DNA from: Mesotoga infera
GTDB taxonomy: Bacteria; Thermotogota; Thermotogae; Petrotogales; Kosmotogaceae
Length of the DNA stretch: 64,000 nt
NCBI RefSeq assembly: GCF_900157305.1
Contig: NZ_LS974202.1
Location: forward strand, 2,418,001-2,482,000
Direction: 5' to 3'
The position numbers were made by a program, and so were the translations under genes. Shown piece after piece: positions 1-64,000 of this stretch. Below the pieces are notes generated by a model that did not search any database, had not been told where the DNA came from, and worked only from the letters and a program-made list of their open reading frames with translations. Numbering within the stretch: the stretch's first letter is position 1; the number at the start of each line of letters is the position of its first letter.

Positions 1-1
1 C

Positions 2-697
2 GATGAAATGGAGGCTTATAGTGCGGGCTCTATCACCAAGCTCATACCGGTCATTAGCAATATCGCCGCTCTCAGATCCGAAATACAACGGCTGATCGAG
101 AGTGTGAAAAATGAGTTTTTGAGAGAATTACTCGATAGTTTGCTGGGAAAAAATGGATCCTGCCAAGAATTTTTCGACTCTCCAGCAGCCAAGACTTATC
201 ACCACGCCCTAATAGGTGGTCTCGCCAGTCACAGTCTGCAAGTAGCCAGGTATGCCCTGGGTATATACGAGCTCTCGCCTTCGCGAGATAGTATCGACAG
301 GGATATTCTGGTTGTCGCCGCGCTTCTGCACGATATAGGAAAGGTAAAAACCTATTCAACCGACGATTATGCCTTCGAATACACCGATCGCGGTCAGCTC
401 GAGGAACATATAGCGATAGGAATAAGGATTCTTGAGAGAGCGATCGTGAAGATCGACGGCTTTCCCGAGACTCTGGCCAGCGAGCTGATCCACGCGATTA
501 TAAGCCATCACGGTGAATTACAGTACGGTTCTCCCGTCACACCCAAGACCAGAGAGGCGTTCATTCTAGCGCTGTGCGACAACCTCGACGCAAGGCTCGA
601 TCATTTCGAGTCCATGGCCGCCGTGACACAGGAAGATTCTTCCTGGACCGAGTATTCGCGAATGTTCCAGAGCAGACTATACAAAGGAAACCACTAA
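2..697 (+). CDS. YhaM-like 3'-5' exoribonuclease, HD-domain part (5' end outside window)
   Basis: The reading frame is open to the window edge, so the N-terminus is missing. The visible part matches the linker and HD phosphohydrolase domain of YhaM-family proteins, which trim RNA or single-stranded DNA from the 3' end. Visible signatures are a His-His pair in YHHALIGGLASHS, the metal-binding LLHDIGK, HHGELQYGSP and the final acidic LCDNLDAR. In known YhaM proteins an OB-fold nucleic-acid-binding domain precedes this region; it would lie upstream of the window. The ATG near position 8 sits inside the linker and is unlikely to be the true start. It lies upstream of lepA on the same strand. Confidence 0.75.
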   Translation, partial: DEMEAYSAGSITKLIPVISNIAALRSEIQRLIESVKNEFLRELLDSLLGKNGSCQEFFDSPAAKTYHHALIGGLASHSLQVARYALGIYELSPSRDSIDRDILVVAALLHDIGKVKTYSTDDYAFEYTDRGQLEEHIAIGIRILERAIVKIDGFPETLASELIHAIISHHGELQYGSPVTPKTREAFILALCDNLDARLDHFESMAAVTQEDSSWTEYSRMFQSRLYKGNH

Positions 698-756
698 GAT
701 GTATGAACCTTTGTCTTAATGGACGACGATTCTTTTTCTTCGTAATCACTACAATT

Positions 757-781
757 TCGCGGGAGGTTAAAACTACCGCGA
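757..781. other. Imperfect hairpin before lepA
   Basis: TCGCGG and CCGCGA form the outer arms, with an AG/CT pair inside one G-A mismatch and a 7-base loop. No T-run follows, so it is a poor terminator. It could be an operator or an RNA processing site between the nuclease gene and lepA. The function is unknown. Confidence 0.3.
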
Positions 782-825
782 CCATAGCATGTTACAATTC
801 TTCTTGATCGGTGGGAGGGAATTTC

Positions 826-2637
826 ATGTTTGGTAGAGATCTGATAAGAAACATATCGATTATCGCCCATATCGACCACGGAAAGACGACGCTGGTTGAC
901 CGTTTTCTAGATATAACAGGCACTGTCGAGCACCGGCGCATGAAGGATCAGTTCATGGATTCGATGGACATCGAGCGTGAGAGAGGAATAACGATCAAGT
1001 CCAAACCCGTAAAACTTAATTACACGGCCCGCGACGGGAAGACTTACGAGATAAATATAATAGACACGCCCGGTCACGTTGATTTCAATTACGAAGTTTC
1101 GAGGAGTCTGGCAGCCTGCGAGGGGGCGATTCTCCTTGTGGACGCCTCTCAAGGCGTTGAGGCCCAAACGGTGGGAAACACTTATCTGGCAATAGAGAAC
1201 GACCTCGAGCTGATACCGGTTCTGAACAAGATAGATATTCCTAATGCAAACATCGAGGAAACATTGGCCGAAATAGTCGATCTGATAGGCTACAAAGCCG
1301 AAGAATGTCTACTGGCGAGCGCCAAAACGGGAGAAGGTGTCGTGGAGATACTCGAAGCGGTGATTGAGCGCATTCCGCCGCCCTCGGGGGATATTTTGGC
1401 TCCGCTCAAGGCATTGATCTTCGATGCGGTTTACGATAAGTACAGGGGCGTGGTTGTTCATGTCAGAGTTTTCGAAGGTTCGGTCAGGGGCGGAGACAGA
1501 ATCATGATGATGTCCTCTCGCGAAATCTTCGAGGTTATAGAGGTCGGCTACTTCCTTCCGCAGATGGTTCCCACCGATTCTATCGACGCTGGGGAGGTTG
1601 GTTACATCATAGCCGTAATAAAAGAAGTGGCAAGCGCCAAAATCGGCGATACAATTACAGGCGCTACTAACTCCACTCCCGAGGCCCTTCCCGGTTATAG
1701 AGTCGCCAAACCCATGGTTTACGCTGGTATGTTTCCCGGTATGCCCGAGTACTACGAAGAGCTGCGAAAGGCTCTTGACAAGTTCAAATTGAACGATGCA
1801 GCCTTGGTCTTTGAACCTGAGAGCTCGCCGGCGCTGGGCTTCGGTTTCAGGGTGGGCTTTCTCGGCTTGCTCCATATGGATGTGGTCAGGGAGAGACTCG
1901 AAAGGGAGTTCGAGATAACCTGCATATTAACGGCGCCGAACGTAGTTTACAGGGTAACCATGAACGACGGGACTGTTCGTGAGATTACTAACCCGGCCAG
2001 TTTTCCCGAGCCGGGAGAGTTCGCAAAGGTCGAAGAGCCCTTCGTAGAGCTGTCTATAATCACTCCATCCGATTACATGGGCAACCTAATCGGCTTCATA
2101 ACCACCGAAAAGAGGGGCGAGTTCAAAGCCGTTGAGAACGCTGGCAAAAACAGAGTGGTCATGAAGTTCGTGACACCACTTTCGGAGATAATGTTCGACT
2201 TCTTCGACAGGATGAAGGCACTCTCGAGGGGATATGCCTCGATGGATTACGATATCATCGGTTACAGAGAATCGAACCTGGTCAAGGTGACCATACTCGT
2301 CAACAAGGAAACCGTGGATTCACTGTCTTTCATAGTTCATGTGGATAAAGAGTACGCGGTAGCCAAAAAGGTTGTGGACAAACTGAGCGAACTAATACCC
2401 CAGCATCAGTTCCAGATACCGATACAGGCCAAGGCCCGTGGCAGGATAATTGCTCGTAGCGATATAAAGGCCCTCAGGAAGGATGTTCTTGCCAAGTGCT
2501 ATGGAGGGGACGTTACTAGAAAGATGAAACTGCTGGAGAAACAGAAAGAAGGAAAGAAGAGAATGAGAGAGATAGGTCAGGTAACGATTCCTCAGAACGC
2601 TTTCCTTGCAATTTTGCGGATCGGCGATGAGGAATGA
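826..2637 (+). CDS. lepA: Elongation factor 4 (LepA), ribosome-associated GTPase
   Basis: LepA is a translation GTPase that acts on stalled or mis-translocated ribosomes. The 603-residue product has the normal family length. G-domain motifs are seen in order: AHIDHGKTT near residues 14-22, DTPGH near 80, and NKID near 133. The C-terminal region diagnostic for LepA is also present (GRIIARSDIKALRKDVLAK, then the lysine-rich tail). An upstream GTG at 811 is in frame, but it lies inside the SD sequence GGGAGGG at 813-819, so the ATG at 826 is preferred. It is the first of a run of closely spaced housekeeping genes. Confidence 0.97.
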   Translation: MFGRDLIRNISIIAHIDHGKTTLVDRFLDITGTVEHRRMKDQFMDSMDIERERGITIKSKPVKLNYTARDGKTYEINIIDTPGHVDFNYEVSRSLAACEGAILLVDASQGVEAQTVGNTYLAIENDLELIPVLNKIDIPNANIEETLAEIVDLIGYKAEECLLASAKTGEGVVEILEAVIERIPPPSGDILAPLKALIFDAVYDKYRGVVVHVRVFEGSVRGGDRIMMMSSREIFEVIEVGYFLPQMVPTDSIDAGEVGYIIAVIKEVASAKIGDTITGATNSTPEALPGYRVAKPMVYAGMFPGMPEYYEELRKALDKFKLNDAALVFEPESSPALGFGFRVGFLGLLHMDVVRERLEREFEITCILTAPNVVYRVTMNDGTVREITNPASFPEPGEFAKVEEPFVELSIITPSDYMGNLIGFITTEKRGEFKAVENAGKNRVVMKFVTPLSEIMFDFFDRMKALSRGYASMDYDIIGYRESNLVKVTILVNKETVDSLSFIVHVDKEYAVAKKVVDKLSELIPQHQFQIPIQAKARGRIIARSDIKALRKDVLAKCYGGDVTRKMKLLEKQKEGKKRMREIGQVTIPQNAFLAILRIGDEE

Positions 2638-2654
2638 AAGCGCGGAGTGATATC

Positions 2655-3524
2655 ATGATAAAGCTGGGTGCGCATATGTCTACTTCGAAGGGCTTCGATA
2701 AAGTCCCCGAAGACACAATAAAGATAGGCGGAAACACTTTCCAGATCTTTCCACACAGTCCCAGGATGTGGAGAGCCTCTCTACCCGAAGATAAAGTTAC
2801 CCGGATCTTCAAGAGCGAGATGAAAGACAAAGGCATTGATCCTTATTCCTGCATGGTCCACTCGGGTTATCTCATAAACCTAGCCTCGTCCAACGAGGAG
2901 GTCTGGGAAAAGTCGGTAGCGTTGCTTTCGATCGAGATGAAGATCACGGCCTCTCTGGGGCTTAAGTTTTTAAACTTCCATCCGGGGAGTCACCTGGGAG
3001 ACGGTCTCCAGACCGGAATAGACAGGATTGTGAGGGGAATCGATATCGTTCTGAGCGAAAATCTGGATAGCGATGTGATGCTTCTTCTAGAGAACGTCGC
3101 TGCCAAGGGCAACCATATAGGTAGCAGTTTCGAGGAACTGAAGAGCATTATAGATGGATCGTCTGAGCCTTCGAGAATAGGTGTAACCTACGATACCTGT
3201 CACGGTTTCGACTCTGGTTTTGATATCAGGACTGTCGATGGGACGGAGTTTCTTATAGAGAGTATCGACTCCACAGTCGGCTACGGGAAATTGAAGATGA
3301 TACATCTCAACGACAGCAAATTTCCTTTGGGCGCCGGCAAGGACAGACATGAAGTCATAGGCAAAGGTTATATAGGCATGGACGGGGGATTCAGGGAGTT
3401 TCTCTCCCGTGAAGAGATACAGCAAAAGCCCTGGCTTCTGGAAACTCCCGGCGGAGACGCCGACCATGAAGAAGAGATCAAGTACATAAAAGAACTATTG
3501 AATAGTCGGGAGAACAGTTTATGA
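2655..3524 (+). CDS. nfo: Endonuclease IV, AP endonuclease
   Basis: This is a zinc-dependent apurinic/apyrimidinic endonuclease of base-excision repair with an AP2Ec TIM-barrel fold. The start MIKLGAHMSTSKG is the classical N-terminus of the family. Metal-binding stretches are visible as VHSGYL, NFHPGSH, LLENVAAKGNHIG, YDTCHGFDSG and MIHLNDSK followed by DRH, ending with LETPGGD. At 289 residues it has the family length. An earlier ATG at 2634 overlaps the lepA stop but would add seven non-conserved residues. The ATG at 2655 has GGAG upstream. The stop overlaps the pyrG start by ATGA. Confidence 0.95.
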   Translation: MIKLGAHMSTSKGFDKVPEDTIKIGGNTFQIFPHSPRMWRASLPEDKVTRIFKSEMKDKGIDPYSCMVHSGYLINLASSNEEVWEKSVALLSIEMKITASLGLKFLNFHPGSHLGDGLQTGIDRIVRGIDIVLSENLDSDVMLLLENVAAKGNHIGSSFEELKSIIDGSSEPSRIGVTYDTCHGFDSGFDIRTVDGTEFLIESIDSTVGYGKLKMIHLNDSKFPLGAGKDRHEVIGKGYIGMDGGFREFLSREEIQQKPWLLETPGGDADHEEEIKYIKELLNSRENSL

Positions 3525-5101
3525 AGAAGAAGTATGTGGTAGTGACGGGAGGAGTGCTCAGCGGAATCGGAAAGGGAATACTTTCGGCCTCCATAGCCCG
3601 TGTTATGAAGGAGTGCGGGGTGGAGGTTAACACCCTGAAGATAGATCCATACCTCAATATAGATGCCGGTACGATGAATCCAAATCAACACGGTGAAGTT
3701 TTCGTAACGGAGGACGGCTACGAGGCCGATTTAGACCTAGGCCATTATGAGAGGTTCCTTGGAAAGGATATGCGACGCGAGAATAACATGACGGCCGGCC
3801 AGATCTTCAAAACCATAATTGACAAAGAAAGAGAAGGGAGCTTCCTGGGGGCAACCGTCCAGATGGTACCCCACGTGACCGAGGAGATAAAGGGCAGAAT
3901 AAGAAGGATACCTGGTGAGCTGATCATGATAGAGATCGGCGGAACCGTGGGCGATATCGAGGGTGAGATCTTTCTCGAGGCTATCAGGGAACTCTGGGTT
4001 GAGGAGGGTTCCGAGAACTTTCTCTTCGTTCACGTAACCTACGTACCCTACCTAAGGGTCACGAGTGAGTTCAAAACTAAACCCACTCAACAGTCGGTGC
4101 AGCTCTTGAGGAGAATAGGCATACAACCGCAGATGATCGCGGTGAGATCGGAGGAGCCTGTCGAGGAGAACGAGCTGAGAAAGATAGCCCTTTTCGGCGG
4201 CGTAGAGAGGGAGATGGTTTTCAATCTGCCAGACTCGAAGAACGTTTACGATGTCCCCTCGATTGTTTACTCTTACGGCATCCACAGAAAGATAGCCACC
4301 AGACTTAACCTCGAGATAGAGGAGAGGTTCGAATGGGACTACCCGAGAAACTTCATCCCTTCGAAGATCGCCATAGTCGGTAAGTATCTTGGAACGGATG
4401 ACGCTTACAAAAGCATATCCGAGAGCATCTGCCTGTGCGGCGCCAGTAAACCGGATGTTCTCGACTCGCAGATCTTTGAGGACATGACGCAGGAGCAGAT
4501 CAAAAACACCCTGGCCGAATACGAAGGTTTAATAATTCCCGGGGGTTTCGGAAAAAGAGGTATAGAAGGAAAGATAGCTGTGATAAGATACGCTCGAGAG
4601 AACAATGTACCCATTATGGGCATCTGTCTGGGTATGCAGCTAATGGTTATAGAGTATGCCAGAAACGTTGCCGGCCTTGTAGGAGCTAACTCCACCGAAT
4701 TCGATCCGGCGACGCCATATCCGGTGATCGATATAATGGAGGAACAGAAAAAAATACTCAAACTTGGCGGGACCATGAGACTGGGGGCACAGGAAACTCC
4801 AATAAAGGAGGGAACTCTTCTCATGGAGGCTTACCGAACCAGTCTGGTTCATGAGAGGCACAGGCACAGATACGAAGTTAACTACGAAGACTTCCGCGAT
4901 CTCTTCAACGAGCCGGGTGAGGACCTTTCCGGCAGAATGGTGATCTCGTCCAAGGCCACTTTCGTAGAGGCCATAGAGTTGCCAGACAAAGATTTCTTCC
5001 TTGGAATTCAGTACCACCCGGAGTTCGGCTCGAAAGTCGGCCGCCCCAGTCCGCTATTCAGACTCTTCGTTGAAAAAATCAGGGGGCGAAAAAGGGATTG
5101 A
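3521..5101 (+). CDS. pyrG: CTP synthase
   Basis: This enzyme makes CTP from UTP, ATP and glutamine. The N-terminal synthetase domain begins with VVVTGGVLSGIGKG, the Thermotoga-like variant of the usual GGVVSSLGKG loop, and continues through DPYLNIDAGTMNPNQHGEV. The C-terminal class I glutamine amidotransferase domain carries the nucleophile in GICLGMQ (Cys near residue 369) and the His-Glu pair in YHPEFGSK. At 526 residues it is full length. It starts inside the nfo stop codon (ATGA), so translation is probably coupled. Confidence 0.97.
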   Translation: MKKKYVVVTGGVLSGIGKGILSASIARVMKECGVEVNTLKIDPYLNIDAGTMNPNQHGEVFVTEDGYEADLDLGHYERFLGKDMRRENNMTAGQIFKTIIDKEREGSFLGATVQMVPHVTEEIKGRIRRIPGELIMIEIGGTVGDIEGEIFLEAIRELWVEEGSENFLFVHVTYVPYLRVTSEFKTKPTQQSVQLLRRIGIQPQMIAVRSEEPVEENELRKIALFGGVEREMVFNLPDSKNVYDVPSIVYSYGIHRKIATRLNLEIEERFEWDYPRNFIPSKIAIVGKYLGTDDAYKSISESICLCGASKPDVLDSQIFEDMTQEQIKNTLAEYEGLIIPGGFGKRGIEGKIAVIRYARENNVPIMGICLGMQLMVIEYARNVAGLVGANSTEFDPATPYPVIDIMEEQKKILKLGGTMRLGAQETPIKEGTLLMEAYRTSLVHERHRHRYEVNYEDFRDLFNEPGEDLSGRMVISSKATFVEAIELPDKDFFLGIQYHPEFGSKVGRPSPLFRLFVEKIRGRKRD

Positions 5102-5106
5102 CGGTT

Positions 5107-5940
5107 ATGGATTTCAGAAACGGTAGAACGTTGGACCTCTCCTCACCAGTGATAATGGGTATAATCAATACTACACCCGATTCCTTCTACCCCGGAAGCA
5201 GGGTCCCCGATACACGAACCGCCGTGAAAAGGGCGATGGAAATGCTCGACAGCGGCGCTTCTATAATCGATATAGGCGGTGAATCTTCAAGACCCGGGGC
5301 CGAAGCCATAGACTGGCAGGAGGAAGTCCGCCGAGTCGTTCCTGTCGTTAGGGGCATCAGGGAGCTAAGACCTGAGGCGATCATCTCTGTCGATACATAC
5401 AATCGCAATACTGCTTTGCAGGCACTTTCGGAGGGAGCCGACATCGTCAACGATATAACAGGGTTGATTGATCCCGCTATGATAGAGGTGGTGGCGAAGA
5501 ACGAGGCCGCGGTCATAATAATGCATATGAAAGGTACGCCCTCGACTATGAACCAGCTAACCAATTACTCCGATGTAGTATCTCAGGTTAAGGAGCAACT
5601 GCTTGAACGTTGCGAAAAGGCCGTGGCGGGAGGAGTGAGGGAGGAAGCAATAATTCTCGATCCCGGCATTGGTTTCGCAAAGAACGCCCTGCAGAGTCTC
5701 GAGATTCTCAGGAAAATCACGGATTTCACCTGTTTGAAGTACCCGGTGCTGGTGGGCCATTCCAGAAAAAGCTTCATAGGATACGTCTCCGGCCTGCCCG
5801 TAGAGGAAAGGCTCGAGGAAACTCTCGCCGTCTCCACTTATCTCTATCTGAAGGGAGTGAAGATATTGAGAGTCCACGACGTTGAAGAGCACCGGAGAAT
5901 CTTTGATATACTGAAGTTGATTGATAAATCCACCGGATAA
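5107..5940 (+). CDS. folP: Dihydropteroate synthase
   Basis: It joins 4-aminobenzoate to the pterin pyrophosphate in folate synthesis. Family signatures are IMGIINTTPDSFYPG near the N-terminus, ASIIDIGGESSRPGA, NDITG, ILDPGIGFAK and the phosphate-binding VGHSRKSFIG. A TTG at 5098 overlapping the pyrG stop would add three residues, but its SD spacing is too short, so the ATG at 5107 is preferred. It belongs to the same operon as pyrG. No other folate gene is adjacent. Confidence 0.94.
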   Translation: MDFRNGRTLDLSSPVIMGIINTTPDSFYPGSRVPDTRTAVKRAMEMLDSGASIIDIGGESSRPGAEAIDWQEEVRRVVPVVRGIRELRPEAIISVDTYNRNTALQALSEGADIVNDITGLIDPAMIEVVAKNEAAVIIMHMKGTPSTMNQLTNYSDVVSQVKEQLLERCEKAVAGGVREEAIILDPGIGFAKNALQSLEILRKITDFTCLKYPVLVGHSRKSFIGYVSGLPVEERLEETLAVSTYLYLKGVKILRVHDVEEHRRIFDILKLIDKSTG

Positions 5941-5958
5941 TGAATGGGAGGTAAGGTT

Positions 5959-7287
5959 TTGTCTTACAACAGGCAATCGAAAAAATACTGGAGAGAGACC
6001 TGGAAAGCCTATCTGTTTCTCCTTCCTTCACTGGTGATCCTTGGTGTCTTCACTTTATGGCCGATAGTCTTCTCTCTTGTCTTGAGCTTTTTCAAATGGG
6101 ATTACACTTCGGCCTCGCGCTACTTCATAGGTCTGGATAACTACAAGGAACTCTTCAGAATCTCGTACCCCGTTCAGATGAATCTGTTTTACTCGATCAT
6201 CAATATGGCCGTCTATGTGGTTACGACTCTGGTTCTGGTTCAGATTGTCCATTACTTTCTCTGCAGTGTGAGTAAATACGATAAGCCGAAAAAAGGCCAC
6301 GCGACTCTTTATATACTGTTTGCGTCAATTCTTGCCGGTTATGTGATTTTGAGAAATTTGTCTGCCGGTTTGACAGTTGCCGGGATACTTTATGGACTGG
6401 CGATGGTTGCCTTCGGCCTTGCGCTATTATTTAAACGCAGAGGTTCGATACAGAGCTTTAAGATGAAGTCGAGCCAGTGGGTAACGCTCATGCTTTTCAT
6501 AGGGATATACTACCTTCTCTCAAGGGTTCTATTGAAAGAGAGCATAGACTTTTTACAGTACTTCGTGCTGGCCAAAGAGAGCTCGGATTTCTTGAAGTCA
6601 ATCTTCAACACCATCTATTATGTTGTACTTTCTGTTCCGACACAGATAGCGCTGGCCCTCCTGATAGCCGTACTGCTCAACAAGAACATTAAGCTCCGCT
6701 CGCTCTTCAGAACGGCGTATTTCATACCTTTTGTGACATCAGTAGTCGCCGTTTCACTGGTCTGGCAGTGGATGTTTAACGACCAGTTTGGCCTTCTGAA
6801 CTACATTCTGTCGTGGTTCAACCTGCCGAAGATCGCATGGCTCAAAGAGGAGGTCTGGACGATACCTACAATCGCCATAGTCTCAGTCTGGCAGCACGTG
6901 GGCTACACAGCCGTGATCTTTCTGGCCGGTCTTCAAAACATTGACAGATCCTACTACGAGGCGGCCGATGTGGATGGAGCCAGTTCCTGGCAAAAATTCA
7001 AGTTCATCACATGGCCTCTTTTATCGGGAACGACCTTCTTCATAATGATAATAACTATGATCGGAGCCTTCAAAGTCTTCTCCCAGATATTCATTCTGTA
7101 TCAGGGCTTACCCGGCCCGGTCAACAAGAGCGGACTCACACTGGTTTACTATGTCTTCGACGCCTTCTACAATCAGCAGAGGATGGGAGTGGCCAGTGCG
7201 GCCGCCTATATTCTCTTTATGATAATCCTTCTTCTCACGATGGTGCAACTATACGTCGGGAAGAAGCGTGTACACTACGAGGGATGA
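5959..7287 (+). CDS. Sugar ABC transporter permease, MalF/UgpA type, with extra membrane insert
   Basis: This is an inner-membrane subunit of a carbohydrate importer (CUT1). After a cytoplasmic start and TM1, about 150 residues of additional hydrophobic, helix-forming sequence interrupt the usual layout. The normal binding-protein-dependent permease core then follows, from PTQIALALLIAVLLNKN. The cytoplasmic EAA loop, which docks the ATPase, is EAADVDGASSWQKFKFITWP. The TTG start is chosen because GGGAGGT lies 6 bases upstream; an ATG at 5944 lies before that SD. It pairs with the MalG-type gene immediately downstream. The sugar is unknown and no binding-protein gene is adjacent. Confidence 0.88.
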   Translation: MSYNRQSKKYWRETWKAYLFLLPSLVILGVFTLWPIVFSLVLSFFKWDYTSASRYFIGLDNYKELFRISYPVQMNLFYSIINMAVYVVTTLVLVQIVHYFLCSVSKYDKPKKGHATLYILFASILAGYVILRNLSAGLTVAGILYGLAMVAFGLALLFKRRGSIQSFKMKSSQWVTLMLFIGIYYLLSRVLLKESIDFLQYFVLAKESSDFLKSIFNTIYYVVLSVPTQIALALLIAVLLNKNIKLRSLFRTAYFIPFVTSVVAVSLVWQWMFNDQFGLLNYILSWFNLPKIAWLKEEVWTIPTIAIVSVWQHVGYTAVIFLAGLQNIDRSYYEAADVDGASSWQKFKFITWPLLSGTTFFIMIITMIGAFKVFSQIFILYQGLPGPVNKSGLTLVYYVFDAFYNQQRMGVASAAAYILFMIILLLTMVQLYVGKKRVHYEG

Positions 7288-7296
7288 GGTGTCGCT

Positions 7297-9708
7297 GTGA
7301 ATACATCATCTGCAAGGAGTATTTCGAAGATTTTCGTATATGTTCTCATCATTGGGGGGGCCTTCCTGATGCTGGTACCATTCGCATGGATGGTTGATAC
7401 GTCTTTCAAAGCACCGAGCGAAGTGTCTTCCTGGCCGCCTGTATGGACGACCAAAAACGCTGCAAGTTCATTCCAGTTCAATACCAGAATCAGGCAGAAG
7501 AGCTCCTCGACGTCCGTGGATCTTTCAACGCTCAGTCTGAGTGAATTCAGAAACTTCGCGGCCCTTCTGGAGAGCGTGGGTAGTTTCGATACGCTCACGG
7601 TTAATCTCGACGATGACCCGATCGTGCGCGGCGAGATTGAAATACTGCTTCTCTCGAACAACGGTTCGCCAGCCTCATACGCGGTTAATCTCGACATGGC
7701 TCGCTACGGAGAGCTTGTCGGGAAGTTTCTCTCTCTGAAAGGTTCATTTCCACAGACCTTTTCCGGCGAGCTCGAAAAGCTAAGCACGGATGATCCGGGA
7801 GCTTTCTTCGACGGCTTTTTCGGGATTTCCATCTATCAGGATAATGGCTTCATCAGGAGAGTCGTACTGGTAAACTCCATGAAATCCCTTTATTCATCCA
7901 CGATCGATAGACTCCTTCAATCTGCCGAGACAACATTCAAAGACCTCCCGATTGACAATGACTCCACCAAACAGTTGAAGGCCGAACTCCGCGAAGAGAT
8001 CCGTGATATCTTTAACGATACGGTGTCTGCATTTGAGGCGGCTATGACCGGACTGGATTCCTATAGGACGGGTACTTCGGGTGTGACGTCTCTGCCCGAG
8101 CTGGCGACAATAATACGACTCATGCGCGAGAACATCTCGAAGTTAGAAGTGGACGCACAGGAGTCGCTCTCTCTGGCCAGATCGAAAGCATCTTCGGATC
8201 CGAGGTTAACAATGCTTGTGAACCAGTTTGAACGCTCCCTGGAAAGCGTCTCCGACGGGCTGATTAGCTGGGCTGACCTCATGGATTTCTACGTAGAGGC
8301 AAGAAACTTCTACGATAGTGTTCAGACAGCATCGCTCTCGAGCGGTTCGATAGTGGGGAGGATAAGGACCGATAAACAGGTCCACGGACTGGTGATAAAG
8401 GCCCTCGACACCTGGAAGGCCGATCCGGCAACGAAGGAGTATCTAAAGTCAACTCTGACGCCGTCGAACATAAGGAACGCCGTCACCATACTTCTTACTT
8501 ACCTGGATGAGAATTACAGGAACAGTCTGGCGGGCCACTTTTCCAATCCCCGAGCCGTACTGGAAGCGGTCAACGAAGCCATGAACTTCCTGAGAACGTC
8601 GCTCCTTGTGGCCGCCGATCCCTCGCTCGAGGAGAGAGTTCGACAGATCATGACCTCGGAGAGCTCCTATCAGGAGCTGGAATCGATTGTAAGAGAAGTT
8701 GCAACTACGGCAGGGCAGAGTATAACTTATGGCAAAGTCTCGGCCGGACTCTCCAGATTTGCCGGCGAGAGCGATCCCGAAATCTTCGCCAGATTCATAA
8801 GAAGAAGGTGGGAAGAGACCGAAATGGTTGGCAGTTTCTCGAAGATGCACTCGGACATCTTCACCGAGCTCGACCTCGTTTCTAAACCCGACGAGGTCGA
8901 AAAGGTCTTTCTTAGAGGTTTGATTTCCCCCTCCGGTTCAAAATCCTTCGATATAAAGCTTAAAGGTATCCCGGCCGTCTGGTTCAAGGACGATGTCTCC
9001 TCGGCGAAAGCGAACTTCACGTTCGCCGAGACAATAAGTAACTTTTTCCAGAACTACGTCACTGCATGGAACGCCGCACCATTCGGAACGTATTACTTCA
9101 ACACCGTCTTCGTGGCGATAGTCACCACTTTTGCCGAGATAATATTCGCTGCAATGGCAGCCTTCGCCTTCGCAAAAATGGAGTTCTTCGGCAAGAATCT
9201 TATCTTCACACTCTTCCTTGCAACGATGATGGTTCCCGGAGAAGTTCTCCTGGTACCGAATTACATAACCCTCACCGCTCTGGGTTGGATCGATTCATAT
9301 TACGCGCTCATAGTACCCTGGGTCGTCAGCGTCTTCGCCATCTTTCTATTGAGGCAACATTTCATGACGATACCGAACGAGCTTTACGATGCCGCGATGA
9401 TAGACGGACTCACCAAATGGAGGTTCTTGTGGACAGTCATGGTTCCTCTATCCAAACCGGCCGTGATTACGGGTGCGTTGCTCAAGTTCGTCGGGAGCTG
9501 GAACTCTTTCCTCTGGGTGTTGATCGTTACCAAAAGCCCGGAGATCAGAACGCTGCCGGTAGGACTTCAAAACTTCAGTTCAGCCACCGGTAGCGACTAC
9601 CATCTCCTGATGGCGGCCGCGACTTTCTCGGTTATACCGGTCGTTATTCTCTTCCTGCTGACCCAGAAGTATTTCATAGCGGGAATAGCCAGGAGTGGTT
9701 TGAAATAG
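7297..9708 (+). CDS. Sugar ABC transporter permease, MalG type, with very large extracytoplasmic insert
   Basis: The 803-residue product is nearly three times the usual MalG size (about 280). Residues about 10-50 give TM1 and the motif MLVPFAWMVDTSFKAPSE. The permease core resumes near residue 590 and runs to the end, with the EAA loop around DAAMIDGLTKWRFLW and a normal C-terminus. Between them lie about 520 residues that are hydrophilic, rich in Ser, Leu, Glu and Arg, and probably largely helical. By topology they sit outside the cytoplasm between TM1 and TM2. Large MalG proteins are, from memory, also found in other Thermotogales. The insert could contact the binding protein or sugar, but no known domain was recognised in it. 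Confidence 0.88.
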   Translation: MNTSSARSISKIFVYVLIIGGAFLMLVPFAWMVDTSFKAPSEVSSWPPVWTTKNAASSFQFNTRIRQKSSSTSVDLSTLSLSEFRNFAALLESVGSFDTLTVNLDDDPIVRGEIEILLLSNNGSPASYAVNLDMARYGELVGKFLSLKGSFPQTFSGELEKLSTDDPGAFFDGFFGISIYQDNGFIRRVVLVNSMKSLYSSTIDRLLQSAETTFKDLPIDNDSTKQLKAELREEIRDIFNDTVSAFEAAMTGLDSYRTGTSGVTSLPELATIIRLMRENISKLEVDAQESLSLARSKASSDPRLTMLVNQFERSLESVSDGLISWADLMDFYVEARNFYDSVQTASLSSGSIVGRIRTDKQVHGLVIKALDTWKADPATKEYLKSTLTPSNIRNAVTILLTYLDENYRNSLAGHFSNPRAVLEAVNEAMNFLRTSLLVAADPSLEERVRQIMTSESSYQELESIVREVATTAGQSITYGKVSAGLSRFAGESDPEIFARFIRRRWEETEMVGSFSKMHSDIFTELDLVSKPDEVEKVFLRGLISPSGSKSFDIKLKGIPAVWFKDDVSSAKANFTFAETISNFFQNYVTAWNAAPFGTYYFNTVFVAIVTTFAEIIFAAMAAFAFAKMEFFGKNLIFTLFLATMMVPGEVLLVPNYITLTALGWIDSYYALIVPWVVSVFAIFLLRQHFMTIPNELYDAAMIDGLTKWRFLWTVMVPLSKPAVITGALLKFVGSWNSFLWVLIVTKSPEIRTLPVGLQNFSSATGSDYHLLMAAATFSVIPVVILFLLTQKYFIAGIARSGLK

Positions 9709-9944
9709 CCAGGGTAAAGCGCAAGAAAATCTTTCCGCTGGGGATTTTTATCTTCCTGGTTCTTTTGCTTTCACTCCTTCTCATCACTAACTACAACGCG
9801 ATAGCGAAGCTAAAAGAGGAGAAACATAAGCTGGAGATCATGGAGAAGCTATACAACGAACTGGAGAAACAGATACAGATAAGAGAGGCCGAGCTGGAAT
9901 TGTTGAGGAAATTGATGCAGGAGAAAGGCACGGGTGTCTATTGA
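9705..9944 (+). CDS. Small single-pass membrane protein with coiled coil; no standard start codon
   Basis: The frame reads a basic start (VKRKK), one hydrophobic helix (IFPLGIFIFLVLLLSLLLI) and then a charged heptad-like stretch ending in KGTGVY. This is the layout of FtsL/DivIC-like or other small bitopic proteins. The frame is open from a TAG inside the malG-like gene. It contains no ATG, GTG or TTG before a TTG inside the membrane helix. AGGAG at 9691-9695 points to the ATA at 9705 as the likely start, giving 79 residues. Its TGA overlaps the next ATG (TGATG), consistent with a translated gene. The function is unknown. Confidence 0.5.
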   Translation: MARVKRKKIFPLGIFIFLVLLLSLLLITNYNAIAKLKEEKHKLEIMEKLYNELEKQIQIREAELELLRKLMQEKGTGVY

Positions 9945-10726
9945 TGAATTATATAGTTACAACTTCGTACAAACCTTCGAGGGAGGAAGTGACAAAGGCC
10001 AGAGATCTGGCCGAAGAGATGGGGGTCAAATACGTATCACGCAGCAGGTTGAAGGAGTACGAAAAGGAGAAAGTTCTGGACTTCTACTACGTCTTCGACA
10101 AGAATGGCCAGCTCGTAATACGCTCGGGTGAGGAAGTCTTTTTCTTCCATCCTGGAATGTCCAAAGTCAGACTGAAAAATATCAAGTTGCAGGATTCCGA
10201 TTATCTGATCAAAAGCATGGAACTCGCGGGAACTGAACTGGTTCTCGATACCACATTTGGTCTGGGAAACGAAGCCCTTCTGATCGCCAATTTTCTTCCC
10301 GACGGAAAAGTCGTGGGGCTTGAGGCTTCAGAACACATCTTCAGGGTTGTTTCGCACGGCTTGAAAAATTACCCCTACGAAGACGACTGGACGAGGGAAG
10401 CCGCTGGCAGGATAGAACTGTACAACAGGGACCTGAGAGAATTCGTAAGGAGCTGTGGAGAAGGTTCTTATGATATAGTTTACTGTGATCCAATGTTCGA
10501 CAGACCTCAGTACAGCTCACACTCGATAAATCCGTTGAGGCCTTTCGCGGTGTATGACAGAATAAACAGAGATGATGTTGACTGGATGATCAGGGCAGCT
10601 CGCCGAAAATTCATACTTAAAAGCCGAACCAGGGACACTCTCTTCCAAGAGCTCGGGATCGAATTCGACCGTTTATGGGGAAGCAAGAAGAGCGGCGTGC
10701 TATACGGGGTTGTCGATAAGAGATGA
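9944..10726 (+). CDS. Class I SAM-dependent methyltransferase, RsmJ/YhiQ-like
   Basis: The 260-residue protein contains a Rossmann methyltransferase core: LDTTFGLGNEALLIA as the SAM-binding loop, VVGLEAS as the acidic second strand, and YDIVYCDPMF as motif IV. This arrangement resembles the PF04445 family, whose E. coli member RsmJ methylates a guanine of 16S rRNA. The first 90 residues form a separate N-terminal part. A TTG three bases upstream is in frame, but the ATG at 9944 couples to the preceding stop. Its own stop overlaps miaA. An rRNA target is inferred from the family, not shown here. Confidence 0.7.
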   Translation: MNYIVTTSYKPSREEVTKARDLAEEMGVKYVSRSRLKEYEKEKVLDFYYVFDKNGQLVIRSGEEVFFFHPGMSKVRLKNIKLQDSDYLIKSMELAGTELVLDTTFGLGNEALLIANFLPDGKVVGLEASEHIFRVVSHGLKNYPYEDDWTREAAGRIELYNRDLREFVRSCGEGSYDIVYCDPMFDRPQYSSHSINPLRPFAVYDRINRDDVDWMIRAARRKFILKSRTRDTLFQELGIEFDRLWGSKKSGVLYGVVDKR

Positions 10727-11643
10727 TACCTGTTATCCTCGGGCCAACGGCCGTAGGAAAGACAGCCCTCCTACTGAAGTTAGCCATGAGACTTCCCATA
10801 GAGGTCGTATCGGTTGACTCAAGACAGATCTACCGCCACATGGACGTGGGAACGGCCAAACCTACGAAAAGCGAACGGGAAAGTCTCAGACACTGGCTGA
10901 TAGATATAAGGGACCCGGATGAGGATTTCGACGTAAAGACATTTAGAGAACTGGCGCTGGAGGCGATCGAAGATATCACATCCAGGGGGAAAATACCGGT
11001 CTTGGCCGGTGGTACCGGTCTGTACGCCGAGGTTCTTATGAAAGGACTGGCCAACGTTCCCGGACGTAACGAGAGCGTTCGCGAGGCCCTTGCCGAACTC
11101 GAAAGGGCCAGCCCCGGCTCATTGCGTAAGATACTGAAGGCTATCGACAGCAAGGCCTACGGGCGCCTTCACGAGAACGATTTGAAGAGATCTATAAGGT
11201 ATCTCGAGGCCTTTTTCCTGACAGGAAGGGCACTGAGCGAAGTGCAGAACGAGAAAGTAATTTCAGACAGGTTCAAAGTGATCGTCCTGAACCGATCCCG
11301 GAGTGAGCTACATCGGAGAATCGAATCGCGAGTCGAAGAGATGTACAGGCAGGGTCTGATGGAAGAGACGCGGGAACTTTTAGCCATGGGTTACACTGCA
11401 AATATCAATGCGTTGAAGACAATAGGCTACGCCGAAATGGTACAATGTATTAGGGGTTTGATTTCTTCACAAGAAGCTCTGGAGAAGATAAAATGTAATA
11501 CAAGGAGATACGCGCGGCGTCAGATAATCTGGTTCAGAAGGTATTCGGGTCTTGAAATCGATCTTTCGAATCTTACTGAGTCCTGTGCTGTATCGACACT
11601 TGAAAGAACAATTCTCTTAGTTTGGGGGGGTAATTATGGCTGA
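10723..11643 (+). CDS. miaA: tRNA dimethylallyltransferase
   Basis: This enzyme adds dimethylallyl to N6 of A37 in tRNAs that read U-starting codons. The P-loop GPTAVGKTALL is near residue 7, followed by SVDSRQIYRHMDVGTAKP, DIRDPDE, LAGGTGLY and the C-terminal RRYARRQIIWFRR. Length (306 residues) is normal. The ATG overlaps the preceding TGA. The 3' end overlaps hfq by eight bases, a miaA-hfq order common in bacteria. Confidence 0.96.
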   Translation: MIPVILGPTAVGKTALLLKLAMRLPIEVVSVDSRQIYRHMDVGTAKPTKSERESLRHWLIDIRDPDEDFDVKTFRELALEAIEDITSRGKIPVLAGGTGLYAEVLMKGLANVPGRNESVREALAELERASPGSLRKILKAIDSKAYGRLHENDLKRSIRYLEAFFLTGRALSEVQNEKVISDRFKVIVLNRSRSELHRRIESRVEEMYRQGLMEETRELLAMGYTANINALKTIGYAEMVQCIRGLISSQEALEKIKCNTRRYARRQIIWFRRYSGLEIDLSNLTESCAVSTLERTILLVWGGNYG

Positions 11644-11878
11644 AAAGTTCAATCTGCAGGACCGTTTTTTAAACCTGCTGAGGGTCAACAAGGTTGAAGT
11701 GAAGATGTATTTGGAAGGTGGTTTTCAAACTAAAGGTATGGTCAAGTCCTTCGATAATTTCACGGTCCTTCTCGAAGATGGGCAGGAGCAGACGCTTGTT
11801 TACAAGCACGCCATAAAGATGATGGTTCCTCAGAAATACGTGAGACTGACCAATACGACCGGCAAGAAGGAGGATTGA
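11636..11878 (+). CDS. hfq: RNA chaperone Hfq
   Basis: An 80-residue Sm-like protein that forms a hexameric ring binding small RNAs and mRNA tails. The Sm1 part (NLQDRFLNLLRVNKVEVKMY, LEGGF, G..KSFDNFTVLLEDG) and the Sm2 signature YKHAI are clear, ending in a short polar tail. The ATG lies inside the miaA end and is preceded by a G-rich SD (TTTGGGGGGG). It is followed directly by hflX, giving the familiar miaA-hfq-hflX order. Confidence 0.97.
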   Translation: MAEKFNLQDRFLNLLRVNKVEVKMYLEGGFQTKGMVKSFDNFTVLLEDGQEQTLVYKHAIKMMVPQKYVRLTNTTGKKED

Positions 11879-13136
11879 AAAAAGCATAGACGCACTGCTT
11901 ATAGCTGTTTTTTCTCCAGGTGAACAGGAAATCAGGTCGGAAATCGTCGGCGAGCTCAATGAACTAGCGCGGACGGCCAACTACAATATTGTCGAAACGG
12001 TGATACAGAATCTCGATTATCCCGACCCCAGGCATTATCTCGGCAAAGGAAAGGTCGATTTTGCCAAGAGAATGTTGGAATCTTGTGGTGCCAAAACCGT
12101 TATCACCCGTCACGAACTCTCTCCTTCTCAAGCTTTCAACCTCGAGAAGCATCTAGGCGCTAAAGTAATAGACAGAACCCAGTTGATCCTGAAGATATTC
12201 GCGGACCATGCCACAACTAAAGAGGGGAAACTCGAGGTCGAACTCGCCAGTCTTAAGTATCAGTTGCCGAGACTGAAGGGTTACGGTAAAATACTATCGC
12301 AGACTGGTGGAGGAATCGGTACCAGAGGACCGGGTGAGAAGAAACTCGAAATCGACAGGCGGCTAGCCCAGGACAGGATAACACGTCTTAAACGTGAGCT
12401 CGAGGAATTGAAACGACAGCGAGAAGTCTCCCGAAAAAGACGGGTCGATTCCACCAGTCCCCTTGTTTCCTTCGTGGGTTACACCAACGTGGGAAAGTCT
12501 TCCCTAGTCTCTCTCCTGAGCGGGGAGAATCTGCTGATTCAGGACAAGCTCTTCGCCACTCTCGACACTAGAGTCAGGAGAGTAAGATTGACTTCGGGTT
12601 TGCAGATACTCGTTTCCGATACGGTGGGTTTCATACGAGAACTTCCGCACGAATTGATGGAGAGTTTCAGGGCAACCCTCGACGAAGTCAGGTTTTCAGA
12701 TCTGCTAGTGATTGTCTCAGACGCTTCTGACACGGCCGTCAGGGAAAAGCTCGCGGTCGTCGGAAAGACGCTCGAAGAGATCGGCAGTGGAGAGATAGAG
12801 AGTATCCATGTGCTCAACAAGATAGACAGATGCACGGCCGAAAGATTGATGGAGCTGCGATGCATCTTCCCAGAGTCAGTTATGGTCAGCGCACTCAAAG
12901 GAGAGAATATCGACGAACTCGTCGTGGCCATTCAAAGGGCTCTCGGCGTGGAGAAAAAGATATGGACTCTCAGATTGAAACCAGATGGTTTGGTTTGCTT
13001 CATGAAATTCAGAGATTCTCTCGAAATTATATCGCAGGAGTACAGAGAAGATGTGATTGAGATACAGTACTTATCCTCCGATGAGATACATGAAAGGATG
13101 ATTTCTTCTATTTGTGAGGAGGGAAAATGCTTATGA
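11874..13136 (+). CDS. hflX: Ribosome-splitting GTPase HflX; start codon non-standard
   Basis: HflX binds the 50S subunit and splits stalled ribosomes. The glycine-rich GTRGPGEKKLEIDRR precedes the G domain with GYTNVGKSSL, DTVGFIRELP and NKID. Conserved HflX N-terminal sequence (LLIAVFSPGE, ELARTAN, YPDPRHYLGKGK) lies upstream of the first in-frame GTG at 12000, so that GTG is not the true start. The frame is open back to 11850 but has only ATA at 11853, ATT at 11874 and ATA at 11886 as near-start codons. The SD AAGGAGG ends at 11873. The listed ATT gives 420 residues. A one-base error in the AAAAAA run is the alternative, because one more A would place a TTG overlapping the hfq stop in frame. 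Confidence 0.9.
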   Translation: MEKSIDALLIAVFSPGEQEIRSEIVGELNELARTANYNIVETVIQNLDYPDPRHYLGKGKVDFAKRMLESCGAKTVITRHELSPSQAFNLEKHLGAKVIDRTQLILKIFADHATTKEGKLEVELASLKYQLPRLKGYGKILSQTGGGIGTRGPGEKKLEIDRRLAQDRITRLKRELEELKRQREVSRKRRVDSTSPLVSFVGYTNVGKSSLVSLLSGENLLIQDKLFATLDTRVRRVRLTSGLQILVSDTVGFIRELPHELMESFRATLDEVRFSDLLVIVSDASDTAVREKLAVVGKTLEEIGSGEIESIHVLNKIDRCTAERLMELRCIFPESVMVSALKGENIDELVVAIQRALGVEKKIWTLRLKPDGLVCFMKFRDSLEIISQEYREDVIEIQYLSSDEIHERMISSICEEGKCL

Positions 13137-14149
13137 TGAAAAAACTGTTGGCGGTTCTGATAGTTACTCTGGTGGCCGGTCTATCGCTCTCGGCGATCTT
13201 GCCCTTTCCTCTCAAAAGAACTCCCGAGATTACCGGATACTTTGGAGAGTTCAGGGGCAATTCGAGAAACATCAATTATCCGGAACACTTCCACATGGGC
13301 CTGGATTACTCTACAGGAAGTATAGTCGGCCTCGATCTAGTATCTCCGGACGATTCTTATGTAAACGTTATCTACATCAATCACCCGATATACGGAATGG
13401 GCATCGCGATTACCCTGCCGAACGTGACGAACGTTCTCACCAACGAAAAGGGTATAAACGTTATTTACGCCCACCTCAACGAGATCGGAGACACCTCTTC
13501 ACTGACGGGAAGAAAGTTGAACGATTTATACCACCAGCTCTCTTCTGAATTCGGCGACCAGTACGTAGAGGTGGTTTTCGATCCGAGAGAACTGCCCTTC
13601 AAGCGCAACGAAGTGGTGGCCAAATCCGGCAACAGTGGAAATGTTGCTCCGCACCTCCATATTGAAGTCAGGGACAGCACGATGAAGACCATTATCAATC
13701 CCGGGCTCTATTTCGATACGGGTCAGCCGTCCTCTGCGATCGAGATACTCGATTTGAGAGTCGGTGGAAAGATATATAGTTTCTCTTCGGGTAAACCGAC
13801 CGTTGAAATGACCGCATTGACCCCGATAGATCTCCACACCAAAGTGCAACTCAGACATCCTGTCAGCCCCAGAAGTATAGAGCTCTACGTCGAAAACAGT
13901 TTGATCTATCAGATAGATTTTATGTTTTTTGACGAGGATGAGGCCACTAGAGTCTATGAAATCTACTCCTCACCCTCGAACGAATCGGATTATTGGTTCA
14001 ACCTCAACTCCAAAAAATCGTTGAGCGTACTACCCGTGAACATCTGGGACGATATCGACTGGAGCAACCCCAGGGATGCGAAAATCGTGGTACGCGATCA
14101 CTGGGGGAATGAGGCTTCAAAAGAGTTCAGGATAGTCATGAGGAGGTAG
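13133..14149 (+). CDS. Secreted M23-family metallopeptidase-like protein
   Basis: The protein has a hydrophobic signal sequence at residues 5-25 and an M23 (LytM) domain. Its zinc ligands are visible as HMGLDY near residue 58 and the HLHIEV (HxH) motif near residue 175. A C-terminal region of about 150 residues with beta-rich character follows and was not recognised. M23 enzymes cut peptidoglycan cross-bridges in the periplasm. GGAGGG at 13118-13123 best fits the ATG at 13133; an in-frame ATG at 13127 is too close to it. The start overlaps the hflX stop by ATGA. Confidence 0.8.
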   Translation: MMKKLLAVLIVTLVAGLSLSAILPFPLKRTPEITGYFGEFRGNSRNINYPEHFHMGLDYSTGSIVGLDLVSPDDSYVNVIYINHPIYGMGIAITLPNVTNVLTNEKGINVIYAHLNEIGDTSSLTGRKLNDLYHQLSSEFGDQYVEVVFDPRELPFKRNEVVAKSGNSGNVAPHLHIEVRDSTMKTIINPGLYFDTGQPSSAIEILDLRVGGKIYSFSSGKPTVEMTALTPIDLHTKVQLRHPVSPRSIELYVENSLIYQIDFMFFDEDEATRVYEIYSSPSNESDYWFNLNSKKSLSVLPVNIWDDIDWSNPRDAKIVVRDHWGNEASKEFRIVMRR

Positions 14150-14154
14150 TTGAA

Positions 14155-14460
14155 ATGTTTTTCAAAAAGAAAGAGAGAGATGTTTCGAAAAATCCTTTCT
14201 ATGACAGCGGCAACACGGTTGTGGTGCATTTTCAGTGCGGGAAATGCGGAGAGAAATTCAGGAGTCATTTACGAAAATACTATGACATAAGTGTGAATTA
14301 CGGAAAGGGAAAAGGCGCTTACAGACTGGACAAAGAGTTCATTGGGGGCAATTGTCAGAATAAGATCCAGATTTACGCCGACTTTAACAGAGCCTTCAAG
14401 CCGCTCTCCTTTGATATAATTGGTGGTAAATTCCTTTCTAAAGAAGAGTACGAAGAATAG
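14155..14460 (+). CDS. Hypothetical small protein with zinc-ribbon-like half site
   Basis: The 101-residue product is basic, starting MFFKKKERD. It contains one CGKC pair (FQCGKCGEKF) and a single later Cys (GGNCQNK), so it resembles a partial zinc ribbon. It has no signal peptide or membrane helix. It lies between the peptidase and metK with short gaps and is probably cotranscribed with them. No function is recognised. Confidence 0.65.
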   Translation: MFFKKKERDVSKNPFYDSGNTVVVHFQCGKCGEKFRSHLRKYYDISVNYGKGKGAYRLDKEFIGGNCQNKIQIYADFNRAFKPLSFDIIGGKFLSKEEYEE

Positions 14461-14484
14461 ATTCAGCTATAAGGAGGCAATTAG

Positions 14485-15666
14485 ATGAAAACTTGGTTGT
14501 TCACCAGTGAAAGCGTCACGGAAGGCCATCCCGATAAAATGGCAGATCAGATATCCGATGCGATACTCGACGCGATGCTGACGCAGGACGAGAATTCCAG
14601 GGTGGCTGTGGAAACGCTTCTGGCGACGGGAGTAGCAGTGGTAGCTGGGGAAGTCAGCACCAAAGCATATGTAGATATTCCAAGGGTAGTAAGGGATACG
14701 ATTCTTGAAATCGGCTACAACAGGGCGAAGTTCGGTTTCGACGGTGAGACGTGCGCCGTTCTTACAAGTATAGACGAGCAGTCGCCAGATATCGCTCTGG
14801 GAGTCAATAAATCACTCGAAGCCAAAAAGGACGATTCAGATAGATACAATACCATAGGAGCCGGTGATCAGGGTATGATGTTCGGCTACGCGACGAATGA
14901 AACTCCAGAGATGATGCCTCTTCCAATCGTGCTTGCCCACAGGCTTGCCCTCAGGCTGGCTCATGTGAGAAAAGAGGGAATAGTGAAGGGCTTCAGACCC
15001 GACGGAAAGACACAAGTGACCGTGAAGTACTCCGACGGTCGGCCGGTAGGAGTAACCGCCGTTGTCGTCTCTACCCAGCACGATCCCGACCTGACCAGAG
15101 AAGAGATCGAGAGTCTGGTAGTGGAGAATGTTATTTCACCCGTGATAGACGACGAGTTACTTCTGGAAGGGGTAGAGATCTTCGTCAATCCAACCGGTCG
15201 CTTTGTCAGGGGTGGCCCAGCGGCCGATACAGGTCTTACCGGAAGAAAGATCATAGTCGATACATACGGCGGATGGATTCCTCATGGTGGGGGAGCCTTC
15301 AGTGGAAAGGATCCGACCAAGGTCGATAGATCGGCCCACTACATGGCCAGGTATGCCGCCAAGAACATAGTGGCTGCCGGACTGGCAGAGAAAATAACCC
15401 TGCAACTGGCTTACGCCATAGGAGTTGCCAGACCTGTTTCTTTCATGATCGATACATACGGCACCGAGAAAGTCGATCTTGAGAAATTGAGAAAGGCCGT
15501 TTTGAAGACCTTCGATTTCCGACCCGGTGCTATCATAGATAAACTCGACCTCAGAAGACCTATATACAGACAAACGGCAGCTTACGGCCATTTTGGAAGG
15601 ATGGATATCGATCTGCCCTGGGAAAAAGTCGATATGGTCGAGCAATTGAAGAAAGCCTTAGATTAA
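14485..15666 (+). CDS. metK: S-adenosylmethionine synthetase
   Basis: It makes SAM from methionine and ATP. The N-terminal [21 protein letters not shown], the ATP-site [13 protein letters not shown] and the P-loop-like [16 protein letters not shown] are all present in a full-length 393-residue protein. A strong SD, AAGGAGG, precedes the ATG. Only 24 bases separate it from the previous stop, so there is no room for a SAM riboswitch and none is seen. Confidence 0.97.
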
Positions 15667-15709
15667 TGATAAAATAATCTGTAAATCCCGAAAGGAGGAG
15701 AAGTGCTAA

Positions 15710-15988
15710 GTGCCTAACAATGCTTCAGCAAAGAAGAGAGTGAGACAGACTGCCAAGAAGACTATGATCAACAAGGCCGTCAAAACCAAGTTCAGAAACG
15801 CTTCAAAAAAGCTTTACAAAGCCATCGAGCAGGGCGAGGACGTTTCCTCGGTCGCTACGATGTTGAGTGAAGTATATTCCACCCTCGATAAGGCTGCAAA
15901 AGTGGGAACGATCCACAAAAATACAGCTTCACGAAAGAAGGCCAGACTTACCGCAACGGTTAAATCTTACGTGCAAGCCAAGCAGTAA
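15710..15988 (+). CDS. rpsT: 30S ribosomal protein S20
   Basis: A 92-residue, Lys/Arg-rich helical protein starting PNNASAKKRVRQT and containing the typical HKNTASRKKARL near the C-terminus. It binds 16S rRNA early in 30S assembly. The start is GTG after the SD AAAGGAGG. It is the last gene of the rightward housekeeping string and runs into a strong terminator. Confidence 0.96.
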   Translation: MPNNASAKKRVRQTAKKTMINKAVKTKFRNASKKLYKAIEQGEDVSSVATMLSEVYSTLDKAAKVGTIHKNTASRKKARLTATVKSYVQAKQ

Positions 15989-16000
15989 TCCGGGAAGAAA

Positions 16001-16027
16001 AAAAGGTGGCGCAAGCCACCTTTTTTT
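16001..16027. terminator. Bidirectional intrinsic terminator
   Basis: GGTGGC, loop GCAA and GCCACC are flanked by an A-run on the left and seven T on the right. It terminates rpsT rightward and the convergent ugpC leftward. Confidence 0.93.
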
Positions 16028-16042
16028 ATGAATAAAACTTCT

Positions 16043-17179
16043 TCAAACTTTCGGTTGTGCGCTTTCGTGCGTTCCGGCCAGTACATTCTCCTCGGTTTCT
16101 GGATCGAAGACATGGAGCATGGTCATGTCGAACACGAGATCGATCATTTGTCCGGCCGCAGCCCTGCTTTTGGGATCGACCTTGGCCACGATGTCGTCCC
16201 CGTGGATATTGGCGTGTATCAGCGTTTCGCTTCCCAGTGGCTCAACAACGTCGACATTCCCCTTAACTGTGAACTCGTCTTTCGGAGCCACCGCGTACAT
16301 CTTGTCGTAGATATCCTCGGGTCTGATGCCGAAAGTGATGTCCTTACCAACCAGATCCTTCAATTTCGCCGCTTTGTCGGTTGGCACGAGTACCTTCATA
16401 TCCTCTTTTACAACCCAGGTCTTTCCGCCTTCGGAGACCAGCTTTGCGCTTATGAAGTTCATGGCGGGGGTACCGATGAAGCCGGCGACAAATTTGTTTT
16501 TCGGCTCGAAGTAAACCGAATATGGATCACCGATCTGCTGAATTATTCCATCCTTCATAATGACGATCTTGTCGGCCATCGTCATGGCTTCTACCTGATC
16601 GTGGGTAACGTAGATGATCGTTGCCTGCAGGTTCTGGTGGAGTCTCTTCAACTCTGCTCTCATCTGGACTCTCAACTTGGCGTCGAGGTTGGAAAGCGGT
16701 TCGTCGAAGAGGAAGACTTTCGGATTCCTGACTATCGCTCTTCCGACGGCAACCCTTTGTCTCTGACCGCCTGAGAGTTGCTTGGGCTTTCTGTCAAGAA
16801 GTTGCTCGATGCCAAGGATTCTGGCCGCTTCCTTCACCCTCTGCTCGATCTCGGGTTTTGGGGTCTTTCTGAGTTTCAAACCGAAGGCCATGTTCTCGTA
16901 AACCGTCATGTGGGGATATAGAGCGTAGTTCTGGAAGACCATCGCTATGTCTCTGTCCTTTGGTTCCACGTCGTTTACGACTTTTCCACCGATCTTGATT
17001 GTTCCCTCCGTGATCTCCTCCAGACCGGCTATCATTCTTAGAGTGGTGGTCTTTCCACACCCAGAAGGGCCGAGCAGAACCACGAATTCTTTGTCGTCAA
17101 CTTTCAGATTTGCATCGAGAACGGCCTTGAAACCGTTCGGATAAGTCTTTCCAACTTTCTCAAGGATGACTTCTGCCAT
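16043..17179 (-). CDS. ugpC: Sugar ABC transporter ATPase, MalK/UgpC/MsmX type
   Basis: This is the 378-residue cytoplasmic energy subunit of carbohydrate importers. Walker A is GPSGCGKTT near residue 36, the signature is LSGGQRQR and Walker B is VFLFDEPLSNLD, followed by the His switch YVTHDQ. The C-terminal third is the OB/TOBE regulatory domain of this subfamily (FGIRPEDIYD). ATPases of this type often serve several permease pairs, so it is a candidate partner for the MalF/MalG-like permeases near 6-9.7 kb. It converges on rpsT. Confidence 0.92.
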   Translation of the reverse strand: MAEVILEKVGKTYPNGFKAVLDANLKVDDKEFVVLLGPSGCGKTTTLRMIAGLEEITEGTIKIGGKVVNDVEPKDRDIAMVFQNYALYPHMTVYENMAFGLKLRKTPKPEIEQRVKEAARILGIEQLLDRKPKQLSGGQRQRVAVGRAIVRNPKVFLFDEPLSNLDAKLRVQMRAELKRLHQNLQATIIYVTHDQVEAMTMADKIVIMKDGIIQQIGDPYSVYFEPKNKFVAGFIGTPAMNFISAKLVSEGGKTWVVKEDMKVLVPTDKAAKLKDLVGKDITFGIRPEDIYDKMYAVAPKDEFTVKGNVDVVEPLGSETLIHANIHGDDIVAKVDPKSRAAAGQMIDLVFDMTMLHVFDPETEENVLAGTHESAQPKV

Positions 17180-17191
17180 AGTTCACCTCCA

Positions 17192-17452
17192 TCATTCATC
17201 GTCAACTTCTACAATTAAATCCCTTATCTCAACGTTCATTGCTTCATCGCCGGCATCCATAAGATACAGGTCGTAGACCCTTTCCAAAAACTTGTTCAGC
17301 AGCACGTACTTTCCATAGTCCATGAGAACTGCCTTGGGGACTCCATTTTTTGTTATAATTATATCGGCTTCCTCGCAATCATCAACGACTCTGGAAAAAT
17401 GTGCTTTTGCTTCTGCCAGTGAATAGAAAGAGAGTTCATGCAATCTGGACAA
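17192..17452 (-). CDS. Phd/YefM-type antitoxin-like protein, no toxin alongside
   Basis: The 86-residue protein reads FYSLAEAKAHFSRVVDDCEE, then DIIITKNGVPKAVLMDYGKY. This is the DNA-binding fold of Phd/YefM antitoxins, which repress their own promoter and neutralise a Doc, YoeB or VapC-like toxin. No toxin ORF lies next to it: downstream is the ATPase and upstream the divergent nqr operon. The TTG start follows GGGGTGG; a GTG at 17461 is possible but would be almost leaderless. An acidic tail (VEVDDE) could be the toxin-neutralising or a vestigial part. Confidence 0.65.
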   Translation of the reverse strand: MSRLHELSFYSLAEAKAHFSRVVDDCEEADIIITKNGVPKAVLMDYGKYVLLNKFLERVYDLYLMDAGDEAMNVEIRDLIVEVDDE

Positions 17453-17465
17453 ATGAACCACCCCG

Positions 17466-17490
17466 TTATGATTATACAGTATGACCATAA
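17466..17490. promoter_or_regulatory. 25-bp imperfect palindrome, probable operator
   Basis: TTATGATTATA and TATGACCATAA are inverted arms (9 of 11 match) around CAG. It overlaps the -10 and part of the spacer of the antitoxin promoter and lies 34 bases before nqrB. This fits an autoregulatory Phd site that could also affect the nqr operon. Confidence 0.55.
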
Positions 17491-17500
17491 TTATAGTCAA
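17471..17500 (-). promoter_or_regulatory. Promoter for the Phd-like gene
   Basis: On the - strand, TTGACT and TATAAT are separated by 18 bases, a good sigma-70-type match. The predicted start site is just before the coding region. Confidence 0.65.
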
Positions 17501-17524
17501 GCATAGCTTTCGGAGGTGCCAAGT

Positions 17525-18451
17525 ATGCAAAAGAAGTTTTTCCAAAAGCAACCCATGATGCGAAAGGTTATTTATTCACTGATTCCCATACTGATCTTCG
17601 CAATAGGGAACTTTGGCTGGATTGTCCTCTTAAAAACCTTTCTCTCAACTTTCACGGCGGTATTTATCGAATGGCTTTTCGAAAGAAAGAAGGGAAAACC
17701 CGTCAGCGAAGCAGTCATTGTTACGGGTCTTCTGGTCGGGCTCATTCTTCCGCCAGCCGTTCCCTTCTGGATAGTCATCGTGTCAAGTTCCTTCGGTGTC
17801 GTCTTTGCAAAGATGGCTTTTGGGGGATTTGCAAAAAACCTGTACAACCCCGCAATGGTTGGAAGGGCTTTCGTTTATGTTAGTTTCCCCGCGGCCGTTC
17901 AGCAAAGCTGGACTCCGGCCGTCAGTACGTGGGGACAGGGCTTCGGTCGCTGGATCGCCTCGGACGTAGTCACTATGGCCACACCTCTCAACGTTATAAG
18001 GGGTGGGGGTGATATGTCTATGTGGAAGATGTTCTTCGGAAACGTGTCTGGAGCATCCGGCGAGACAGCCAAGTGGCTTATCATAGCGGCTGCGGTATAT
18101 CTAATAATTACCAAGACTGCGTCCTGGAAGATAATACTCTCAACGATCGCTTCGGCCTTCGTTGTATCGGGATTAATCTTCCTCTTCGATCCGACCCGCC
18201 TCAATCCACTGGCGTGGATATTCGGAGGCAGTATCCTCTTCGGAGCGGTATTTATGGCCACCGATCCAATAAGCGCTCCCAAGAGGGAACGTTCGAAGTG
18301 GATCTATGGAGGATTGATAGGGACGCTATCGGTCGTTATAGGAACCTTTTCGCTATTTGGTGCCGGATTCATGTTCGCCCTGCTAATTGCCAATACCTTT
18401 GCCTCCCTTATCGACTATCTCGACACTCCGGAGAAGGTGAATAAATCATGA
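17525..18451 (+). CDS. nqrB: NqrB/RnfD-family membrane subunit of a sodium-pumping redox complex
   Basis: A 308-residue multi-pass inner-membrane protein. The flavinylation site is DVVTMATPLNVI, with the FMN-accepting Thr near residue 153; Met replaces the usual Gly or Ser before Ala-Thr. It is shorter than Vibrio NqrB and nearer RnfD in size. A GTG nine bases upstream overlaps the SD CGGAGG, so the ATG is preferred. It is the first gene of nqrBCDEF, and its stop overlaps the next start by ATGA. Confidence 0.85.
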   Translation: MQKKFFQKQPMMRKVIYSLIPILIFAIGNFGWIVLLKTFLSTFTAVFIEWLFERKKGKPVSEAVIVTGLLVGLILPPAVPFWIVIVSSSFGVVFAKMAFGGFAKNLYNPAMVGRAFVYVSFPAAVQQSWTPAVSTWGQGFGRWIASDVVTMATPLNVIRGGGDMSMWKMFFGNVSGASGETAKWLIIAAAVYLIITKTASWKIILSTIASAFVVSGLIFLFDPTRLNPLAWIFGGSILFGAVFMATDPISAPKRERSKWIYGGLIGTLSVVIGTFSLFGAGFMFALLIANTFASLIDYLDTPEKVNKS

Positions 18452-19068
18452 AAGACAAGCTGTATTCGGTGTTTTTTGCCTTTGCTCTCACACTCGTCTT
18501 CACACTGATTCTGGCCAGTATAAACGCTCTGGCCACCGGTACGATCGAAGTCAACGAGAAACTGGACTTCCAGAAATCCCTCCTTTATGTCTTTGGATTT
18601 GTCCAGAAAGACGACAAGCTTTCAAGCAAAGAGATACAGGAGCTCTACGGAGAGAAGATCGTCGAGCTTCGTGGCGAGGTAGATGTTTACCGTGCGCAAG
18701 TCGAAGGAGAGACGGGTTATGCCTTCACCGTTCAGAGCCCCGGCCTGTGGGGGACGATCACCGGCCTGATAGCTATAAACGCCAGCGGGACGAGGATGCT
18801 GGGGATCGACTTTGTGGAACACTCTGAAACTCCCGGTCTAGGAGGCAGAATCGACGAAAAAGCTTTCCAGCAACAGTTCAGGAACGAAAAGATCTCTAGT
18901 GGTCCTTCGGGCAGAATCGCAGTGGTCTCGGGGCAGGACACATCCTCCAGTGAGGATTCGAAGGTAGATGCCATAACCGGTGCTACGAGGACTTCCGAAG
19001 CTATCCAGAAGCTGATTGACAAGGCGATGAACGAAGTCTTCCCGAAGGTTCTGAAGGTGGTGAACTGA
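18448..19068 (+). CDS. nqrC: NqrC/RnfG-family FMN-binding subunit
   Basis: A 206-residue protein with one N-terminal membrane helix and an extracytoplasmic FMN-binding domain. The ApbE-type flavinylation motif is DAITGATRTSEA, with the acceptor Thr near residue 180. The conserved HSETPGLGGR stretch of the family lies before it. It carries electrons across the membrane face of the Nqr/Rnf pump. No apbE flavin transferase is in the window, so that enzyme must be encoded elsewhere. Confidence 0.9.
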   Translation: MKDKLYSVFFAFALTLVFTLILASINALATGTIEVNEKLDFQKSLLYVFGFVQKDDKLSSKEIQELYGEKIVELRGEVDVYRAQVEGETGYAFTVQSPGLWGTITGLIAINASGTRMLGIDFVEHSETPGLGGRIDEKAFQQQFRNEKISSGPSGRIAVVSGQDTSSSEDSKVDAITGATRTSEAIQKLIDKAMNEVFPKVLKVVN

Positions 19069-19069
19069 T

Positions 19070-19669
19070 ATGGGTGAATCGAAAAAAGAGACATTCATGG
19101 CAAACATCTGGAAAAACAACCCGGTCATCGTACAGATACTTGGAATCTGTTCGGCCCTGGCTGTGACTAATAACATGACTAATACCCTGATTATGGGTAT
19201 CGGTCTGACATTTGCGACTGGTTTCTCTTCGCTCACGATCTCTGCCCTGCGCAATTACATACCCAAAAACGTCCGCATGATGGTACAGGTGTTAATAATC
19301 GCCACATACGTCATTATTCTCGATATTGTACTCAAGGCCTATCTGCCCTCAATAAGTAAAGCACTCGGCCCTTATGTCGGCCTCATAATAACCAACTGTA
19401 TAATAATGGGTAGGGCCGAGGCCTATGCGCAGTCCCACGGGCCGGCGCTCTCCTTCATAGATGGCATCTCAGCAGGAATCGGCTATTCGCTGATCCTTCT
19501 CCTGATAGCCTTTATCAGAGAGCTGCTGGGTTTTGGTAGTATCTTCGGCATGAGAATCCTTCCCGATAGTTTCACGCCATGGGTAATAATGATAACAGCT
19601 CCCAGCGCGTTCTTCATCATAGGCACCATAATATGGATTGCCAGATCGCCGCTGGTTAAGAAGAAGTGA
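19070..19669 (+). CDS. nqrD: NqrD/RnfE-family membrane subunit
   Basis: A 199-residue protein with about six membrane helices. The NNPVIVQILGICSALAVTN start and the internal ITNCIIMGRAEAYA match the NqrD/RnfE half of the NqrDE pair. In solved complexes this pair holds an intramembrane iron centre and takes part in sodium passage. It follows nqrC by one base. Confidence 0.92.
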   Translation: MGESKKETFMANIWKNNPVIVQILGICSALAVTNNMTNTLIMGIGLTFATGFSSLTISALRNYIPKNVRMMVQVLIIATYVIILDIVLKAYLPSISKALGPYVGLIITNCIIMGRAEAYAQSHGPALSFIDGISAGIGYSLILLLIAFIRELLGFGSIFGMRILPDSFTPWVIMITAPSAFFIIGTIIWIARSPLVKKK

Positions 19670-19684
19670 AGGGGGGAGTCGTAA

Positions 19685-20278
19685 ATGGGTGTTCCGCTCA
19701 ATCCTTTTGTCATAATGGTGGCTGCCGCGCTGACCAGCAATATGGTACTGAGCAACTTTCTCGGAATGTGTTCCTTCATATCGGTCTCAAAAGACATTAA
19801 GACCGCGAATGGATTGGGGATGGCCGTAACTTTCGTTCTCACTTTGACCTCCGTCCTCAACCACCTGGTTTATTACTACATTCTGGTGCCGCTGGAGCTG
19901 GTTTACCTGCGGTACATAGTTTTCATAGTAGTGATCGCGGCCTTCGTCCAGTTTCTGGAGATGGTTATCGACCGGTTCTCTCCATCGCTCTATATGAACC
20001 TTGGGATCTTCCTTCCCCTGATTACTGTCAATTGTGCGATCCTTGGTGGTGTTCTTTTCATGATAATACGCGATTACAACCTCATACAGTCACTCTTCTT
20101 CGGCTTCGGCTCGGGTGCAGGCTGGTGGCTGGCAATAGTAGCGCTATCGACAATGAGGATGCGTTTACGCGAAAAAGATATCCCACCACAGCTCGTGGGA
20201 CCGGGCTTGACTATGATAATAATAGGCATAATGGCACTCGCCTTCCTCGGGTTCTCCGGCATGGTACCGGTACAGTGA
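19685..20278 (+). CDS. nqrE: NqrE/RnfA-family membrane subunit
   Basis: A 197-residue, six-helix protein paralogous to NqrD. It has the inverted-topology motif MVLSNFLGMCSFISVSK and LITVNCAILGG. The conserved Cys in each motif is the type that binds the shared iron centre with NqrD. A strong SD (AAGGGGGGAG) precedes the ATG. It lies four bases before nqrF. Confidence 0.92.
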   Translation: MGVPLNPFVIMVAAALTSNMVLSNFLGMCSFISVSKDIKTANGLGMAVTFVLTLTSVLNHLVYYYILVPLELVYLRYIVFIVVIAAFVQFLEMVIDRFSPSLYMNLGIFLPLITVNCAILGGVLFMIIRDYNLIQSLFFGFGSGAGWWLAIVALSTMRMRLREKDIPPQLVGPGLTMIIIGIMALAFLGFSGMVPVQ

Positions 20279-20282
20279 GGAG

Positions 20283-21389
20283 GTGGCGCAGTTGCAAATA
20301 CTTATAACGGCTCTCGTATTGGGTGGAATATCGGCCGTTCTTGCGGCGATTATTTCGGTTGCCGATGCCGTGCTCAACAACTACGGCGATGTAAAACTTA
20401 CGGTCAACGGTTCGAAAACTTACACGGTTAAGGGTGGCAGCACGTTGTTAACTACTCTAGCTGGCGAAAAGATTTTCATTCCATCGGCCTGCGGCGGGAA
20501 AGGCAGTTGCGGGCTCTGTAAAGTCAAAGTTCTCTCGAATATCGGTCCAATTCTTCCGACAGAACTTCCTTACCTCGCAGCCAGGGAGAAGAGCGAAAAC
20601 ATACGTCTTTCCTGTCAGGTAAAGGTTAAGGGAGATATATCGATAGAGATTCCCGATGAGCTTTTTAACATAAGGGAGTATGTATCTACAGTCTCTACCA
20701 TAAGAGATCTGACGCACGATATAAAAGAAGTCTTCTTCAGTTTCGACGACGAGATAAACTTTAAAGCCGGTCAGTACGTCCAATTGATAGTACCGCCCTA
20801 CGGGGAGATTAAGGAGAGTACTATGAGGGCCTATTCCATGTCATCGCAGCCTTCGATAAAGAATGGTGTCGAACTTTTAGTAAGGCTTGTGCCAAACGGG
20901 ATAGTCACGACGTACGTTCACAAGTACCTGAAGGAGAAGGACGAGGTCAGACTTCTGGGACCTTTTGGTGACTTTTTCCTGAGGAATACGGATACCGACA
21001 TCATTTTTATAGCCGGTGGTTCCGGGATGGCGCCGATCAAGTCTATAATACTGGACATGAAAGAAAAGGGTATAAAGAGAAACGCTTATTACTTCTTCGG
21101 AGCCAGAAGCAAAAAGGATCTTTTCTACCTTGATTTGATGGAAGAGATCGAAAGAGAGATGCCGAACTTCCATTTCATACCGGCTCTCTCCAATGCTCTT
21201 CCCGAGGATAACTGGGAAGGCGAGTCCGGGCTTATTACCGACGTGGTTGATAGGTACCTGGCACGGCAGGGTGAGATAGAACGGGAAGGTTATCTCTGTG
21301 GAAGCCCGGGCATGATAAATGCCTGCATAACCGTACTTGGAAAACACGGAATACCAGAAAACAAGATCTATTTCGACAAATTTGGATAA
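20283..21389 (+). CDS. nqrF: NqrF-like NADH-oxidising subunit with 2Fe-2S and FAD domains
   Basis: An N-terminal membrane helix (residues 5-28) is followed by a 2Fe-2S ferredoxin domain with Cys70, Cys76, Cys79 and Cys111. A ferredoxin-NADP reductase-like module comes next: RAYSMSS binds FAD, GGSGMAPIKS and YLCGSPGM bind NADH, and the chain ends FDKFG. This is the electron-input subunit of Na+-NQR, not the RnfB/RnfC pair of ferredoxin-driven complexes. The start is GTG, overlapping GAGGAGG. The complex therefore looks NADH-fed, but the terminal quinone subunit NqrA is absent nearby. Confidence 0.92.
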   Translation: MAQLQILITALVLGGISAVLAAIISVADAVLNNYGDVKLTVNGSKTYTVKGGSTLLTTLAGEKIFIPSACGGKGSCGLCKVKVLSNIGPILPTELPYLAAREKSENIRLSCQVKVKGDISIEIPDELFNIREYVSTVSTIRDLTHDIKEVFFSFDDEINFKAGQYVQLIVPPYGEIKESTMRAYSMSSQPSIKNGVELLVRLVPNGIVTTYVHKYLKEKDEVRLLGPFGDFFLRNTDTDIIFIAGGSGMAPIKSIILDMKEKGIKRNAYYFFGARSKKDLFYLDLMEEIEREMPNFHFIPALSNALPEDNWEGESGLITDVVDRYLARQGEIEREGYLCGSPGMINACITVLGKHGIPENKIYFDKFG

Positions 21390-21408
21390 ATCGCGGGGGT
21401 GTGATTTC

Positions 21409-21867
21409 ATGAAACAGACTCCAGACCTCGGAAAAGTTCAGGAAAACATGAAAGCCGGACAGATAACCGGTCCAGGCTTCCTAGGCAGTGACGAGAGAAA
21501 CCTGATAGATATAATTCGGGAAGACGAACAAAAGATCAGCGAATTGGGACTGAGCAACGAAATAATAGCAGACAAACTCGAAATGTTGATGCGGCAGGGT
21601 GAAAAGGGTTTTGGCTCCCCGATTATCGTGGACAACCGCTTTGTCGTGATAGTTGACGAGAGCAGGGGGTACGTTCCATGTCCCTTCAGGCACGGGCATC
21701 TCTCCAAGAAAGTCAACGTCAACGTACGGAGCATGGCCCTTAAAAAGGAGATTGACTATACGCCCATATCGATCCATCTTATAAGAGAGCACGGCTTCTA
21801 CCAGGGTAAGGGATCGCTTTACAGACTCGATCCTGAAGAGGTGGCTAAGTTTCTCGAATTGATTTGA
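21409..21867 (+). CDS. Conserved-looking hypothetical protein, 152 residues
   Basis: The soluble protein has three ordered blocks: ITGPGFLGSDERNLIDIIRED near the N-terminus, VVIVDESRGYVPCPFRHG in the middle, and HLIREHGFYQGKGSLYRLDP at the C-terminus. The last block, with conserved-type His, Gly and Tyr residues, suggests an enzyme or binding fold rather than a random ORF. It follows nqrF by 19 bases with its own SD (GGGGGTG) and is likely cotranscribed, so a link to the Nqr complex is possible but unproven. No function is recognised. Confidence 0.75.
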   Translation: MKQTPDLGKVQENMKAGQITGPGFLGSDERNLIDIIREDEQKISELGLSNEIIADKLEMLMRQGEKGFGSPIIVDNRFVVIVDESRGYVPCPFRHGHLSKKVNVNVRSMALKKEIDYTPISIHLIREHGFYQGKGSLYRLDPEEVAKFLELI

Positions 21868-21998
21868 TTTATCCAACGTCCATCGTGAGAAAGTGAAACG
21901 AATTGAGCAAATAACTCTCGACTTTCTCGCTTCCAGCTTCAAACCACTTATCTTCAATTCTCGAAGGGGCTGTGAACGGATACATGGAGGGTACTATT

Positions 21999-22589
21999 TT
22001 GAAGAGAAGACTTCCGAATAAGGCGATATTCACCTTCGTCTTCATAGTCGTGCTGATTTCTTTTGTGGTTTATTTCGCCTTAAAATACGATGTGAATGTG
22101 GCCGTTCCAGCCGATGTGTCTCTGGATGAACTGCGCTTTGATGTAGAGCATTTCTCATTTCTCGGGGAAGCCGAGTATCCACCCGACCAGGGATTGGCCA
22201 ACGGAATCGCTTACGAAGATGGAGATGGAGTAATTCATCAGGTAACTTACCCGGACTACGATAATTCGGTTCGTGGGTATCTTCTCAACTTGAATTCGAG
22301 TTCGAGCGTCATCAAGGTTTTTGTATGGAAAAGCGATAGCGTAACACAGGCCAAAGAGACCTGGGAACGTCTTTTCATGATAGAAGGCTCCGTAATGACC
22401 AGAGAGAGAGGTAGAATCAAGAAAACCGGGTACTTTTATGCCCGCATAATAAGGTTCGGCGGAAAGGACGAGACACTTCTGTGGCAAAAGGGCAATTGGG
22501 TGATTTTGGTAAAGTCGCCGGTGGTTCTAGAAAGAAAGACTGAAGAGATGATTCTGACCGGGCTCTTCGATCCTAAAGCAAGAAATTGA
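21999..22589 (+). CDS. Hypothetical membrane-anchored protein
   Basis: The 196-residue product has a basic start, one membrane helix at about residues 9-27, and a soluble extracytoplasmic domain with alternating hydrophobic strands. The TTG start sits 7 bases after GGAGGG; an in-frame GTG at 21972 lacks an SD. Its 3' end overlaps the convergent DUF523 gene by 17 bases, so both mRNAs share antisense ends. No family is recognised. Confidence 0.7.
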   Translation: MKRRLPNKAIFTFVFIVVLISFVVYFALKYDVNVAVPADVSLDELRFDVEHFSFLGEAEYPPDQGLANGIAYEDGDGVIHQVTYPDYDNSVRGYLLNLNSSSSVIKVFVWKSDSVTQAKETWERLFMIEGSVMTRERGRIKKTGYFYARIIRFGGKDETLLWQKGNWVILVKSPVVLERKTEEMILTGLFDPKARN

Positions 22590-23025
22590 TCTCGGATTCC
22601 GGATAAACTTCGATACCGTTCTTCAAGAGAAGCTCCGCGGTTATTCCCATTCCGTCTATCGTCACACCGCTGAAGGTACCGTCGTAGATCCCCCTGCATC
22701 CGCACGAAGGGCTTTTCGATTTCAGGATTGCCATGCCGGCGCCGCAAAGCCTCGCTATCTTCAGAACCTCTTCGGCGCCCCTGTGAAAGTGAGCGGTTAC
22801 ATCGTGACCGAACTGGTCGACAACTATTTTTCTTGCGGTCCAGTCGTTTGAAACGGTGATCTCAGCCATAGGCCTGGGTGTGGGGAGCCCACCCAGCTGT
22901 TCGGGACAAACCGGGAATAAAATAAACCTGTCCACGAGCCTTAGAAGCTCAAGAGACAGGTTGTTATCTCCGCGATAGGTACAGTTTATTCCGACCAGAC
23001 AGGCACTTACGATTATCCTGTTCAT
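22573..23025 (-). CDS. DUF523 family protein
   Basis: A 150-residue protein with the family's Cys-rich pattern: IVSACLVGINCTYRG at the start, PVCPEQLGGLPTPRP in the middle and LKSKSPSCG later. The spacing suggests an Fe-S or metal site. DUF523 proteins are widespread and lack a firm biochemical role. The ATG overlaps the stop of the LysM-M23 gene (ATGA), making it the last gene of a ten-gene leftward operon. Confidence 0.85.
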   Translation of the reverse strand: MNRIIVSACLVGINCTYRGDNNLSLELLRLVDRFILFPVCPEQLGGLPTPRPMAEITVSNDWTARKIVVDQFGHDVTAHFHRGAEEVLKIARLCGAGMAILKSKSPSCGCRGIYDGTFSGVTIDGMGITAELLLKNGIEVYPESEINFLL

Positions 23026-23870
23026 TTGCCTCCCGCTGCTATTCCGTCGTCCTCTCTCCTTATAACGTACATGAGGTCGCGGGTGGGCAACATGGAAAGC
23101 GGATCTAGGGTATTCATCTTCGGGTCCTTTACCTCGAAGTGAACATGCGGACCGGTTGACACTCCCGTGCTTCCGACTCTTCCTATCAGAGAGCCGGCAT
23201 CTACCCTTTGTCCCACATAAACACATATTTTGCTCATGTGCCCGTAGCGGGTGACATAACCGTTATCGTGCTGTATATCCACGGCGTTACCGTATCCTCC
23301 GTTGACACCGGCTGCGATGACAACACCTTTTGAAGCTGCAAATATAGGCGTTCCCTGCGGAGCGGCTATGTCCAGCCCGCTATGGAAGGAGGCTCCACCA
23401 TTCACCGGGTGAGTCCGCCAGCCGTAAGAGGAAGAAATAACCCCGTAAACTGGCCATCTATACGGGGTGCTTTGCGGAACGTATTGATACATGTTTATTA
23501 GAGACATAGGAATAAAAACTCGCTGTCCCGGATTTATAAGCGAACTGGAACTGAGGTTGTTCGCCGATAGAAGCTCCTTGACAGGAGCGAAGAAGAGCTT
23601 TGCGATACCGTCTATGGTATCTCCCGATTGAACTTCGTAGATTAAACCGTCGGGTTGAGGCAATTTCAACCTGTCGCCGGCTTTGATGTTGTTGGGATCG
23701 CTCAGATCGTTGAAATCGATTATAGTTGACATACTCACTCCGAGTTCCCTGGAGATAGTGTGAATCGAATCGCCCGATCTCACCACATAAGTGACGAGAA
23801 AATAAGCAAAGCTACGAGTCACCAAAAGCAAAGACACAAAAAGAAAAATTAGAATGACCCGACGGTTCAT
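23022..23870 (-). CDS. LysM-domain M23 murein endopeptidase
   Basis: A signal peptide (residues 5-22) is followed by two LysM peptidoglycan-binding repeats, each beginning V.SGD(S/T)I, near residues 28-70 and 75-120. An M23 peptidase domain follows, with zinc ligands in FHSGLDIA and HVHFEV and the core RYGHMSK. Proteins of this type cut cell-wall cross-links during growth or division. It overlaps both dgkA upstream and DUF523 downstream by four bases. Confidence 0.93.
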   Translation of the reverse strand: MNRRVILIFLFVSLLLVTRSFAYFLVTYVVRSGDSIHTISRELGVSMSTIIDFNDLSDPNNIKAGDRLKLPQPDGLIYEVQSGDTIDGIAKLFFAPVKELLSANNLSSSSLINPGQRVFIPMSLINMYQYVPQSTPYRWPVYGVISSSYGWRTHPVNGGASFHSGLDIAAPQGTPIFAASKGVVIAAGVNGGYGNAVDIQHDNGYVTRYGHMSKICVYVGQRVDAGSLIGRVGSTGVSTGPHVHFEVKDPKMNTLDPLSMLPTRDLMYVIRREDDGIAAGGK

Positions 23871-24304
23871 TCCTTGCCACCTCCAACTCTAAAAAGGCCA
23901 AAAGAAAAGAAGAAAACCACAATTATTATACCAAAAAGAATACCAACGGCAAAATGCAAGTCAAAAATTTCTTTGATCAGAATTGACAGGCCTATAAGTA
24001 CCGACATAGCCGATCCCATGAGGACTATCGAAGCTGCCACGTCCTTCAGGACCTTTACACGTTCATCGTAATACGGGTGAAGAATATCCGCGATCTTTTC
24101 TATGACTGTGTTTACGGCTTCCAGTATTACAACCATAAATGTGCAGAACAACAACCACAGGAAATCCTGTCTCTCCAGTTCGATCAGTACTCCGATCGAT
24201 AGAACGGCGGCTCCGAAGACCAGTTGTATTCTGAAGTTTCTCTCTTTCAGCAAATAACACAGGCCATTTGCCGCGTGGTGCAAACTTTTGAAAAACTTCC
24301 TCAT
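23867..24304 (-). CDS. dgkA: Diacylglycerol/undecaprenol kinase (DgkA family)
   Basis: A 145-residue, three-helix membrane kinase. The hallmark EAVNTVIEKIADIL and the later VKVLKDVAASIVL form the active site and metal site of the DgkA family. Gram-positive members phosphorylate undecaprenol, which recycles the lipid carrier of wall synthesis. That fits the neighbouring murein peptidase, but the substrate here is not determined. Confidence 0.9.
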   Translation of the reverse strand: MRKFFKSLHHAANGLCYLLKERNFRIQLVFGAAVLSIGVLIELERQDFLWLLFCTFMVVILEAVNTVIEKIADILHPYYDERVKVLKDVAASIVLMGSAMSVLIGLSILIKEIFDLHFAVGILFGIIIVVFFFSFGLFRVGGGKE

Positions 24305-24912
24305 TCAAATCCCCGGCCCACAGAGTCGATTCTCTCGCTTCTGAGGTTGTAAGATCTCTCTATAAGCGAATAACCGAAATCTATAGCCTGGGAATTCATA
24401 TCGACATACTTGGCCTTTATATGTTTTGACATGGCCGTCTTTAGAGCCTGAGTGGTAACAAAATTTCCAGCCTTTGCAATCAATCCAAGCCCAACCATGT
24501 TGGCCGGAAGGGATGTTCCGAATTTACTTTCTGTGAGTTCGGTAACAGGTTTGGAAATGATCTTCCTAGTCATCCTCATTCCCTCTTTGGGGATCGACTT
24601 GACCTGAGTAGAGTCGATTATCAATATCCCATTCATGTGCAGCAGGGGAACATGCGCGTTGACAGCCATCTGGTGCATCGAATATATGACTTCGAAGGAG
24701 TGGGCTTTGGGGTAGTCAATCGGTTCGGTACTGAAAAGAACGTCGCAGTAGGATAGACCACCTCGCACCTGGGCACCGAAAGACTGAGTCTGTACTACCC
24801 AACTTCCCTGATCGAGAAGAGCTTCCGCCAGAATAATGCCCATGAGTACGTTACCCTGGCCTCCTATTCCTGAAATTCTTACGGTATGAGGTTGAGAAAA
24901 TGTCTTCTTCAT
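24301..24912 (-). CDS. korC: 2-oxoacid:ferredoxin oxidoreductase, gamma subunit
   Basis: A 203-residue gamma subunit of the pyruvate/2-oxoacid ferredoxin oxidoreductase family. The N-terminal ISGIGGQGNVLMG and the SFGAQVRGG motif are typical of KorC. It starts inside the stop of korB. Substrate specificity (2-oxoglutarate or branched-chain 2-oxoacids) cannot be read from this subunit. Confidence 0.9.
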   Translation of the reverse strand: MKKTFSQPHTVRISGIGGQGNVLMGIILAEALLDQGSWVVQTQSFGAQVRGGLSYCDVLFSTEPIDYPKAHSFEVIYSMHQMAVNAHVPLLHMNGILIIDSTQVKSIPKEGMRMTRKIISKPVTELTESKFGTSLPANMVGLGLIAKAGNFVTTQALKTAMSKHIKAKYVDMNSQAIDFGYSLIERSYNLRSERIDSVGRGFE

Positions 24913-25745
24913 TCTCTTTCACCTCCCTCGGCAGCGAGCGCTTTCTCTCTCATCTTTTCGTACCTGTCTATATACGTTTCAGTGTCTATGTTCACGAATT
25001 CGCCGGCAACGATTTTATCACCTATCTCTTCCGGACTCATGGTTTTGGCTTTGCTGAGCTGTATCGTGTTGGTCTTGAAATAATTCAGAATATCTTGGGG
25101 TTTTGAGAGGTTGTTGTACCTTCCGTAATAAGTGTGGCAGTTCGTCATTATTTCGATAACTGCCATTCCCTTGTGTTTCAATCCGTTCCGTATGAACTGA
25201 ACTGCCTGCGCGTAGTGAAAAACTGTTGAGCGGGCTACATAAGTTGCCCCGGCGGCTATTGCAACTTTTACAAGGTCAAAGGAGTTTTCGACATTCCCAT
25301 AAGGCGAAGTAGAGGCGATCTTCTCCGTAGGCGTAGTTGGAGAGTACTGACCACCAGTCATTCCGTAGATATTGTTGTTGAATACTATGGTCGTTATATC
25401 CATATTTCTCCTACAGGCGTGTATGAAGTGATTTCCGCCTATAGCCATCATATCTCCGTCACCACCCATGACGATAACGTTGAATTCAGGTCTGGCCAGT
25501 TTCACACCCGTAGCAAAGGCAATAGCTCTGCCGTGCAGCGTATGCATCGTATTGAAGTTCAGATAACCGGTTACTCTTGAAGAACAACCTATTCCCGAAA
25601 CGACTGCGATTCTATCGGGGTCGAGCGACTCTCTGTCCACCGCATCGACGAATGCCTTCATTATGACACCATTTCCGCACCCTGGGCACCACACATGGGG
25701 CATTCTATCCTGCCTTAAATACTTCGTAAGTCTGGAGATAGCCAT
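24909..25745 (-). CDS. korB: 2-oxoacid:ferredoxin oxidoreductase, beta (TPP-binding) subunit
   Basis: A 278-residue thiamine-diphosphate-binding subunit. WCPGCGNG at the start carries the Cys pair of KorB-type proteins. GGDGDMMAIGG is the TPP/Mg motif, followed by NNNIYGMTGGQ. With KorA and a ferredoxin-like subunit it would convert 2-oxoacids to acyl-CoA while reducing ferredoxin. No alpha (KorA) or ferredoxin subunit is encoded here: the upstream gene is a dCMP deaminase. The missing parts must be elsewhere or replaced. Confidence 0.92.
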   Translation of the reverse strand: MAISRLTKYLRQDRMPHVWCPGCGNGVIMKAFVDAVDRESLDPDRIAVVSGIGCSSRVTGYLNFNTMHTLHGRAIAFATGVKLARPEFNVIVMGGDGDMMAIGGNHFIHACRRNMDITTIVFNNNIYGMTGGQYSPTTPTEKIASTSPYGNVENSFDLVKVAIAAGATYVARSTVFHYAQAVQFIRNGLKHKGMAVIEIMTNCHTYYGRYNNLSKPQDILNYFKTNTIQLSKAKTMSPEEIGDKIVAGEFVNIDTETYIDRYEKMREKALAAEGGERE

Positions 25746-25758
25746 GATTTCCTCCCTT

Positions 25759-26262
25759 TCACATTGAGTAATTTATCATTATTACTCCTGTCCTATCGAA
25801 CATGAATTCCGTGAGCGGATCGGGGTATCCTTCCGCGAAGACCACTCTCTTTATGCCTGCGTTGATTATCAGTCTTGCGCAGATCGAGCAGGGCCTATGT
25901 GTAACGTATATGGTAGAACCGTTGGTGGCTATGCCGAATCGTGCCGCCTGCGAGAGGGCATTCTGCTCGGCGTGAGCGGCGTAGCATAACTCCTGATTCT
26001 GCCCGGACGGTATTTTTAGAGCGTCTCTTATACATTCGGTCTCGTCACAGTGAGGAAACCCCGACGGGGGCTGGTTGTAACCCGTTGCCAGTATCCTGTT
26101 CTCACGCACTATCAGGGCGCCCACTTTTCTGTGATGGCAGCTCGACCTTTCCCTCACTTGGTAGGCGAGCTTCATGAAATACGCATCCCAGCTTTCCGAA
26201 GGTGTTTTCGGTTCATGTGTTTTGAAGTCGTTAAGAAATTTCTCGAGTTCTTCACCAGTCAT
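25759..26262 (-). CDS. dCMP deaminase family protein
   Basis: A zinc-dependent cytidine/deoxycytidylate deaminase fold with ligands in CYAAHAEQNAL and RPCSICARLI. It would turn dCMP into dUMP for thymidylate synthesis. The N-terminal CHHRKVGALIV and the insert with NQPPSGFPHC are typical of this family. An ATG 30 bases further upstream is in frame, but AAAGGG fits this ATG better, giving 167 residues. Confidence 0.9.
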   Translation of the reverse strand: MTGEELEKFLNDFKTHEPKTPSESWDAYFMKLAYQVRERSSCHHRKVGALIVRENRILATGYNQPPSGFPHCDETECIRDALKIPSGQNQELCYAAHAEQNALSQAARFGIATNGSTIYVTHRPCSICARLIINAGIKRVVFAEGYPDPLTEFMFDRTGVIMINYSM

Positions 26263-26314
26263 TGATTCAGCCCTTTCGGTGACGTTAAACATTTTACTTC
26301 TCGACTGTCTATTT

Positions 26315-27448
26315 TCAGGGGAAGAGGGACTCCATCTCTTCCATTATACCGACCAATCTCTCGAAAGCGAGTCTCGACATATCCAGTCCGTAATCGTTCA
26401 ATTTGATACTGTACCCTTCAATAACCAGAAACTCCCCCAGGACCGATCGGATCCTTTCAACACTTCTTTCCAGAAGGTCGGCCGGAAAGATCTCCGAAGA
26501 TAGCGTCAATCCTTCGATCAATCTCAATCCCATGAACAGAGTTTCAAAGAGCTCTTCAAGTTGTGTATTCTCCCGTATATAGGCCAAAGGCCGCTTTCCG
26601 GCGGCAATGGAGTCGATGTATTGACCAAGAGAGTCGAAGTTCACACTCCTGGTCGCACCTTCGTGACTTCCCGCAGAGACTCCAAACCCTTTGTAGTCTC
26701 CGTTTTTCCAGTATTTCAAATTATGTAACGAAATCCTGTCTTTTGACCACGAAGATATTTCGTATCTGGTAAACCCAAGCTCTTTCAGAGATAGAACGAT
26801 AAAATCATGCAGCTTCTCTACTGTATCTTTATCGGGCAACTCTATGATACCATTCTTGACCGATGCCATCAAATCGGTCTCATGGTCACTGTCGAACATA
26901 TAATACGAAATATGCGCCGGCTTCAGCCTTTCAATCAATTTAAGATTGTTTTCTACATTTATGCGGTTCTCTCCGGGCAATCCCAGTATGAAATCTAAGT
27001 TCACATTATCGAAGAAATCGACCGCTCTTTCAAGTCTTTCAACCAGATCGGGTGGCATCGGTCTATTTACTTTTTTCAGGATCTCTCCGTCGCTCGACTG
27101 GAGACCGATCGAAAGTCTGTTCACCCCGAGTTTTTTCCACCTCTCCAGTCTTTCAAGCGTCAATTCCCAAGGGTTGGCTTCAAGCGTGCACTCGCGCAAC
27201 TCTAGTCTGAACCTTGAATGGAGAGTAAAAAACAACTCCTGCAACAGGTCGAGCGGATAGAGTGAGGGAGAACCGCCGCCGAAATAAAGCGTATCGACTT
27301 TGGCGCCATTGGAAAAGAGTTCTATCTCTTTTTTTAAGACTACGTGGTACTTTTTCAGGGAGGTCTCGTCCAGTCGAAACGTGCAAAAATCGCAATAGGT
27401 ACACCGTCTGGTACAGAAAGGAAGATGGATATACACCCCTGCATGCAT
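26315..27448 (-). CDS. hemW: Radical SAM HemW-like heme chaperone
   Basis: A 377-residue radical SAM protein. The cluster-binding motif CTRRCTYCDF is near residue 12 and GGGSPSLYP lies further on. HemW resembles coproporphyrinogen III dehydrogenase but acts as a heme-binding chaperone in studied bacteria. No heme synthesis gene is nearby, so the true substrate is open. Its ATG abuts the stop of the upstream outer-membrane-like gene. Confidence 0.88.
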   Translation of the reverse strand: MHAGVYIHLPFCTRRCTYCDFCTFRLDETSLKKYHVVLKKEIELFSNGAKVDTLYFGGGSPSLYPLDLLQELFFTLHSRFRLELRECTLEANPWELTLERLERWKKLGVNRLSIGLQSSDGEILKKVNRPMPPDLVERLERAVDFFDNVNLDFILGLPGENRINVENNLKLIERLKPAHISYYMFDSDHETDLMASVKNGIIELPDKDTVEKLHDFIVLSLKELGFTRYEISSWSKDRISLHNLKYWKNGDYKGFGVSAGSHEGATRSVNFDSLGQYIDSIAAGKRPLAYIRENTQLEELFETLFMGLRLIEGLTLSSEIFPADLLERSVERIRSVLGEFLVIEGYSIKLNDYGLDMSRLAFERLVGIMEEMESLFP

Positions 27449-28269
27449 CAGAATATGAGCCTCATAAAAACTCCGTTGAGTTTAAAATTAGTGATCGAGA
27501 TGCCGGCGTACACCGAGTCGTCGCTTCCCAGTTTAGATATCAGCAACTGGGCATCTATCCCTCTGAGGCTGACCATGATCATTGGGGAGAGAACCAGCTT
27601 CAAATCACCTGCCGGAACGATGAAATTCCCAGAAAAGGCTGCGCCCAGATCGAAGCTCATGTAATTCATTCCCACTCCAAAACCGTAGCCCATCTCGCCC
27701 AACGAATCGCTCGTCTTCAGATCAACGGTCACTACTACGTTAGTTTCAGCGTTTCGAAGGCGGAAGCTTCTTTCGAATTCCTTCGCGTAGAGATAGAGTC
27801 CGATATCGTTGAATGCGAAATCGTCGACCCTGTATATAAAAGTGCTGAGACCGCCATTTATCTGGCCCAAAGGTAGTCTGAACCAGTTACGGACCAGATA
27901 CCTCCTGTCCCCAAGTGATGAGAGCTCGAGTTCCAGAAGACTATGTGAAAAGACAGGGATCTGGTTGGTGTTGGAGACGTATCGCGCCGCCATGTACAAT
28001 CCTTCGTGGCTGGCGAGGATCGAACCGCGAAAATCACCGTCTCTAATTTTCATTTTAAAGAAACCGCCCGAGAACTCCTCCCAGTGATCTTTGTATGTGA
28101 TTCCGACGTACGGTATTCCAGAAGCCAGCGCGAGCGTCAGGTGATAGTTCTCGTAAGCTTTTATGTCCGTAGAAAGGTTCCATCCCCTGTTGGTGAACTG
28201 TATCTGTGTCTGTGCGAGCGATATTGAGTATATCAGTATCACAATAAGGAAACAAACCGTCTTTTTCAA
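27448..28269 (-). CDS. Putative outer-membrane beta-barrel protein
   Basis: A signal peptide with cleavage likely after SLAQ is followed by about 250 residues of alternating hydrophobic/aromatic strands and a C-terminus ending FMRLIF. A terminal Phe is common for beta-barrels inserted by BamA. In Thermotogota this would sit in the toga. It is translationally coupled to gatB upstream (ATGA). The family is not recognised. Confidence 0.65.
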   Translation of the reverse strand: MKKTVCFLIVILIYSISLAQTQIQFTNRGWNLSTDIKAYENYHLTLALASGIPYVGITYKDHWEEFSGGFFKMKIRDGDFRGSILASHEGLYMAARYVSNTNQIPVFSHSLLELELSSLGDRRYLVRNWFRLPLGQINGGLSTFIYRVDDFAFNDIGLYLYAKEFERSFRLRNAETNVVVTVDLKTSDSLGEMGYGFGVGMNYMSFDLGAAFSGNFIVPAGDLKLVLSPMIMVSLRGIDAQLLISKLGSDDSVYAGISITNFKLNGVFMRLIF

Positions 28270-29714
28270 TCTTTGAGCAACCTCCTCGCTATTTCGTTTA
28301 CCCTCGCGGGGTTGGCTTTTCCCCGGGTCGCCTTCATAACCGCGCCAACGAAGTAACCGAGAACGCCCTCTTTGCCTTCCCTGAACTGCTGAACAGCCTT
28401 TGGGTTGCTTTTCATGGCTTCTCTAATTGCCTTTTCGATAATACTGTCGTCGTTTATCTGCTCGAGCCCCTTTTCTTTGACTATAAAAGCTGGCGAACGC
28501 TTTCTCTCGATCACCTCGGGGAGTATTTCTTTGGCGACGCTGTTGGATATAATGCCGGAATCGATCATCTCGAAAAGCTCCTTGAAGTGTTCCGGTTTCA
28601 GTCCAAGATTCTCGATCGATAGGTCCCTCTCGTTCATTATTCTCATTACTTCGCCCATTATCCAGTTTGAACTCTCTTTGGGCTTTCCGGTGACCAGCGC
28701 CACTTCTTCGTAGAAGGAGGCCACATCTCCGCTGGAAGAAAGGACAGAGGCGTCGTATTTGGGCAGTCCATACTGTTCCATGAACCTGCGCACCTTCTGC
28801 CAGGGTAGTTCCGGCAGAGATTTTCTGAGCTGTTCAACTCTTTCCTGCGTTATCTTAAGGACCGGGAGGTCAGGCTCTGGGAAGTAACGGTAGTCGTTCT
28901 CTTCCTCTTTAGAGCGCATCGAAAAGGTCTCCTTGGTAGCGAAATTCCAGGAACGTGTCTCTTTGGCCACATTGCCGCCGGCATCGAGTACGGCCGATAT
29001 TCTCTCCTGCTCGGATTCCAGGGCCTTTTCGACGAACTTGAAGGAATTTATGTTTTTGACCTCCACTCTGTTGGAACTCACACCGGAAGCGTCATCTCTC
29101 ATCGAAATGTTGGCATCGCATCTCAACGCACCCTTCTCCATGTCTCCCGAGCAGATACCCAGAGCCCTCAACGTATCTCTTAGCAATTCCACGAAGACTC
29201 TCGCCTGGGCCGGCGTCTCGAGGTCGGGTTCGGTGACTATTTCGATCAGGGGCACTCCACACCTGTTGAGATCGAGGTAGCTGCCTGTAGAGCCGGTTAT
29301 CGAGTCGGTCCCCTGATGGATCATCTTACCTGCGTCTTCCTCTATGTGGATTCGCCTTATCCTCACTCTTTTTCCGACACCCCCGGCTTCTATATCGAGA
29401 TAACCGTTTTCGGCAATCGGGAAGAAATACTGGGTAATCTGGTAGCCCTTGGGAAGGTCTGGGTAAAAGTAATTCTTACGGTCGAAGATCGACCGTTCAT
29501 TGAGGGTGCAATTTAAGGCCAGTCCAGCCATGATCGCATAATTAACCACATTTTCATTGAGAACGGGAAGCGCACCCGGTTGGCCGGTGCAGACGGGACA
29601 GATGGCCGTGTTGGGTTCGAGTTCGAATACATCGGCCGGGCAACTGCAAAAAGCCTTTGTCTTTGTTTGTAGTTGCGCATGTATCTCTAATCCAATAACG
29701 GTTCTATACATCAT
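28266..29714 (-). CDS. gatB: Asp-tRNA(Asn)/Glu-tRNA(Gln) amidotransferase subunit B
   Basis: A 482-residue subunit that, with GatA and GatC, amidates mischarged tRNA. It begins VIGLEIHAQLQTKTKAFC, then CPVCTGQPGALPVLN and DRKNYFYPDLPKGYQITQ, and ends with the tRNA-binding helical tail that includes YFVGAVMK. It starts in the gatA stop codon. gatC is not found in the window. Confidence 0.97.
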   Translation of the reverse strand: MMYRTVIGLEIHAQLQTKTKAFCSCPADVFELEPNTAICPVCTGQPGALPVLNENVVNYAIMAGLALNCTLNERSIFDRKNYFYPDLPKGYQITQYFFPIAENGYLDIEAGGVGKRVRIRRIHIEEDAGKMIHQGTDSITGSTGSYLDLNRCGVPLIEIVTEPDLETPAQARVFVELLRDTLRALGICSGDMEKGALRCDANISMRDDASGVSSNRVEVKNINSFKFVEKALESEQERISAVLDAGGNVAKETRSWNFATKETFSMRSKEEENDYRYFPEPDLPVLKITQERVEQLRKSLPELPWQKVRRFMEQYGLPKYDASVLSSSGDVASFYEEVALVTGKPKESSNWIMGEVMRIMNERDLSIENLGLKPEHFKELFEMIDSGIISNSVAKEILPEVIERKRSPAFIVKEKGLEQINDDSIIEKAIREAMKSNPKAVQQFREGKEGVLGYFVGAVMKATRGKANPARVNEIARRLLKD

Positions 29715-31117
29715 TCAACCCACCTTTCGGCAATTCTGGTCAAACCATCTTCGTACGCGGGAGAAAAACCTTCGATGAAGCTGGCCGCCTCCAAAAGTTT
29801 AACATCGCTGAACCGCCTCCCAGTAAGAAGCATGCCTGTGGGTAAACCGTCAACAGGGGCTATCGGAACGGATATCGAAGGAAGGCCGGCGACGTTTGCA
29901 GGGATCGTATATATATCCATTAAATAGTACGAAAGGGGATCACTTATTTCACCGATCACAGGTGCGACAACTGGAGATGAGGGATTCAATATGAAATCGA
30001 ACTCCGTAAGCACGGCCTTCAACTCGTTAGCCATCAATTTCCTTGTTCTGAGCGCCTTACGGTAATAAGCATCGTAATAAGCGGCGCTGAGTGTAAAGGT
30101 TCCTAGCAATATTCTCCTTTTGACCTCCCTGCCAAAACCCATGTCTCTATTTCTGCTGACCAGCTCGTCATAATTCGTGGCCTCGTGCCTGGGTCCAAAC
30201 CTGATCCCGTCGAATCTCGAAAGGTTAGAACTGGCCTCGGCCGGTGCGATCAGATAGTAAGTCGCGACGGCGTACTTGACTGAAGGAATTGAGATCTTCT
30301 CGATCACGGCGCCAGCCCTTTTCAACTCTTCTACCGCATCCATGAAGGAGGCCTTTACTCCGTCTTCGAGACCGCGGTAATCTAGCATCTCCTCTGGAAC
30401 GGCCATTTTCAATCCTTTGACCTCACCCTTCAGATCTATATTGAAGGAAAGAGAACTCTTCACAGTCGTCGAATCTTTCACATCGTGACCACTAATAATA
30501 CTCATAACGTCGGCTGCGTCCTGTACGCACCTTGTCATTGGACCGATTTGATCTAGTGAGGAGGCGAAGGCTACGAGACCGTATCTAGATACTAAACCAT
30601 AGGTGGGTTTGAAACCAACAATTCCGCACATCGACGCCGGTTGCCTCACAGAACCACCCGTATCGCTACCCAGCGCAAAAGGCGTTAAACCCGCAGCAAC
30701 GGCCGCCGCACTCCCACCACTGCTTCCTCCGGGTATCCTCGAAAGGTCCCAGGGGTTTCTAGAAGTGAAGAAGGCTGAATTCTCAGTCGAGGAACCCATT
30801 GCGAACTCGTCAAGATTCGTCTTGCCGAGTAAATGCCCGCCACTCTCTTTTAACTTACAAGTAACGGTCGCATCGTAGGGAGATTCGTAGTTCTCCAGAA
30901 TCCTGCTGGAACATGTGGTTCGGGTTCCCAGCGCAAGGATATTGTCCTTGAGGGAGAAGGGAAAGGAACGCTCGGTCTCCTCCGCCGAGGATTGTAGCAC
31001 CTGGAGAAAGGCCTTCAGATCTTTATCGAACCTTTCTATACGATCCCTGTAAAAGGAAAATGCTCCACGCAAGCCCCTCATCTCTGAAAGTCTCAATTTT
31101 AAAGGATTGATATTCAA
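29711..31117 (-). CDS. gatA: Asp-tRNA(Asn)/Glu-tRNA(Gln) amidotransferase subunit A
   Basis: An amidase-signature protein that releases ammonia from glutamine for transfer onto tRNA. The catalytic Ser-Ser-Lys region is visible as GGSSGGSAAAVAAG and GSDTGGSVRQPAS, with the upstream Lys in FSLKDNI. The TTG start is preferred because AGAGGTGG lies just before it; a GTG three codons upstream overlaps that SD. It is the first gene of the leftward operon. Confidence 0.95.
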   Translation of the reverse strand: MNINPLKLRLSEMRGLRGAFSFYRDRIERFDKDLKAFLQVLQSSAEETERSFPFSLKDNILALGTRTTCSSRILENYESPYDATVTCKLKESGGHLLGKTNLDEFAMGSSTENSAFFTSRNPWDLSRIPGGSSGGSAAAVAAGLTPFALGSDTGGSVRQPASMCGIVGFKPTYGLVSRYGLVAFASSLDQIGPMTRCVQDAADVMSIISGHDVKDSTTVKSSLSFNIDLKGEVKGLKMAVPEEMLDYRGLEDGVKASFMDAVEELKRAGAVIEKISIPSVKYAVATYYLIAPAEASSNLSRFDGIRFGPRHEATNYDELVSRNRDMGFGREVKRRILLGTFTLSAAYYDAYYRKALRTRKLMANELKAVLTEFDFILNPSSPVVAPVIGEISDPLSYYLMDIYTIPANVAGLPSISVPIAPVDGLPTGMLLTGRRFSDVKLLEAASFIEGFSPAYEDGLTRIAERWVE

Positions 31118-31347
31118 ATCAGCCACCTCTTATAATCGTGATTGGTACCATTTATTCGGTTTGAATCATGCTTGTTTATATAGATAATTCTAGCATCTCC
31201 AGGTCCGTAATGACAGTTCGAAGGAACGAAGTAAGAGGTGTTTCTCATTATAGTGCACAGTGTAAGCAGCACTTTCCAGGCAACTCGGCATAGTTTTGCA
31301 TTATAATAACAATAACCAGTACGTTTTACAGGCTGGAGGGTTTTCTT

Positions 31348-33330
31348 ATGTCTATCCATTCAGGCAAATTGATTTCCAGTATCGAAAAAATAAGCTCTTT
31401 GCCGATTCTGGAAGGTGAAGAAATCAACGTGGCCATGGAGATTCTGTCGCTCGCCGGTAGATCAATATCGGCCGACTGTCTTTACTTTTACCGGACAGGG
31501 TACATCGAGAAAGGGGAAAAAACCGACTTCCCTTTAGTCGAATGGATCAGCCCATCGATATCGGAGATATGTTCGAGCTTGAGAAAGACTCACGAATATA
31601 CTGAAGAAGACATTGAAACTCTTTCACGTCTGGAAAAGGGGGAGATTGTTTTCAGCCAGTTGGGATCGCGTGTATCGATACCGGTTATGAAGGACCGTTT
31701 TTATGGCGTGATCTGTTGCGAAGATTATTCCGAGAACAGGATATGGTCAGACGATGAAATTGCATTTCTGAGGATAGTTGGTCATTCAGTTGCTTCCCTC
31801 TTCATTTTTCACTCGCTGACATCTGCAGAGGACTCCAAAGACTTGCAACTACTGAAGGACACGGAATATCAGCTTATATTACGCGATAGCGTTATTGGGA
31901 CGATAAACGAAATATCCATGCTATCCCTGAAAGCCAAGACATTGGAGGAGGCGGCTGGGATAATCATCGCAGAAATATCCGGAAAGCCTGGCGTTTACAG
32001 ATGCCGGCTATCAATTTCAAGGAAGATAAATAATAACATCGATGTTTCAAGCGACGAGAGCTTCGGCATTCCTTCCAGCGTAGGACAGATAGAAGACCAA
32101 ACAATAGAAGTGGACGGACCGGGATATCTTCTTTCAAGATATCTAAAAAATGGTGCCGCCTACAGAAAACTCTGCATATCTATGGAGCTGGACAGTGACA
32201 GCACGGGAACGCTGGAAGTGATCTTCGACGGATCGGGTAAGCTGGATGGCAGTATTAGCTGTCTCCTCGGTTTAGTCGGCAATTTCTTGAAACTCGCGCT
32301 CAACAGAGTGAAGTATCTCAGCGAAAACGAAAGGTCCAGAAAGATCTCAGAATCGCTGCGCCGCTCCACGGAGATCATCACCAAGAGTCTCAGAATGGAA
32401 AGAACGATAAAAATTATAGTAAAGGAGCTCAGCAAGGTCATCCCCTTCTACAGTGCCTCATTACAGCTTCTTGATGGAAACGAATTGGTGGTGGTAGGTG
32501 GTAAGTGGCCAAATCAGCTGGACTTCACCGGAAGGCATTTCAAAATAGAAGAGGGCAGTCCCGGATACGATGTGTTATACAGGTCCAAAGCGATTCTTTC
32601 GACACAGGCGCAGAAGGATTACCCGCAATTCAACATCCCCGACTTTCGCTTCATCAAATCGTGGATGGGCGTGCCCTTAATCATTAAAGAGAAACCTATC
32701 GGCATTATAGCTGTCGACAGCGATCGCGAAAATGCCTTCGATTGTCTCCACCTTGAAGCACTGAAAGCCTTCGCCGATATCGCGTCTATCGGGATCAACA
32801 ATTCCAGGCTTCACGAAGAAGTCGAGCAACAGGCGATAAGGGACTATCTGACAGGCATATACAATAGAAGAGGCCTATTCGAGCTGGGAGAGAGTGAGCT
32901 AAAAAAGGCTCAAAGGTATCACACCGATACTGGACTCATCATGTTCGATATAGATAACTTCAAAAAACTGAACGACAAATACGGTCATCTGGCTGGTGAT
33001 TTTGTTTTAAAGGCCGCTACAAAGATATGTGGTTCCGAACTGAGATCGGCCGATATATTTGCCAGATACGGCGGCGACGAGTTCGTGGTGATCCTGCCGA
33101 TGACGGACCTCGCTAGGACGCGAGAAGCAGCGAAAAGATTATGCAACGCTCTATGTTCCAACACTTTGGAATATAATGAAACTACGTTTAATATATGTGC
33201 CAGCTTCGGGGTAACCTCTTACCAGCGCGAAGATACCCTCGAAGGAATGATCAAGAGGGCAGATAGATCGCTGTATATTTCCAAGAATGCAGGTGGAAAC
33301 CGGGTTAGTGAAGGAGAAAGCAGTGATTGA
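31348..33330 (+). CDS. GAF-GGDEF diguanylate cyclase
   Basis: A 660-residue soluble sensor. Two GAF-like regions (about 15-160 and 345-485) precede a GGDEF domain from about 493. The active site YGGDEFVV is intact, and RSAD lies five residues before it, forming a product-inhibition I-site. It should make c-di-GMP from GTP under ligand control by the GAF domains. There is no membrane helix. GGAGGG precedes the ATG. The stop overlaps the start of the next HD-GYP gene, so synthesis and breakdown enzymes are made from one message. Confidence 0.9.
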   Translation: MSIHSGKLISSIEKISSLPILEGEEINVAMEILSLAGRSISADCLYFYRTGYIEKGEKTDFPLVEWISPSISEICSSLRKTHEYTEEDIETLSRLEKGEIVFSQLGSRVSIPVMKDRFYGVICCEDYSENRIWSDDEIAFLRIVGHSVASLFIFHSLTSAEDSKDLQLLKDTEYQLILRDSVIGTINEISMLSLKAKTLEEAAGIIIAEISGKPGVYRCRLSISRKINNNIDVSSDESFGIPSSVGQIEDQTIEVDGPGYLLSRYLKNGAAYRKLCISMELDSDSTGTLEVIFDGSGKLDGSISCLLGLVGNFLKLALNRVKYLSENERSRKISESLRRSTEIITKSLRMERTIKIIVKELSKVIPFYSASLQLLDGNELVVVGGKWPNQLDFTGRHFKIEEGSPGYDVLYRSKAILSTQAQKDYPQFNIPDFRFIKSWMGVPLIIKEKPIGIIAVDSDRENAFDCLHLEALKAFADIASIGINNSRLHEEVEQQAIRDYLTGIYNRRGLFELGESELKKAQRYHTDTGLIMFDIDNFKKLNDKYGHLAGDFVLKAATKICGSELRSADIFARYGGDEFVVILPMTDLARTREAAKRLCNALCSNTLEYNETTFNICASFGVTSYQREDTLEGMIKRADRSLYISKNAGGNRVSEGESSD

Positions 33331-36313
33331 AAACACCGGAAAGCATTTGGAAATTGATTTTACGGACCGCGACTTCGAGGAACTCATCTGGGAGTACGAT
33401 CTGGCAAACGGAGTAGTTTCCTTCAACCAGGGATGGCAAAAGCGGCTTGGATACTTAACAGAAGAGATAAAACCGACCATAGACAATTGGAAAAATCTAA
33501 TTCACCCGGACGATCGTGAACGAACGATCAAATCCCTTACGGATTTTTTTGAAGGGAGATCGAAAAAGTACGAAGCCATATACAGAATGAAGGCAAGCGA
33601 TGGAAGCGACGTATGGGTTCTATCTTTGGGGAGAGCTCTCCGAACAGATAAGTCCGGTAAGATCTTGAAAGTAGGCGGTATTCAACGGTTGATATCGGAC
33701 ATTGAGACGGTCGAGCTGGACTTACGCGAGAGAAAGAAGGAACTGGAATTCTTCTTCGCTTTTTCGAAATTGATCGACGATTGTGGAGATTCTATTGAAG
33801 AAATATGCGCCGGGTTGACCGAACTCTTGCCGAAAGCCTTTTTTGATACCGAACACACAGGTGTCGAGATAGTCTATCGGGACGGAGTGTACAGCTCTAA
33901 AAACCTGCTCAAAGACTCAAGATTAATCAGGAAACCTCTCAAGAGAGGGGCCGAGAAAATTGGATCGATCAGCGTCTATTACTCCGGTTACAGAGATGTC
34001 CGATTCCTCAGCGAAGAGGATAAGGTTATTTCATCCGTAGCCGAAAGACTCGGGAAGATAGCGATAAGAATCGAGAATTCGAAGGCTTTGAAAAAGAGCG
34101 AAGAACTCTTCAGGGTTACTCTCGCGAGTGTGGGGGACGCCGTTCTGGCGATGGATGCGTTTGGAATAGTCACTTTCGTGAACGATACGGCCTGTAAAAT
34201 GCTCGGTCTGGAAATGCAAAAGATCCTTGGGCAACAAGTGAACTCGGTGATGCATATCTTCAACGAACTCACGGGAGAGCCGGCCGAAATACCCATAGAT
34301 CTCGTACTCAGCTCCGGTAAGAAAGTCGGACTCGCAAATCACACCTGCCTCAAATCACGAAACGGGAAAATCTACTTCATAGCCGATGCGGCATCCCCTA
34401 TAGTTATGAAGAACGGCGAAATCGCAGGCGTCGTGATGAACTTCAGGGACGTAACCTCCGAAAAAGAGAGAGAAAGACGTATGCTCGAAAGTGAAGAGAA
34501 ATTCAGACACCTCATCGAAAACATGATCGGTGGAATGATTATCCTGTACAGCGACAACGGCGGGAAGACTTTTAAGATAAGGGATATCAAGTCGGGAATT
34601 AGCGGTCTTCACTTCGACAGAGAATCGCTCGAGGGAAAGGATATCGTGGAAGTCTTACCCGCCATTTCATCAACTCCTCTGCTGGCGGCCATCGAGAGCG
34701 TATGGGAAAGCGGCAAACCCATATCCCTGGATCCAATCTATTACGACGATGGTGTATTGAAAGGCTGGTTGGAGAACTACATCTACCGGCTCCCCTTCGG
34801 AGACGTAGCGACCCTCAACTACGATGTAACTGAAAGGAAAGAGCTGGAGGAGTTCCAGAGAATCTCACACAGCAAACTGGTCGAATTGTCCAACTCCGTT
34901 GCGTCGGGAAACTTTGACATACAGTCTTTCATGGAGAAGGCCGTTGAGACTGTTGGCAGAATTCTAAAGGTTGATCGGGCCGGCATATATATGCTCAACG
35001 AAAACAACGAGTTCGATATAAGACTCCTATATGAAGCATCGACCGGTAAAATCTCCTCCAACGCCGGAAGGGCTATGGATCAGAAGTTGGCCGAAAAGTA
35101 TCTCAACCATATCACAGGTAGAAGAGTTCTTTCTATAGAGAACGTTTTAGGGGAAAATATCGATGATCCTTTCATACTAAGCCTCATAGACGTTCATGTT
35201 TACGGAATACTTGACATACCTCTGAACATCAAGGGGGAGGTCGTTGGTTCGCTCTATTGCGACATGCGAAGACCTAGGAATTGGTCATACGAAGAGATAT
35301 CTTTCGCCGCTTCCGTCGGCGACATACTCACGATGGCCTTCGAAGAGAACAGGCTCGTTAAAAGCGAAATACGTTACCGCAACATGTTTGAAGCAAGCAG
35401 TGCCATGATGGTTCTCATCGATCCAGATAGCGGTAGAATAGTCGATTCCAATCCCGTAGCGTGCAACTTTTATGGATATGGCAGAGAAGAGATGAAGCAG
35501 CATTACATTTCTCACATAGGGCTCGGAGATCTTGAAATGATGAGAGATCTTAAGAACGGCCGTTCGAGACGTTTCACAACTAGGCATCTCCTCACAGGTG
35601 GCGAAGTACGCGACCTGGAAATCTTCGTCGGCCCGGTCGAGATCGATGAAAAGATACTGCTAAACTGCATCGTAAACGACATAACCGATAGAGTCAACGC
35701 CGAGAACAAAGTCAGAGAAACCATGGTAGAACTAGAACGTTCCCTGAAAGATACGGTGCTGCTTATAAGCAAAATAGTGGAAGCTCGCGATCCATACACG
35801 GCAGGTCACCAGTCGAACGTTAGCAGGCTTGCCGGCGAAATAGCCGAAAAGATGCGGCTGGACAAAAAGAGGGTCCAATGGGTAAAGACGGCCGGAATGT
35901 TGCATGATATTGGGAAGGTATCGATACCTGCCGAGATACTTTCCAAGCCAGGAAAGCTGAACGAACTCGAATGGTCGCTCATAAAGAATCATCCTCTGCT
36001 GGGCAGAGAGATTCTGAGCGAGGTTCACCTCGGAGGTCCCATCTCAGAGATAGTCCTTCAACACCACGAAAAGATTAATGGATCAGGTTATCCTAACGGT
36101 CTTAAAGGTGATGAAATACTCCTGGAAGCCCGTATAATAGCGGTGGCCGATGTTATCGAAGCTATGAGTTCACACAGGCCTTATCGTGCATCGCGCGGGC
36201 TCGAGGAAGCTATACGAGAGATAGAGATGAACTCTGGCAAACTGTACGATCCCGCGGTCGTGAAGACCTGCATCAAGATCCTCGAATCGGGATTCGATCT
36301 TTCGGGCAAATGA
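33323..36313 (+). CDS. PAS/GAF multidomain HD-GYP phosphodiesterase
   Basis: A 996-residue soluble protein. A PAS domain covers about 20-135, a GAF-like part 145-250, PAS domains about 265-370 and 380-510, a GAF domain 525-675 and a further PAS 680-800. The C-terminal HD-GYP domain has MLHDIGK, HHEKINGSGYPNGL and the DVIEAMSSHRPYR helix. The HHE..GxGYP signature is intact, so c-di-GMP hydrolysis is likely. The GTG start is preferred because AAGGAG lies 7 bases upstream, overlapping the cyclase stop. Confidence 0.9.
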   Translation: MIENTGKHLEIDFTDRDFEELIWEYDLANGVVSFNQGWQKRLGYLTEEIKPTIDNWKNLIHPDDRERTIKSLTDFFEGRSKKYEAIYRMKASDGSDVWVLSLGRALRTDKSGKILKVGGIQRLISDIETVELDLRERKKELEFFFAFSKLIDDCGDSIEEICAGLTELLPKAFFDTEHTGVEIVYRDGVYSSKNLLKDSRLIRKPLKRGAEKIGSISVYYSGYRDVRFLSEEDKVISSVAERLGKIAIRIENSKALKKSEELFRVTLASVGDAVLAMDAFGIVTFVNDTACKMLGLEMQKILGQQVNSVMHIFNELTGEPAEIPIDLVLSSGKKVGLANHTCLKSRNGKIYFIADAASPIVMKNGEIAGVVMNFRDVTSEKERERRMLESEEKFRHLIENMIGGMIILYSDNGGKTFKIRDIKSGISGLHFDRESLEGKDIVEVLPAISSTPLLAAIESVWESGKPISLDPIYYDDGVLKGWLENYIYRLPFGDVATLNYDVTERKELEEFQRISHSKLVELSNSVASGNFDIQSFMEKAVETVGRILKVDRAGIYMLNENNEFDIRLLYEASTGKISSNAGRAMDQKLAEKYLNHITGRRVLSIENVLGENIDDPFILSLIDVHVYGILDIPLNIKGEVVGSLYCDMRRPRNWSYEEISFAASVGDILTMAFEENRLVKSEIRYRNMFEASSAMMVLIDPDSGRIVDSNPVACNFYGYGREEMKQHYISHIGLGDLEMMRDLKNGRSRRFTTRHLLTGGEVRDLEIFVGPVEIDEKILLNCIVNDITDRVNAENKVRETMVELERSLKDTVLLISKIVEARDPYTAGHQSNVSRLAGEIAEKMRLDKKRVQWVKTAGMLHDIGKVSIPAEILSKPGKLNELEWSLIKNHPLLGREILSEVHLGGPISEIVLQHHEKINGSGYPNGLKGDEILLEARIIAVADVIEAMSSHRPYRASRGLEEAIREIEMNSGKLYDPAVVKTCIKILESGFDLSGK

Positions 36314-36335
36314 AAAATTGAAAGGAGTGTTCCAG

Positions 36336-36497
36336 ATGTTGCTGACGATTATCGTGATATTCCTGGGGCTCGTGTTTCTGGGTCTGGCGATAAAGCTCGC
36401 CTTTTTCGCTCTCACAGTTATCTTCGGACTGGCCGCGTTGGGCTTCGTGGTCTTCGGCGTTTTCTGGTTACTGACCAGAGTACTGTCGATCTTCTGA
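36336..36497 (+). CDS. Small membrane protein, 53 residues
   Basis: Nearly the whole chain is hydrophobic, with two closely spaced helices separated by a single Lys (GLAIKLAFF). It has a good SD (AAAGGAG) at 9 bases and lies 22 bases after the HD-GYP gene, so it is probably in the same message. The function is unknown. Confidence 0.6.
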   Translation: MLLTIIVIFLGLVFLGLAIKLAFFALTVIFGLAALGFVVFGVFWLLTRVLSIF

Positions 36498-36623
36498 GGA
36501 TCAAAAGTCCAACGTACAAAACGACAACGGGGCAATGCTATCGCTGTTGCATGCCACGAGTCCGATGATTCTCTCTGTGATGTTCCGGTTCAGATTTTAA
36601 ATTTAGGTTGAAACCCCCTCTCG

Positions 36624-36643
36624 AAAGGCGCGAAGGCCTTTTT
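36624..36643 (+). terminator. Intrinsic terminator
   Basis: AAAGGC and GCCTTT form a short stem with a 6-base loop and a T-run. It ends the cyclase/phosphodiesterase transcript. The 126 bases before it hold no recognisable gene. Confidence 0.65.
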
Positions 36644-36652
36644 GCTTTGCAG

Positions 36653-37255
36653 TTAACCCAATACTATCTCTTTGAAATTCGGGAGTCTACCGGCCTCTTC
36701 ATCGCTTCTGACAAGCGTTTCGTAGCCAGTGACTCCTATTATCTCGCCTGCCGGTATGGCCTGCCCTTTGGGAATTATCGGTGAGTCTCCTTGTCTCTAT
36801 ACTGTCTGAATACAGCACCTTTCCCTCCAGGACTACCGCGAAGGAACCGGCGATTTCTTCAAGATCGTAGATTTCGTGCAAGGATATTATCATAGTTTTG
36901 TTCCGCTGGAGAACGTAGTCTCTCAACTCACCCATCACCTCTTGTCTGATCAGCGGGTCGAGATTCTGAGTGGGCTCGTCGAGAATGAGCAGGTCGGCTC
37001 CGCTGGCGACCGTAAGGGCTATATGAAGAGCGTTTCATTCCAATCGAATGCGTTTCCACCCTCTCGTTGAGATCGACCTGTAATGCACTGCGAGACTGGT
37101 GAAGACCTTTTCCTGCCAGCCGGGGTAAAGTATTCTCCACATTCTTGTGTTCGTCCAAGAGCATGTACCCGTCCTTCGTAAGAGCGGAGCCAACAACTGC
37201 TCCTATAAGGATCTAAGGCGACTGGTATTGCGAAAGGATTTAGGTTTTGGAGAAC
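36653..37255 (-). pseudogene. Decayed ABC transporter ATPase (YtrB/multidrug-like)
   Basis: Pieces of an ABC ATPase survive in different frames. A middle piece reads ASGADLLILDEPTQNLDP (Walker B and D-loop), then MIISLHEIYDLEEIA (switch His region) and VVLEGKVLYSD. A C-terminal piece in another frame reads IIPKGQAIPAGEIIGVTGYE and ends at a normal TAA. The N-terminal third is reduced to fragments, with at most a vestige of the P-loop (EGNGFSKT) before a stop. At least two frameshifts and one stop are needed to explain it. No intact partner permease is adjacent. Confidence 0.75.
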
Positions 37256-37265
37256 CCGTTGCCCT

Positions 37266-39620
37266 CTAGAAGGTGTATCCCTCTTCGATGAGCTCTATGA
37301 GTGCCGAGACCACCGCCGGGTCGTACAGCTTTCCTGAATTTTTCTTTATTTCCTTGAGAGCTTCTTCCAATCCCTGAGCGGGTCGATAAGGCCTGTGGGA
37401 TGTCATAGCCTCTACCACATCGGCAACCGCTATAATTCTGGCCTCCAAAATGATCTCATCACCGGATAGACCACGTGGATAACCGCTGCCGTCGAGCCTC
37501 TCGTGATGCTGGTATATGATCTCGGCGACTGGCCAGGGAAACTCGATGCCTTCGAATAGAGCATGCCCGGCGCCGGGGTGCATCTTTATCATTTCATATT
37601 CGAGGGCACTAAGTCTTCTGGGAGAGCTCAATATTTCAGCCGGCACCTGGATCTTCCCCACATCGTGAACCGACGCCGCCAGACGTAATCCGTTGATCGT
37701 TTCGCTGTTTAGGTTCATTCTTTCGGCTATGGCCACGGCCAGTGCTGTCACGCGTCGCTGGTGGCCAGACGTGTAAGGATCGCGAAGGTCCACAGCCGAG
37801 GCCAGCGCTCTGACCGAACCTTCCATGGTCCGGGTGAGTTTATCCAAACTAGTTTGCAGGTCTTCCGTCCTCTGCTGGACCTCTCTTTGGAGACGATAAC
37901 TGCGGTTGTTGAGCGAACCGACCACCACTGTCAGAAACAGCGAGATAATCGCTCCGATAGCCAGTGTCATCCAACCTTGCTGAAGAGGATATAACCTTTC
38001 GTAATCGAAGCTTGGATGTACAACGATCATAAAGACCTTCCCGAACTCAAAGATCGGCATAACCACGTTCATTTCATCCGAGTGATAGTGACGCAACTCG
38101 CTCACCGAGTTGTATATTTCATCGTGTTCACTGGCCGTCGATGCGAGAAAAACCGGTCTGCCTTCATCATCGAGCAAGTAGATACCCACCACGGTCATTC
38201 CATCGTTCATAGAGATCGACTCTATCAATTTCATGAAAACTTCGGGCCGGAAAAAAGCCAGCGTGAACCCATGGAAAGCGTCAGAAATTCCTTTGTAGGA
38301 GGGATTCAGAATCAAGACTCCCTTTACCTCGCTCGTACTCTCAAATGGAGTCGTAGGATCGGAAGCCGTCATGTAACCGGTTTCAACCGCCTCTTCGATA
38401 ACCGCCTTCGTTATAGCGTTCGAACCTAAATCGAATCCCAACAATTCTCGTTTATCTTCTAGCGGTTCCAGATAAAGAATCGGATAGTAAAGATCCCTCT
38501 CACCGGCTCTGACATGCTTTCCTTGGCCGTCCGTTTCCCAGATCTCGAAACTGCCAGAGAGCTCCGTGGAGACTTTCGACTCGAATTCATATCTTTCAGC
38601 GGAAGTGATAGCCGGTACCCAGCCCCAGATGGTCATATCACCCCTAGAAATGATGGGATGCACGAAGGTTTCAAACTCATAGCGCTCAACACTTTCGCTG
38701 GACTCGAAAAGCAACGAGAGGCTCTCGAGCTCGTAGGCGCGCATATCGCGAAACGCCTGCAAGACAAAAGTCGCCTTGCTTATCGCCAGGCTTTCGAAGG
38801 TTTCATTTCTCGAGCTTTTCTGGCTTTCGTTCACTGAAAAAGCGGCCATAAAGGTTATTGTCAGAGAGATGAAAAAAACCGTTATAGCGTCAAGGTATCT
38901 GGCGAAACGACCCTTACGCCTCTCCTGGGGAAGAGCCTTCTTCCACCACATAAGTAAAAGACCGATTACTGAAAGAAGCAGGAGCAGTACAGAGAGAATT
39001 ACCATAGGGAGAGTCTTTTCCATTATAATGCCGTTCCAATTCTTTATATCCATATCTATACCAAGCGCTGCGATGACCTTGTCGGAGAGTCTGTCAAAAA
39101 CTGGAATCATCGCGTTTGCCCACGTCCCCCAACTGTCTTTAATTGGTGAAACGATTGTCGATCTTTTCTGCCAAAAGACATTTCGATCGTTTTCCGTGGC
39201 CTCCCAATACGGGTCTCCCGGTAGAGATTCATCGGGTGATCCCGGAAGCTCCGAATCCACAAAAAAGAAAACTTCTCCATCCGTTCTTATTCCCATGAGG
39301 TAGATGAAACGGTACTGAGGAAAAATCTTTTTGACCTGAATCAGCTGTTGCTTCAACCTCAGATAGGCGGGATTGGCAAGATCGTCGATAGTGCCGTGTA
39401 GAGATTCAAGGTGAGCTTTGTTCAACGCAGCTTCTAGAAGCTTGGCCTCGTTCAGCAATTTGTCGCTAAGGCTTTTCCTGGCGCTTTCAGCAGTTATAAA
39501 ACACAGAGAAATTCCGACAGATGAAACGACCAGAACGATCATGATCATTGTCAAGATTCTTCCGGTTTTCTTTCGAAAAGTCACACTTTCACTCCTGCTA
39601 AGACTATTGGAACTGCTCAT
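37266..39620 (-). CDS. Membrane receptor with two extracytoplasmic sensor domains and HD-GYP output
   Basis: The 784-residue protein has TM1 near residues 23-45, an extracytoplasmic Cache-like domain to about 215, paired membrane helices about 220-285 and a CHASE-like domain from about 300. A final TM lies near 555-580, then a short coiled coil and an HD-GYP domain with SVHDVGK and HHERLDGSGYPRGL. SVHDVGK keeps the His-Asp pair. The output is likely c-di-GMP hydrolysis under an external cue. The ATG at 39620 has AAGGGACGG upstream; an ATG ten codons earlier lacks an SD. The two sensors in series are unusual. Confidence 0.87.
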   Translation of the reverse strand: MSSSNSLSRSESVTFRKKTGRILTMIMIVLVVSSVGISLCFITAESARKSLSDKLLNEAKLLEAALNKAHLESLHGTIDDLANPAYLRLKQQLIQVKKIFPQYRFIYLMGIRTDGEVFFFVDSELPGSPDESLPGDPYWEATENDRNVFWQKRSTIVSPIKDSWGTWANAMIPVFDRLSDKVIAALGIDMDIKNWNGIIMEKTLPMVILSVLLLLLSVIGLLLMWWKKALPQERRKGRFARYLDAITVFFISLTITFMAAFSVNESQKSSRNETFESLAISKATFVLQAFRDMRAYELESLSLLFESSESVERYEFETFVHPIISRGDMTIWGWVPAITSAERYEFESKVSTELSGSFEIWETDGQGKHVRAGERDLYYPILYLEPLEDKRELLGFDLGSNAITKAVIEEAVETGYMTASDPTTPFESTSEVKGVLILNPSYKGISDAFHGFTLAFFRPEVFMKLIESISMNDGMTVVGIYLLDDEGRPVFLASTASEHDEIYNSVSELRHYHSDEMNVVMPIFEFGKVFMIVVHPSFDYERLYPLQQGWMTLAIGAIISLFLTVVVGSLNNRSYRLQREVQQRTEDLQTSLDKLTRTMEGSVRALASAVDLRDPYTSGHQRRVTALAVAIAERMNLNSETINGLRLAASVHDVGKIQVPAEILSSPRRLSALEYEMIKMHPGAGHALFEGIEFPWPVAEIIYQHHERLDGSGYPRGLSGDEIILEARIIAVADVVEAMTSHRPYRPAQGLEEALKEIKKNSGKLYDPAVVSALIELIEEGYTF

Positions 39621-39888
39621 GGCCAACCGTCCCTTTTTATAGCCCCACAATGTATGATTTTATCATGCCGCCATCGGTCAATTGTATCCTGAATCGATCT
39701 GTTCCTCCAGAGCGGTTCAAATGAGACATTTAGAACGATCGAAAAGTTGAGAAAACTGGCAACGCGATGAGGTGAAAATGAATGGAAGTAGAAGACCGAT
39801 CTGTATCTTCATATGTATGGAGTGTTTTGAAACGATCATCTTCATATCGGGAATTTGGGTATAATTTTCTGGAAGGGAGATGATAACG

Positions 39889-40419
39889 ATGAGTATATCT
39901 ACCATGACGGGCGACGGGGGTCAGACGAGTCTCTGGAGTGGTGAACGCGTGGATAAGGACAGTCTGAGAGTGGAGGCTTACGGTACTGTCGATGAGCTGA
40001 ATTCATTTCTTGGAGAGGCAAAACACTACACCAGTGAAGAGGTGAGCCAGCTCATACTTTCTGTGCAGAGGTTCCTTTTCAGAGTCGGAGGTCAGCTGGC
40101 ATCCAAGGACGTTCAATACATCGAGCCTGTGAGCGAAGAGGATGTTGAAAAGCTTACGGAAGGCGTCCATCGCTTCGAGGAGATCGTTGGCCTCAAAGGA
40201 TTCGTGATTCCAGGGAGCACGGTCGCCTCTGCGAAGCTGGACATATGCAGAACGATAGCCAGGAGAGCCGAGAGAAGGATAATAGCGCTCTCCAGACTTG
40301 AAAAGGTCCCAGATCCAGTCAGAAAGTACATCAACAGACTATCGGATTTCCTTTATATCCTGGCCAGGTACGAGGAATTTAAAGAGAAGAAACTCCTTTA
40401 TAAGAACGATATAGATTAA
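39889..40419 (+). CDS. ATP:cob(I)alamin adenosyltransferase, PduO type
   Basis: The enzyme makes adenosylcobalamin. The N-terminal TMTGDGGQTSLWSGERV binds ATP, AYGTVDELNSFLGEA continues the signature, and the C-terminal ARRAERR helix completes the site. It is 176 residues long, starting from the ATG that follows AAGGGAG by about 9 bases. TATAAT at 39860-39865 is a likely -10, but no good -35 is seen. There is no cobalamin riboswitch-like sequence in front. No B12-dependent enzyme is adjacent. Confidence 0.92.
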   Translation: MSISTMTGDGGQTSLWSGERVDKDSLRVEAYGTVDELNSFLGEAKHYTSEEVSQLILSVQRFLFRVGGQLASKDVQYIEPVSEEDVEKLTEGVHRFEEIVGLKGFVIPGSTVASAKLDICRTIARRAERRIIALSRLEKVPDPVRKYINRLSDFLYILARYEEFKEKKLLYKNDID

Positions 40420-40513
40420 AAGAGCAAAAACCGCTTCAAGCATTTCGCAGTTAAAAATGGCCGATCAGTTTCTTGAAATTGATTATAGCCCTTCGAAAGG
40501 TTATTCGGCGCGG

Positions 40514-40786
40514 TTACCTGTAGCTGATTTTGGGTATGCCGTCCTTCATACATGAACCGAAACTGTAAGCTACCGAATCGGTATTCATTCCGGGTAGAAA
40601 GAAAACGGTTATCATCTCGTCCACATCTTGACCGTTTTCTTCCCATAGTTGAAGTGTGATATTCTTCAGTTCCTCTTCGGTGACAGAAGGTTTCTTGAGC
40701 ATTACTCTGGCTGTGCGCCGTTTCCAGGCCTTTCCGAAATCGCGCATCACAACTACAGAATAGTTTCCATCTCGTTCGACTGCCAT
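40514..40786 (-). CDS. Hypothetical protein, 90 residues
   Basis: It starts MAVERDGNYSVVVMRDFGKAW after GGAGGGAG at 5 bases. The chain reads as a plausible folded domain with alternating strands and a helix (TEEELKNITLQLW). It has two Met-rich strands and one Cys and no membrane helix. A longer overlapping frame on the same strand has unlikely composition and is regarded as a shadow. It converges with the adenosyltransferase gene. Function unknown. Confidence 0.6.
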   Translation of the reverse strand: MAVERDGNYSVVVMRDFGKAWKRRTARVMLKKPSVTEEELKNITLQLWEENGQDVDEMITVFFLPGMNTDSVAYSFGSCMKDGIPKISYR

Positions 40787-41518
40787 GATACTCCCTCCAT
40801 CGTATCAATGCATATATAATACATCATGTTACAAAAAAATTCCAAGAGCCATTAATACTTAATTAATTAAGTAGAGATCAATCTTAGTAAGATATGGAAA
40901 TTATAATCGTTCCGTTTGTCGCCGACTGAAGAGATAATTATTTCTTCCTTTTCAGTCATTTATTACGAAGATAGCTAAACGAACTATATCAGAATCGGTC
41001 AATTCTATACTGACTATGCGTGGCTGCAAATAGGAACTATAAAGTTAATATGTTAAAGAAACTATGTATTACACATGGGGAAGCGAAGCAACAAGAAATC
41101 TCAGGCGAGCAGTTGGGAGCGGGAAGAGTCGTCCCTGGTTGTTTCTTTCCAGTTCATGGACCCGTCCTTGGGGACCTGAGGCTAGAGGTAAGAGGCGGGA
41201 GGTGTGAAGATCTTGATCTTCTTACCTCTGACCTCATACCTCTTACCTCTGTTTAGAGACGGACGAGAAGAGCGAGATCCCGTATAAAACCATTATGGGA
41301 TGACAGTCTTACTCCCTTCCCGTCATGCCGGACCACGATCAGGCATTGCGATCTTTTCCACAAACTTACTACAAAATTACTCGACAGTAGTCTGACCATA
41401 TGAAGCAGCTGTCATTATGAAAGACACTTTCTCTTTCGGTATTAAGGTCAATTTCCCTGACAACATTATTCAAGCACGTGATCTATAAACCTTCATCTTC
41501 GTTGAAAAAACATTTAAC
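40787..41518. other. Non-coding stretch, AT-rich at the left, repeat-bearing at the right
   Basis: No supported gene is present. The left 200 bases are AT-rich and include an ATTAATTAATTAA run, possibly with promoters for the leftward 90-residue gene. The middle carries a long inverted repeat. The right part has CCGTCATGCCGGACCACGAT-like sequence of the kind often seen as dispersed intergenic repeats. The 78-codon frame across the inverted repeat is not credible. Confidence 0.6.
41184..41250. repeat. Nested inverted repeat, possible REP/MITE-like element
   Basis: The outer arms of 20 bases begin AGAGGTAAGAGG and end CCTCTTACCTCT, with 17 of 20 paired. Inside lies a second stem, GAAGATC-TT-GATCTTC. 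The transcript could fold into one long hairpin. There is no T-run, so it is not a standard terminator. Confidence 0.65.
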
Positions 41519-41568
41519 ATATACTGTACTATTTCGTGATAATAATACCGTGTGATATACAGTATAAT
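41519..41568 (+). promoter_or_regulatory. padR promoter region with paired operator-like half sites
   Basis: ATATACTGTA at 41519-41528 and its near inverse TACAGTATAA at 41558-41567 flank the promoter. The right copy overlaps the -10 TATAAT (41563-41568). PadR regulators commonly repress their own promoters through dyad sites, so autoregulation is likely. Confidence 0.5.
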
Positions 41569-41596
41569 CATATCAACACAATACCGAGGTGATGAT

Positions 41597-41920
41597 ATGG
41601 ATATAGGAAAGCTTGCCACGGAAATGAACAGGGGATTCATCCAGTTGCTGATGATGGTCATGCTCGATGAGCCGATGTACGGGTACGAAATCGTGAGAAC
41701 ACTTCAGGAACGCAACTTCATCATAGACGAGAACACTCTTTACCCTCTATTAAGACGCCTGGAGGAGAAAGAGATACTGGCGAGCGAGTGGAGAGTCGAG
41801 GAAAATAAACCGAGGAAGTACTATTCAATCTCTGATGCTGGTAGAAAAGTTAGAGAGGACTTACTGAAGATCTGGCAAGAGCAGGATAGACTGATAAAAA
41901 GCTTCGTTGGGGAGGAATGA
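41597..41920 (+). CDS. PadR-family transcriptional regulator
   Basis: A 107-residue winged-helix regulator. MNRGFIQLLMMVMLDEPMYGYEI and LYPLLRRLEEKEIL, then RKYYSISDAGR, are typical PadR segments (helix-turn-helix, then wing). The ATG following GAGGTG is used; an in-frame ATG 45 bases earlier would include the promoter. It is followed by a HAAS-domain membrane protein, a standard PadR partner. Confidence 0.93.
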   Translation: MDIGKLATEMNRGFIQLLMMVMLDEPMYGYEIVRTLQERNFIIDENTLYPLLRRLEEKEILASEWRVEENKPRKYYSISDAGRKVREDLLKIWQEQDRLIKSFVGEE

Positions 41921-41922
41921 AA

Positions 41923-42861
41923 ATGGAAAGACTGAAAAAGTACCTGGACAACATTAGGACTTTTCTACCGGGGAGGCAGCCGGAAAAAGTCGATGAGATC
42001 TTGAGAGAGATAGAGAGCCATATACTGGAAAAAGCCGAGCGCGAACGCGGAGAGATAAACGATACCAGCCTCGCAATCGCGATAAAGGAGTACGGTTCAC
42101 CCGAGCAGGTCGCTGCCAGGTATTACGAGGATGGCCCTATAATAGCCCCTCATCTTAAGAATTATCTATTCATGTACACTGGAATAATCTTCGCGATCCA
42201 CATTGGACTACATCTTTTGAGCCTGATCTTCGGAGAGAACGGTGCAATCTTCAGATTCAGCAACACTGATTTGCTGGGTGTCCTGTCACAGCTTCCGGTA
42301 ACTTTTATCTTCGATTTCGGTTTGGTCAGTCTTGTCCTTTACTTTGTCACCAAGGCGGGTGCCACGTCGAGACTCCCGTACTTCACATGGTTTCTGAAGA
42401 ACGAGAAGGTCCCCTCGCTGGCCCAGAGAATAGCCACTCTTGTGGCATCGATAGTAGGAGTCGCGATCACATATCTGGGCTTCACTTACGGACCGGTTTA
42501 TTTCGTTGACGGTCAGATGAATACGCTGGCTATCGCAGCGCTCGACACTATGAAATACGGACTTTTCCTCGGCTTTGGAATATTGACGATCTCGTCGATC
42601 TTCAACTTTATAAACGTGTTCAACTACTCAAGGATTGTGAAAATAGCCTCCGACATCGCCGGGCTGATTTTTCTTCTGATCGTAGTCTCACCCGATTACT
42701 CCGGAAGAATAGCCGATTTCCTCGGCATATCTCCGGAGAGCACTGGCCACCCTCTCCTGATCGGAATACTCGTCTTCATAACTTTGGTGACCATAGTAGA
42801 GCTTGTTATCGAGACAATAAGATTCTGGGCAAGTAGGATAGTTGCATCCACCAACACGTAA
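41923..42861 (+). CDS. HAAS-domain membrane protein, PadR partner
   Basis: Residues 1-75 form a HAAS-like helical domain (KKYLDNIRTFLP, then EILREIESHILEKAE and AIKEYGSPEQVA). About six membrane helices follow to residue 312. Such proteins accompany PadR regulators and are thought to help sense membrane or envelope stress. The ATG follows GGGGAGG by seven bases; a start six bases earlier overlaps the padR stop. Confidence 0.82.
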   Translation: MERLKKYLDNIRTFLPGRQPEKVDEILREIESHILEKAERERGEINDTSLAIAIKEYGSPEQVAARYYEDGPIIAPHLKNYLFMYTGIIFAIHIGLHLLSLIFGENGAIFRFSNTDLLGVLSQLPVTFIFDFGLVSLVLYFVTKAGATSRLPYFTWFLKNEKVPSLAQRIATLVASIVGVAITYLGFTYGPVYFVDGQMNTLAIAALDTMKYGLFLGFGILTISSIFNFINVFNYSRIVKIASDIAGLIFLLIVVSPDYSGRIADFLGISPESTGHPLLIGILVFITLVTIVELVIETIRFWASRIVASTNT

Positions 42862-42901
42862 GAACCCTATTGCCGATAACCTATAGTTTGAGGGTTTCTA
42901 A

Positions 42902-42947
42902 CTCTTGCTTCTAATTCTCTCTCTCGAGAGGAAATTAGGAGCAAGAG
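42902..42947. repeat. Long inverted repeat, strong hairpin
   Basis: CTCTTGCTTCTAATT pairs with AATTAGGAGCAAGAG (14 of 15), with the palindrome CTCTCGAGAG in the loop. No T-run follows on either strand. It may end the padR transcript or be another small dispersed repeat. Confidence 0.6.
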
Positions 42948-42978
42948 ATGCTGTTAAGTAACAATCGATTTTCGGGAA

Positions 42979-43182
42979 TCACCGTCTCAATCTCTCTTCA
43001 ACGCTTCCATCGGGAAGAACGAATTCGTAAGAGTAATCGCTGAGGTCTTCGAGCTGAAATCTTTCGCAATCTTTCCATCTATCGTGACAATACATATTGA
43101 TCCATTCGCTGTCTATCTTTCCCTGTTCGTAAGCCTTCACTATGGGACACTCATGATAATTACTGCAACTGTCGCTTTCCAC
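42979..43182 (-). CDS. Small cysteine-rich protein, 67 residues
   Basis: The four cysteines fall in CSNYHECPI and MYCHDRWKDCERF, a C-x5-C and C-x6-C layout suited to a zinc or Fe-S site. Small proteins with this pattern are common in anaerobes but have no assigned role that I can name. The GTG start follows a strong SD (GGAGGTG). Confidence 0.7.
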   Translation of the reverse strand: MESDSCSNYHECPIVKAYEQGKIDSEWINMYCHDRWKDCERFQLEDLSDYSYEFVLPDGSVEERLRR

Positions 43183-43339
43183 TAAGGGGACACCTCCACT
43201 GAATATTCATTATTAATGTTATCACATGGGGCGGGAAAAACAAGTATCTTAACCTTCTGGCCTGTTTATTTCCTTATGCAATGGCTTTATCTCGTTATAG
43301 AATATATCGAATGGGAGACAATAACTTGGGGGTGATTGG

Positions 43340-44908
43340 ATGTCCAGAAGGATTTTTCTGGCGATAATTTTTGTACTCTTACTGATAGCGCTTTCAGGCT
43401 GTATCAATATTTTGAAGAGATATCAGGTGACTATCACCAGCACGCCTTTGCTTGAGAGTGTAACCGTGGGAAAGAGGGAGAGAGAGCTTCCCTACCGGAC
43501 TACTGCCAAGAGAGGTGACAGGATACTTATTAAGGCTCCCCTCGTCCCCGGATACGACTTTGCAGGATGGCTAGTGAACAACGTTCTCAATGAAGAAGCC
43601 AACGTTGAGATAGTAATCGAAGAGAACACGGCTATTAAAGCTATCTATATTCCTAAGCTGGTAAATGAAATCACTCTGGGCGGAAATGGTGACGAAACCG
43701 GTTTCGGTCTGATAGTGGAGAGTACTTCGAGCCTGGTGTCCGGCGTTACATCCGACTCGACTGATAGTAATCTTATAGTCGGCAACAACGGCGGATTCGA
43801 CTTCTGGGTTCCTCCACTGGAATATATTTCAAACAGTTTTCTGGTCTCGCCTCGAAAGGCTCACGGCGGTTCGGGCGATGATTTTATCTCAGATACGACT
43901 CGAATAACCGGTGGTACCGTTTCGGTCGGCTGGACAGATTCGGAAGATATACCTTTCACAGGTAGTGGCTATCCCTACCATGGAGGAACAGATGCTTATG
44001 CGATCATGCTGTTGAATGATGGCACGATTGGCTGGCAGACATACATAGGCGGTAGCGGCGACGATTATGCACATTCGGTGAACGTAACCGTCGGTGAACG
44101 TTTGATCCTTACCGGATCGACTGGTTCGAACGATTCCAATTTCGAAGGAACCGGTCAACACGGCGATATAGATGGTTGGGCGTCGATAATGAGTTCTTAC
44201 GGGACTCTCGTATCGAATTTGAGAAAGTCCTTCGGCGGCAGTGGTACAGATGAACTTTTCTATGGCGTCCAGACACGCGACGGCGGTTATCTTCTCTGCG
44301 GCTATTCCAAATCCAGCGACGGCGATCTGAAAAATATCGACCGTTCTCAAGGCGAGGATCTCTGGATTCTCAAGGTCGATAGTGAACTCAACATCCTCTG
44401 GCAGGACCTCCTCGGTGGTACGGCAGACGAGAGAGCACATGTGGTTAAAGAGGTCAGTGACGGTTTGATCGTAGCCGGTTACACGGCCTCCACCGGAAGA
44501 GATGTGAATGACCATAAGGGTGGAAAAGACATCTGGGTCTTGAAATTCAAGGACAACGGAGAGTTGCTATGGAGCAAAACGTACGGCGGTACGAACGATG
44601 AAGAGGCCTTCGATATCATAGAAACTGCCGACGGAGGCTACGCTGTTTGCGGTTATACTAAATCTACCAACCGCGACGTGAGAGCCAACAAAGGTATGAG
44701 CGACGTCTGGGTGATAAAGCTAGGAATGGATGGCTACCTAGAATGGGAAGCCACTTTCGGGGGCACTCAGAACGACAGCGGCAGGAGAATCGGGGAGACG
44801 GAAAAGAGAGAGCTGATAGTGATCGGCACTACTTCCTCAAACGACAGAGACGTTCTCAGCGGCCTCCATGGCGGAACAGATGCCTGGCTTCTGCGGTTGG
44901 GCAAATGA
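43340..44908 (+). CDS. Lipoprotein with delta-60-like repeats
   Basis: The lipobox LIALSGC puts Cys21 at the mature N-terminus. Residues about 30-105 form a bacterial-repeat (InlB/Flg_new-like) strand domain ending TAIKAIYIP. From about residue 170 there are six or so repeats of 50-60 residues with the pattern GG..D......DGGY...G.T.S....V....GG.D.WVLK....G...W. These match delta-60/beta-propeller-type repeats and should form one closed propeller. It would be a surface or periplasmic binding protein. An excellent SD (GGGGGTGA) precedes the ATG. Confidence 0.82.
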   Translation: MSRRIFLAIIFVLLLIALSGCINILKRYQVTITSTPLLESVTVGKRERELPYRTTAKRGDRILIKAPLVPGYDFAGWLVNNVLNEEANVEIVIEENTAIKAIYIPKLVNEITLGGNGDETGFGLIVESTSSLVSGVTSDSTDSNLIVGNNGGFDFWVPPLEYISNSFLVSPRKAHGGSGDDFISDTTRITGGTVSVGWTDSEDIPFTGSGYPYHGGTDAYAIMLLNDGTIGWQTYIGGSGDDYAHSVNVTVGERLILTGSTGSNDSNFEGTGQHGDIDGWASIMSSYGTLVSNLRKSFGGSGTDELFYGVQTRDGGYLLCGYSKSSDGDLKNIDRSQGEDLWILKVDSELNILWQDLLGGTADERAHVVKEVSDGLIVAGYTASTGRDVNDHKGGKDIWVLKFKDNGELLWSKTYGGTNDEEAFDIIETADGGYAVCGYTKSTNRDVRANKGMSDVWVIKLGMDGYLEWEATFGGTQNDSGRRIGETEKRELIVIGTTSSNDRDVLSGLHGGTDAWLLRLGK

Positions 44909-44928
44909 GTGATCGAAGGGGGACAGAG

Positions 44929-45609
44929 TTGAGAGTAGAAACCGTGGTTGAAAGCGAAGTTGTAGAGCTTTTCGCAGGAACCGGTACCTGTCCAGTCTGT
45001 TCGGCCCGTTCAAAAGCCGTGGACGGTTGGATTTACGGTGCCTTCTATAATCTTCTTCACAATGAAGATGCCAGGTTCAGATTGAAATCGGGAGGACTGT
45101 GTCGAGAACACTCCAGACGGATCGTGGAAATAGCAAGAGAGAAATCCGATATCGGCAGTCTCCCGGTCTCGGTTGTCTTCAAAGAGTTGCTCATCGGACA
45201 GCTCGATTTGATCGGCCAGGGTGAGAGAAAGCTCTTCAAAAAAGCGCCATCATCCAGAAGCACCGGTAGCTGCCATCTCTGCGAAGTATCCAGAGAGAGC
45301 GGAAAGAGGTATGTGATAGCCATAGCGAAGTTCTTCGATTCGGAGAAGATCAGAAAGCTATATGAAGAGTCCTCTTCCATTCTGTGTATTGACCACGCAA
45401 GAGAAATTGTCGTTTCCATGAGAACGGCCACTGCCGAATGGTTTGTGGCTCTTCAGAAAAGCAAGGTCGAATCGGTGGTCAAAATGCTCGAAAGGTACAT
45501 CGGTAAACATGACTACAGGAACACTTCGCCCATAGGCGATGATAGAAACGCCTGGCTCACCGCATCCAGGATAATCGGAGAGGCGCGGGTCACTGGACAT
45601 AACGAATAA
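44929..45609 (+). CDS. DUF6062-like Cys-rich protein
   Basis: The 226-residue protein has two related halves. The first has TCPVCSA then GGLCREHS. The second has SCHLCEV then LCIDHARE, giving two CxxC...CxxH metal sites. The layout resembles DUF6062 proteins of anaerobes. The TTG start follows GAAGGGGG by seven bases; an ATG at 44905 overlapping the lipoprotein stop is an alternative. It is cotranscribed with the repeat lipoprotein and its end overlaps the convergent neighbour by 20 bases. Confidence 0.72.
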   Translation: MRVETVVESEVVELFAGTGTCPVCSARSKAVDGWIYGAFYNLLHNEDARFRLKSGGLCREHSRRIVEIAREKSDIGSLPVSVVFKELLIGQLDLIGQGERKLFKKAPSSRSTGSCHLCEVSRESGKRYVIAIAKFFDSEKIRKLYEESSSILCIDHAREIVVSMRTATAEWFVALQKSKVESVVKMLERYIGKHDYRNTSPIGDDRNAWLTASRIIGEARVTGHNE

Positions 45610-46213
45610 CGTATTCGCCCGTATTTACCAGTTCGAAGATCAGGAGATCCAGATATACCTTCTCAGAGATGGCCACACCCAGATATGGCTGGTCTTTGAG
45701 CATGGACACGAGGTTCTCTTCTAGAAACCTCAGCTCCTCCGGAAGTTTTTTCTCGTTGTCGGAATCATAAAATCTCAACCCGATATCTCTGTAATAAAGC
45801 AACCGTTCCCCATCGATTACGATCGGTGAGAAATACGAGTCGCGATGAACGAGTCTCTTTTCCGGTATATAGTACAGGGAGAGGAGTCTTGGTTCGGGAG
45901 CCGTTCCTGTGTCTATAATCAAGACATCTTTCCACAGACCCATGAAGAAGTTAGGGCCGTCCTCCACGACTAAGATCGGTCTGGAAAAGAATCCGATTTT
46001 GAGCCCTGTGGTGGGGCCGGTCTGGACGACCTTCACCTCAAAACCCGCCATGTCAGTTTGCATGAGTTCGTACACCACATAGTCGGAAAAGACGTGAGCA
46101 CGCAGGAAACGCCAATCCGAGAATGACTCTGGCACATGCGAGCCGACAACAAGTGCCATTGAAAAGGAAACGAAAAATACCGTTATCGCCACAGTGGATA
46201 TGACTTTTTTCAA
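45590..46213 (-). CDS. Hypothetical secreted protein
   Basis: A signal peptide (KKVISTVAITVFFVSFSMALV) is followed by about 180 residues with many short strands and no Cys. The TTG start lies six bases after GGGGGTG; a start 42 bases earlier would bury the signal sequence. It is convergent with the DUF6062-like gene. No family is recognised. Confidence 0.65.
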   Translation of the reverse strand: MKKVISTVAITVFFVSFSMALVVGSHVPESFSDWRFLRAHVFSDYVVYELMQTDMAGFEVKVVQTGPTTGLKIGFFSRPILVVEDGPNFFMGLWKDVLIIDTGTAPEPRLLSLYYIPEKRLVHRDSYFSPIVIDGERLLYYRDIGLRFYDSDNEKKLPEELRFLEENLVSMLKDQPYLGVAISEKVYLDLLIFELVNTGEYVIRYVQ

Positions 46214-46289
46214 GAGAGACACCCCCTTTTTTTGATTCAGAAAATAGACGCTCAAAACTGGTAATTAGTTCTCTGAAAGAAATTGAGAA

Positions 46290-46305
46290 GGCCCCTTGCG
46301 GGGCC
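46290..46305 (-). terminator. Probable terminator for the DUF4097 gene
   Basis: GGCCCC-GCAA-GGGGCC is followed on the - strand by a T-rich tract (TTCTCAATTTCTTT). It lies 46 bases past the DUF4097 stop. Confidence 0.6.
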
Positions 46306-46351
46306 GTAGAAGAAAGGTCTTAATATGAAGTGTCCGGGGTGTTCAAGAAGA

Positions 46352-47194
46352 TTATTGCATTCCGTTCAGGGTGATATCTCCGTTGGATGTTCTGAGAGAT
46401 AGGTCCAGATCCCCCCAGCTATTTATTTCGGCTCTCAGATCGTTCTTGTCGATCTTTTTGAAAGAAACCGATCTGAAACCCTGAACATCAACGTTTCCGT
46501 TGGATGTAGTGGCTGTCAAAAAGGCTCCAGCGGTCCAGGGGAACTTGAAATCTATCTTTCCGTTGCTTGTGTAGATCTCCAGTCTTCCGGTCGGAGCGGT
46601 GAGCAACTTAACGGCTACCGATCCGTTGCTCGTTTTGAAATGATTGTTACCATACAATCTGCAATGACTGATCTTATAACCACCGTTCGAAGTCACTGAA
46701 TGGATGCTGCCCTCGAAACCGGTGATGTTTATATTGCCGTTGCTCGACTCTATGACGCATTCTCCGGATATCCCCGAAATACTCACAGAACCGTTAGAAG
46801 TCTTATAAAAGTGAGATTCGTACAGTTCCCTCGGAACATAAACGGTCATTGAAACTCCGTAATTTATTCCGTTGGGTCGATCTGTTCTACTGAGCCCTAT
46901 CTCGAGGGTCTCTCCCAGATTGCTCCAAATAACGTCGAGTGAGTTGTTGAAGGCCTTTACTTGCGAACTGCTCAATCCTGACACGAACTTCGTCCCAGTC
47001 ACTCTTACATAGTCCTTCTCCCAGACCAGAATGGTGAGCGAGCCATTTATACCGATGACTCTAATGGCTTTCGTCTCAAGGATATCGATTTCCTTCTCGT
47101 ACTGGCTGCTGATTCTCGTCGTGAAAATCAACGAGCAGCCCGTTGAAAGAAATATCAAAAAAACCAGTGGAATCAAAACCAGCGTTTTCTTCAT
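46352..47194 (-). CDS. DUF4097-like lipoprotein
   Basis: The lipobox FLSTGC anchors a 280-residue protein. The mature part is a right-handed beta-helix-like series of strands with repeated TSNG or SSNG turns (about seven), the mark of the DUF4097 putative adhesin family. Such proteins commonly travel with PadR/HAAS genes, as found about 4 kb away here. It has its own strong promoter with a 31-codon ORF in front. Its role may be envelope stress sensing, but this is inference. Confidence 0.85.
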   Translation of the reverse strand: MKKTLVLIPLVFLIFLSTGCSLIFTTRISSQYEKEIDILETKAIRVIGINGSLTILVWEKDYVRVTGTKFVSGLSSSQVKAFNNSLDVIWSNLGETLEIGLSRTDRPNGINYGVSMTVYVPRELYESHFYKTSNGSVSISGISGECVIESSNGNINITGFEGSIHSVTSNGGYKISHCRLYGNNHFKTSNGSVAVKLLTAPTGRLEIYTSNGKIDFKFPWTAGAFLTATTSNGNVDVQGFRSVSFKKIDKNDLRAEINSWGDLDLSLRTSNGDITLNGMQ

Positions 47195-47203
47195 CGATCT
47201 ACC

Positions 47204-47299
47204 TCATATTCCCATAGTAATTCTGTACATCTTCGAATGAATATCGAAAGTAATTTTATCTAAACTCTCGTAATTGCGGAAATTACTCCTCTTTTTCAT
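47204..47299 (-). CDS. Small ORF, 31 residues, before the DUF4097 gene
   Basis: The ORF has AAGGAGAGG placed 6 bases before its ATG and ends 9 bases before the next ATG, so it is probably translated. The peptide starts MKKRSNFRNYESLDK and has no membrane helix. It could be a real microprotein or a leader that couples translation to the lipoprotein gene. Confidence 0.45.
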   Translation of the reverse strand: MKKRSNFRNYESLDKITFDIHSKMYRITMGI

Positions 47300-47341
47300 A
47301 ATAATCCTCTCCTTTTTTGGTTTTATTTTCGAATCATTGAT

Positions 47342-47370
47342 AATATAATTCATAATATTCAATTTGTCAA
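47342..47370 (-). promoter_or_regulatory. Strong promoter for the DUF4097 transcript
   Basis: On the - strand a perfect -35 TTGACA and TATATT are 17 bases apart, in AT-rich DNA. It drives the 31-codon ORF and the lipoprotein gene. Confidence 0.75.
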
Positions 47371-47723
47371 CCCTAGTATTCATATTTATTTTTTTGTAGC
47401 CAAATAATTCTAATCTATGTGTGTATAGTTTGAAGAAGACCTATGAAAATGAAAGATCGCAATCGAGAGGTTCACTACGCTTTCGATATGACGAGAATCG
47501 TCTTAAGGGTTTCTGTGAGTCATGAGTAGTGGGTTGTGCGTTTTATTTTCATGGCGAAAACACGTGCGAAAGATCGTATTCGATAGTTCGCTACGCTTAC
47601 TAGTAAGCAAAATTGAAAATTGAGAGTGATGACTCTCCTCACGCCTGCCTATTTTTCGCGTGTCTCCGTTTCTCTCCTCTTCTCGCTCTTTCCAAGGACG
47701 GTTTCACGCTCCTGGGCGAAGGG
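47371..47723. repeat. Non-coding stretch with imperfect direct repeats
   Basis: No gene is supported. Two copies of a roughly 33-base unit lie at 47451-47483 and 47568-47599, each starting GAAAGATCG and continuing to CTACGCTT, with several mismatches. CCAAGGACGG at 47692-47701 is the reverse complement of CCGTCCTTGG at 41162-41171, suggesting dispersed repeat debris. Confidence 0.5.
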
Positions 47724-48929
47724 CTAAGGACGGCTCTCTCTTCCGAGAAGCCAGATATAGAGCAGTACTACGGGAAGAACCAGCAATCCCGTTATTCCCA
47801 GGGCGATGGTAGTTGAACTCAAAGCTATCAGGCCGATTATCGGGCCTCCGATTATCTGGCCGAGCGAATCGAACTGTCTGGCCACGGAGATGACTGTCGC
47901 TCTTACGCCAGAAATTTCTATCTGTCTGTTGGTAAAACTGGCGTAGAGAGGATAATCGTTGCGCCTTGCTACGAAGCCAGCCCAGTAAAAGGCCAATGCC
48001 AGCGGGAAGTTATCGCTGAGGGCGAATCCGATGAAAGCCACGGCCAGAATGGTGTTCAAGATGACCAAGTAGGATAGCAGGAGCTTTGAAGAGTTGCGGG
48101 AAGACAGTCTTTTAAGGAAAGATAGAACGGCGATGCTTAAAACCAACGCACCGGAGTTTATCACCCCGAACCACAGCACGTAGCGTAATCCAAATTCCTC
48201 GGTTATCCTCAGATCTGCAAGAAACTTCAGTATCCAGAGTCTGTCGAACCCTTCGCTGTAGAGACCTATCCCCAGACTGATGAAGAGGATTATTATAAGG
48301 TTCGCTGAAGCCCTTACCTGTCCAAGACCGTCGGCAAGAGTGGAAAGAAAGTCTTTAAAAGGCTTACCAAAGTGCCTAGGACTGAACTTGTCCTCCTTCA
48401 TTATTCGTCTCAGGATCAGTGCGAGGAAGAACATGGAAACTCCCGAAAGAACTATGGGAAAGTTCAGTGCAAACAGTCCGAGGAGAACGCTGGCCCATAT
48501 TCCCGCTAGCGAACCGATCTGTTCGAACTGGACTCCTTTCAAAAGCACTGGATCCAGGTTTTTCGTTTCGCTTTCGTCGGCGACCCAAGCAATGTCGGCA
48601 CCACTCAGGAACGTATATCCGGCGCCGGCGATTATCTGTGCCAGAAGGATGATCCAGAAAAATGGTAGGCTCCCCTCGAGGATGAAGCTGACACCAAGTA
48701 TGGTCAGCCCTATGATAATCGACTTTCTCCTGCCATACATATCGGCGAAGACACCCGTGGGTATTTCGAAGAGAAGTGCCGAGGTTTCGACCACAGTTCC
48801 AACGAGAACCAGCTGGAGAGGATTGAGCCCTACCGATTCGACGAAGTAGATACCGTTGATGGTGAATACTAAATTGAAGAAAAAATATACGGAACCGCTG
48901 TACAGATAATATAATTTTTCTGGCTTCAT
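47724..48929 (-). CDS. MFS transporter
   Basis: A 401-residue protein with about twelve membrane helices. The loop-2/3 signature of the superfamily is visible as GVFADMYGRRKSIIIG. The N-terminus (YLYSGSVYFFFNLVFTINGIY) and the family pattern suggest a drug or metabolite exporter. The substrate is unknown. It lies 22 bases downstream of the metal-pumping ATPase gene and may be cotranscribed with it. Confidence 0.87.
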   Translation of the reverse strand: MKPEKLYYLYSGSVYFFFNLVFTINGIYFVESVGLNPLQLVLVGTVVETSALLFEIPTGVFADMYGRRKSIIIGLTILGVSFILEGSLPFFWIILLAQIIAGAGYTFLSGADIAWVADESETKNLDPVLLKGVQFEQIGSLAGIWASVLLGLFALNFPIVLSGVSMFFLALILRRIMKEDKFSPRHFGKPFKDFLSTLADGLGQVRASANLIIILFISLGIGLYSEGFDRLWILKFLADLRITEEFGLRYVLWFGVINSGALVLSIAVLSFLKRLSSRNSSKLLLSYLVILNTILAVAFIGFALSDNFPLALAFYWAGFVARRNDYPLYASFTNRQIEISGVRATVISVARQFDSLGQIIGGPIIGLIALSSTTIALGITGLLVLPVVLLYIWLLGRESRP

Positions 48930-48951
48930 CGAACCACCGGTCTCTGGGAAA

Positions 48952-51006
48952 TCAGCCGTGAAAGATCCTCAGAGAATTCAGAACTGCGAGTAGTGCCACA
49001 CCAACATCTGCGAAGACTGCTCCCCACATATTGACCAGCCCGAAAGCTCCAAGAATTATAAAAAGCGCCTTTGTTCCTATGGCCAAACTTATGTTCTGGA
49101 AAACTATACTCCGTGTTCTCCTGGCAATAGCTATCGCCCTCGATACCTGCAGGGGCGAATCGTCGGAGATCACTATATCGGCCGTTTCTATCGCCGCGTC
49201 GGAGCCTGCCCTCCCCATCGCTATACCTACGTCAGATCTGACTATGACTGGTGCGTCGTTTATACCGTCCCCCACGAACGCTATCTTACAGCCCGCACTG
49301 GATGATTTCTCAAGTATTTCGAGCTTCCCTTCAGGACTCAGTCCTCCCTGGTACCAGTCCAGACCAAGCTCGCTCGAAATTGCTGCAGCTACATCGGGGG
49401 AATCACCGGTGAGCATTGCGATGCTTGCCAAGCCCTGTCCACGGAGAGATTCGATTGCCTTTTTTGAGTCTTCTTTCAATTTATCGGAGATGTCTATCGT
49501 TCCCGACAGCTTTCCGCCAACTGTAAGATAAATCTTCGACCTACCCTTCGGAGACGAGGAAAGTGACAGACCTCTAAGTATTCTTTCATTTCCAAGCGCT
49601 ACCTCGTTACCCTCGACGATTGCGTAAACTCCCTCACCCGGTATCTCCCTGTAGTTTCTAACGGCGAGAAAATCTTCTTTTTTGAAACCGATCGAGAAAG
49701 CGTAATCGACAATCGATCTGGCGATCGGGTGATTAGAGTTGCTCTCCACACTCGCCGCTATCAATATCGCTTCTGCCTGTGCCATTCCGTTGTGGCCGGA
49801 GATTTCGCTTATCCCAAATTTGCCCTCTGTGAGAGTGCCCGTCTTGTCGAAAAGGACCATGTCTATCCCTGCCAGTACCTCCAGATAGTTGCTTCCTTTT
49901 ATCAACACGCCGGTTCTTGAAGCCTTTCCGATACCGGCAAAATACCCGAGCGGCACCGATATAACCAGGGCACACGGACAGGAAATAACGAGCAGTATAA
50001 GAGCTCTGTGGAGCCATTCGCTATAATTGCCTCCGGTGAAAAAGGGCGGTACCGTGGCAAGAAAGACGGCGATCAAAACTACTATGGGCGTGTAGATCCG
50101 CGAGAATTTCGTGATGAAGCGTTCGGTTCTGGATTTTCTGGAAGAGGCCTCTTCGACCATCTGGAGCATTCTGCTGGTGTATGACCGTTCTAGAATGGCA
50201 GTGGCCTCCACCTCTATAAGGCCGGTACTATTGATTGTCCCGGCGACTACTCTATAACCTTCGCCGGCCTTCACCGGTTTGCTCTCACCAGTTAGAAGCG
50301 AAAGGTCGAGCCAGGTCTCCCCGGAAACGATTGAACCGTCCAGGGGGATCCTCTCACCCGATTTCACGATAAACCTCTCTCCTACGGTCATGGACGACGC
50401 CGGAACTGTCACGATCCCTTCTGGAGCGATTTTGTTTACCGTCTCGGCCTTTAGGTTGACTAGCGAAGAAATCGATTTTCTCGATCTTGCTAGCGCCATT
50501 CCCTCAAGAATCTCTCCAGCGTTGTAGAAAAGCATTACGGCCACGGCTTCCGGTAGCTCGTGAATCAGAAAAGCCCCAACGGTGGCCAGGGTCATGAGAA
50601 AGTTTTCATCGAAGAACCTTCCATGAAGAATGTTTTTTCCTGCTTTCAGAAGCACGCCATTTCCTGCCAAAATATAGGCCAGTATGTATATTCCGTACTC
50701 GAGCGGTTCATAACTTCCATGAAGATACCGGCCGGTGATCAGTGCAAAAATATAGACGATACAGGATAATAAAAGAATTTTTAGTTTTCTCCCAACCGGC
50801 GAAACATTTGAATTTTCTGCGATTCCGGCACCCGGCTCGACACTAGAAATGATTCTGTTTATCTCTTCAATGTCACCATCTTCAATTATCAGCGATTGTG
50901 AGGGGAGATCTATTCTTGCATTGTAACCCATCTTCTTTATCCTGTCCTCGATTTTTGCTGCGCAGACAGGACAGTCGAGTCCCTTGATTCTATGTCTTGT
51001 CTTCAA
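48952..51006 (-). CDS. Heavy-metal P1B-type ATPase (Zn/Cd/Pb export type)
   Basis: A 684-residue pump. The N-terminal HMA domain carries GLDCPVCAAK. Membrane helices follow, then the actuator TGES, the transmembrane metal site SCPCALVIS, the phosphorylated DKTGTLTEG and the hinge GDGINDAPV. The SCPC motif with a later Asp-rich helix suits Zn2+, Cd2+ or Pb2+ rather than copper. It lies two bases after the regulator gene, in an operon controlled by it. Confidence 0.92.
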   Translation of the reverse strand: MKTRHRIKGLDCPVCAAKIEDRIKKMGYNARIDLPSQSLIIEDGDIEEINRIISSVEPGAGIAENSNVSPVGRKLKILLLSCIVYIFALITGRYLHGSYEPLEYGIYILAYILAGNGVLLKAGKNILHGRFFDENFLMTLATVGAFLIHELPEAVAVMLFYNAGEILEGMALARSRKSISSLVNLKAETVNKIAPEGIVTVPASSMTVGERFIVKSGERIPLDGSIVSGETWLDLSLLTGESKPVKAGEGYRVVAGTINSTGLIEVEATAILERSYTSRMLQMVEEASSRKSRTERFITKFSRIYTPIVVLIAVFLATVPPFFTGGNYSEWLHRALILLVISCPCALVISVPLGYFAGIGKASRTGVLIKGSNYLEVLAGIDMVLFDKTGTLTEGKFGISEISGHNGMAQAEAILIAASVESNSNHPIARSIVDYAFSIGFKKEDFLAVRNYREIPGEGVYAIVEGNEVALGNERILRGLSLSSSPKGRSKIYLTVGGKLSGTIDISDKLKEDSKKAIESLRGQGLASIAMLTGDSPDVAAAISSELGLDWYQGGLSPEGKLEILEKSSSAGCKIAFVGDGINDAPVIVRSDVGIAMGRAGSDAAIETADIVISDDSPLQVSRAIAIARRTRSIVFQNISLAIGTKALFIILGAFGLVNMWGAVFADVGVALLAVLNSLRIFHG

Positions 51007-51008
51007 CG

Positions 51009-51347
51009 CTACACCTCTTCGAAATGTTCTCTCGCCGTCTTGACAAGTATAAGTATATGTTCATCGGCCAATGCATAGTAAACGACTTTTCCCTCTCTTC
51101 TGCTCCTTACCAGTCTCATTTCCTTCAGAAGCTTAAGGTGGTGGGAGATCGTGGGTAACGTAAGATTTAGGACCCTGGCCAGGTCGCAGGTGCAGAGTTC
51201 GGTGATCGACAAGAGATGCACGATCCTGGTTCTGGTTTCGTCTCCCAATATCTTGAACAGCTTCGAAAGTCCGGAGACTTCACTTGCCTTGAGCCTAAAA
51301 AAAGCCGTATCTGTTTTAGTTTCATGTTCAAAGCAACAATCAACCAT
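51009..51347 (-). CDS. ArsR/SmtB-family metal sensor, CadC-like
   Basis: A 112-residue winged-helix repressor. The metal-site ELCTCDL in the recognition region and an N-terminal Cys pair (MVDCCFEHE) match CadC-type Cd/Pb sensing. TISHHLKLLKEMRLV is the recognition helix and VVYYALAD the wing. The ATG follows AAAGGA by about 9 bases; a TTG six codons earlier lies in the operator and is rejected. Confidence 0.88.
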   Translation of the reverse strand: MVDCCFEHETKTDTAFFRLKASEVSGLSKLFKILGDETRTRIVHLLSITELCTCDLARVLNLTLPTISHHLKLLKEMRLVRSRREGKVVYYALADEHILILVKTAREHFEEV

Positions 51348-51364
51348 AGAATTTATTCCTTTCA

Positions 51365-51382
51365 ATTAGATATTTATCTAAT
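51365..51382. promoter_or_regulatory. CadC-type operator, perfect palindrome
   Basis: ATTAGAT and ATCTAAT flank a 4-base spacer. It lies just downstream of the -10 of the regulator promoter, so bound repressor would block the start of transcription. Confidence 0.75.
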
Positions 51383-51384
51383 CG

Positions 51385-51414
51385 ATTATAGTCTCTCTTA
51401 CCACCAGCCGTCAA
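51385..51414 (-). promoter_or_regulatory. Promoter for the metal regulator/ATPase operon
   Basis: On the - strand TTGACG and a perfect TATAAT are 18 bases apart. The next gene on the + strand also has a TATAAT at 51439-51444 but no clear -35. Confidence 0.7.
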
Positions 51415-51473
51415 GCCGACCCTCACGTAAATCGGTTGTATAATCGTATTGATTGGGAAGGGAGGTAATATCG

Positions 51474-52382
51474 ATGGGTGAAAACGGGAACAGAGTCGAA
51501 GGTTTTATCGAAGTAGAAGGTGGAAAAATCTGGTACTATGTCGAAGGGGCCGATAAGAGCGGAATACCTCTAATAACTCTACATGGAGGCCCCGGTGTAC
51601 CTCATGATTACCTTGAACCGCTTTCGATTTTGTCTGATGAAAGGCCGGTTGTCTTCTACGATCAGCTAGGTTGCGGAAGGTCCGACAGGCCTTCAGATAA
51701 AGGTCTCTGGACCGTGGAACGTTTCGTCCGTGAGTTGAATCTGCTTAAAGAACGTTTAGGGATGGGGAAAGTACATATCTTGGGCCAATCATGGGGAACT
51801 ATCTTGGCCTGCGAATACTTTTTCTCCAAACCTGAAGATGTAGTCAGCATGGTACTGTCCGGACCGGCTATGAGCATTCCACAATTCGAAAAGGACGTTA
51901 GAAAACTGCTTGCCTTCCTGCCTAAAGAAAAACAAAACGCCATACACAGGGCCGAAGCGAGTGGTCGCTTCGACTCTCGTGAATACGCCGACGCGATGAG
52001 GACCTTTTATAGCCGCCATGTTTGCCGCCTAGATCCGTGGCCCGATTGCTTGAACAGGGCTCTCGAAGGCATGGGCACGGCCGTTTATGAACACATGTAC
52101 GGGCCGAGCGAGTTCACGGTCACGGGTACGCTTAGAAATTATAGTTGCGTTCACAGATTGCGGGAAATAGATGTTCCTGTCCTCCTGACATGTGGCAGAT
52201 TCGACGAAGCGACACCCGCCACGACAGAACTTTACCGTAGAGAGATAGTCAACTGTGAAATGAAAATCATCGAAGATGCTTCTCACGAACACCACCTGGA
52301 AAAACCCGAAGAATACATGGAGATCGTAAGAAATTTTCTGAAAAAAGTCGAGGGGCACGGGCCGAGAAAATACTTCGAATGA
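51474..52382 (+). CDS. Alpha/beta hydrolase, prolyl iminopeptidase-like
   Basis: A 302-residue enzyme. The oxyanion motif is LHGGPGVPHDY, the nucleophile elbow is GQSWGT, and a catalytic Asp and His appear in CGRFDEATP and DASHEHHLEKPE. The family removes N-terminal proline or hydrolyses related amides. Strong SD (GGAGGT) and a 7-base spacer favour this ATG over one 21 bases upstream. Substrate not determined. Confidence 0.88.
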   Translation: MGENGNRVEGFIEVEGGKIWYYVEGADKSGIPLITLHGGPGVPHDYLEPLSILSDERPVVFYDQLGCGRSDRPSDKGLWTVERFVRELNLLKERLGMGKVHILGQSWGTILACEYFFSKPEDVVSMVLSGPAMSIPQFEKDVRKLLAFLPKEKQNAIHRAEASGRFDSREYADAMRTFYSRHVCRLDPWPDCLNRALEGMGTAVYEHMYGPSEFTVTGTLRNYSCVHRLREIDVPVLLTCGRFDEATPATTELYRREIVNCEMKIIEDASHEHHLEKPEEYMEIVRNFLKKVEGHGPRKYFE

Positions 52383-52488
52383 AGAAATACAATTGACCAT
52401 ACCAGTCGGGAGACACTGAACTTCTCCATTGACTAGAAACGAATGGTGAAAGGTTGCCGGTCTCAGTTTTCCTCAGTTGGCTAAGAAG

Positions 52489-52519
52489 CAAAAAAAGGGC
52501 GGATCTCTCCGCCCTTTTT
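52489..52519. terminator. Bidirectional intrinsic terminator
   Basis: GGGCGG and CCGCCC form the stem with a 6-base loop, between an A-run and a T-run. It serves the hydrolase gene and the convergent nucleotidase gene. Confidence 0.9.
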
Positions 52520-52530
52520 CGGTTTCGAGC

Positions 52531-54333
52531 TCACATCACCGGCACTTCTTCGAGCGCTGGTTTATAGATGATAATTTTCGTTCCGGCGGGGATTCTCTCG
52601 ACCCTCTTCAAATCGGGGTTGTATTTCATGATATCAGAAGCGTCGATTCCGTACATTTCCGAGATCGTCCTGAGCGTTTCATTCCAGCCGACTGTGTGGA
52701 TGAAACCGGTGCCCACCGACCAGTTGTGATCGAGAGTGGCACTAACGGCTACTCTTTCAAGTACATAATTGGCGATTATTTCGGAAACTTCGAGCATTAC
52801 CTCCCTTACGACCGGTTTCCCCTGGAACATGGTATATCCGCCGCCGCCACCGGCACGGTAGTTGTTCAGAACTACTTCGTATTCGCCATCCATTTCCAGA
52901 GGTTTTCCCATGAAACGGATGCTCAACACCCTCTCTCCAACGGGTCTATCAGCGGCCACTATGTACTCTATACCTTCCCACATGTCGTAGTTGTAATGCA
53001 AGGGCTTTGGATTGATCCAGCTGTTTGTGACCACTATCTCGCCGTCTTCATAGGTGAAGTATTCGGCGCTCTTTTCGAGCGCGGCCTTGATATCTGCTCC
53101 GGTGACCTTTATTACCTTCAGAGTGTTCGGATAGATATAAACCGCGTTTATATCCCTTATCGTTATAGGCCCGGTCTTCCATCCCTTTATATCGTTTGTG
53201 AAGAGCGCGACGGAAGATATCGGAGCCCCGGTTACGGAGCTCTGAACCCTGTTTACGAACTCTATCAACGTGTTGTCGGCCAGTCTGGCGACGAGCGGGT
53301 CGTCGATGTAGAAGTCGCCTATCGCTATACCGACAGGCTGGTCAAGCCATTTCTGTACACGGTCTTCAAAGCTCTGGAACATTGCCATTAATGCAGAATC
53401 AGCCTCGTAACCGGCCATAGAAACCTGGACAATGCTTCTATCCACTATTTCCCATTTCCCATTATTCTTTTCTAGTACGAGATCTATCTTACCTGCGACC
53501 TTTCCCCAGTTGGAAGGCTGAGAGATCACAGTGCCATCGATAACCTCGGCGATAGTCCTGTGCTGGTGGCCGGTGAGAAGTACATCGATGCCTTTCACTT
53601 CTTTTAGAATCTGATAACCTACATTCTCTCCAAGCAGTTCCTCGGTTGGTGCACCGGTCTTCAGATCTCTTTCGAAGCCGCCATGATAGGCAACCACTAG
53701 AACATCTACCTTCTCCCTGAGCTGGGGAACGTATTCTAAAGCGGTTGACACGGGATCCAGAAAGCTCAGCCCGGCTATGTTCTTGGGTTCCTCCCAGTTG
53801 GGGATGAAGCTAGTCGTAAGACCGAGAACCCCGACCCTGACTGTGTCGCCTTCAACTGGCACTTCCACGATTATGTATGGCGTGAAAGCGGCCTCACCGC
53901 TGCTTTCGAAGACTATGTTAGCGCTCAACACAGGGAAATCGGCTTCATCGATGGCCCTTTCGAGTATCGAAGGACCGTAGTTGAATTCATGATTTCCTAT
54001 CACGCTTGCGATGAAACCCATATGGTTCAATGCCGCTATCATTGGATTTTCGCCAGAGCTATCCACTTTCGCATAGTAATATGCTAACGGTGTACCCTGA
54101 ATAAGATCTCCAGTATCTATGGCGAGTGTGTAGGGATTGCTTTTTCTCATTTCTTTCAGAAGTGTCGATACTTTCGCAAGACCGACGGCTGAAGACTTGC
54201 CGGTCGCATAGTCCACCGGGAAGACATTGCCGTGAATATCGCTCGTATGCATAATAGACAGATTTACTTGCGTGGCCAAAACCAGAACGGCTAAGGATAT
54301 CACCACAAGGACCGTCAGAAACAACTTGCGCAT
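52531..54333 (-). CDS. 5'-nucleotidase/cyclic phosphodiesterase (UshA-like) with C-terminal LysM
   Basis: A signal peptide (residues 5-22) leads a 600-residue secreted protein. The metallophosphatase domain has HTSDIHGN, DTGDLIQGTP, GNHEFNYG and GHQHRT, all metal ligands. The 5'-nucleotidase C-terminal domain follows (FTNDIKGW, NNYRAGGGGGY). The last 50 residues read VGWNETLRTISEMYGI, a LysM-like peptidoglycan-binding repeat. It likely hydrolyses extracellular nucleotides to nucleosides, which the nearby BMP importer could take up. The LysM fusion is uncommon. Confidence 0.9.
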   Translation of the reverse strand: MRKLFLTVLVVISLAVLVLATQVNLSIMHTSDIHGNVFPVDYATGKSSAVGLAKVSTLLKEMRKSNPYTLAIDTGDLIQGTPLAYYYAKVDSSGENPMIAALNHMGFIASVIGNHEFNYGPSILERAIDEADFPVLSANIVFESSGEAAFTPYIIVEVPVEGDTVRVGVLGLTTSFIPNWEEPKNIAGLSFLDPVSTALEYVPQLREKVDVLVVAYHGGFERDLKTGAPTEELLGENVGYQILKEVKGIDVLLTGHQHRTIAEVIDGTVISQPSNWGKVAGKIDLVLEKNNGKWEIVDRSIVQVSMAGYEADSALMAMFQSFEDRVQKWLDQPVGIAIGDFYIDDPLVARLADNTLIEFVNRVQSSVTGAPISSVALFTNDIKGWKTGPITIRDINAVYIYPNTLKVIKVTGADIKAALEKSAEYFTYEDGEIVVTNSWINPKPLHYNYDMWEGIEYIVAADRPVGERVLSIRFMGKPLEMDGEYEVVLNNYRAGGGGGYTMFQGKPVVREVMLEVSEIIANYVLERVAVSATLDHNWSVGTGFIHTVGWNETLRTISEMYGIDASDIMKYNPDLKRVERIPAGTKIIIYKPALEEVPVM

Positions 54334-54376
54334 CGCTAACCCCTCCTCTCAGTTGAACTTGTTTATCTAACTCATC

Positions 54377-54408
54377 AAAAAATGGGGATGTCGTCAAACA
54401 ACATCCCC
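54377..54408 (-). terminator. Intrinsic terminator after ferritin gene
   Basis: On the - strand GGGGATGT and ACATCCCC form the stem and six T follow. A weaker + strand T-run lies beyond. Confidence 0.88.
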
Positions 54409-54416
54409 GGTGTTTT

Positions 54417-54902
54417 TTATCTCTCTCCCAGTTTGGAATCGATCATCATTATTCCATTAGCTTGATCGCCCACCTTTTTAAGGAGCTTGACGATGTCCCT
54501 GAAGTTTCTCTCTTCCTCGACCTGTTCTTTAACGTACCACTGAAGGAAATCGTTAGTGGCGTAATCGCCTTCTTCGTCGGAAACGGTCACGAGGTTGTGA
54601 ATCCTCGATGTTATGTACTTCTCGTGCTCGAGGCCCTTCTCGAAAATATCCAGCAGAGACTTAAACTCTCCTTCGGGTTTTTCGAGTCCGGGGATCTCTA
54701 TAGTTCCATCCACATCCTTCAGGTAATCGACAAACTTCATTGCGTGTTCTTCCTCTTCTTTTGCCTGTTTCCACATGAAATTCGCCGTCCCGTAATACGC
54801 ATTCTTGTGAGCCCAGGCAGCCATGGCCATATAGATGAAGGCCGATTCGTACTCAGCCTTTATCTGGGCGTTCAGTTCCTTTTCCATTCTCGTAGTTATC
54901 AT
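54417..54902 (-). CDS. ftn: Ferritin
   Basis: A 161-residue four-helix iron-storage protein. The ferroxidase residues are seen in AEYESAFIYM, KEEEEHAMKF and VKEQVEEERNF. It has no heme-binding Met site of bacterioferritin. It is monocistronic, with AAGGAGG and its own terminator. Confidence 0.95.
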   Translation of the reverse strand: MITTRMEKELNAQIKAEYESAFIYMAMAAWAHKNAYYGTANFMWKQAKEEEEHAMKFVDYLKDVDGTIEIPGLEKPEGEFKSLLDIFEKGLEHEKYITSRIHNLVTVSDEEGDYATNDFLQWYVKEQVEEERNFRDIVKLLKKVGDQANGIMMIDSKLGER

Positions 54903-55084
54903 AGACTGGACCTCCTTAGTTATTGTGATATGTACTTCCAGAATATTTTACCACCGGTATAACACCAGTCAAAGAATAGATATGACTGTTAAACAAGCGG
55001 TAGTATAATGTTCCTGTACCTCTGTTCGTATGTCTTGAGCACAGCGGGTGGAGGTTTTTTCGTTTAGAGACGCTTTTTCGAATT

Positions 55085-55120
55085 TTGGATAAGCGATAGT
55101 GTAAGGGTATAATTCTTACA
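55085..55120 (+). promoter_or_regulatory. bmpA promoter with inverted repeat over the -10
   Basis: TTGGAT and TATAAT are 17 bases apart. TGTAAG (55100-55105) and CTTACA (55115-55120) are exact inverse arms, 9 bases apart, enclosing the -10. A repressor bound there would block transcription of the transporter operon. The regulator is unknown. Confidence 0.6.
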
Positions 55121-55156
55121 TCGGAAGAACCAACTTCTCACAAAGGGGGTAAGACA

Positions 55157-56209
55157 GTGAAAAGATTCCTGTTCATTCTCACGCTCTTGCTAGTTACTAC
55201 CGCAATGCTTGCCGCTCCACTCAAGGTTGCCTTCGTTTTTGTTGCACCGATTGGAGACGGTGGCTGGAGCTTCATGCACAATCAGGGAAGACTATATCTG
55301 GAGAAAGTCTTTGGTAGCGATATTGTAACGGACTTCATCGAAAACGTACCCGAGGGCGCCGAGGCCGAAAGTGTTTTCAGAGGCTATGCCCAAAGAGGTT
55401 ACGATATCGTTTTCGGAACAAGTTTCGGCTACATGGACAGCATGGTGAAGGTATCCAAATCCTTCCCGAAGACCACTTTCATGCATTGTTCCGGTTACCA
55501 GGTTACGGATAACCTTGGGACCTATTTCGGGAGAATGTACGAACCTAGGTTCCTCAGTGGTCTGGTGGCCGGTGCAATGACCAAGACAAACATCATCGGT
55601 TATGTTGCCGCCTTCCCAATTCCCGAAGTTATAAGGGGAATAAACGCCTTCGCGATGGGTGTTCAGTACGTGAATCCACAGGCAAAAGTACACGTTGTCT
55701 GGTCGAACACCTGGTTTGATCCGGCAAGAGAGAAGGAAGCTGCGGTGTCTCTGCTCGACATCGGAGCCGACGTGATCGCACAGCATCAGGATTCCCCAGC
55801 ACCACAACAGGCGGCCCAGGACAGGGGTGTCTATTCGATCGGTTACAACAGCGATATGAGTGCCTTCGCTCCAAAGGCCTTCCTTGCGGCACCGGTTTGG
55901 AACTGGGGCCCCTACTACGAAAAAGTTGTGAGAAGTGTCATGGAAGGCACCTGGACTAACGCGCAGTACTGGGGTGGCATAAAAGACGGAACCGTCGATA
56001 TTGTTCTCAGCGATCTGGTTCCAAGTGGTGTTGCCAAGCTCGTGATGTCTATGAGAATCGCAATCATCAAAGGTGACATGCATCCATTCGTCGGACCCAT
56101 ATACGACCAGGCCGGCAATTTGAAATATGCCGAGGGCGAAATACCTTCCGATGGCGATCTTCTTAGTATGGACTGGTTCATAAACAATGTAGTAGGTAAG
56201 ATACAGTAA
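55157..56209 (+). CDS. bmpA: BMP-family nucleoside-binding protein
   Basis: A 350-residue solute-binding protein with signal peptide ending MLAAPLK. KVAFVFVAPIGDGGWSF, DIVFGTSFGYMDSM and DVIAQHQDSPAPQQAA are typical of the BMP/Med family, which binds purine nucleosides in several bacteria. The start is GTG after AAAGGGGG. It precedes the matching ATPase and permeases, with a terminator-like hairpin between. Confidence 0.92.
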   Translation: MKRFLFILTLLLVTTAMLAAPLKVAFVFVAPIGDGGWSFMHNQGRLYLEKVFGSDIVTDFIENVPEGAEAESVFRGYAQRGYDIVFGTSFGYMDSMVKVSKSFPKTTFMHCSGYQVTDNLGTYFGRMYEPRFLSGLVAGAMTKTNIIGYVAAFPIPEVIRGINAFAMGVQYVNPQAKVHVVWSNTWFDPAREKEAAVSLLDIGADVIAQHQDSPAPQQAAQDRGVYSIGYNSDMSAFAPKAFLAAPVWNWGPYYEKVVRSVMEGTWTNAQYWGGIKDGTVDIVLSDLVPSGVAKLVMSMRIAIIKGDMHPFVGPIYDQAGNLKYAEGEIPSDGDLLSMDWFINNVVGKIQ

Positions 56210-56214
56210 TCTCC

Positions 56215-56238
56215 GGGGGCCGTTAGGCCCCCTTATTT
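56215..56238 (+). terminator. Intercistronic attenuating hairpin
   Basis: GGGGGCC-GTTA-GGCCCCC is followed by TTATTT. It stands between bmpA and the ATPase gene and probably reduces read-through, raising the binding protein level relative to the membrane parts. Confidence 0.8.
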
Positions 56239-56259
56239 CCTCTCGCTGGAGTGATTTCC

Positions 56260-57783
56260 TTGGAAGACTTTCCCGTTCTTGAGATGAAACATATTTCCAA
56301 ATCCTTTCCCGGAGTTGTGGCCAACGACGACATATCTCTGCAGTTGAAGAAGGGAGAGGTTCATGCCCTCCTGGGCGAAAACGGTGCCGGCAAGACTACC
56401 TTGATGAATATTCTCTTCGGCATCTACCATGCCGACCGGGGCGAAGTTTTCATAAACAATAGCAAAGTGTCTATCGCATCGCCCAGTCACGCACTCAAAC
56501 ACGGTATCGGTATGGTTCAACAGCACTTTACCCTGGTTCCATCGTTTACAGTGGCTGAAAATGTGATTCTCGGTTTGAAGGATTTCGGGTTTGTCATAAA
56601 GACGAAAACGGTAGAATCGAAAATAAATGAACTTTCGGAGGCCTATGGACTTCCGGTGAACCCGCGCGCACGGGTCTGGACGCTCTCCGTCGGTGAAAGA
56701 CAGCGAATCGAAATCCTGAAGCTGTTGTACACTGGCGCCAGTATAATCATACTCGACGAGCCGACGGCAGTTTTAACTCCTCAAGAGAGCGATACGCTTT
56801 TCAAGGCCATTAGGAAACTCGTAAGCGAAGGCTCCTCAGTGATTTTCATAAGCCATAAACTTGACGAAGTTCTCTCGATAAGCGACAGGATAACCGTCCT
56901 GCGTGGCGGTAAAGTGGTTGGTACAGTCGAAAGAGAAAATATAGACCGACGCGGTCTGATAAGAATGATGGTCGGTAGAGATGTGCTCCTCGATCAGGAA
57001 AAACCGGTGGTGGAAACGGGTAGAGTTATTCTCAAGATAGAGAATCTCAATGTCAAAAACGACAAAGATCTCATGTCGGTCAGGAATCTCAGTCTGGAGG
57101 TCAGATCGGGCGAAATTCTCGGAATAGCCGGTGTTGCCGGTAACGGTCAGCGCGAATTGGCTGAAGCGATCTATGGCCTCAGGAAGAAGGTTTCCGGAAG
57201 GATAGAACTCGATGGGCATGAGCTGAAGCAAGGCAATGTGGCTGAAAGGATCAGAGCCGGCCTTAGTTTCATCCCCCAGGACAGGAAGACCGTGGCCACG
57301 TGCCCTAACCTGTCGGTGATGAGCAATCTCTTCATGAAGAACTCGATCTGTGAACTGGTACACTGCTCACCTTGGAAACTCGACGGCAGACGTATGCACT
57401 CGAAGGCCGACGAGCTGATCGACGAATTCTCTATATCGACACCTTCGGCGAAAACCGAGGTCAGGTATCTTTCCGGTGGAAATTTGCAAAAGGTCGTTCT
57501 GGCCAGAGAGCTTTCAGCCGAGCCCAAAGTTATTATTGCAGAGCACCCCACTCGAGGCCTGGATATAGGTGCTATGGAGTTCGTTTACAAATCTTTGCTC
57601 CTGCAAAAGAAAAGAGGAGCGGCTATACTCCTTCTGGCCGGAGAACTTTACGAAATCTTCAGACTTTCTGACAGAGTGGCGGTGATTTATGAAGGACAGA
57701 TAATGGGCTACACTCCACCTGATCCTTCATACATCGAGGAGATAGGCTTCATGATGGCCGGCACGAGACAGGAGGATCACTAA
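56260..57783 (+). CDS. Nucleoside ABC transporter, tandem ATPase
   Basis: A 507-residue protein with two ATPase halves. The first has GENGAGKTT and WTLSVGERQR. The second has a degenerate P-loop (GVAGNGQRELA) and LSGGNLQKV, with AEHPTRGLD in place of a canonical Walker B. This pattern is standard for the RbsA/NupO type. The TTG start follows CTGGAG; a GTG nine bases upstream overlaps the SD. It is the second gene of the BMP importer operon. Confidence 0.9.
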   Translation: MEDFPVLEMKHISKSFPGVVANDDISLQLKKGEVHALLGENGAGKTTLMNILFGIYHADRGEVFINNSKVSIASPSHALKHGIGMVQQHFTLVPSFTVAENVILGLKDFGFVIKTKTVESKINELSEAYGLPVNPRARVWTLSVGERQRIEILKLLYTGASIIILDEPTAVLTPQESDTLFKAIRKLVSEGSSVIFISHKLDEVLSISDRITVLRGGKVVGTVERENIDRRGLIRMMVGRDVLLDQEKPVVETGRVILKIENLNVKNDKDLMSVRNLSLEVRSGEILGIAGVAGNGQRELAEAIYGLRKKVSGRIELDGHELKQGNVAERIRAGLSFIPQDRKTVATCPNLSVMSNLFMKNSICELVHCSPWKLDGRRMHSKADELIDEFSISTPSAKTEVRYLSGGNLQKVVLARELSAEPKVIIAEHPTRGLDIGAMEFVYKSLLLQKKRGAAILLLAGELYEIFRLSDRVAVIYEGQIMGYTPPDPSYIEEIGFMMAGTRQEDH

Positions 57784-57784
57784 G

Positions 57785-58897
57785 ATGAAGATCAGAATAG
57801 AGAAGAGACTCGAGATACCCCGATACGCTGGGATTGTAGTGCCTGTAATATCCGTGGCGTTCGCCCTATTGATAATGGGAGTCATACTTCTTGTTTTCTT
57901 TATGGGCCGCCTGGGAAATTTATCATCGGCCTTCAGGGAAACTTTCGAGGCTTACAAGGAGATGCTGACCTGGCCTTTTGCAAATAGATATGGATTGTTT
58001 AGTACGTTCATGAGGATGGTGCCCCTCGCTTTTGTGGCGTTAGGTCTGTCTTTTGCCTACAGGATGAAGATCTGGAACATAGGCGGTGAAGGTCAGTTGT
58101 ACATGGGTGCGTTGGCTTCTACCTGGGGCGCTCTTTTCCTTTTCAAAGACGTGAAATCCCCTTTGATGATGATTGTCTTGCTTTCGATCATTGGCGCCGC
58201 GGCAGGAGCTGTGTGGGCGTTGATACCGGCGCTCATGAAGGCCTTTGCCCGAACCGACGAAATAGTTGTAACTCTCATGCTGAACTATGTAGCCATCTTC
58301 TGGGTCGATTACCTCGTTTACGGCCCCTGGAAAGATCCGAAAGGATATGGCTTCCCCGGAACGGCGCCTTTCCCCAGCCAGGCAAGACTTCCCTCTTTTT
58401 TTGACGATGAATTCCATATAGGGATCTTCATCGCTCTGGCCGTCGCTTTATTGCTTCAATACATATACAAAAAGACCGGTTGGGGTTTCAATTCTCAAAT
58501 AGTCGGCGACAACCTACTGGCCGCGAGGTATTCGGGGATAAATGTCAGGAACTACACCATAATCGCCCTGGTGGTAAGTGGCGCGATAGCAGGTCTCGGA
58601 GGTGCGGTGCAAATGATGGGGGTTCAGCACAGGCTACAGCATGGATTCTCTCCAGGTTATGGATACACTGCCATAATAGTCGCCTGGCTGGCCAAATTGA
58701 ATCCACTCGCCATATTATTGGTCTCTTTTCTCTTTGGAGGCCTTCTAGTCGGCAATGACCAGCTCCAGATGTTCTACAAACTTCCGATGGCTCTCATCTC
58801 CGTCTTTCAGGGCCTGGTGCTCTTCTGTCTTCTCGGCGGAGAGGCCGTATTCAAATACAGGCTTGCGATCGTCAAGGAGGTGCCGGAAAGTGAATGA
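57785..58897 (+). CDS. Nucleoside ABC transporter permease 1
   Basis: A 370-residue membrane protein of the branched-chain/BMP permease family with about ten helices. FAYRMKIWNIGGEGQLYMGA is a conserved inner loop. It follows the ATPase stop by one base. AGGAGG lies 9 bases before the ATG. Confidence 0.9.
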   Translation: MKIRIEKRLEIPRYAGIVVPVISVAFALLIMGVILLVFFMGRLGNLSSAFRETFEAYKEMLTWPFANRYGLFSTFMRMVPLAFVALGLSFAYRMKIWNIGGEGQLYMGALASTWGALFLFKDVKSPLMMIVLLSIIGAAAGAVWALIPALMKAFARTDEIVVTLMLNYVAIFWVDYLVYGPWKDPKGYGFPGTAPFPSQARLPSFFDDEFHIGIFIALAVALLLQYIYKKTGWGFNSQIVGDNLLAARYSGINVRNYTIIALVVSGAIAGLGGAVQMMGVQHRLQHGFSPGYGYTAIIVAWLAKLNPLAILLVSFLFGGLLVGNDQLQMFYKLPMALISVFQGLVLFCLLGGEAVFKYRLAIVKEVPESE

Positions 58898-59828
58898 TCT
58901 ACCCTCCTTTGTAATATCCACTTTACAGGCAACAGTAAGGGCAGGAACGCCTCTTCTCTTTGCCGTTCTGGGTACGATCTTCACCGAGAGGTCTGGCGTG
59001 ATGAATCTCGGCCTTGAAGGTCTGATGTTGGTTGGAGCGATAGGAGGTTTTATGGCGTCCTACAATACGTCGAGCCTGGTCGTGGCCATTCTGGTGGCCA
59101 TGCTGGCCGGCGCCGTGCTTGGATTCATACATGCCTTTTTCACGGTTACACTCAAGATCAACCAGATCGTGAGCGGACTGGCAATCACAATGCTTGGCAC
59201 CGGAATCAGCGGACTGTGGGGTAAGGACTACATAGGAGTTATAGCCAGAAGGTTCGAACCCGTAAAGATTCCACTGCTTTCAGACATTCCTTATATAGGC
59301 AGGATATTTTTCGAGCATGATCTGCTTGTCTATATAAGCTTCCTACTCGTCCCGGTCATGTGGTTCGTGATATACAAAACAAGAGCCGGTATGACGCTCA
59401 GGGCGGTCGGAGAATCGCCTGATGCCGCCGATGCCAAAGGAATCAACGTTTTTGCAGTCAGATACCTTTTCACGATTCTCGGAGCCTCTATAACGGCAAT
59501 CGGTGGTGCCTATCTGTCTCTGGCCTACAACTCGATGTGGATAGAAAACATGACGGCCGGAAGAGGATGGATTGCCATCGCACTGGTGCTGTTCGCCACC
59601 TGGGATCCCTTCAAGTCTCTAATCGGTGCTTATCTCTTCGGTGGTATAACAGCCCTGGGGCTGAGGCTCCAGGCCATCGGCGCCCATATCTCTCCCGATT
59701 TCTTGAAGATGTTGCCTTACCTCCTCACGATAGCAGTTCTCTTCTTCACCTCTACCGACACTTTAAAAAGAAAGGTCGGCGCTCCAGCTTCACTTGGGAT
59801 ACCTTATTCTAGGGAGGATAGAACGTAA
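58890..59828 (+). CDS. Nucleoside ABC transporter permease 2
   Basis: A 312-residue paralogue of the preceding permease. LGTIFTERSGVMNLGLEGLM is the characteristic loop, and AVGESPDAADAKGI the later cytoplasmic loop that meets the ATPase. The GTG start is preceded by AAGGAGG at 9 bases and overlaps the previous gene by eight bases. Upstream ATGs in the same frame lie inside permease 1 and are rejected. Confidence 0.9.
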   Translation: MNDLPSFVISTLQATVRAGTPLLFAVLGTIFTERSGVMNLGLEGLMLVGAIGGFMASYNTSSLVVAILVAMLAGAVLGFIHAFFTVTLKINQIVSGLAITMLGTGISGLWGKDYIGVIARRFEPVKIPLLSDIPYIGRIFFEHDLLVYISFLLVPVMWFVIYKTRAGMTLRAVGESPDAADAKGINVFAVRYLFTILGASITAIGGAYLSLAYNSMWIENMTAGRGWIAIALVLFATWDPFKSLIGAYLFGGITALGLRLQAIGAHISPDFLKMLPYLLTIAVLFFTSTDTLKRKVGAPASLGIPYSREDRT

Positions 59829-59854
59829 TGGAAAGAATAATTTTATTTACTGCA

Positions 59855-59884
59855 TTGATCTGTAACATTGTTTTATGGTATAAA
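59855..59884 (+). promoter_or_regulatory. Promoter of the aromatic-leader/TrpXYZ-type operon
   Basis: TTGATC and TATAAA are 18 bases apart, with the predicted start near 59891. A leader peptide and terminator follow before the first transporter gene. Confidence 0.6.
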
Positions 59885-59916
59885 ATATCAAACGAAGTTT
59901 TTGGAGGTTAACAGTG

Positions 59917-60009
59917 ATGGCTCGGGCAACCCTGGTAAGCTTTGCATACGCTTATTGGTTTAGGAGGAACGTCCTTTCTACGGACTCCTCCAGTGTGTGC
60001 TTGAGTTAA
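59917..60009 (+). CDS. Leader peptide rich in aromatic residues
   Basis: A 30-residue ORF with GGAGG at 9 bases (GTG at 59914 is an alternative start). Its middle reads SFAYAYWFRRN: Phe, Tyr, Tyr, Trp and Phe within seven codons, directly before the first RNA hairpin. The stop codon lies past that hairpin and before a strong terminator. This is the layout of an attenuation leader. The peptide itself need not have a function. Downstream is a TrpXYZ-type importer, so the sensed amino acid is likely Trp or Phe. Confidence 0.7.
   Translation: MARATLVSFAYAYWFRRNVLSTDSSSVCLS
59963..59991 (+). promoter_or_regulatory. Attenuator hairpin 1:2 with antiterminator segment
   Basis: GGAGG pairs with CCTCC, and GTCC with GGAC, forming a stem. 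The segment AACGTCCTTTCT (59968-59979) inside it can instead pair with AGAGAGGACGTT (60031-60042), giving 11 Watson-Crick pairs and one G-U. That pairing removes the ascending arm of the terminator. A ribosome halted at the Trp or Phe codon would cover GGAGG and free this segment. Confidence 0.65.
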
Positions 60010-60028
60010 AATACACGAAGGAGAGAAG

Positions 60029-60066
60029 AGAGAGAGGACGTTGAGAGACGTCCTCTCTCTTTTTTT
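60029..60066 (+). terminator. Attenuator terminator
   Basis: A perfect 13-bp stem (AGAGAGAGGACGT with its complement), a 6-base loop and a run of seven T. It lies 20 bases before the ATG of the binding-protein gene and after the leader ORF. Confidence 0.92.
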
Positions 60067-60085
60067 ATATCAGGAGGGATGTAGA

Positions 60086-61057
60086 ATGAAGCGGGTTCTT
60101 GTATGTGTGGTACTACTTTTAGGTGTTCTTGGATTATCGTTGCAAACGGTGGCGATCACGGCGATAGTGGAGCATCCGGCTTTGGATGCAGTCAGGGAGG
60201 GAATCATCGATGTTTTGATCGAAAACGGCTTCAAGGATGGGGAGAACATCAAGATCGATTTCCAAAGCGCTCAGGGTTCAGTTTCTACGGCAGTAGCTAT
60301 TGCGAAGCAGTTTATCTCCCTAAACCCTGCGGTGATGATAGGAATAGCGACACCTTCCGCCCAGGCTCTAGTTAACGCAACAAAAACGATTCCCATTGTC
60401 TTCAGTGCAGTGACCGATCCAGTAAGTGCAAACCTCGTACCTTCCTTCGGAAAAAATCCCGGTAATGTGGTAGGAATAAGCGATATGACTCCCGTGAAGA
60501 CGCAGATTCAACTCTTGAAACTTGCCATTCCCGACGTCAAGACGATTGGCATCATCTATAACTCGGGAGAGGCCAACTCTGTGACAATTAGGCAGTTTGC
60601 AAAAGAGGCCTGTGATGCTCTTGGATTGAACATCATAGATATAACCGGGTCAACAACTGTCGAAATGATTGCCTCGCTAAACGCCCAAATAAAAGATGTA
60701 GATGCAATATACATAGGAACAGACAACACAGCTGCATCCAGTATGGAGTCGATCTCCACCGTCGCACTGAGAGAAAAAGTTGCCATAGTCGCCGCAGACA
60801 TCGATATAGCGAGAACCGGAGGATTGATCGGTTTTGGTTTCAATTACTATCAGATAGGCAGATCTACCGGAGACCTCGTGGTTCAGATTCTGAACGGCGT
60901 CAGCCCGTCGGAACTTGAGACCAAGATTCTCGGACAGGAATCGCTTATACTTTTCGTCAATACAGACATAGCCGAACAGCTTGCGATAAACATTCCACAA
61001 TCAATACTTGACAGGGCAGACCTGGTAGTTGAAGACGGCGTAGAAAAAACAAGGTGA
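60086..61057 (+). CDS. TrpX-type ABC substrate-binding protein (PF04392 family)
   Basis: A signal peptide (KRVLVCVVLLLGVLGLS) leads a 323-residue periplasmic-binding fold. AITAIVEHPALDAVREGI and TKTIPIVFSAVTDPVSANLV are characteristic of this family, whose characterised members bind tryptophan or other aromatic amino acids. GGAGGG lies 7 bases before the ATG; an earlier GTG start falls in the terminator and is rejected. Expression should depend on the upstream attenuator. Confidence 0.88.
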   Translation: MKRVLVCVVLLLGVLGLSLQTVAITAIVEHPALDAVREGIIDVLIENGFKDGENIKIDFQSAQGSVSTAVAIAKQFISLNPAVMIGIATPSAQALVNATKTIPIVFSAVTDPVSANLVPSFGKNPGNVVGISDMTPVKTQIQLLKLAIPDVKTIGIIYNSGEANSVTIRQFAKEACDALGLNIIDITGSTTVEMIASLNAQIKDVDAIYIGTDNTAASSMESISTVALREKVAIVAADIDIARTGGLIGFGFNYYQIGRSTGDLVVQILNGVSPSELETKILGQESLILFVNTDIAEQLAINIPQSILDRADLVVEDGVEKTR

Positions 61058-61061
61058 TCTG

Positions 61062-62081
61062 ATGGCGATATTGGAACAGGGACTGATTATTGGCCTCATG
61101 GCCCTGGGAGTCTATATCTCTTTCAGAATAGTTGATCTTCCCGACTTGACGACAGACGGCTCTTTCGCCCTCGGAGCCGCCGTCGCCGTTAGAGCTTTGG
61201 TTACCGGAATACCCGCCTGGTTAGCGATTACGCTGGCGGCTATATTTGGAGCGGTGGCTGGAAGTATTACGGGAATGATACATAGGAAGTTCAAGGTCAA
61301 CGTTCTGCTGGCCGGAATCCTAGTCATGACAATGCTTTATTCGGTGAATCTCAGGGTCATGGGAGGCCCTAATCTCCCCGTTCCAAGAGTAGTAGCGGAA
61401 AAAAGCACACAGAGTTTCGAAGAGATGAGTGGCGGCACCGGTCTTGAAGATCTGTTCGGAGAGTTAGAAATCAAAACGCAGGAACGCGCCCTCAAGACCG
61501 GTTCTGTTGTCAAAAACATCTTCAACAACGATCTGAACGGTTCAGATTTGCTTCTCATAATTCTTATAATATCGACCGTGATAATACTCCTTACGATTAT
61601 CCTCAGATCCGACCCGGGAATGTTGCTAAGGGCTTTCGGCAGTAACCCATCGGGAATAGTAGCGTTTGGCGTTTCCCAGGATACACTTGCCGTGGTAGGT
61701 CTGACCATGTCAAACTTTATCGTTGGATTGAGCGGTGGACTTTTCGCCCTGTACAGTGGTTTCTCAGATGCAACGATCGGCCAGGGCATGGTCGTAACGG
61801 GACTGGCGTCGGTTATTATGGGTGAGATACTTCTGGGTAGGGTAAAGTTTTTCTATGGTCTTCTCTCGCCCATAATCGGCGGAGTAATATATCAGATGCT
61901 TCTTTCACTGGCGATGAGGTACGGTTACAGGATCGGATTCCTGGCAAGCGATATGAAGCTTCTGACTGCCGTATTCATAATAGTTGTAATAGGTGTGCGT
62001 CAGATATCCACATCTGATGGAAAAAGGAAAGTGAAACAGGAGGTGAAAAGATTATGGTCGAATTCAAAAATCTCACAGTGA
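61062..62081 (+). CDS. TrpY-type ABC permease
   Basis: A 339-residue membrane protein. FRIVDLPDLTTDGSFALGAA is the signature loop of permeases that pair with TrpX-type binding proteins. A hydrophilic stretch of about 60 residues, probably extracytoplasmic, lies between early and late helices. It follows the binding protein by four bases. Confidence 0.9.
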   Translation: MAILEQGLIIGLMALGVYISFRIVDLPDLTTDGSFALGAAVAVRALVTGIPAWLAITLAAIFGAVAGSITGMIHRKFKVNVLLAGILVMTMLYSVNLRVMGGPNLPVPRVVAEKSTQSFEEMSGGTGLEDLFGELEIKTQERALKTGSVVKNIFNNDLNGSDLLLIILIISTVIILLTIILRSDPGMLLRAFGSNPSGIVAFGVSQDTLAVVGLTMSNFIVGLSGGLFALYSGFSDATIGQGMVVTGLASVIMGEILLGRVKFFYGLLSPIIGGVIYQMLLSLAMRYGYRIGFLASDMKLLTAVFIIVVIGVRQISTSDGKRKVKQEVKRLWSNSKISQ

Positions 62082-62776
62082 CATACAACCAGGGCCTGGA
62101 AAATCAGAAAGTTGCTCTTGAAGAAGTGAATATGAAGATACTCGAAGGCCAGTTCATAACGATTGTAGGACCCAACGGGGCCGGAAAATCGACTCTCCTC
62201 AAAGTCATACTTGGCGAAGTCAAACCGACGGAAGGTCTCTATATGATAGACGGCAAAGTAATGAACAACATGAAACCGCACAAACTGGCCTGCTTCATAG
62301 GGAGAGTCTATCAGGATCCGAATACCGGTATCTTTCCGGCTCTGACAATAGCGGAGAATCTCATAATAGCTTCTAAAAAGGGTGGGCGTTCTATGAAGTT
62401 CAGCAAAGTGAAGGAAGAGGCCATCTCCCTTCTTGCAAATCTTGGTCTGGGACTTGAAACGCGCCTCAAGACAAAGGCCGGTGAGCTGTCGGGTGGCCAG
62501 AAACAATCTTTGGCAATGGTAATGGCGATCCTGTCACGACCGAGATTGCTTCTTCTGGATGAACACACGGCCGCCCTGGATCCGGTAAGCGCGCAGAAGG
62601 TAATGGAGCTGACCCAGAGGATAAACAGAGAGTACGACGTCACGATAGTGATGATAACCCATAATATGGAGTTCGCCAACGCCTACGGTGAAAGGCTTTT
62701 AAGGCTGATCGACGGAAGAGTTGCCCAGGATGGTGTCAGAGATCTCAAAACGAAGGCCGTCGCCGCGTTATGTTGA
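62054..62776 (+). CDS. TrpZ-type ABC ATPase
   Basis: A 240-residue ATPase with GPNGAGKST, LSGGQKQ and LLLLDEHTAALD, then ITHNMEFA. It overlaps the permease by 28 bases and has AGGAGG at 9 bases. It completes the importer. Its 3' end overlaps the convergent reductase gene by nine bases. Confidence 0.92.
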   Translation: MVEFKNLTVTYNQGLENQKVALEEVNMKILEGQFITIVGPNGAGKSTLLKVILGEVKPTEGLYMIDGKVMNNMKPHKLACFIGRVYQDPNTGIFPALTIAENLIIASKKGGRSMKFSKVKEEAISLLANLGLGLETRLKTKAGELSGGQKQSLAMVMAILSRPRLLLLDEHTAALDPVSAQKVMELTQRINREYDVTIVMITHNMEFANAYGERLLRLIDGRVAQDGVRDLKTKAVAALC

Positions 62777-63880
62777 TCTTTGGTGTATTCCGCCGGTGAA
62801 AAAGCTCTTGAAAACCAAAAGGGATACATTTTCCGCGTACCGGGAAATGTAATTCATGAAAATCCTGGCTGAACGCCTGCTCTTGAGAAGAAGAACGTTT
62901 TTCTGAAGGTCGGCGTGAAACCGTCTTCTAAAGGAATCTGCGATCTGGAGATGCTTCACGATCGGGTATAACCTCTCCAGATATCTTTGACCGGCGGTCT
63001 TACCTTTGATTCCGTCTTCCACGATCGACAAGGCGGCCTGTCTTCCAGAATCGAGGGCGAAATCTATCCCCTCACCCGTCCAGTTATCTACAAGACCCGC
63101 ACTGTCACCTGCAAAGAAAAGTCCCTCGAAAGCTTTGTTCAGCTCGAGAACCTTCTCCATCTTGAAAAGCGGTATAGGGGTGCCGGTAAGCTCTACGTCT
63201 TCGTCGAAGGTTCTTTTTATAAGCATCTCCATCTCTTCGTAAGCCGGTACATTCTGTGCATCTGGATATACACCGCCACCGATAGAGTCGAAGGATTCTC
63301 CTGGAAACTTCCAGAGGTAGCCATCCTGCACAAAAGTTATGGAGGCACTTCCTGTAGGCGAACTGTAACCGTGATAGACTATCCCGTATGCCGGAGGTTC
63401 CAGATTTGCCAGCTTTGCTCCGAACACACCTCCTGCAACGATAACGAACTTACTTTCGATCTCGAGGTTTTCGCCTTTGACTAGAAAACCACCATCAGTT
63501 TTTTCAATTTCGCGGACCTTGGAGACGGCAAAATTCCCTCCCCTATCTATCACTGATTTTAGAAGAGAGTGATCTAACTCTTTGCGATCAACCGTAAAAA
63601 ACAAAGGACGCTTCGAAATATATGTCACTAAATCTCTGGCCACGCCCTCGTCGACGTTTCTAAACGAAATCTCTCTCGTTTCGAAGCCTCCTGGCTCGAT
63701 CTCAGGGAAGATCTCTCCGAGAACTCTAATAGAGCGTGGAGTCAGACCTCCTCCGCAGCCTTTGTAACGGGGAAAGGACTTCGAATCGATAAGAATGAAG
63801 TCGACGCCTTCCCTGCCAAGAATCCTCGCGGCGGCCAAGCCGGCCGGTCCGGCACCCACGACGGTTACCGTTCTAGTCAT
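62768..63880 (-). CDS. FAD-dependent oxidoreductase, geranylgeranyl-reductase-like
   Basis: A 370-residue flavoprotein. The dinucleotide-binding GAGPAGLAAA is at residues 9-18, followed by KGCGGGLTPR, which matches the family's substrate/flavin Cys region, and FAGDSAGLVDNWTGEGID near residue 270. Members reduce isoprenoid double bonds of lipids or quinones, but substrates vary. It starts inside the stop region of the NuoK-like gene. Confidence 0.82.
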   Translation of the reverse strand: MTRTVTVVGAGPAGLAAARILGREGVDFILIDSKSFPRYKGCGGGLTPRSIRVLGEIFPEIEPGGFETREISFRNVDEGVARDLVTYISKRPLFFTVDRKELDHSLLKSVIDRGGNFAVSKVREIEKTDGGFLVKGENLEIESKFVIVAGGVFGAKLANLEPPAYGIVYHGYSSPTGSASITFVQDGYLWKFPGESFDSIGGGVYPDAQNVPAYEEMEMLIKRTFDEDVELTGTPIPLFKMEKVLELNKAFEGLFFAGDSAGLVDNWTGEGIDFALDSGRQAALSIVEDGIKGKTAGQRYLERLYPIVKHLQIADSFRRRFHADLQKNVLLLKSRRSARIFMNYISRYAENVSLLVFKSFFTGGIHQRST

Positions 63881-64000
63881 TGGTCTTCACCTTCAATCTC
63901 ATTATCATCAATGCCACAACTATCTCCAGCGCTATCAGTGCAAGTATGAATATTATACCTGCGTACATACCGAAGATCTGTCCGAGAAAACCTACCAAGT
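63873..64000 (-). CDS. NuoK-like membrane subunit, C-terminal end (5' end outside window)
   Basis: The frame reads GQIFGMYAGIIFILALIALE then a short hydrophobic end and KVKTND. The GQ.F......AA.E pattern with a Glu in the helix resembles the last helices of NuoK and related Mrp/Mbh subunits. It is too short to decide between complex I and a hydrogenase/antiporter relative. It overlaps the reductase gene start by eight bases. Confidence 0.5.
   Translation of the reverse strand, partial: LVGFLGQIFGMYAGIIFILALIALEIVVALMIMRLKVKTND

Follow-up and report, generated by a model that had tools for sequence, protein, structure and literature searches.

The window analyzed here, a 64,000-nucleotide stretch of the Mesotoga infera genome, encompasses an operon that encodes, on the plus strand, an ABC importer: a substrate-binding protein of the TrpX family (60086-61057; PF04392, E-value 1.9e-81), a TrpY-like permease (61062-62081; PF02653) and a TrpZ-like ATPase (62054-62776; PF00005). 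Another ABC operon (56251-59828), with genes for an ATPase containing two ABC_tran domains and for two permeases, the nearest NCBIfam models for which are putative B6 transporter permeases but with scores below the cut-off, ends about 30 bases ahead of the promoter described next. On the minus strand, the gene for a geranylgeranyl-reductase-like flavoprotein (62768-63880; its score falls short of the family cut-off) converges on the importer operon, the last bases of which it overlaps. Ahead of the importer genes, the initial annotation proposed a leader-peptide attenuator consisting of a promoter, a 30-codon ORF with an aromatic run before a hairpin, and a terminator; direct reading of the sequence located all these elements where they had been placed.

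The leader and its alternative folds

The promoter (59855-59884, plus strand) is formed by TTGATC (59855-59860) and TATAAA (59879-59884), separated by an 18-nt spacer, and includes an extended -10 element, TGGTATAAA, with the TG at 59876-59877 (plus strand). Both were identified by direct reading; this promoter, kept in 9 genomes of the genus, was missed by a simple promoter scan, and TTGACA/TATAAT-type promoters are found at the equivalent place in other clades. A Shine-Dalgarno sequence, GGAGG (59903-59907, plus strand), also kept in the genus, precedes the leader ORF, MARATLVSFAYAYWFRRNVLSTDSSSVCLS (59917-60009, plus strand), which extends over 30 codons from the ATG at 59917 to the TAA at 60007-60009; the ORF listing starts it one codon upstream, at a GTG. 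The putative control codons, Phe9-Ala-Tyr11-Ala-Tyr13-Trp14-Phe15 (59941-59961, plus strand), are delineated by the sequence, by comparison within the genus and by their density relative to shuffled sequences.

The hairpin that follows these codons, 1:2 or the protector (59963-59991, plus strand; -15.0 kcal/mol, z -2.9, all folds being computed at 37 °C), holds in its 5' side and loop the segment AACGTCCTTTCT (59968-59979, plus strand), a mimic of the descending arm of the terminator that does not vary among 9 genomes of the genus and would be sequestered by the hairpin. The intrinsic terminator (60025-60066, plus strand) indeed has the 13-bp core that had been claimed for it (60030-60042 with 60047-60059); its helix extends outward (60025-60042 with 60047-60064) and is followed by a U-rich tail (60060-60066), and none of 200 shuffles equals its predicted energy of -29.0 kcal/mol (z -5.7). 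As also claimed, the mimic can pair with the ascending arm of the terminator, AGAGAGGACGTT (60031-60042), over 12 positions, one of which is a G-U. The predicted antiterminator (59968-60046; -30.3 kcal/mol, z -4.4, equalled in 0/200 shuffles) is a long interrupted hairpin in which the mimic and the ascending arm close over inner stems (59985-60025, plus strand; 59985-59991 with 60020-60025 and 59994-59999 with 60012-60017) that, in the computed fold, enclose the leader stop codon.

The terminator lies between the leader stop and the importer gene, and both the complementarity and the co-evolution described below indicate that the antiterminator helix excludes it, as expected of an attenuator. 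In the classical trpL leader, the antiterminator strand is region 2, that is, the 3' arm of hairpin 1:2, and the leader stop lies between regions 1 and 2. Here, the stop (60007-60009) is located 3' of the entire hairpin (59963-59991) and the antiterminator strand belongs to the 5' arm or loop, so that the departure from trpL pointed out in the initial annotation stands. Under the thermodynamic model, the antiterminator forms on ribosome-free RNA too, and hence the OFF state would require either kinetic formation of hairpin 1:2 or a translating ribosome; for an untranslated leader, the folds favour the antiterminator, but kinetics may not.

Conservation and co-evolution across Thermotogota

Within the genus, the locus is present in 9 of the 10 genomes, and ATACGCTTATTGGTTTAGGAGGAACGTCCTTTCT is identical in all nine. 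The earlier codons vary, including a change from Phe to Tyr at codon 9; from Tyr11 onward the run is invariant, and the late codons and the mimic are identical base for base, which makes covariation impossible to measure from the genus alone. One of these loci (L003) carries a 1-nt deletion just 3' of the mimic that shifts the frame of the ORF and makes it end a few bases earlier, still before the terminator; TGTGTGCTTGAG remains intact despite the changed frame, which argues that this segment is held at the RNA level. A DNA search for the element yielded no matches outside the genus because the sequence diverges while the design persists, and more distant relatives were reached by anchoring on the importer gene.

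The importer substrate-binding protein (PF04392) is encoded in 40 of the 103 Thermotogota genomes, representing 16 of the 38 genera, and the attenuator system accordingly extends beyond Mesotoga and Kosmotoga to 16 genera. Each of the 47 distinct upstream regions contains a leader ORF with an aromatic run, a hairpin, a leader stop, a terminator and the importer gene, in this order (mean z of hairpin 1:2, -2.3), with runs such as FAYAYWWF, QYFYFWYW, SYYYWY, NVYYF, FAFAF, SFYFYYFWW and LWWW. The initial annotation had named, as the case that would speak against it, homologous regions that keep the terminator but not the leader codons or the complement; there is no such region among the 47. At all loci bar one, the mimic of the descending arm is on the 5' side or in the loop of the hairpin and region 2 does not pair with region 3; the sole exception is L027, where the best pairing involves the 3' arm, as in trpL. 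Counted from base 1 of the final aromatic codon, the distance to the mimic is 3-14 nt (mostly 8-11); the leader stop is usually 11-29 nt ahead of the terminator. As judged from codon counts, the leader ORF appears to be enriched in aromatic codons at all 47 loci, as an attenuator would be: the densest 7-codon window contains 3-7 of them, and at least five in 36 of the 47 loci, compared with 7 of 2,820 dinucleotide shuffles subjected to the identical ORF search. The mimic outscores shuffled leaders (p <= 0.05) in 44 of the 47 loci.

Two families vary this design. The inner stems have stronger equivalents in other clades; in the Thermotogaceae-like family f3, for instance, region 2, GATTCCCC, can pair with GGGGAATC, which repeats region 1 farther downstream and begins at or just past the leader stop, so that this copy would be masked once a ribosome had reached the stop. 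In family f2, where the runs resemble YFYFWYW, stalling at the final Trp would place the ribosome over the mimic, and therefore only the earlier aromatic codons would work.

Does the mimic evolve together with the terminator arm? Over 17 classes, the pairings of each mimic with its own terminator arm total -272.1 kcal/mol; permuting the arms among the classes gives -198.4 on average (sd 11.0), and the own total was not reached in any of 200,000 permutations. The initial annotation had called for an alignment of related upstream regions, and one of 14 leaders from five lineages, well beyond the genus, shows compensatory changes in 6 of the 12 antiterminator pairs and, across genera, in 5 of the 12 terminator pairs, counts that do not represent independent events given that the sequences are related. 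The mimic:terminator cells are paired in 94% of cases, a proportion that falls to ~54% if the partner is displaced by 1-3 columns. A given terminator column can change together with both of its partners, as column 93 does (G to A). Thus, on comparative evidence, the mimic and the terminator arm co-evolve, and this, like the presence and the conservation of the elements themselves, emerges directly from the sequences and their comparison.

Leader codons and the importer pocket

The designation of the importer as TrpXYZ-type by the initial annotation holds at the level of the family but is less safe for the ligand. The substrate-binding protein scores below the cut-off of the TrpX equivalog (NCBIfam NF041285; 262 vs 390 bits), and its structural relatives are 3lkv, 6hni and 3lft. 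The structures of this family bind Phe (3lkv), Tyr (6hni) and Trp (3lft), the choice being set by two pocket residues (PMC6816091). The protein in the window has Asp and Tyr at these two positions and so differs from the pocket of the Trp-binding protein; taken together with the sub-cut-off score, this makes 'aromatic amino acids, Tyr/Phe likely' a safer description than 'Trp'.

Among the 47 Thermotogota loci, a pocket Asp goes with Tyr-containing runs in 42 of 44, and a pocket Phe is found in three, all with Tyr-free runs (FAFAF, FVFAF and LWWW). The hypergeometric chance of such a match is 10/16,215, or ~6e-4, a figure that ignores relatedness and reflects about two independent events. In these sequences, the codon content of the leader follows the identity of the pocket residue in contact with the side chain of the ligand. 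Where importer paralogues lie in tandem within a genome, they differ in their leader mix, with SFYFYYFWW beside LWWW (L013/L081), VYAYY, VYYFWY and FVFAF (L012/L029/L079), and FSFF beside FSFYFYYW (L080), which suggests split substrate ranges.

The M. infera genome (one contig, 99.96% complete) encodes prephenate dehydratase but no member of the chorismate-binding (TrpE-type, anthranilate synthase) family, a search for which 14 of 14 controls were positive; none of the listed genomes of the same bacterial family has such a protein either. Given this absence, Trp import is probably needed by this organism. Auxotrophy is no rule, however, because some Thermotogota possess both TrpE and the importer.

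Outside Thermotogota, Tyr-dominated leaders accompany importers whose pocket residue is Glu, the one present in the Tyr-binding protein, at five loci from Halanaerobiia and about 25 from relatives of Acholeplasma. In Halanaerobiia, leaders with Tyr runs precede the importer in five close relatives (L084, L085 and L089-L091); most other relatives there are without them, and T-boxes were not detected in the Halanaerobiia relatives scanned. In the Acholeplasma relatives (L086, L119-L122, L125-L142), long runs of Tyr codons give way to a co-evolving segment and to GTGTTATTAC repeats; the pairing of this segment with the downstream strand scores -367 for own partners vs -255 +/- 14 for swapped ones (0/20,000). 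The segment and the repeats suggest a putative relay-type antiterminator. Furthermore, at two loci (L060:3640-4010 and L117:1204-1385), the Rfam family RF02863 (Enterococcus sRNA_2410) maps directly upstream of the importer protein; the L060 region contains an SD-preceded ORF, MIHSIKPQLNKAYFSYFR, and the L117 leader ends in SYFFSYFR. Here, RF02863 probably represents a leader-peptide attenuator acting in cis and not an sRNA acting in trans. No aromatic-run leader was found in the Pasteurellaceae relatives (L051-L055, L057-L059).

Proposed mechanism, alternatives and relation to known systems

The reading that we favour, with a probability of roughly 0.88, is that the aromatic amino-acid importer is controlled by ribosome-mediated transcription attenuation that senses charged Phe/Tyr/Trp tRNA. 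We infer that the leader is translated and that stalling on it governs read-through, in the following direction. When aromatic amino acids are ample, the ribosome would pass the aromatic codons and reach the stop at 60007, where it would break the long antiterminator hairpin; hairpin 1:2 could then re-form, the terminator (60025-60064) would fold, and transcription would end. When aromatic tRNA is short, the ribosome would stall with Tyr13, Trp14 or Phe15 in the A site and cover with its 3' edge the GGAGG in the 5' arm of hairpin 1:2. The part of region 1 past the ribosome edge, that is, the mimic, would thereby be freed to pair with the ascending arm (60031-60042) over the inner stems, and the antiterminator so formed would block the terminator and allow the importer genes to be read. 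The usual footprint places the 3' edge of a ribosome some 15 nt from base 1 of the codon in the P site. If Trp14 occupies the A site, the ribosome would reach about 59968, covering the GGAGG and hardly any of the mimic, and the geometry thus appears compatible with this scheme.

Could a ligand cause the leader peptide itself to stall the ribosome, as happens with TnaC, an arrest peptide responding to tryptophan, with no codon-by-codon sensing of supply? The WF context and the short leader resemble arrest peptides, and the invariance of the run within the genus from Tyr11 would fit as well. Outside the genus, however, the identity and position of F, Y and W vary freely (FAFAF, YYYWY, LWWW, SFYFYYFWW), the only kept feature being the density of aromatic codons at a near-fixed distance from the mimic, and Tyr-free and Tyr-rich leaders match the pocket residue of the importer; we therefore regard nascent-peptide arrest as improbable. 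Slightly less probable still is that the element senses slow or lost translation in general, or is a weak constitutive terminator, with the aromatic codons incidental: the preference of ribosome-free folds for the antiterminator is in line with this, but nearly all loci far surpass shuffles in aromatic density, which correlates with the importer pocket, and the mimic co-evolves with the terminator. The least probable alternative is that a riboswitch, T-box or protein-binding leader operates here and the ORF is there by chance, for, notwithstanding the T-boxes upstream of a Clostridium relative (L056) and the published T-box of Streptococcus suis trpXYZ (PMC9382623), the intervening RNA is short and variable and retains its coding content, no Rfam family reaches the threshold in the window region, the Thermotogota loci scanned give only tRNAs, and the T-box model RF00230 has no match in either. 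Rfam matches to mir-483, MIR156 and sRNA around the terminator hairpin are far below gathering and were dismissed as chance.

Attenuation by a translated leader, the reading we retain, belongs to a classical mechanism class. Like E. coli trpL and pheL, this system combines a short leader ORF, in which the regulated amino acid is encoded, with mutually exclusive protector, antiterminator and terminator helices, and a stall would favour the antiterminator; unlike these, it has the antiterminator strand in region 1, the stop after region 2 and a mixed Phe/Tyr/Trp run. The related TrpXYZ importer of S. suis is induced by Trp limitation via a T-box (PMC9382623); the importer family and, presumably, induction by shortage through sensing at the tRNA level are shared, but there the sensor is a tRNA-binding RNA and here, putatively, a translated leader. 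Runs of control codons outside Proteobacteria are also a feature of the His-leader attenuators of Firmicutes (his genes, PMC9413887; hisS/hisZ, PMC2965389), which respond to histidine and for which the accessible parts of these papers describe no region-1 antiterminator or pocket correlation. The same papers place leader-peptide systems in Proteobacteria, Actinobacteria and some Firmicutes; for Thermotogales, other motifs are mentioned in a survey of RNA regulons (PMC3766115).

In the searchable literature, which includes few subscription papers, we found no description of a leader-peptide attenuator in Thermotogota. The claim of the initial annotation that no such system was known for a Thermotogota transporter has to be softened in one respect: a 2004 comparative paper, mainly on proteobacterial attenuators, reportedly mentions attenuators in Thermotogales. 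The architecture, the phylum-wide conservation and the match between sensor and pocket appear to be undescribed in the searchable literature.

A more inclusive scenario, to which we give even odds, is that all these loci represent an undescribed, family-wide attenuator class with a region-1 antiterminator and a codon mix that evolves with the pocket, in effect a sensor of about ten codons that reports the substrate of the transporter. This class would span Thermotogota and, with the relay architecture, the Acholeplasma relatives, and might include Halanaerobiia and enterococci. A second switch would operate in Thermotogaceae: at the stop codon, the ribosome would mask the region-1 copy, by which the antiterminator is otherwise locked. 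With the attenuator proposed here, classical attenuation would reach, in a different arrangement of helices, a largely thermophilic phylum that branches deeply and for which it has seemingly hardly been described. A substrate sensor readable from sequence in a family of Trp-, Tyr- and Phe-binding transporters would make the leader codons usable for the annotation of importers, and these codons may offer a means to test how the specificities of sensor and transporter evolve together.
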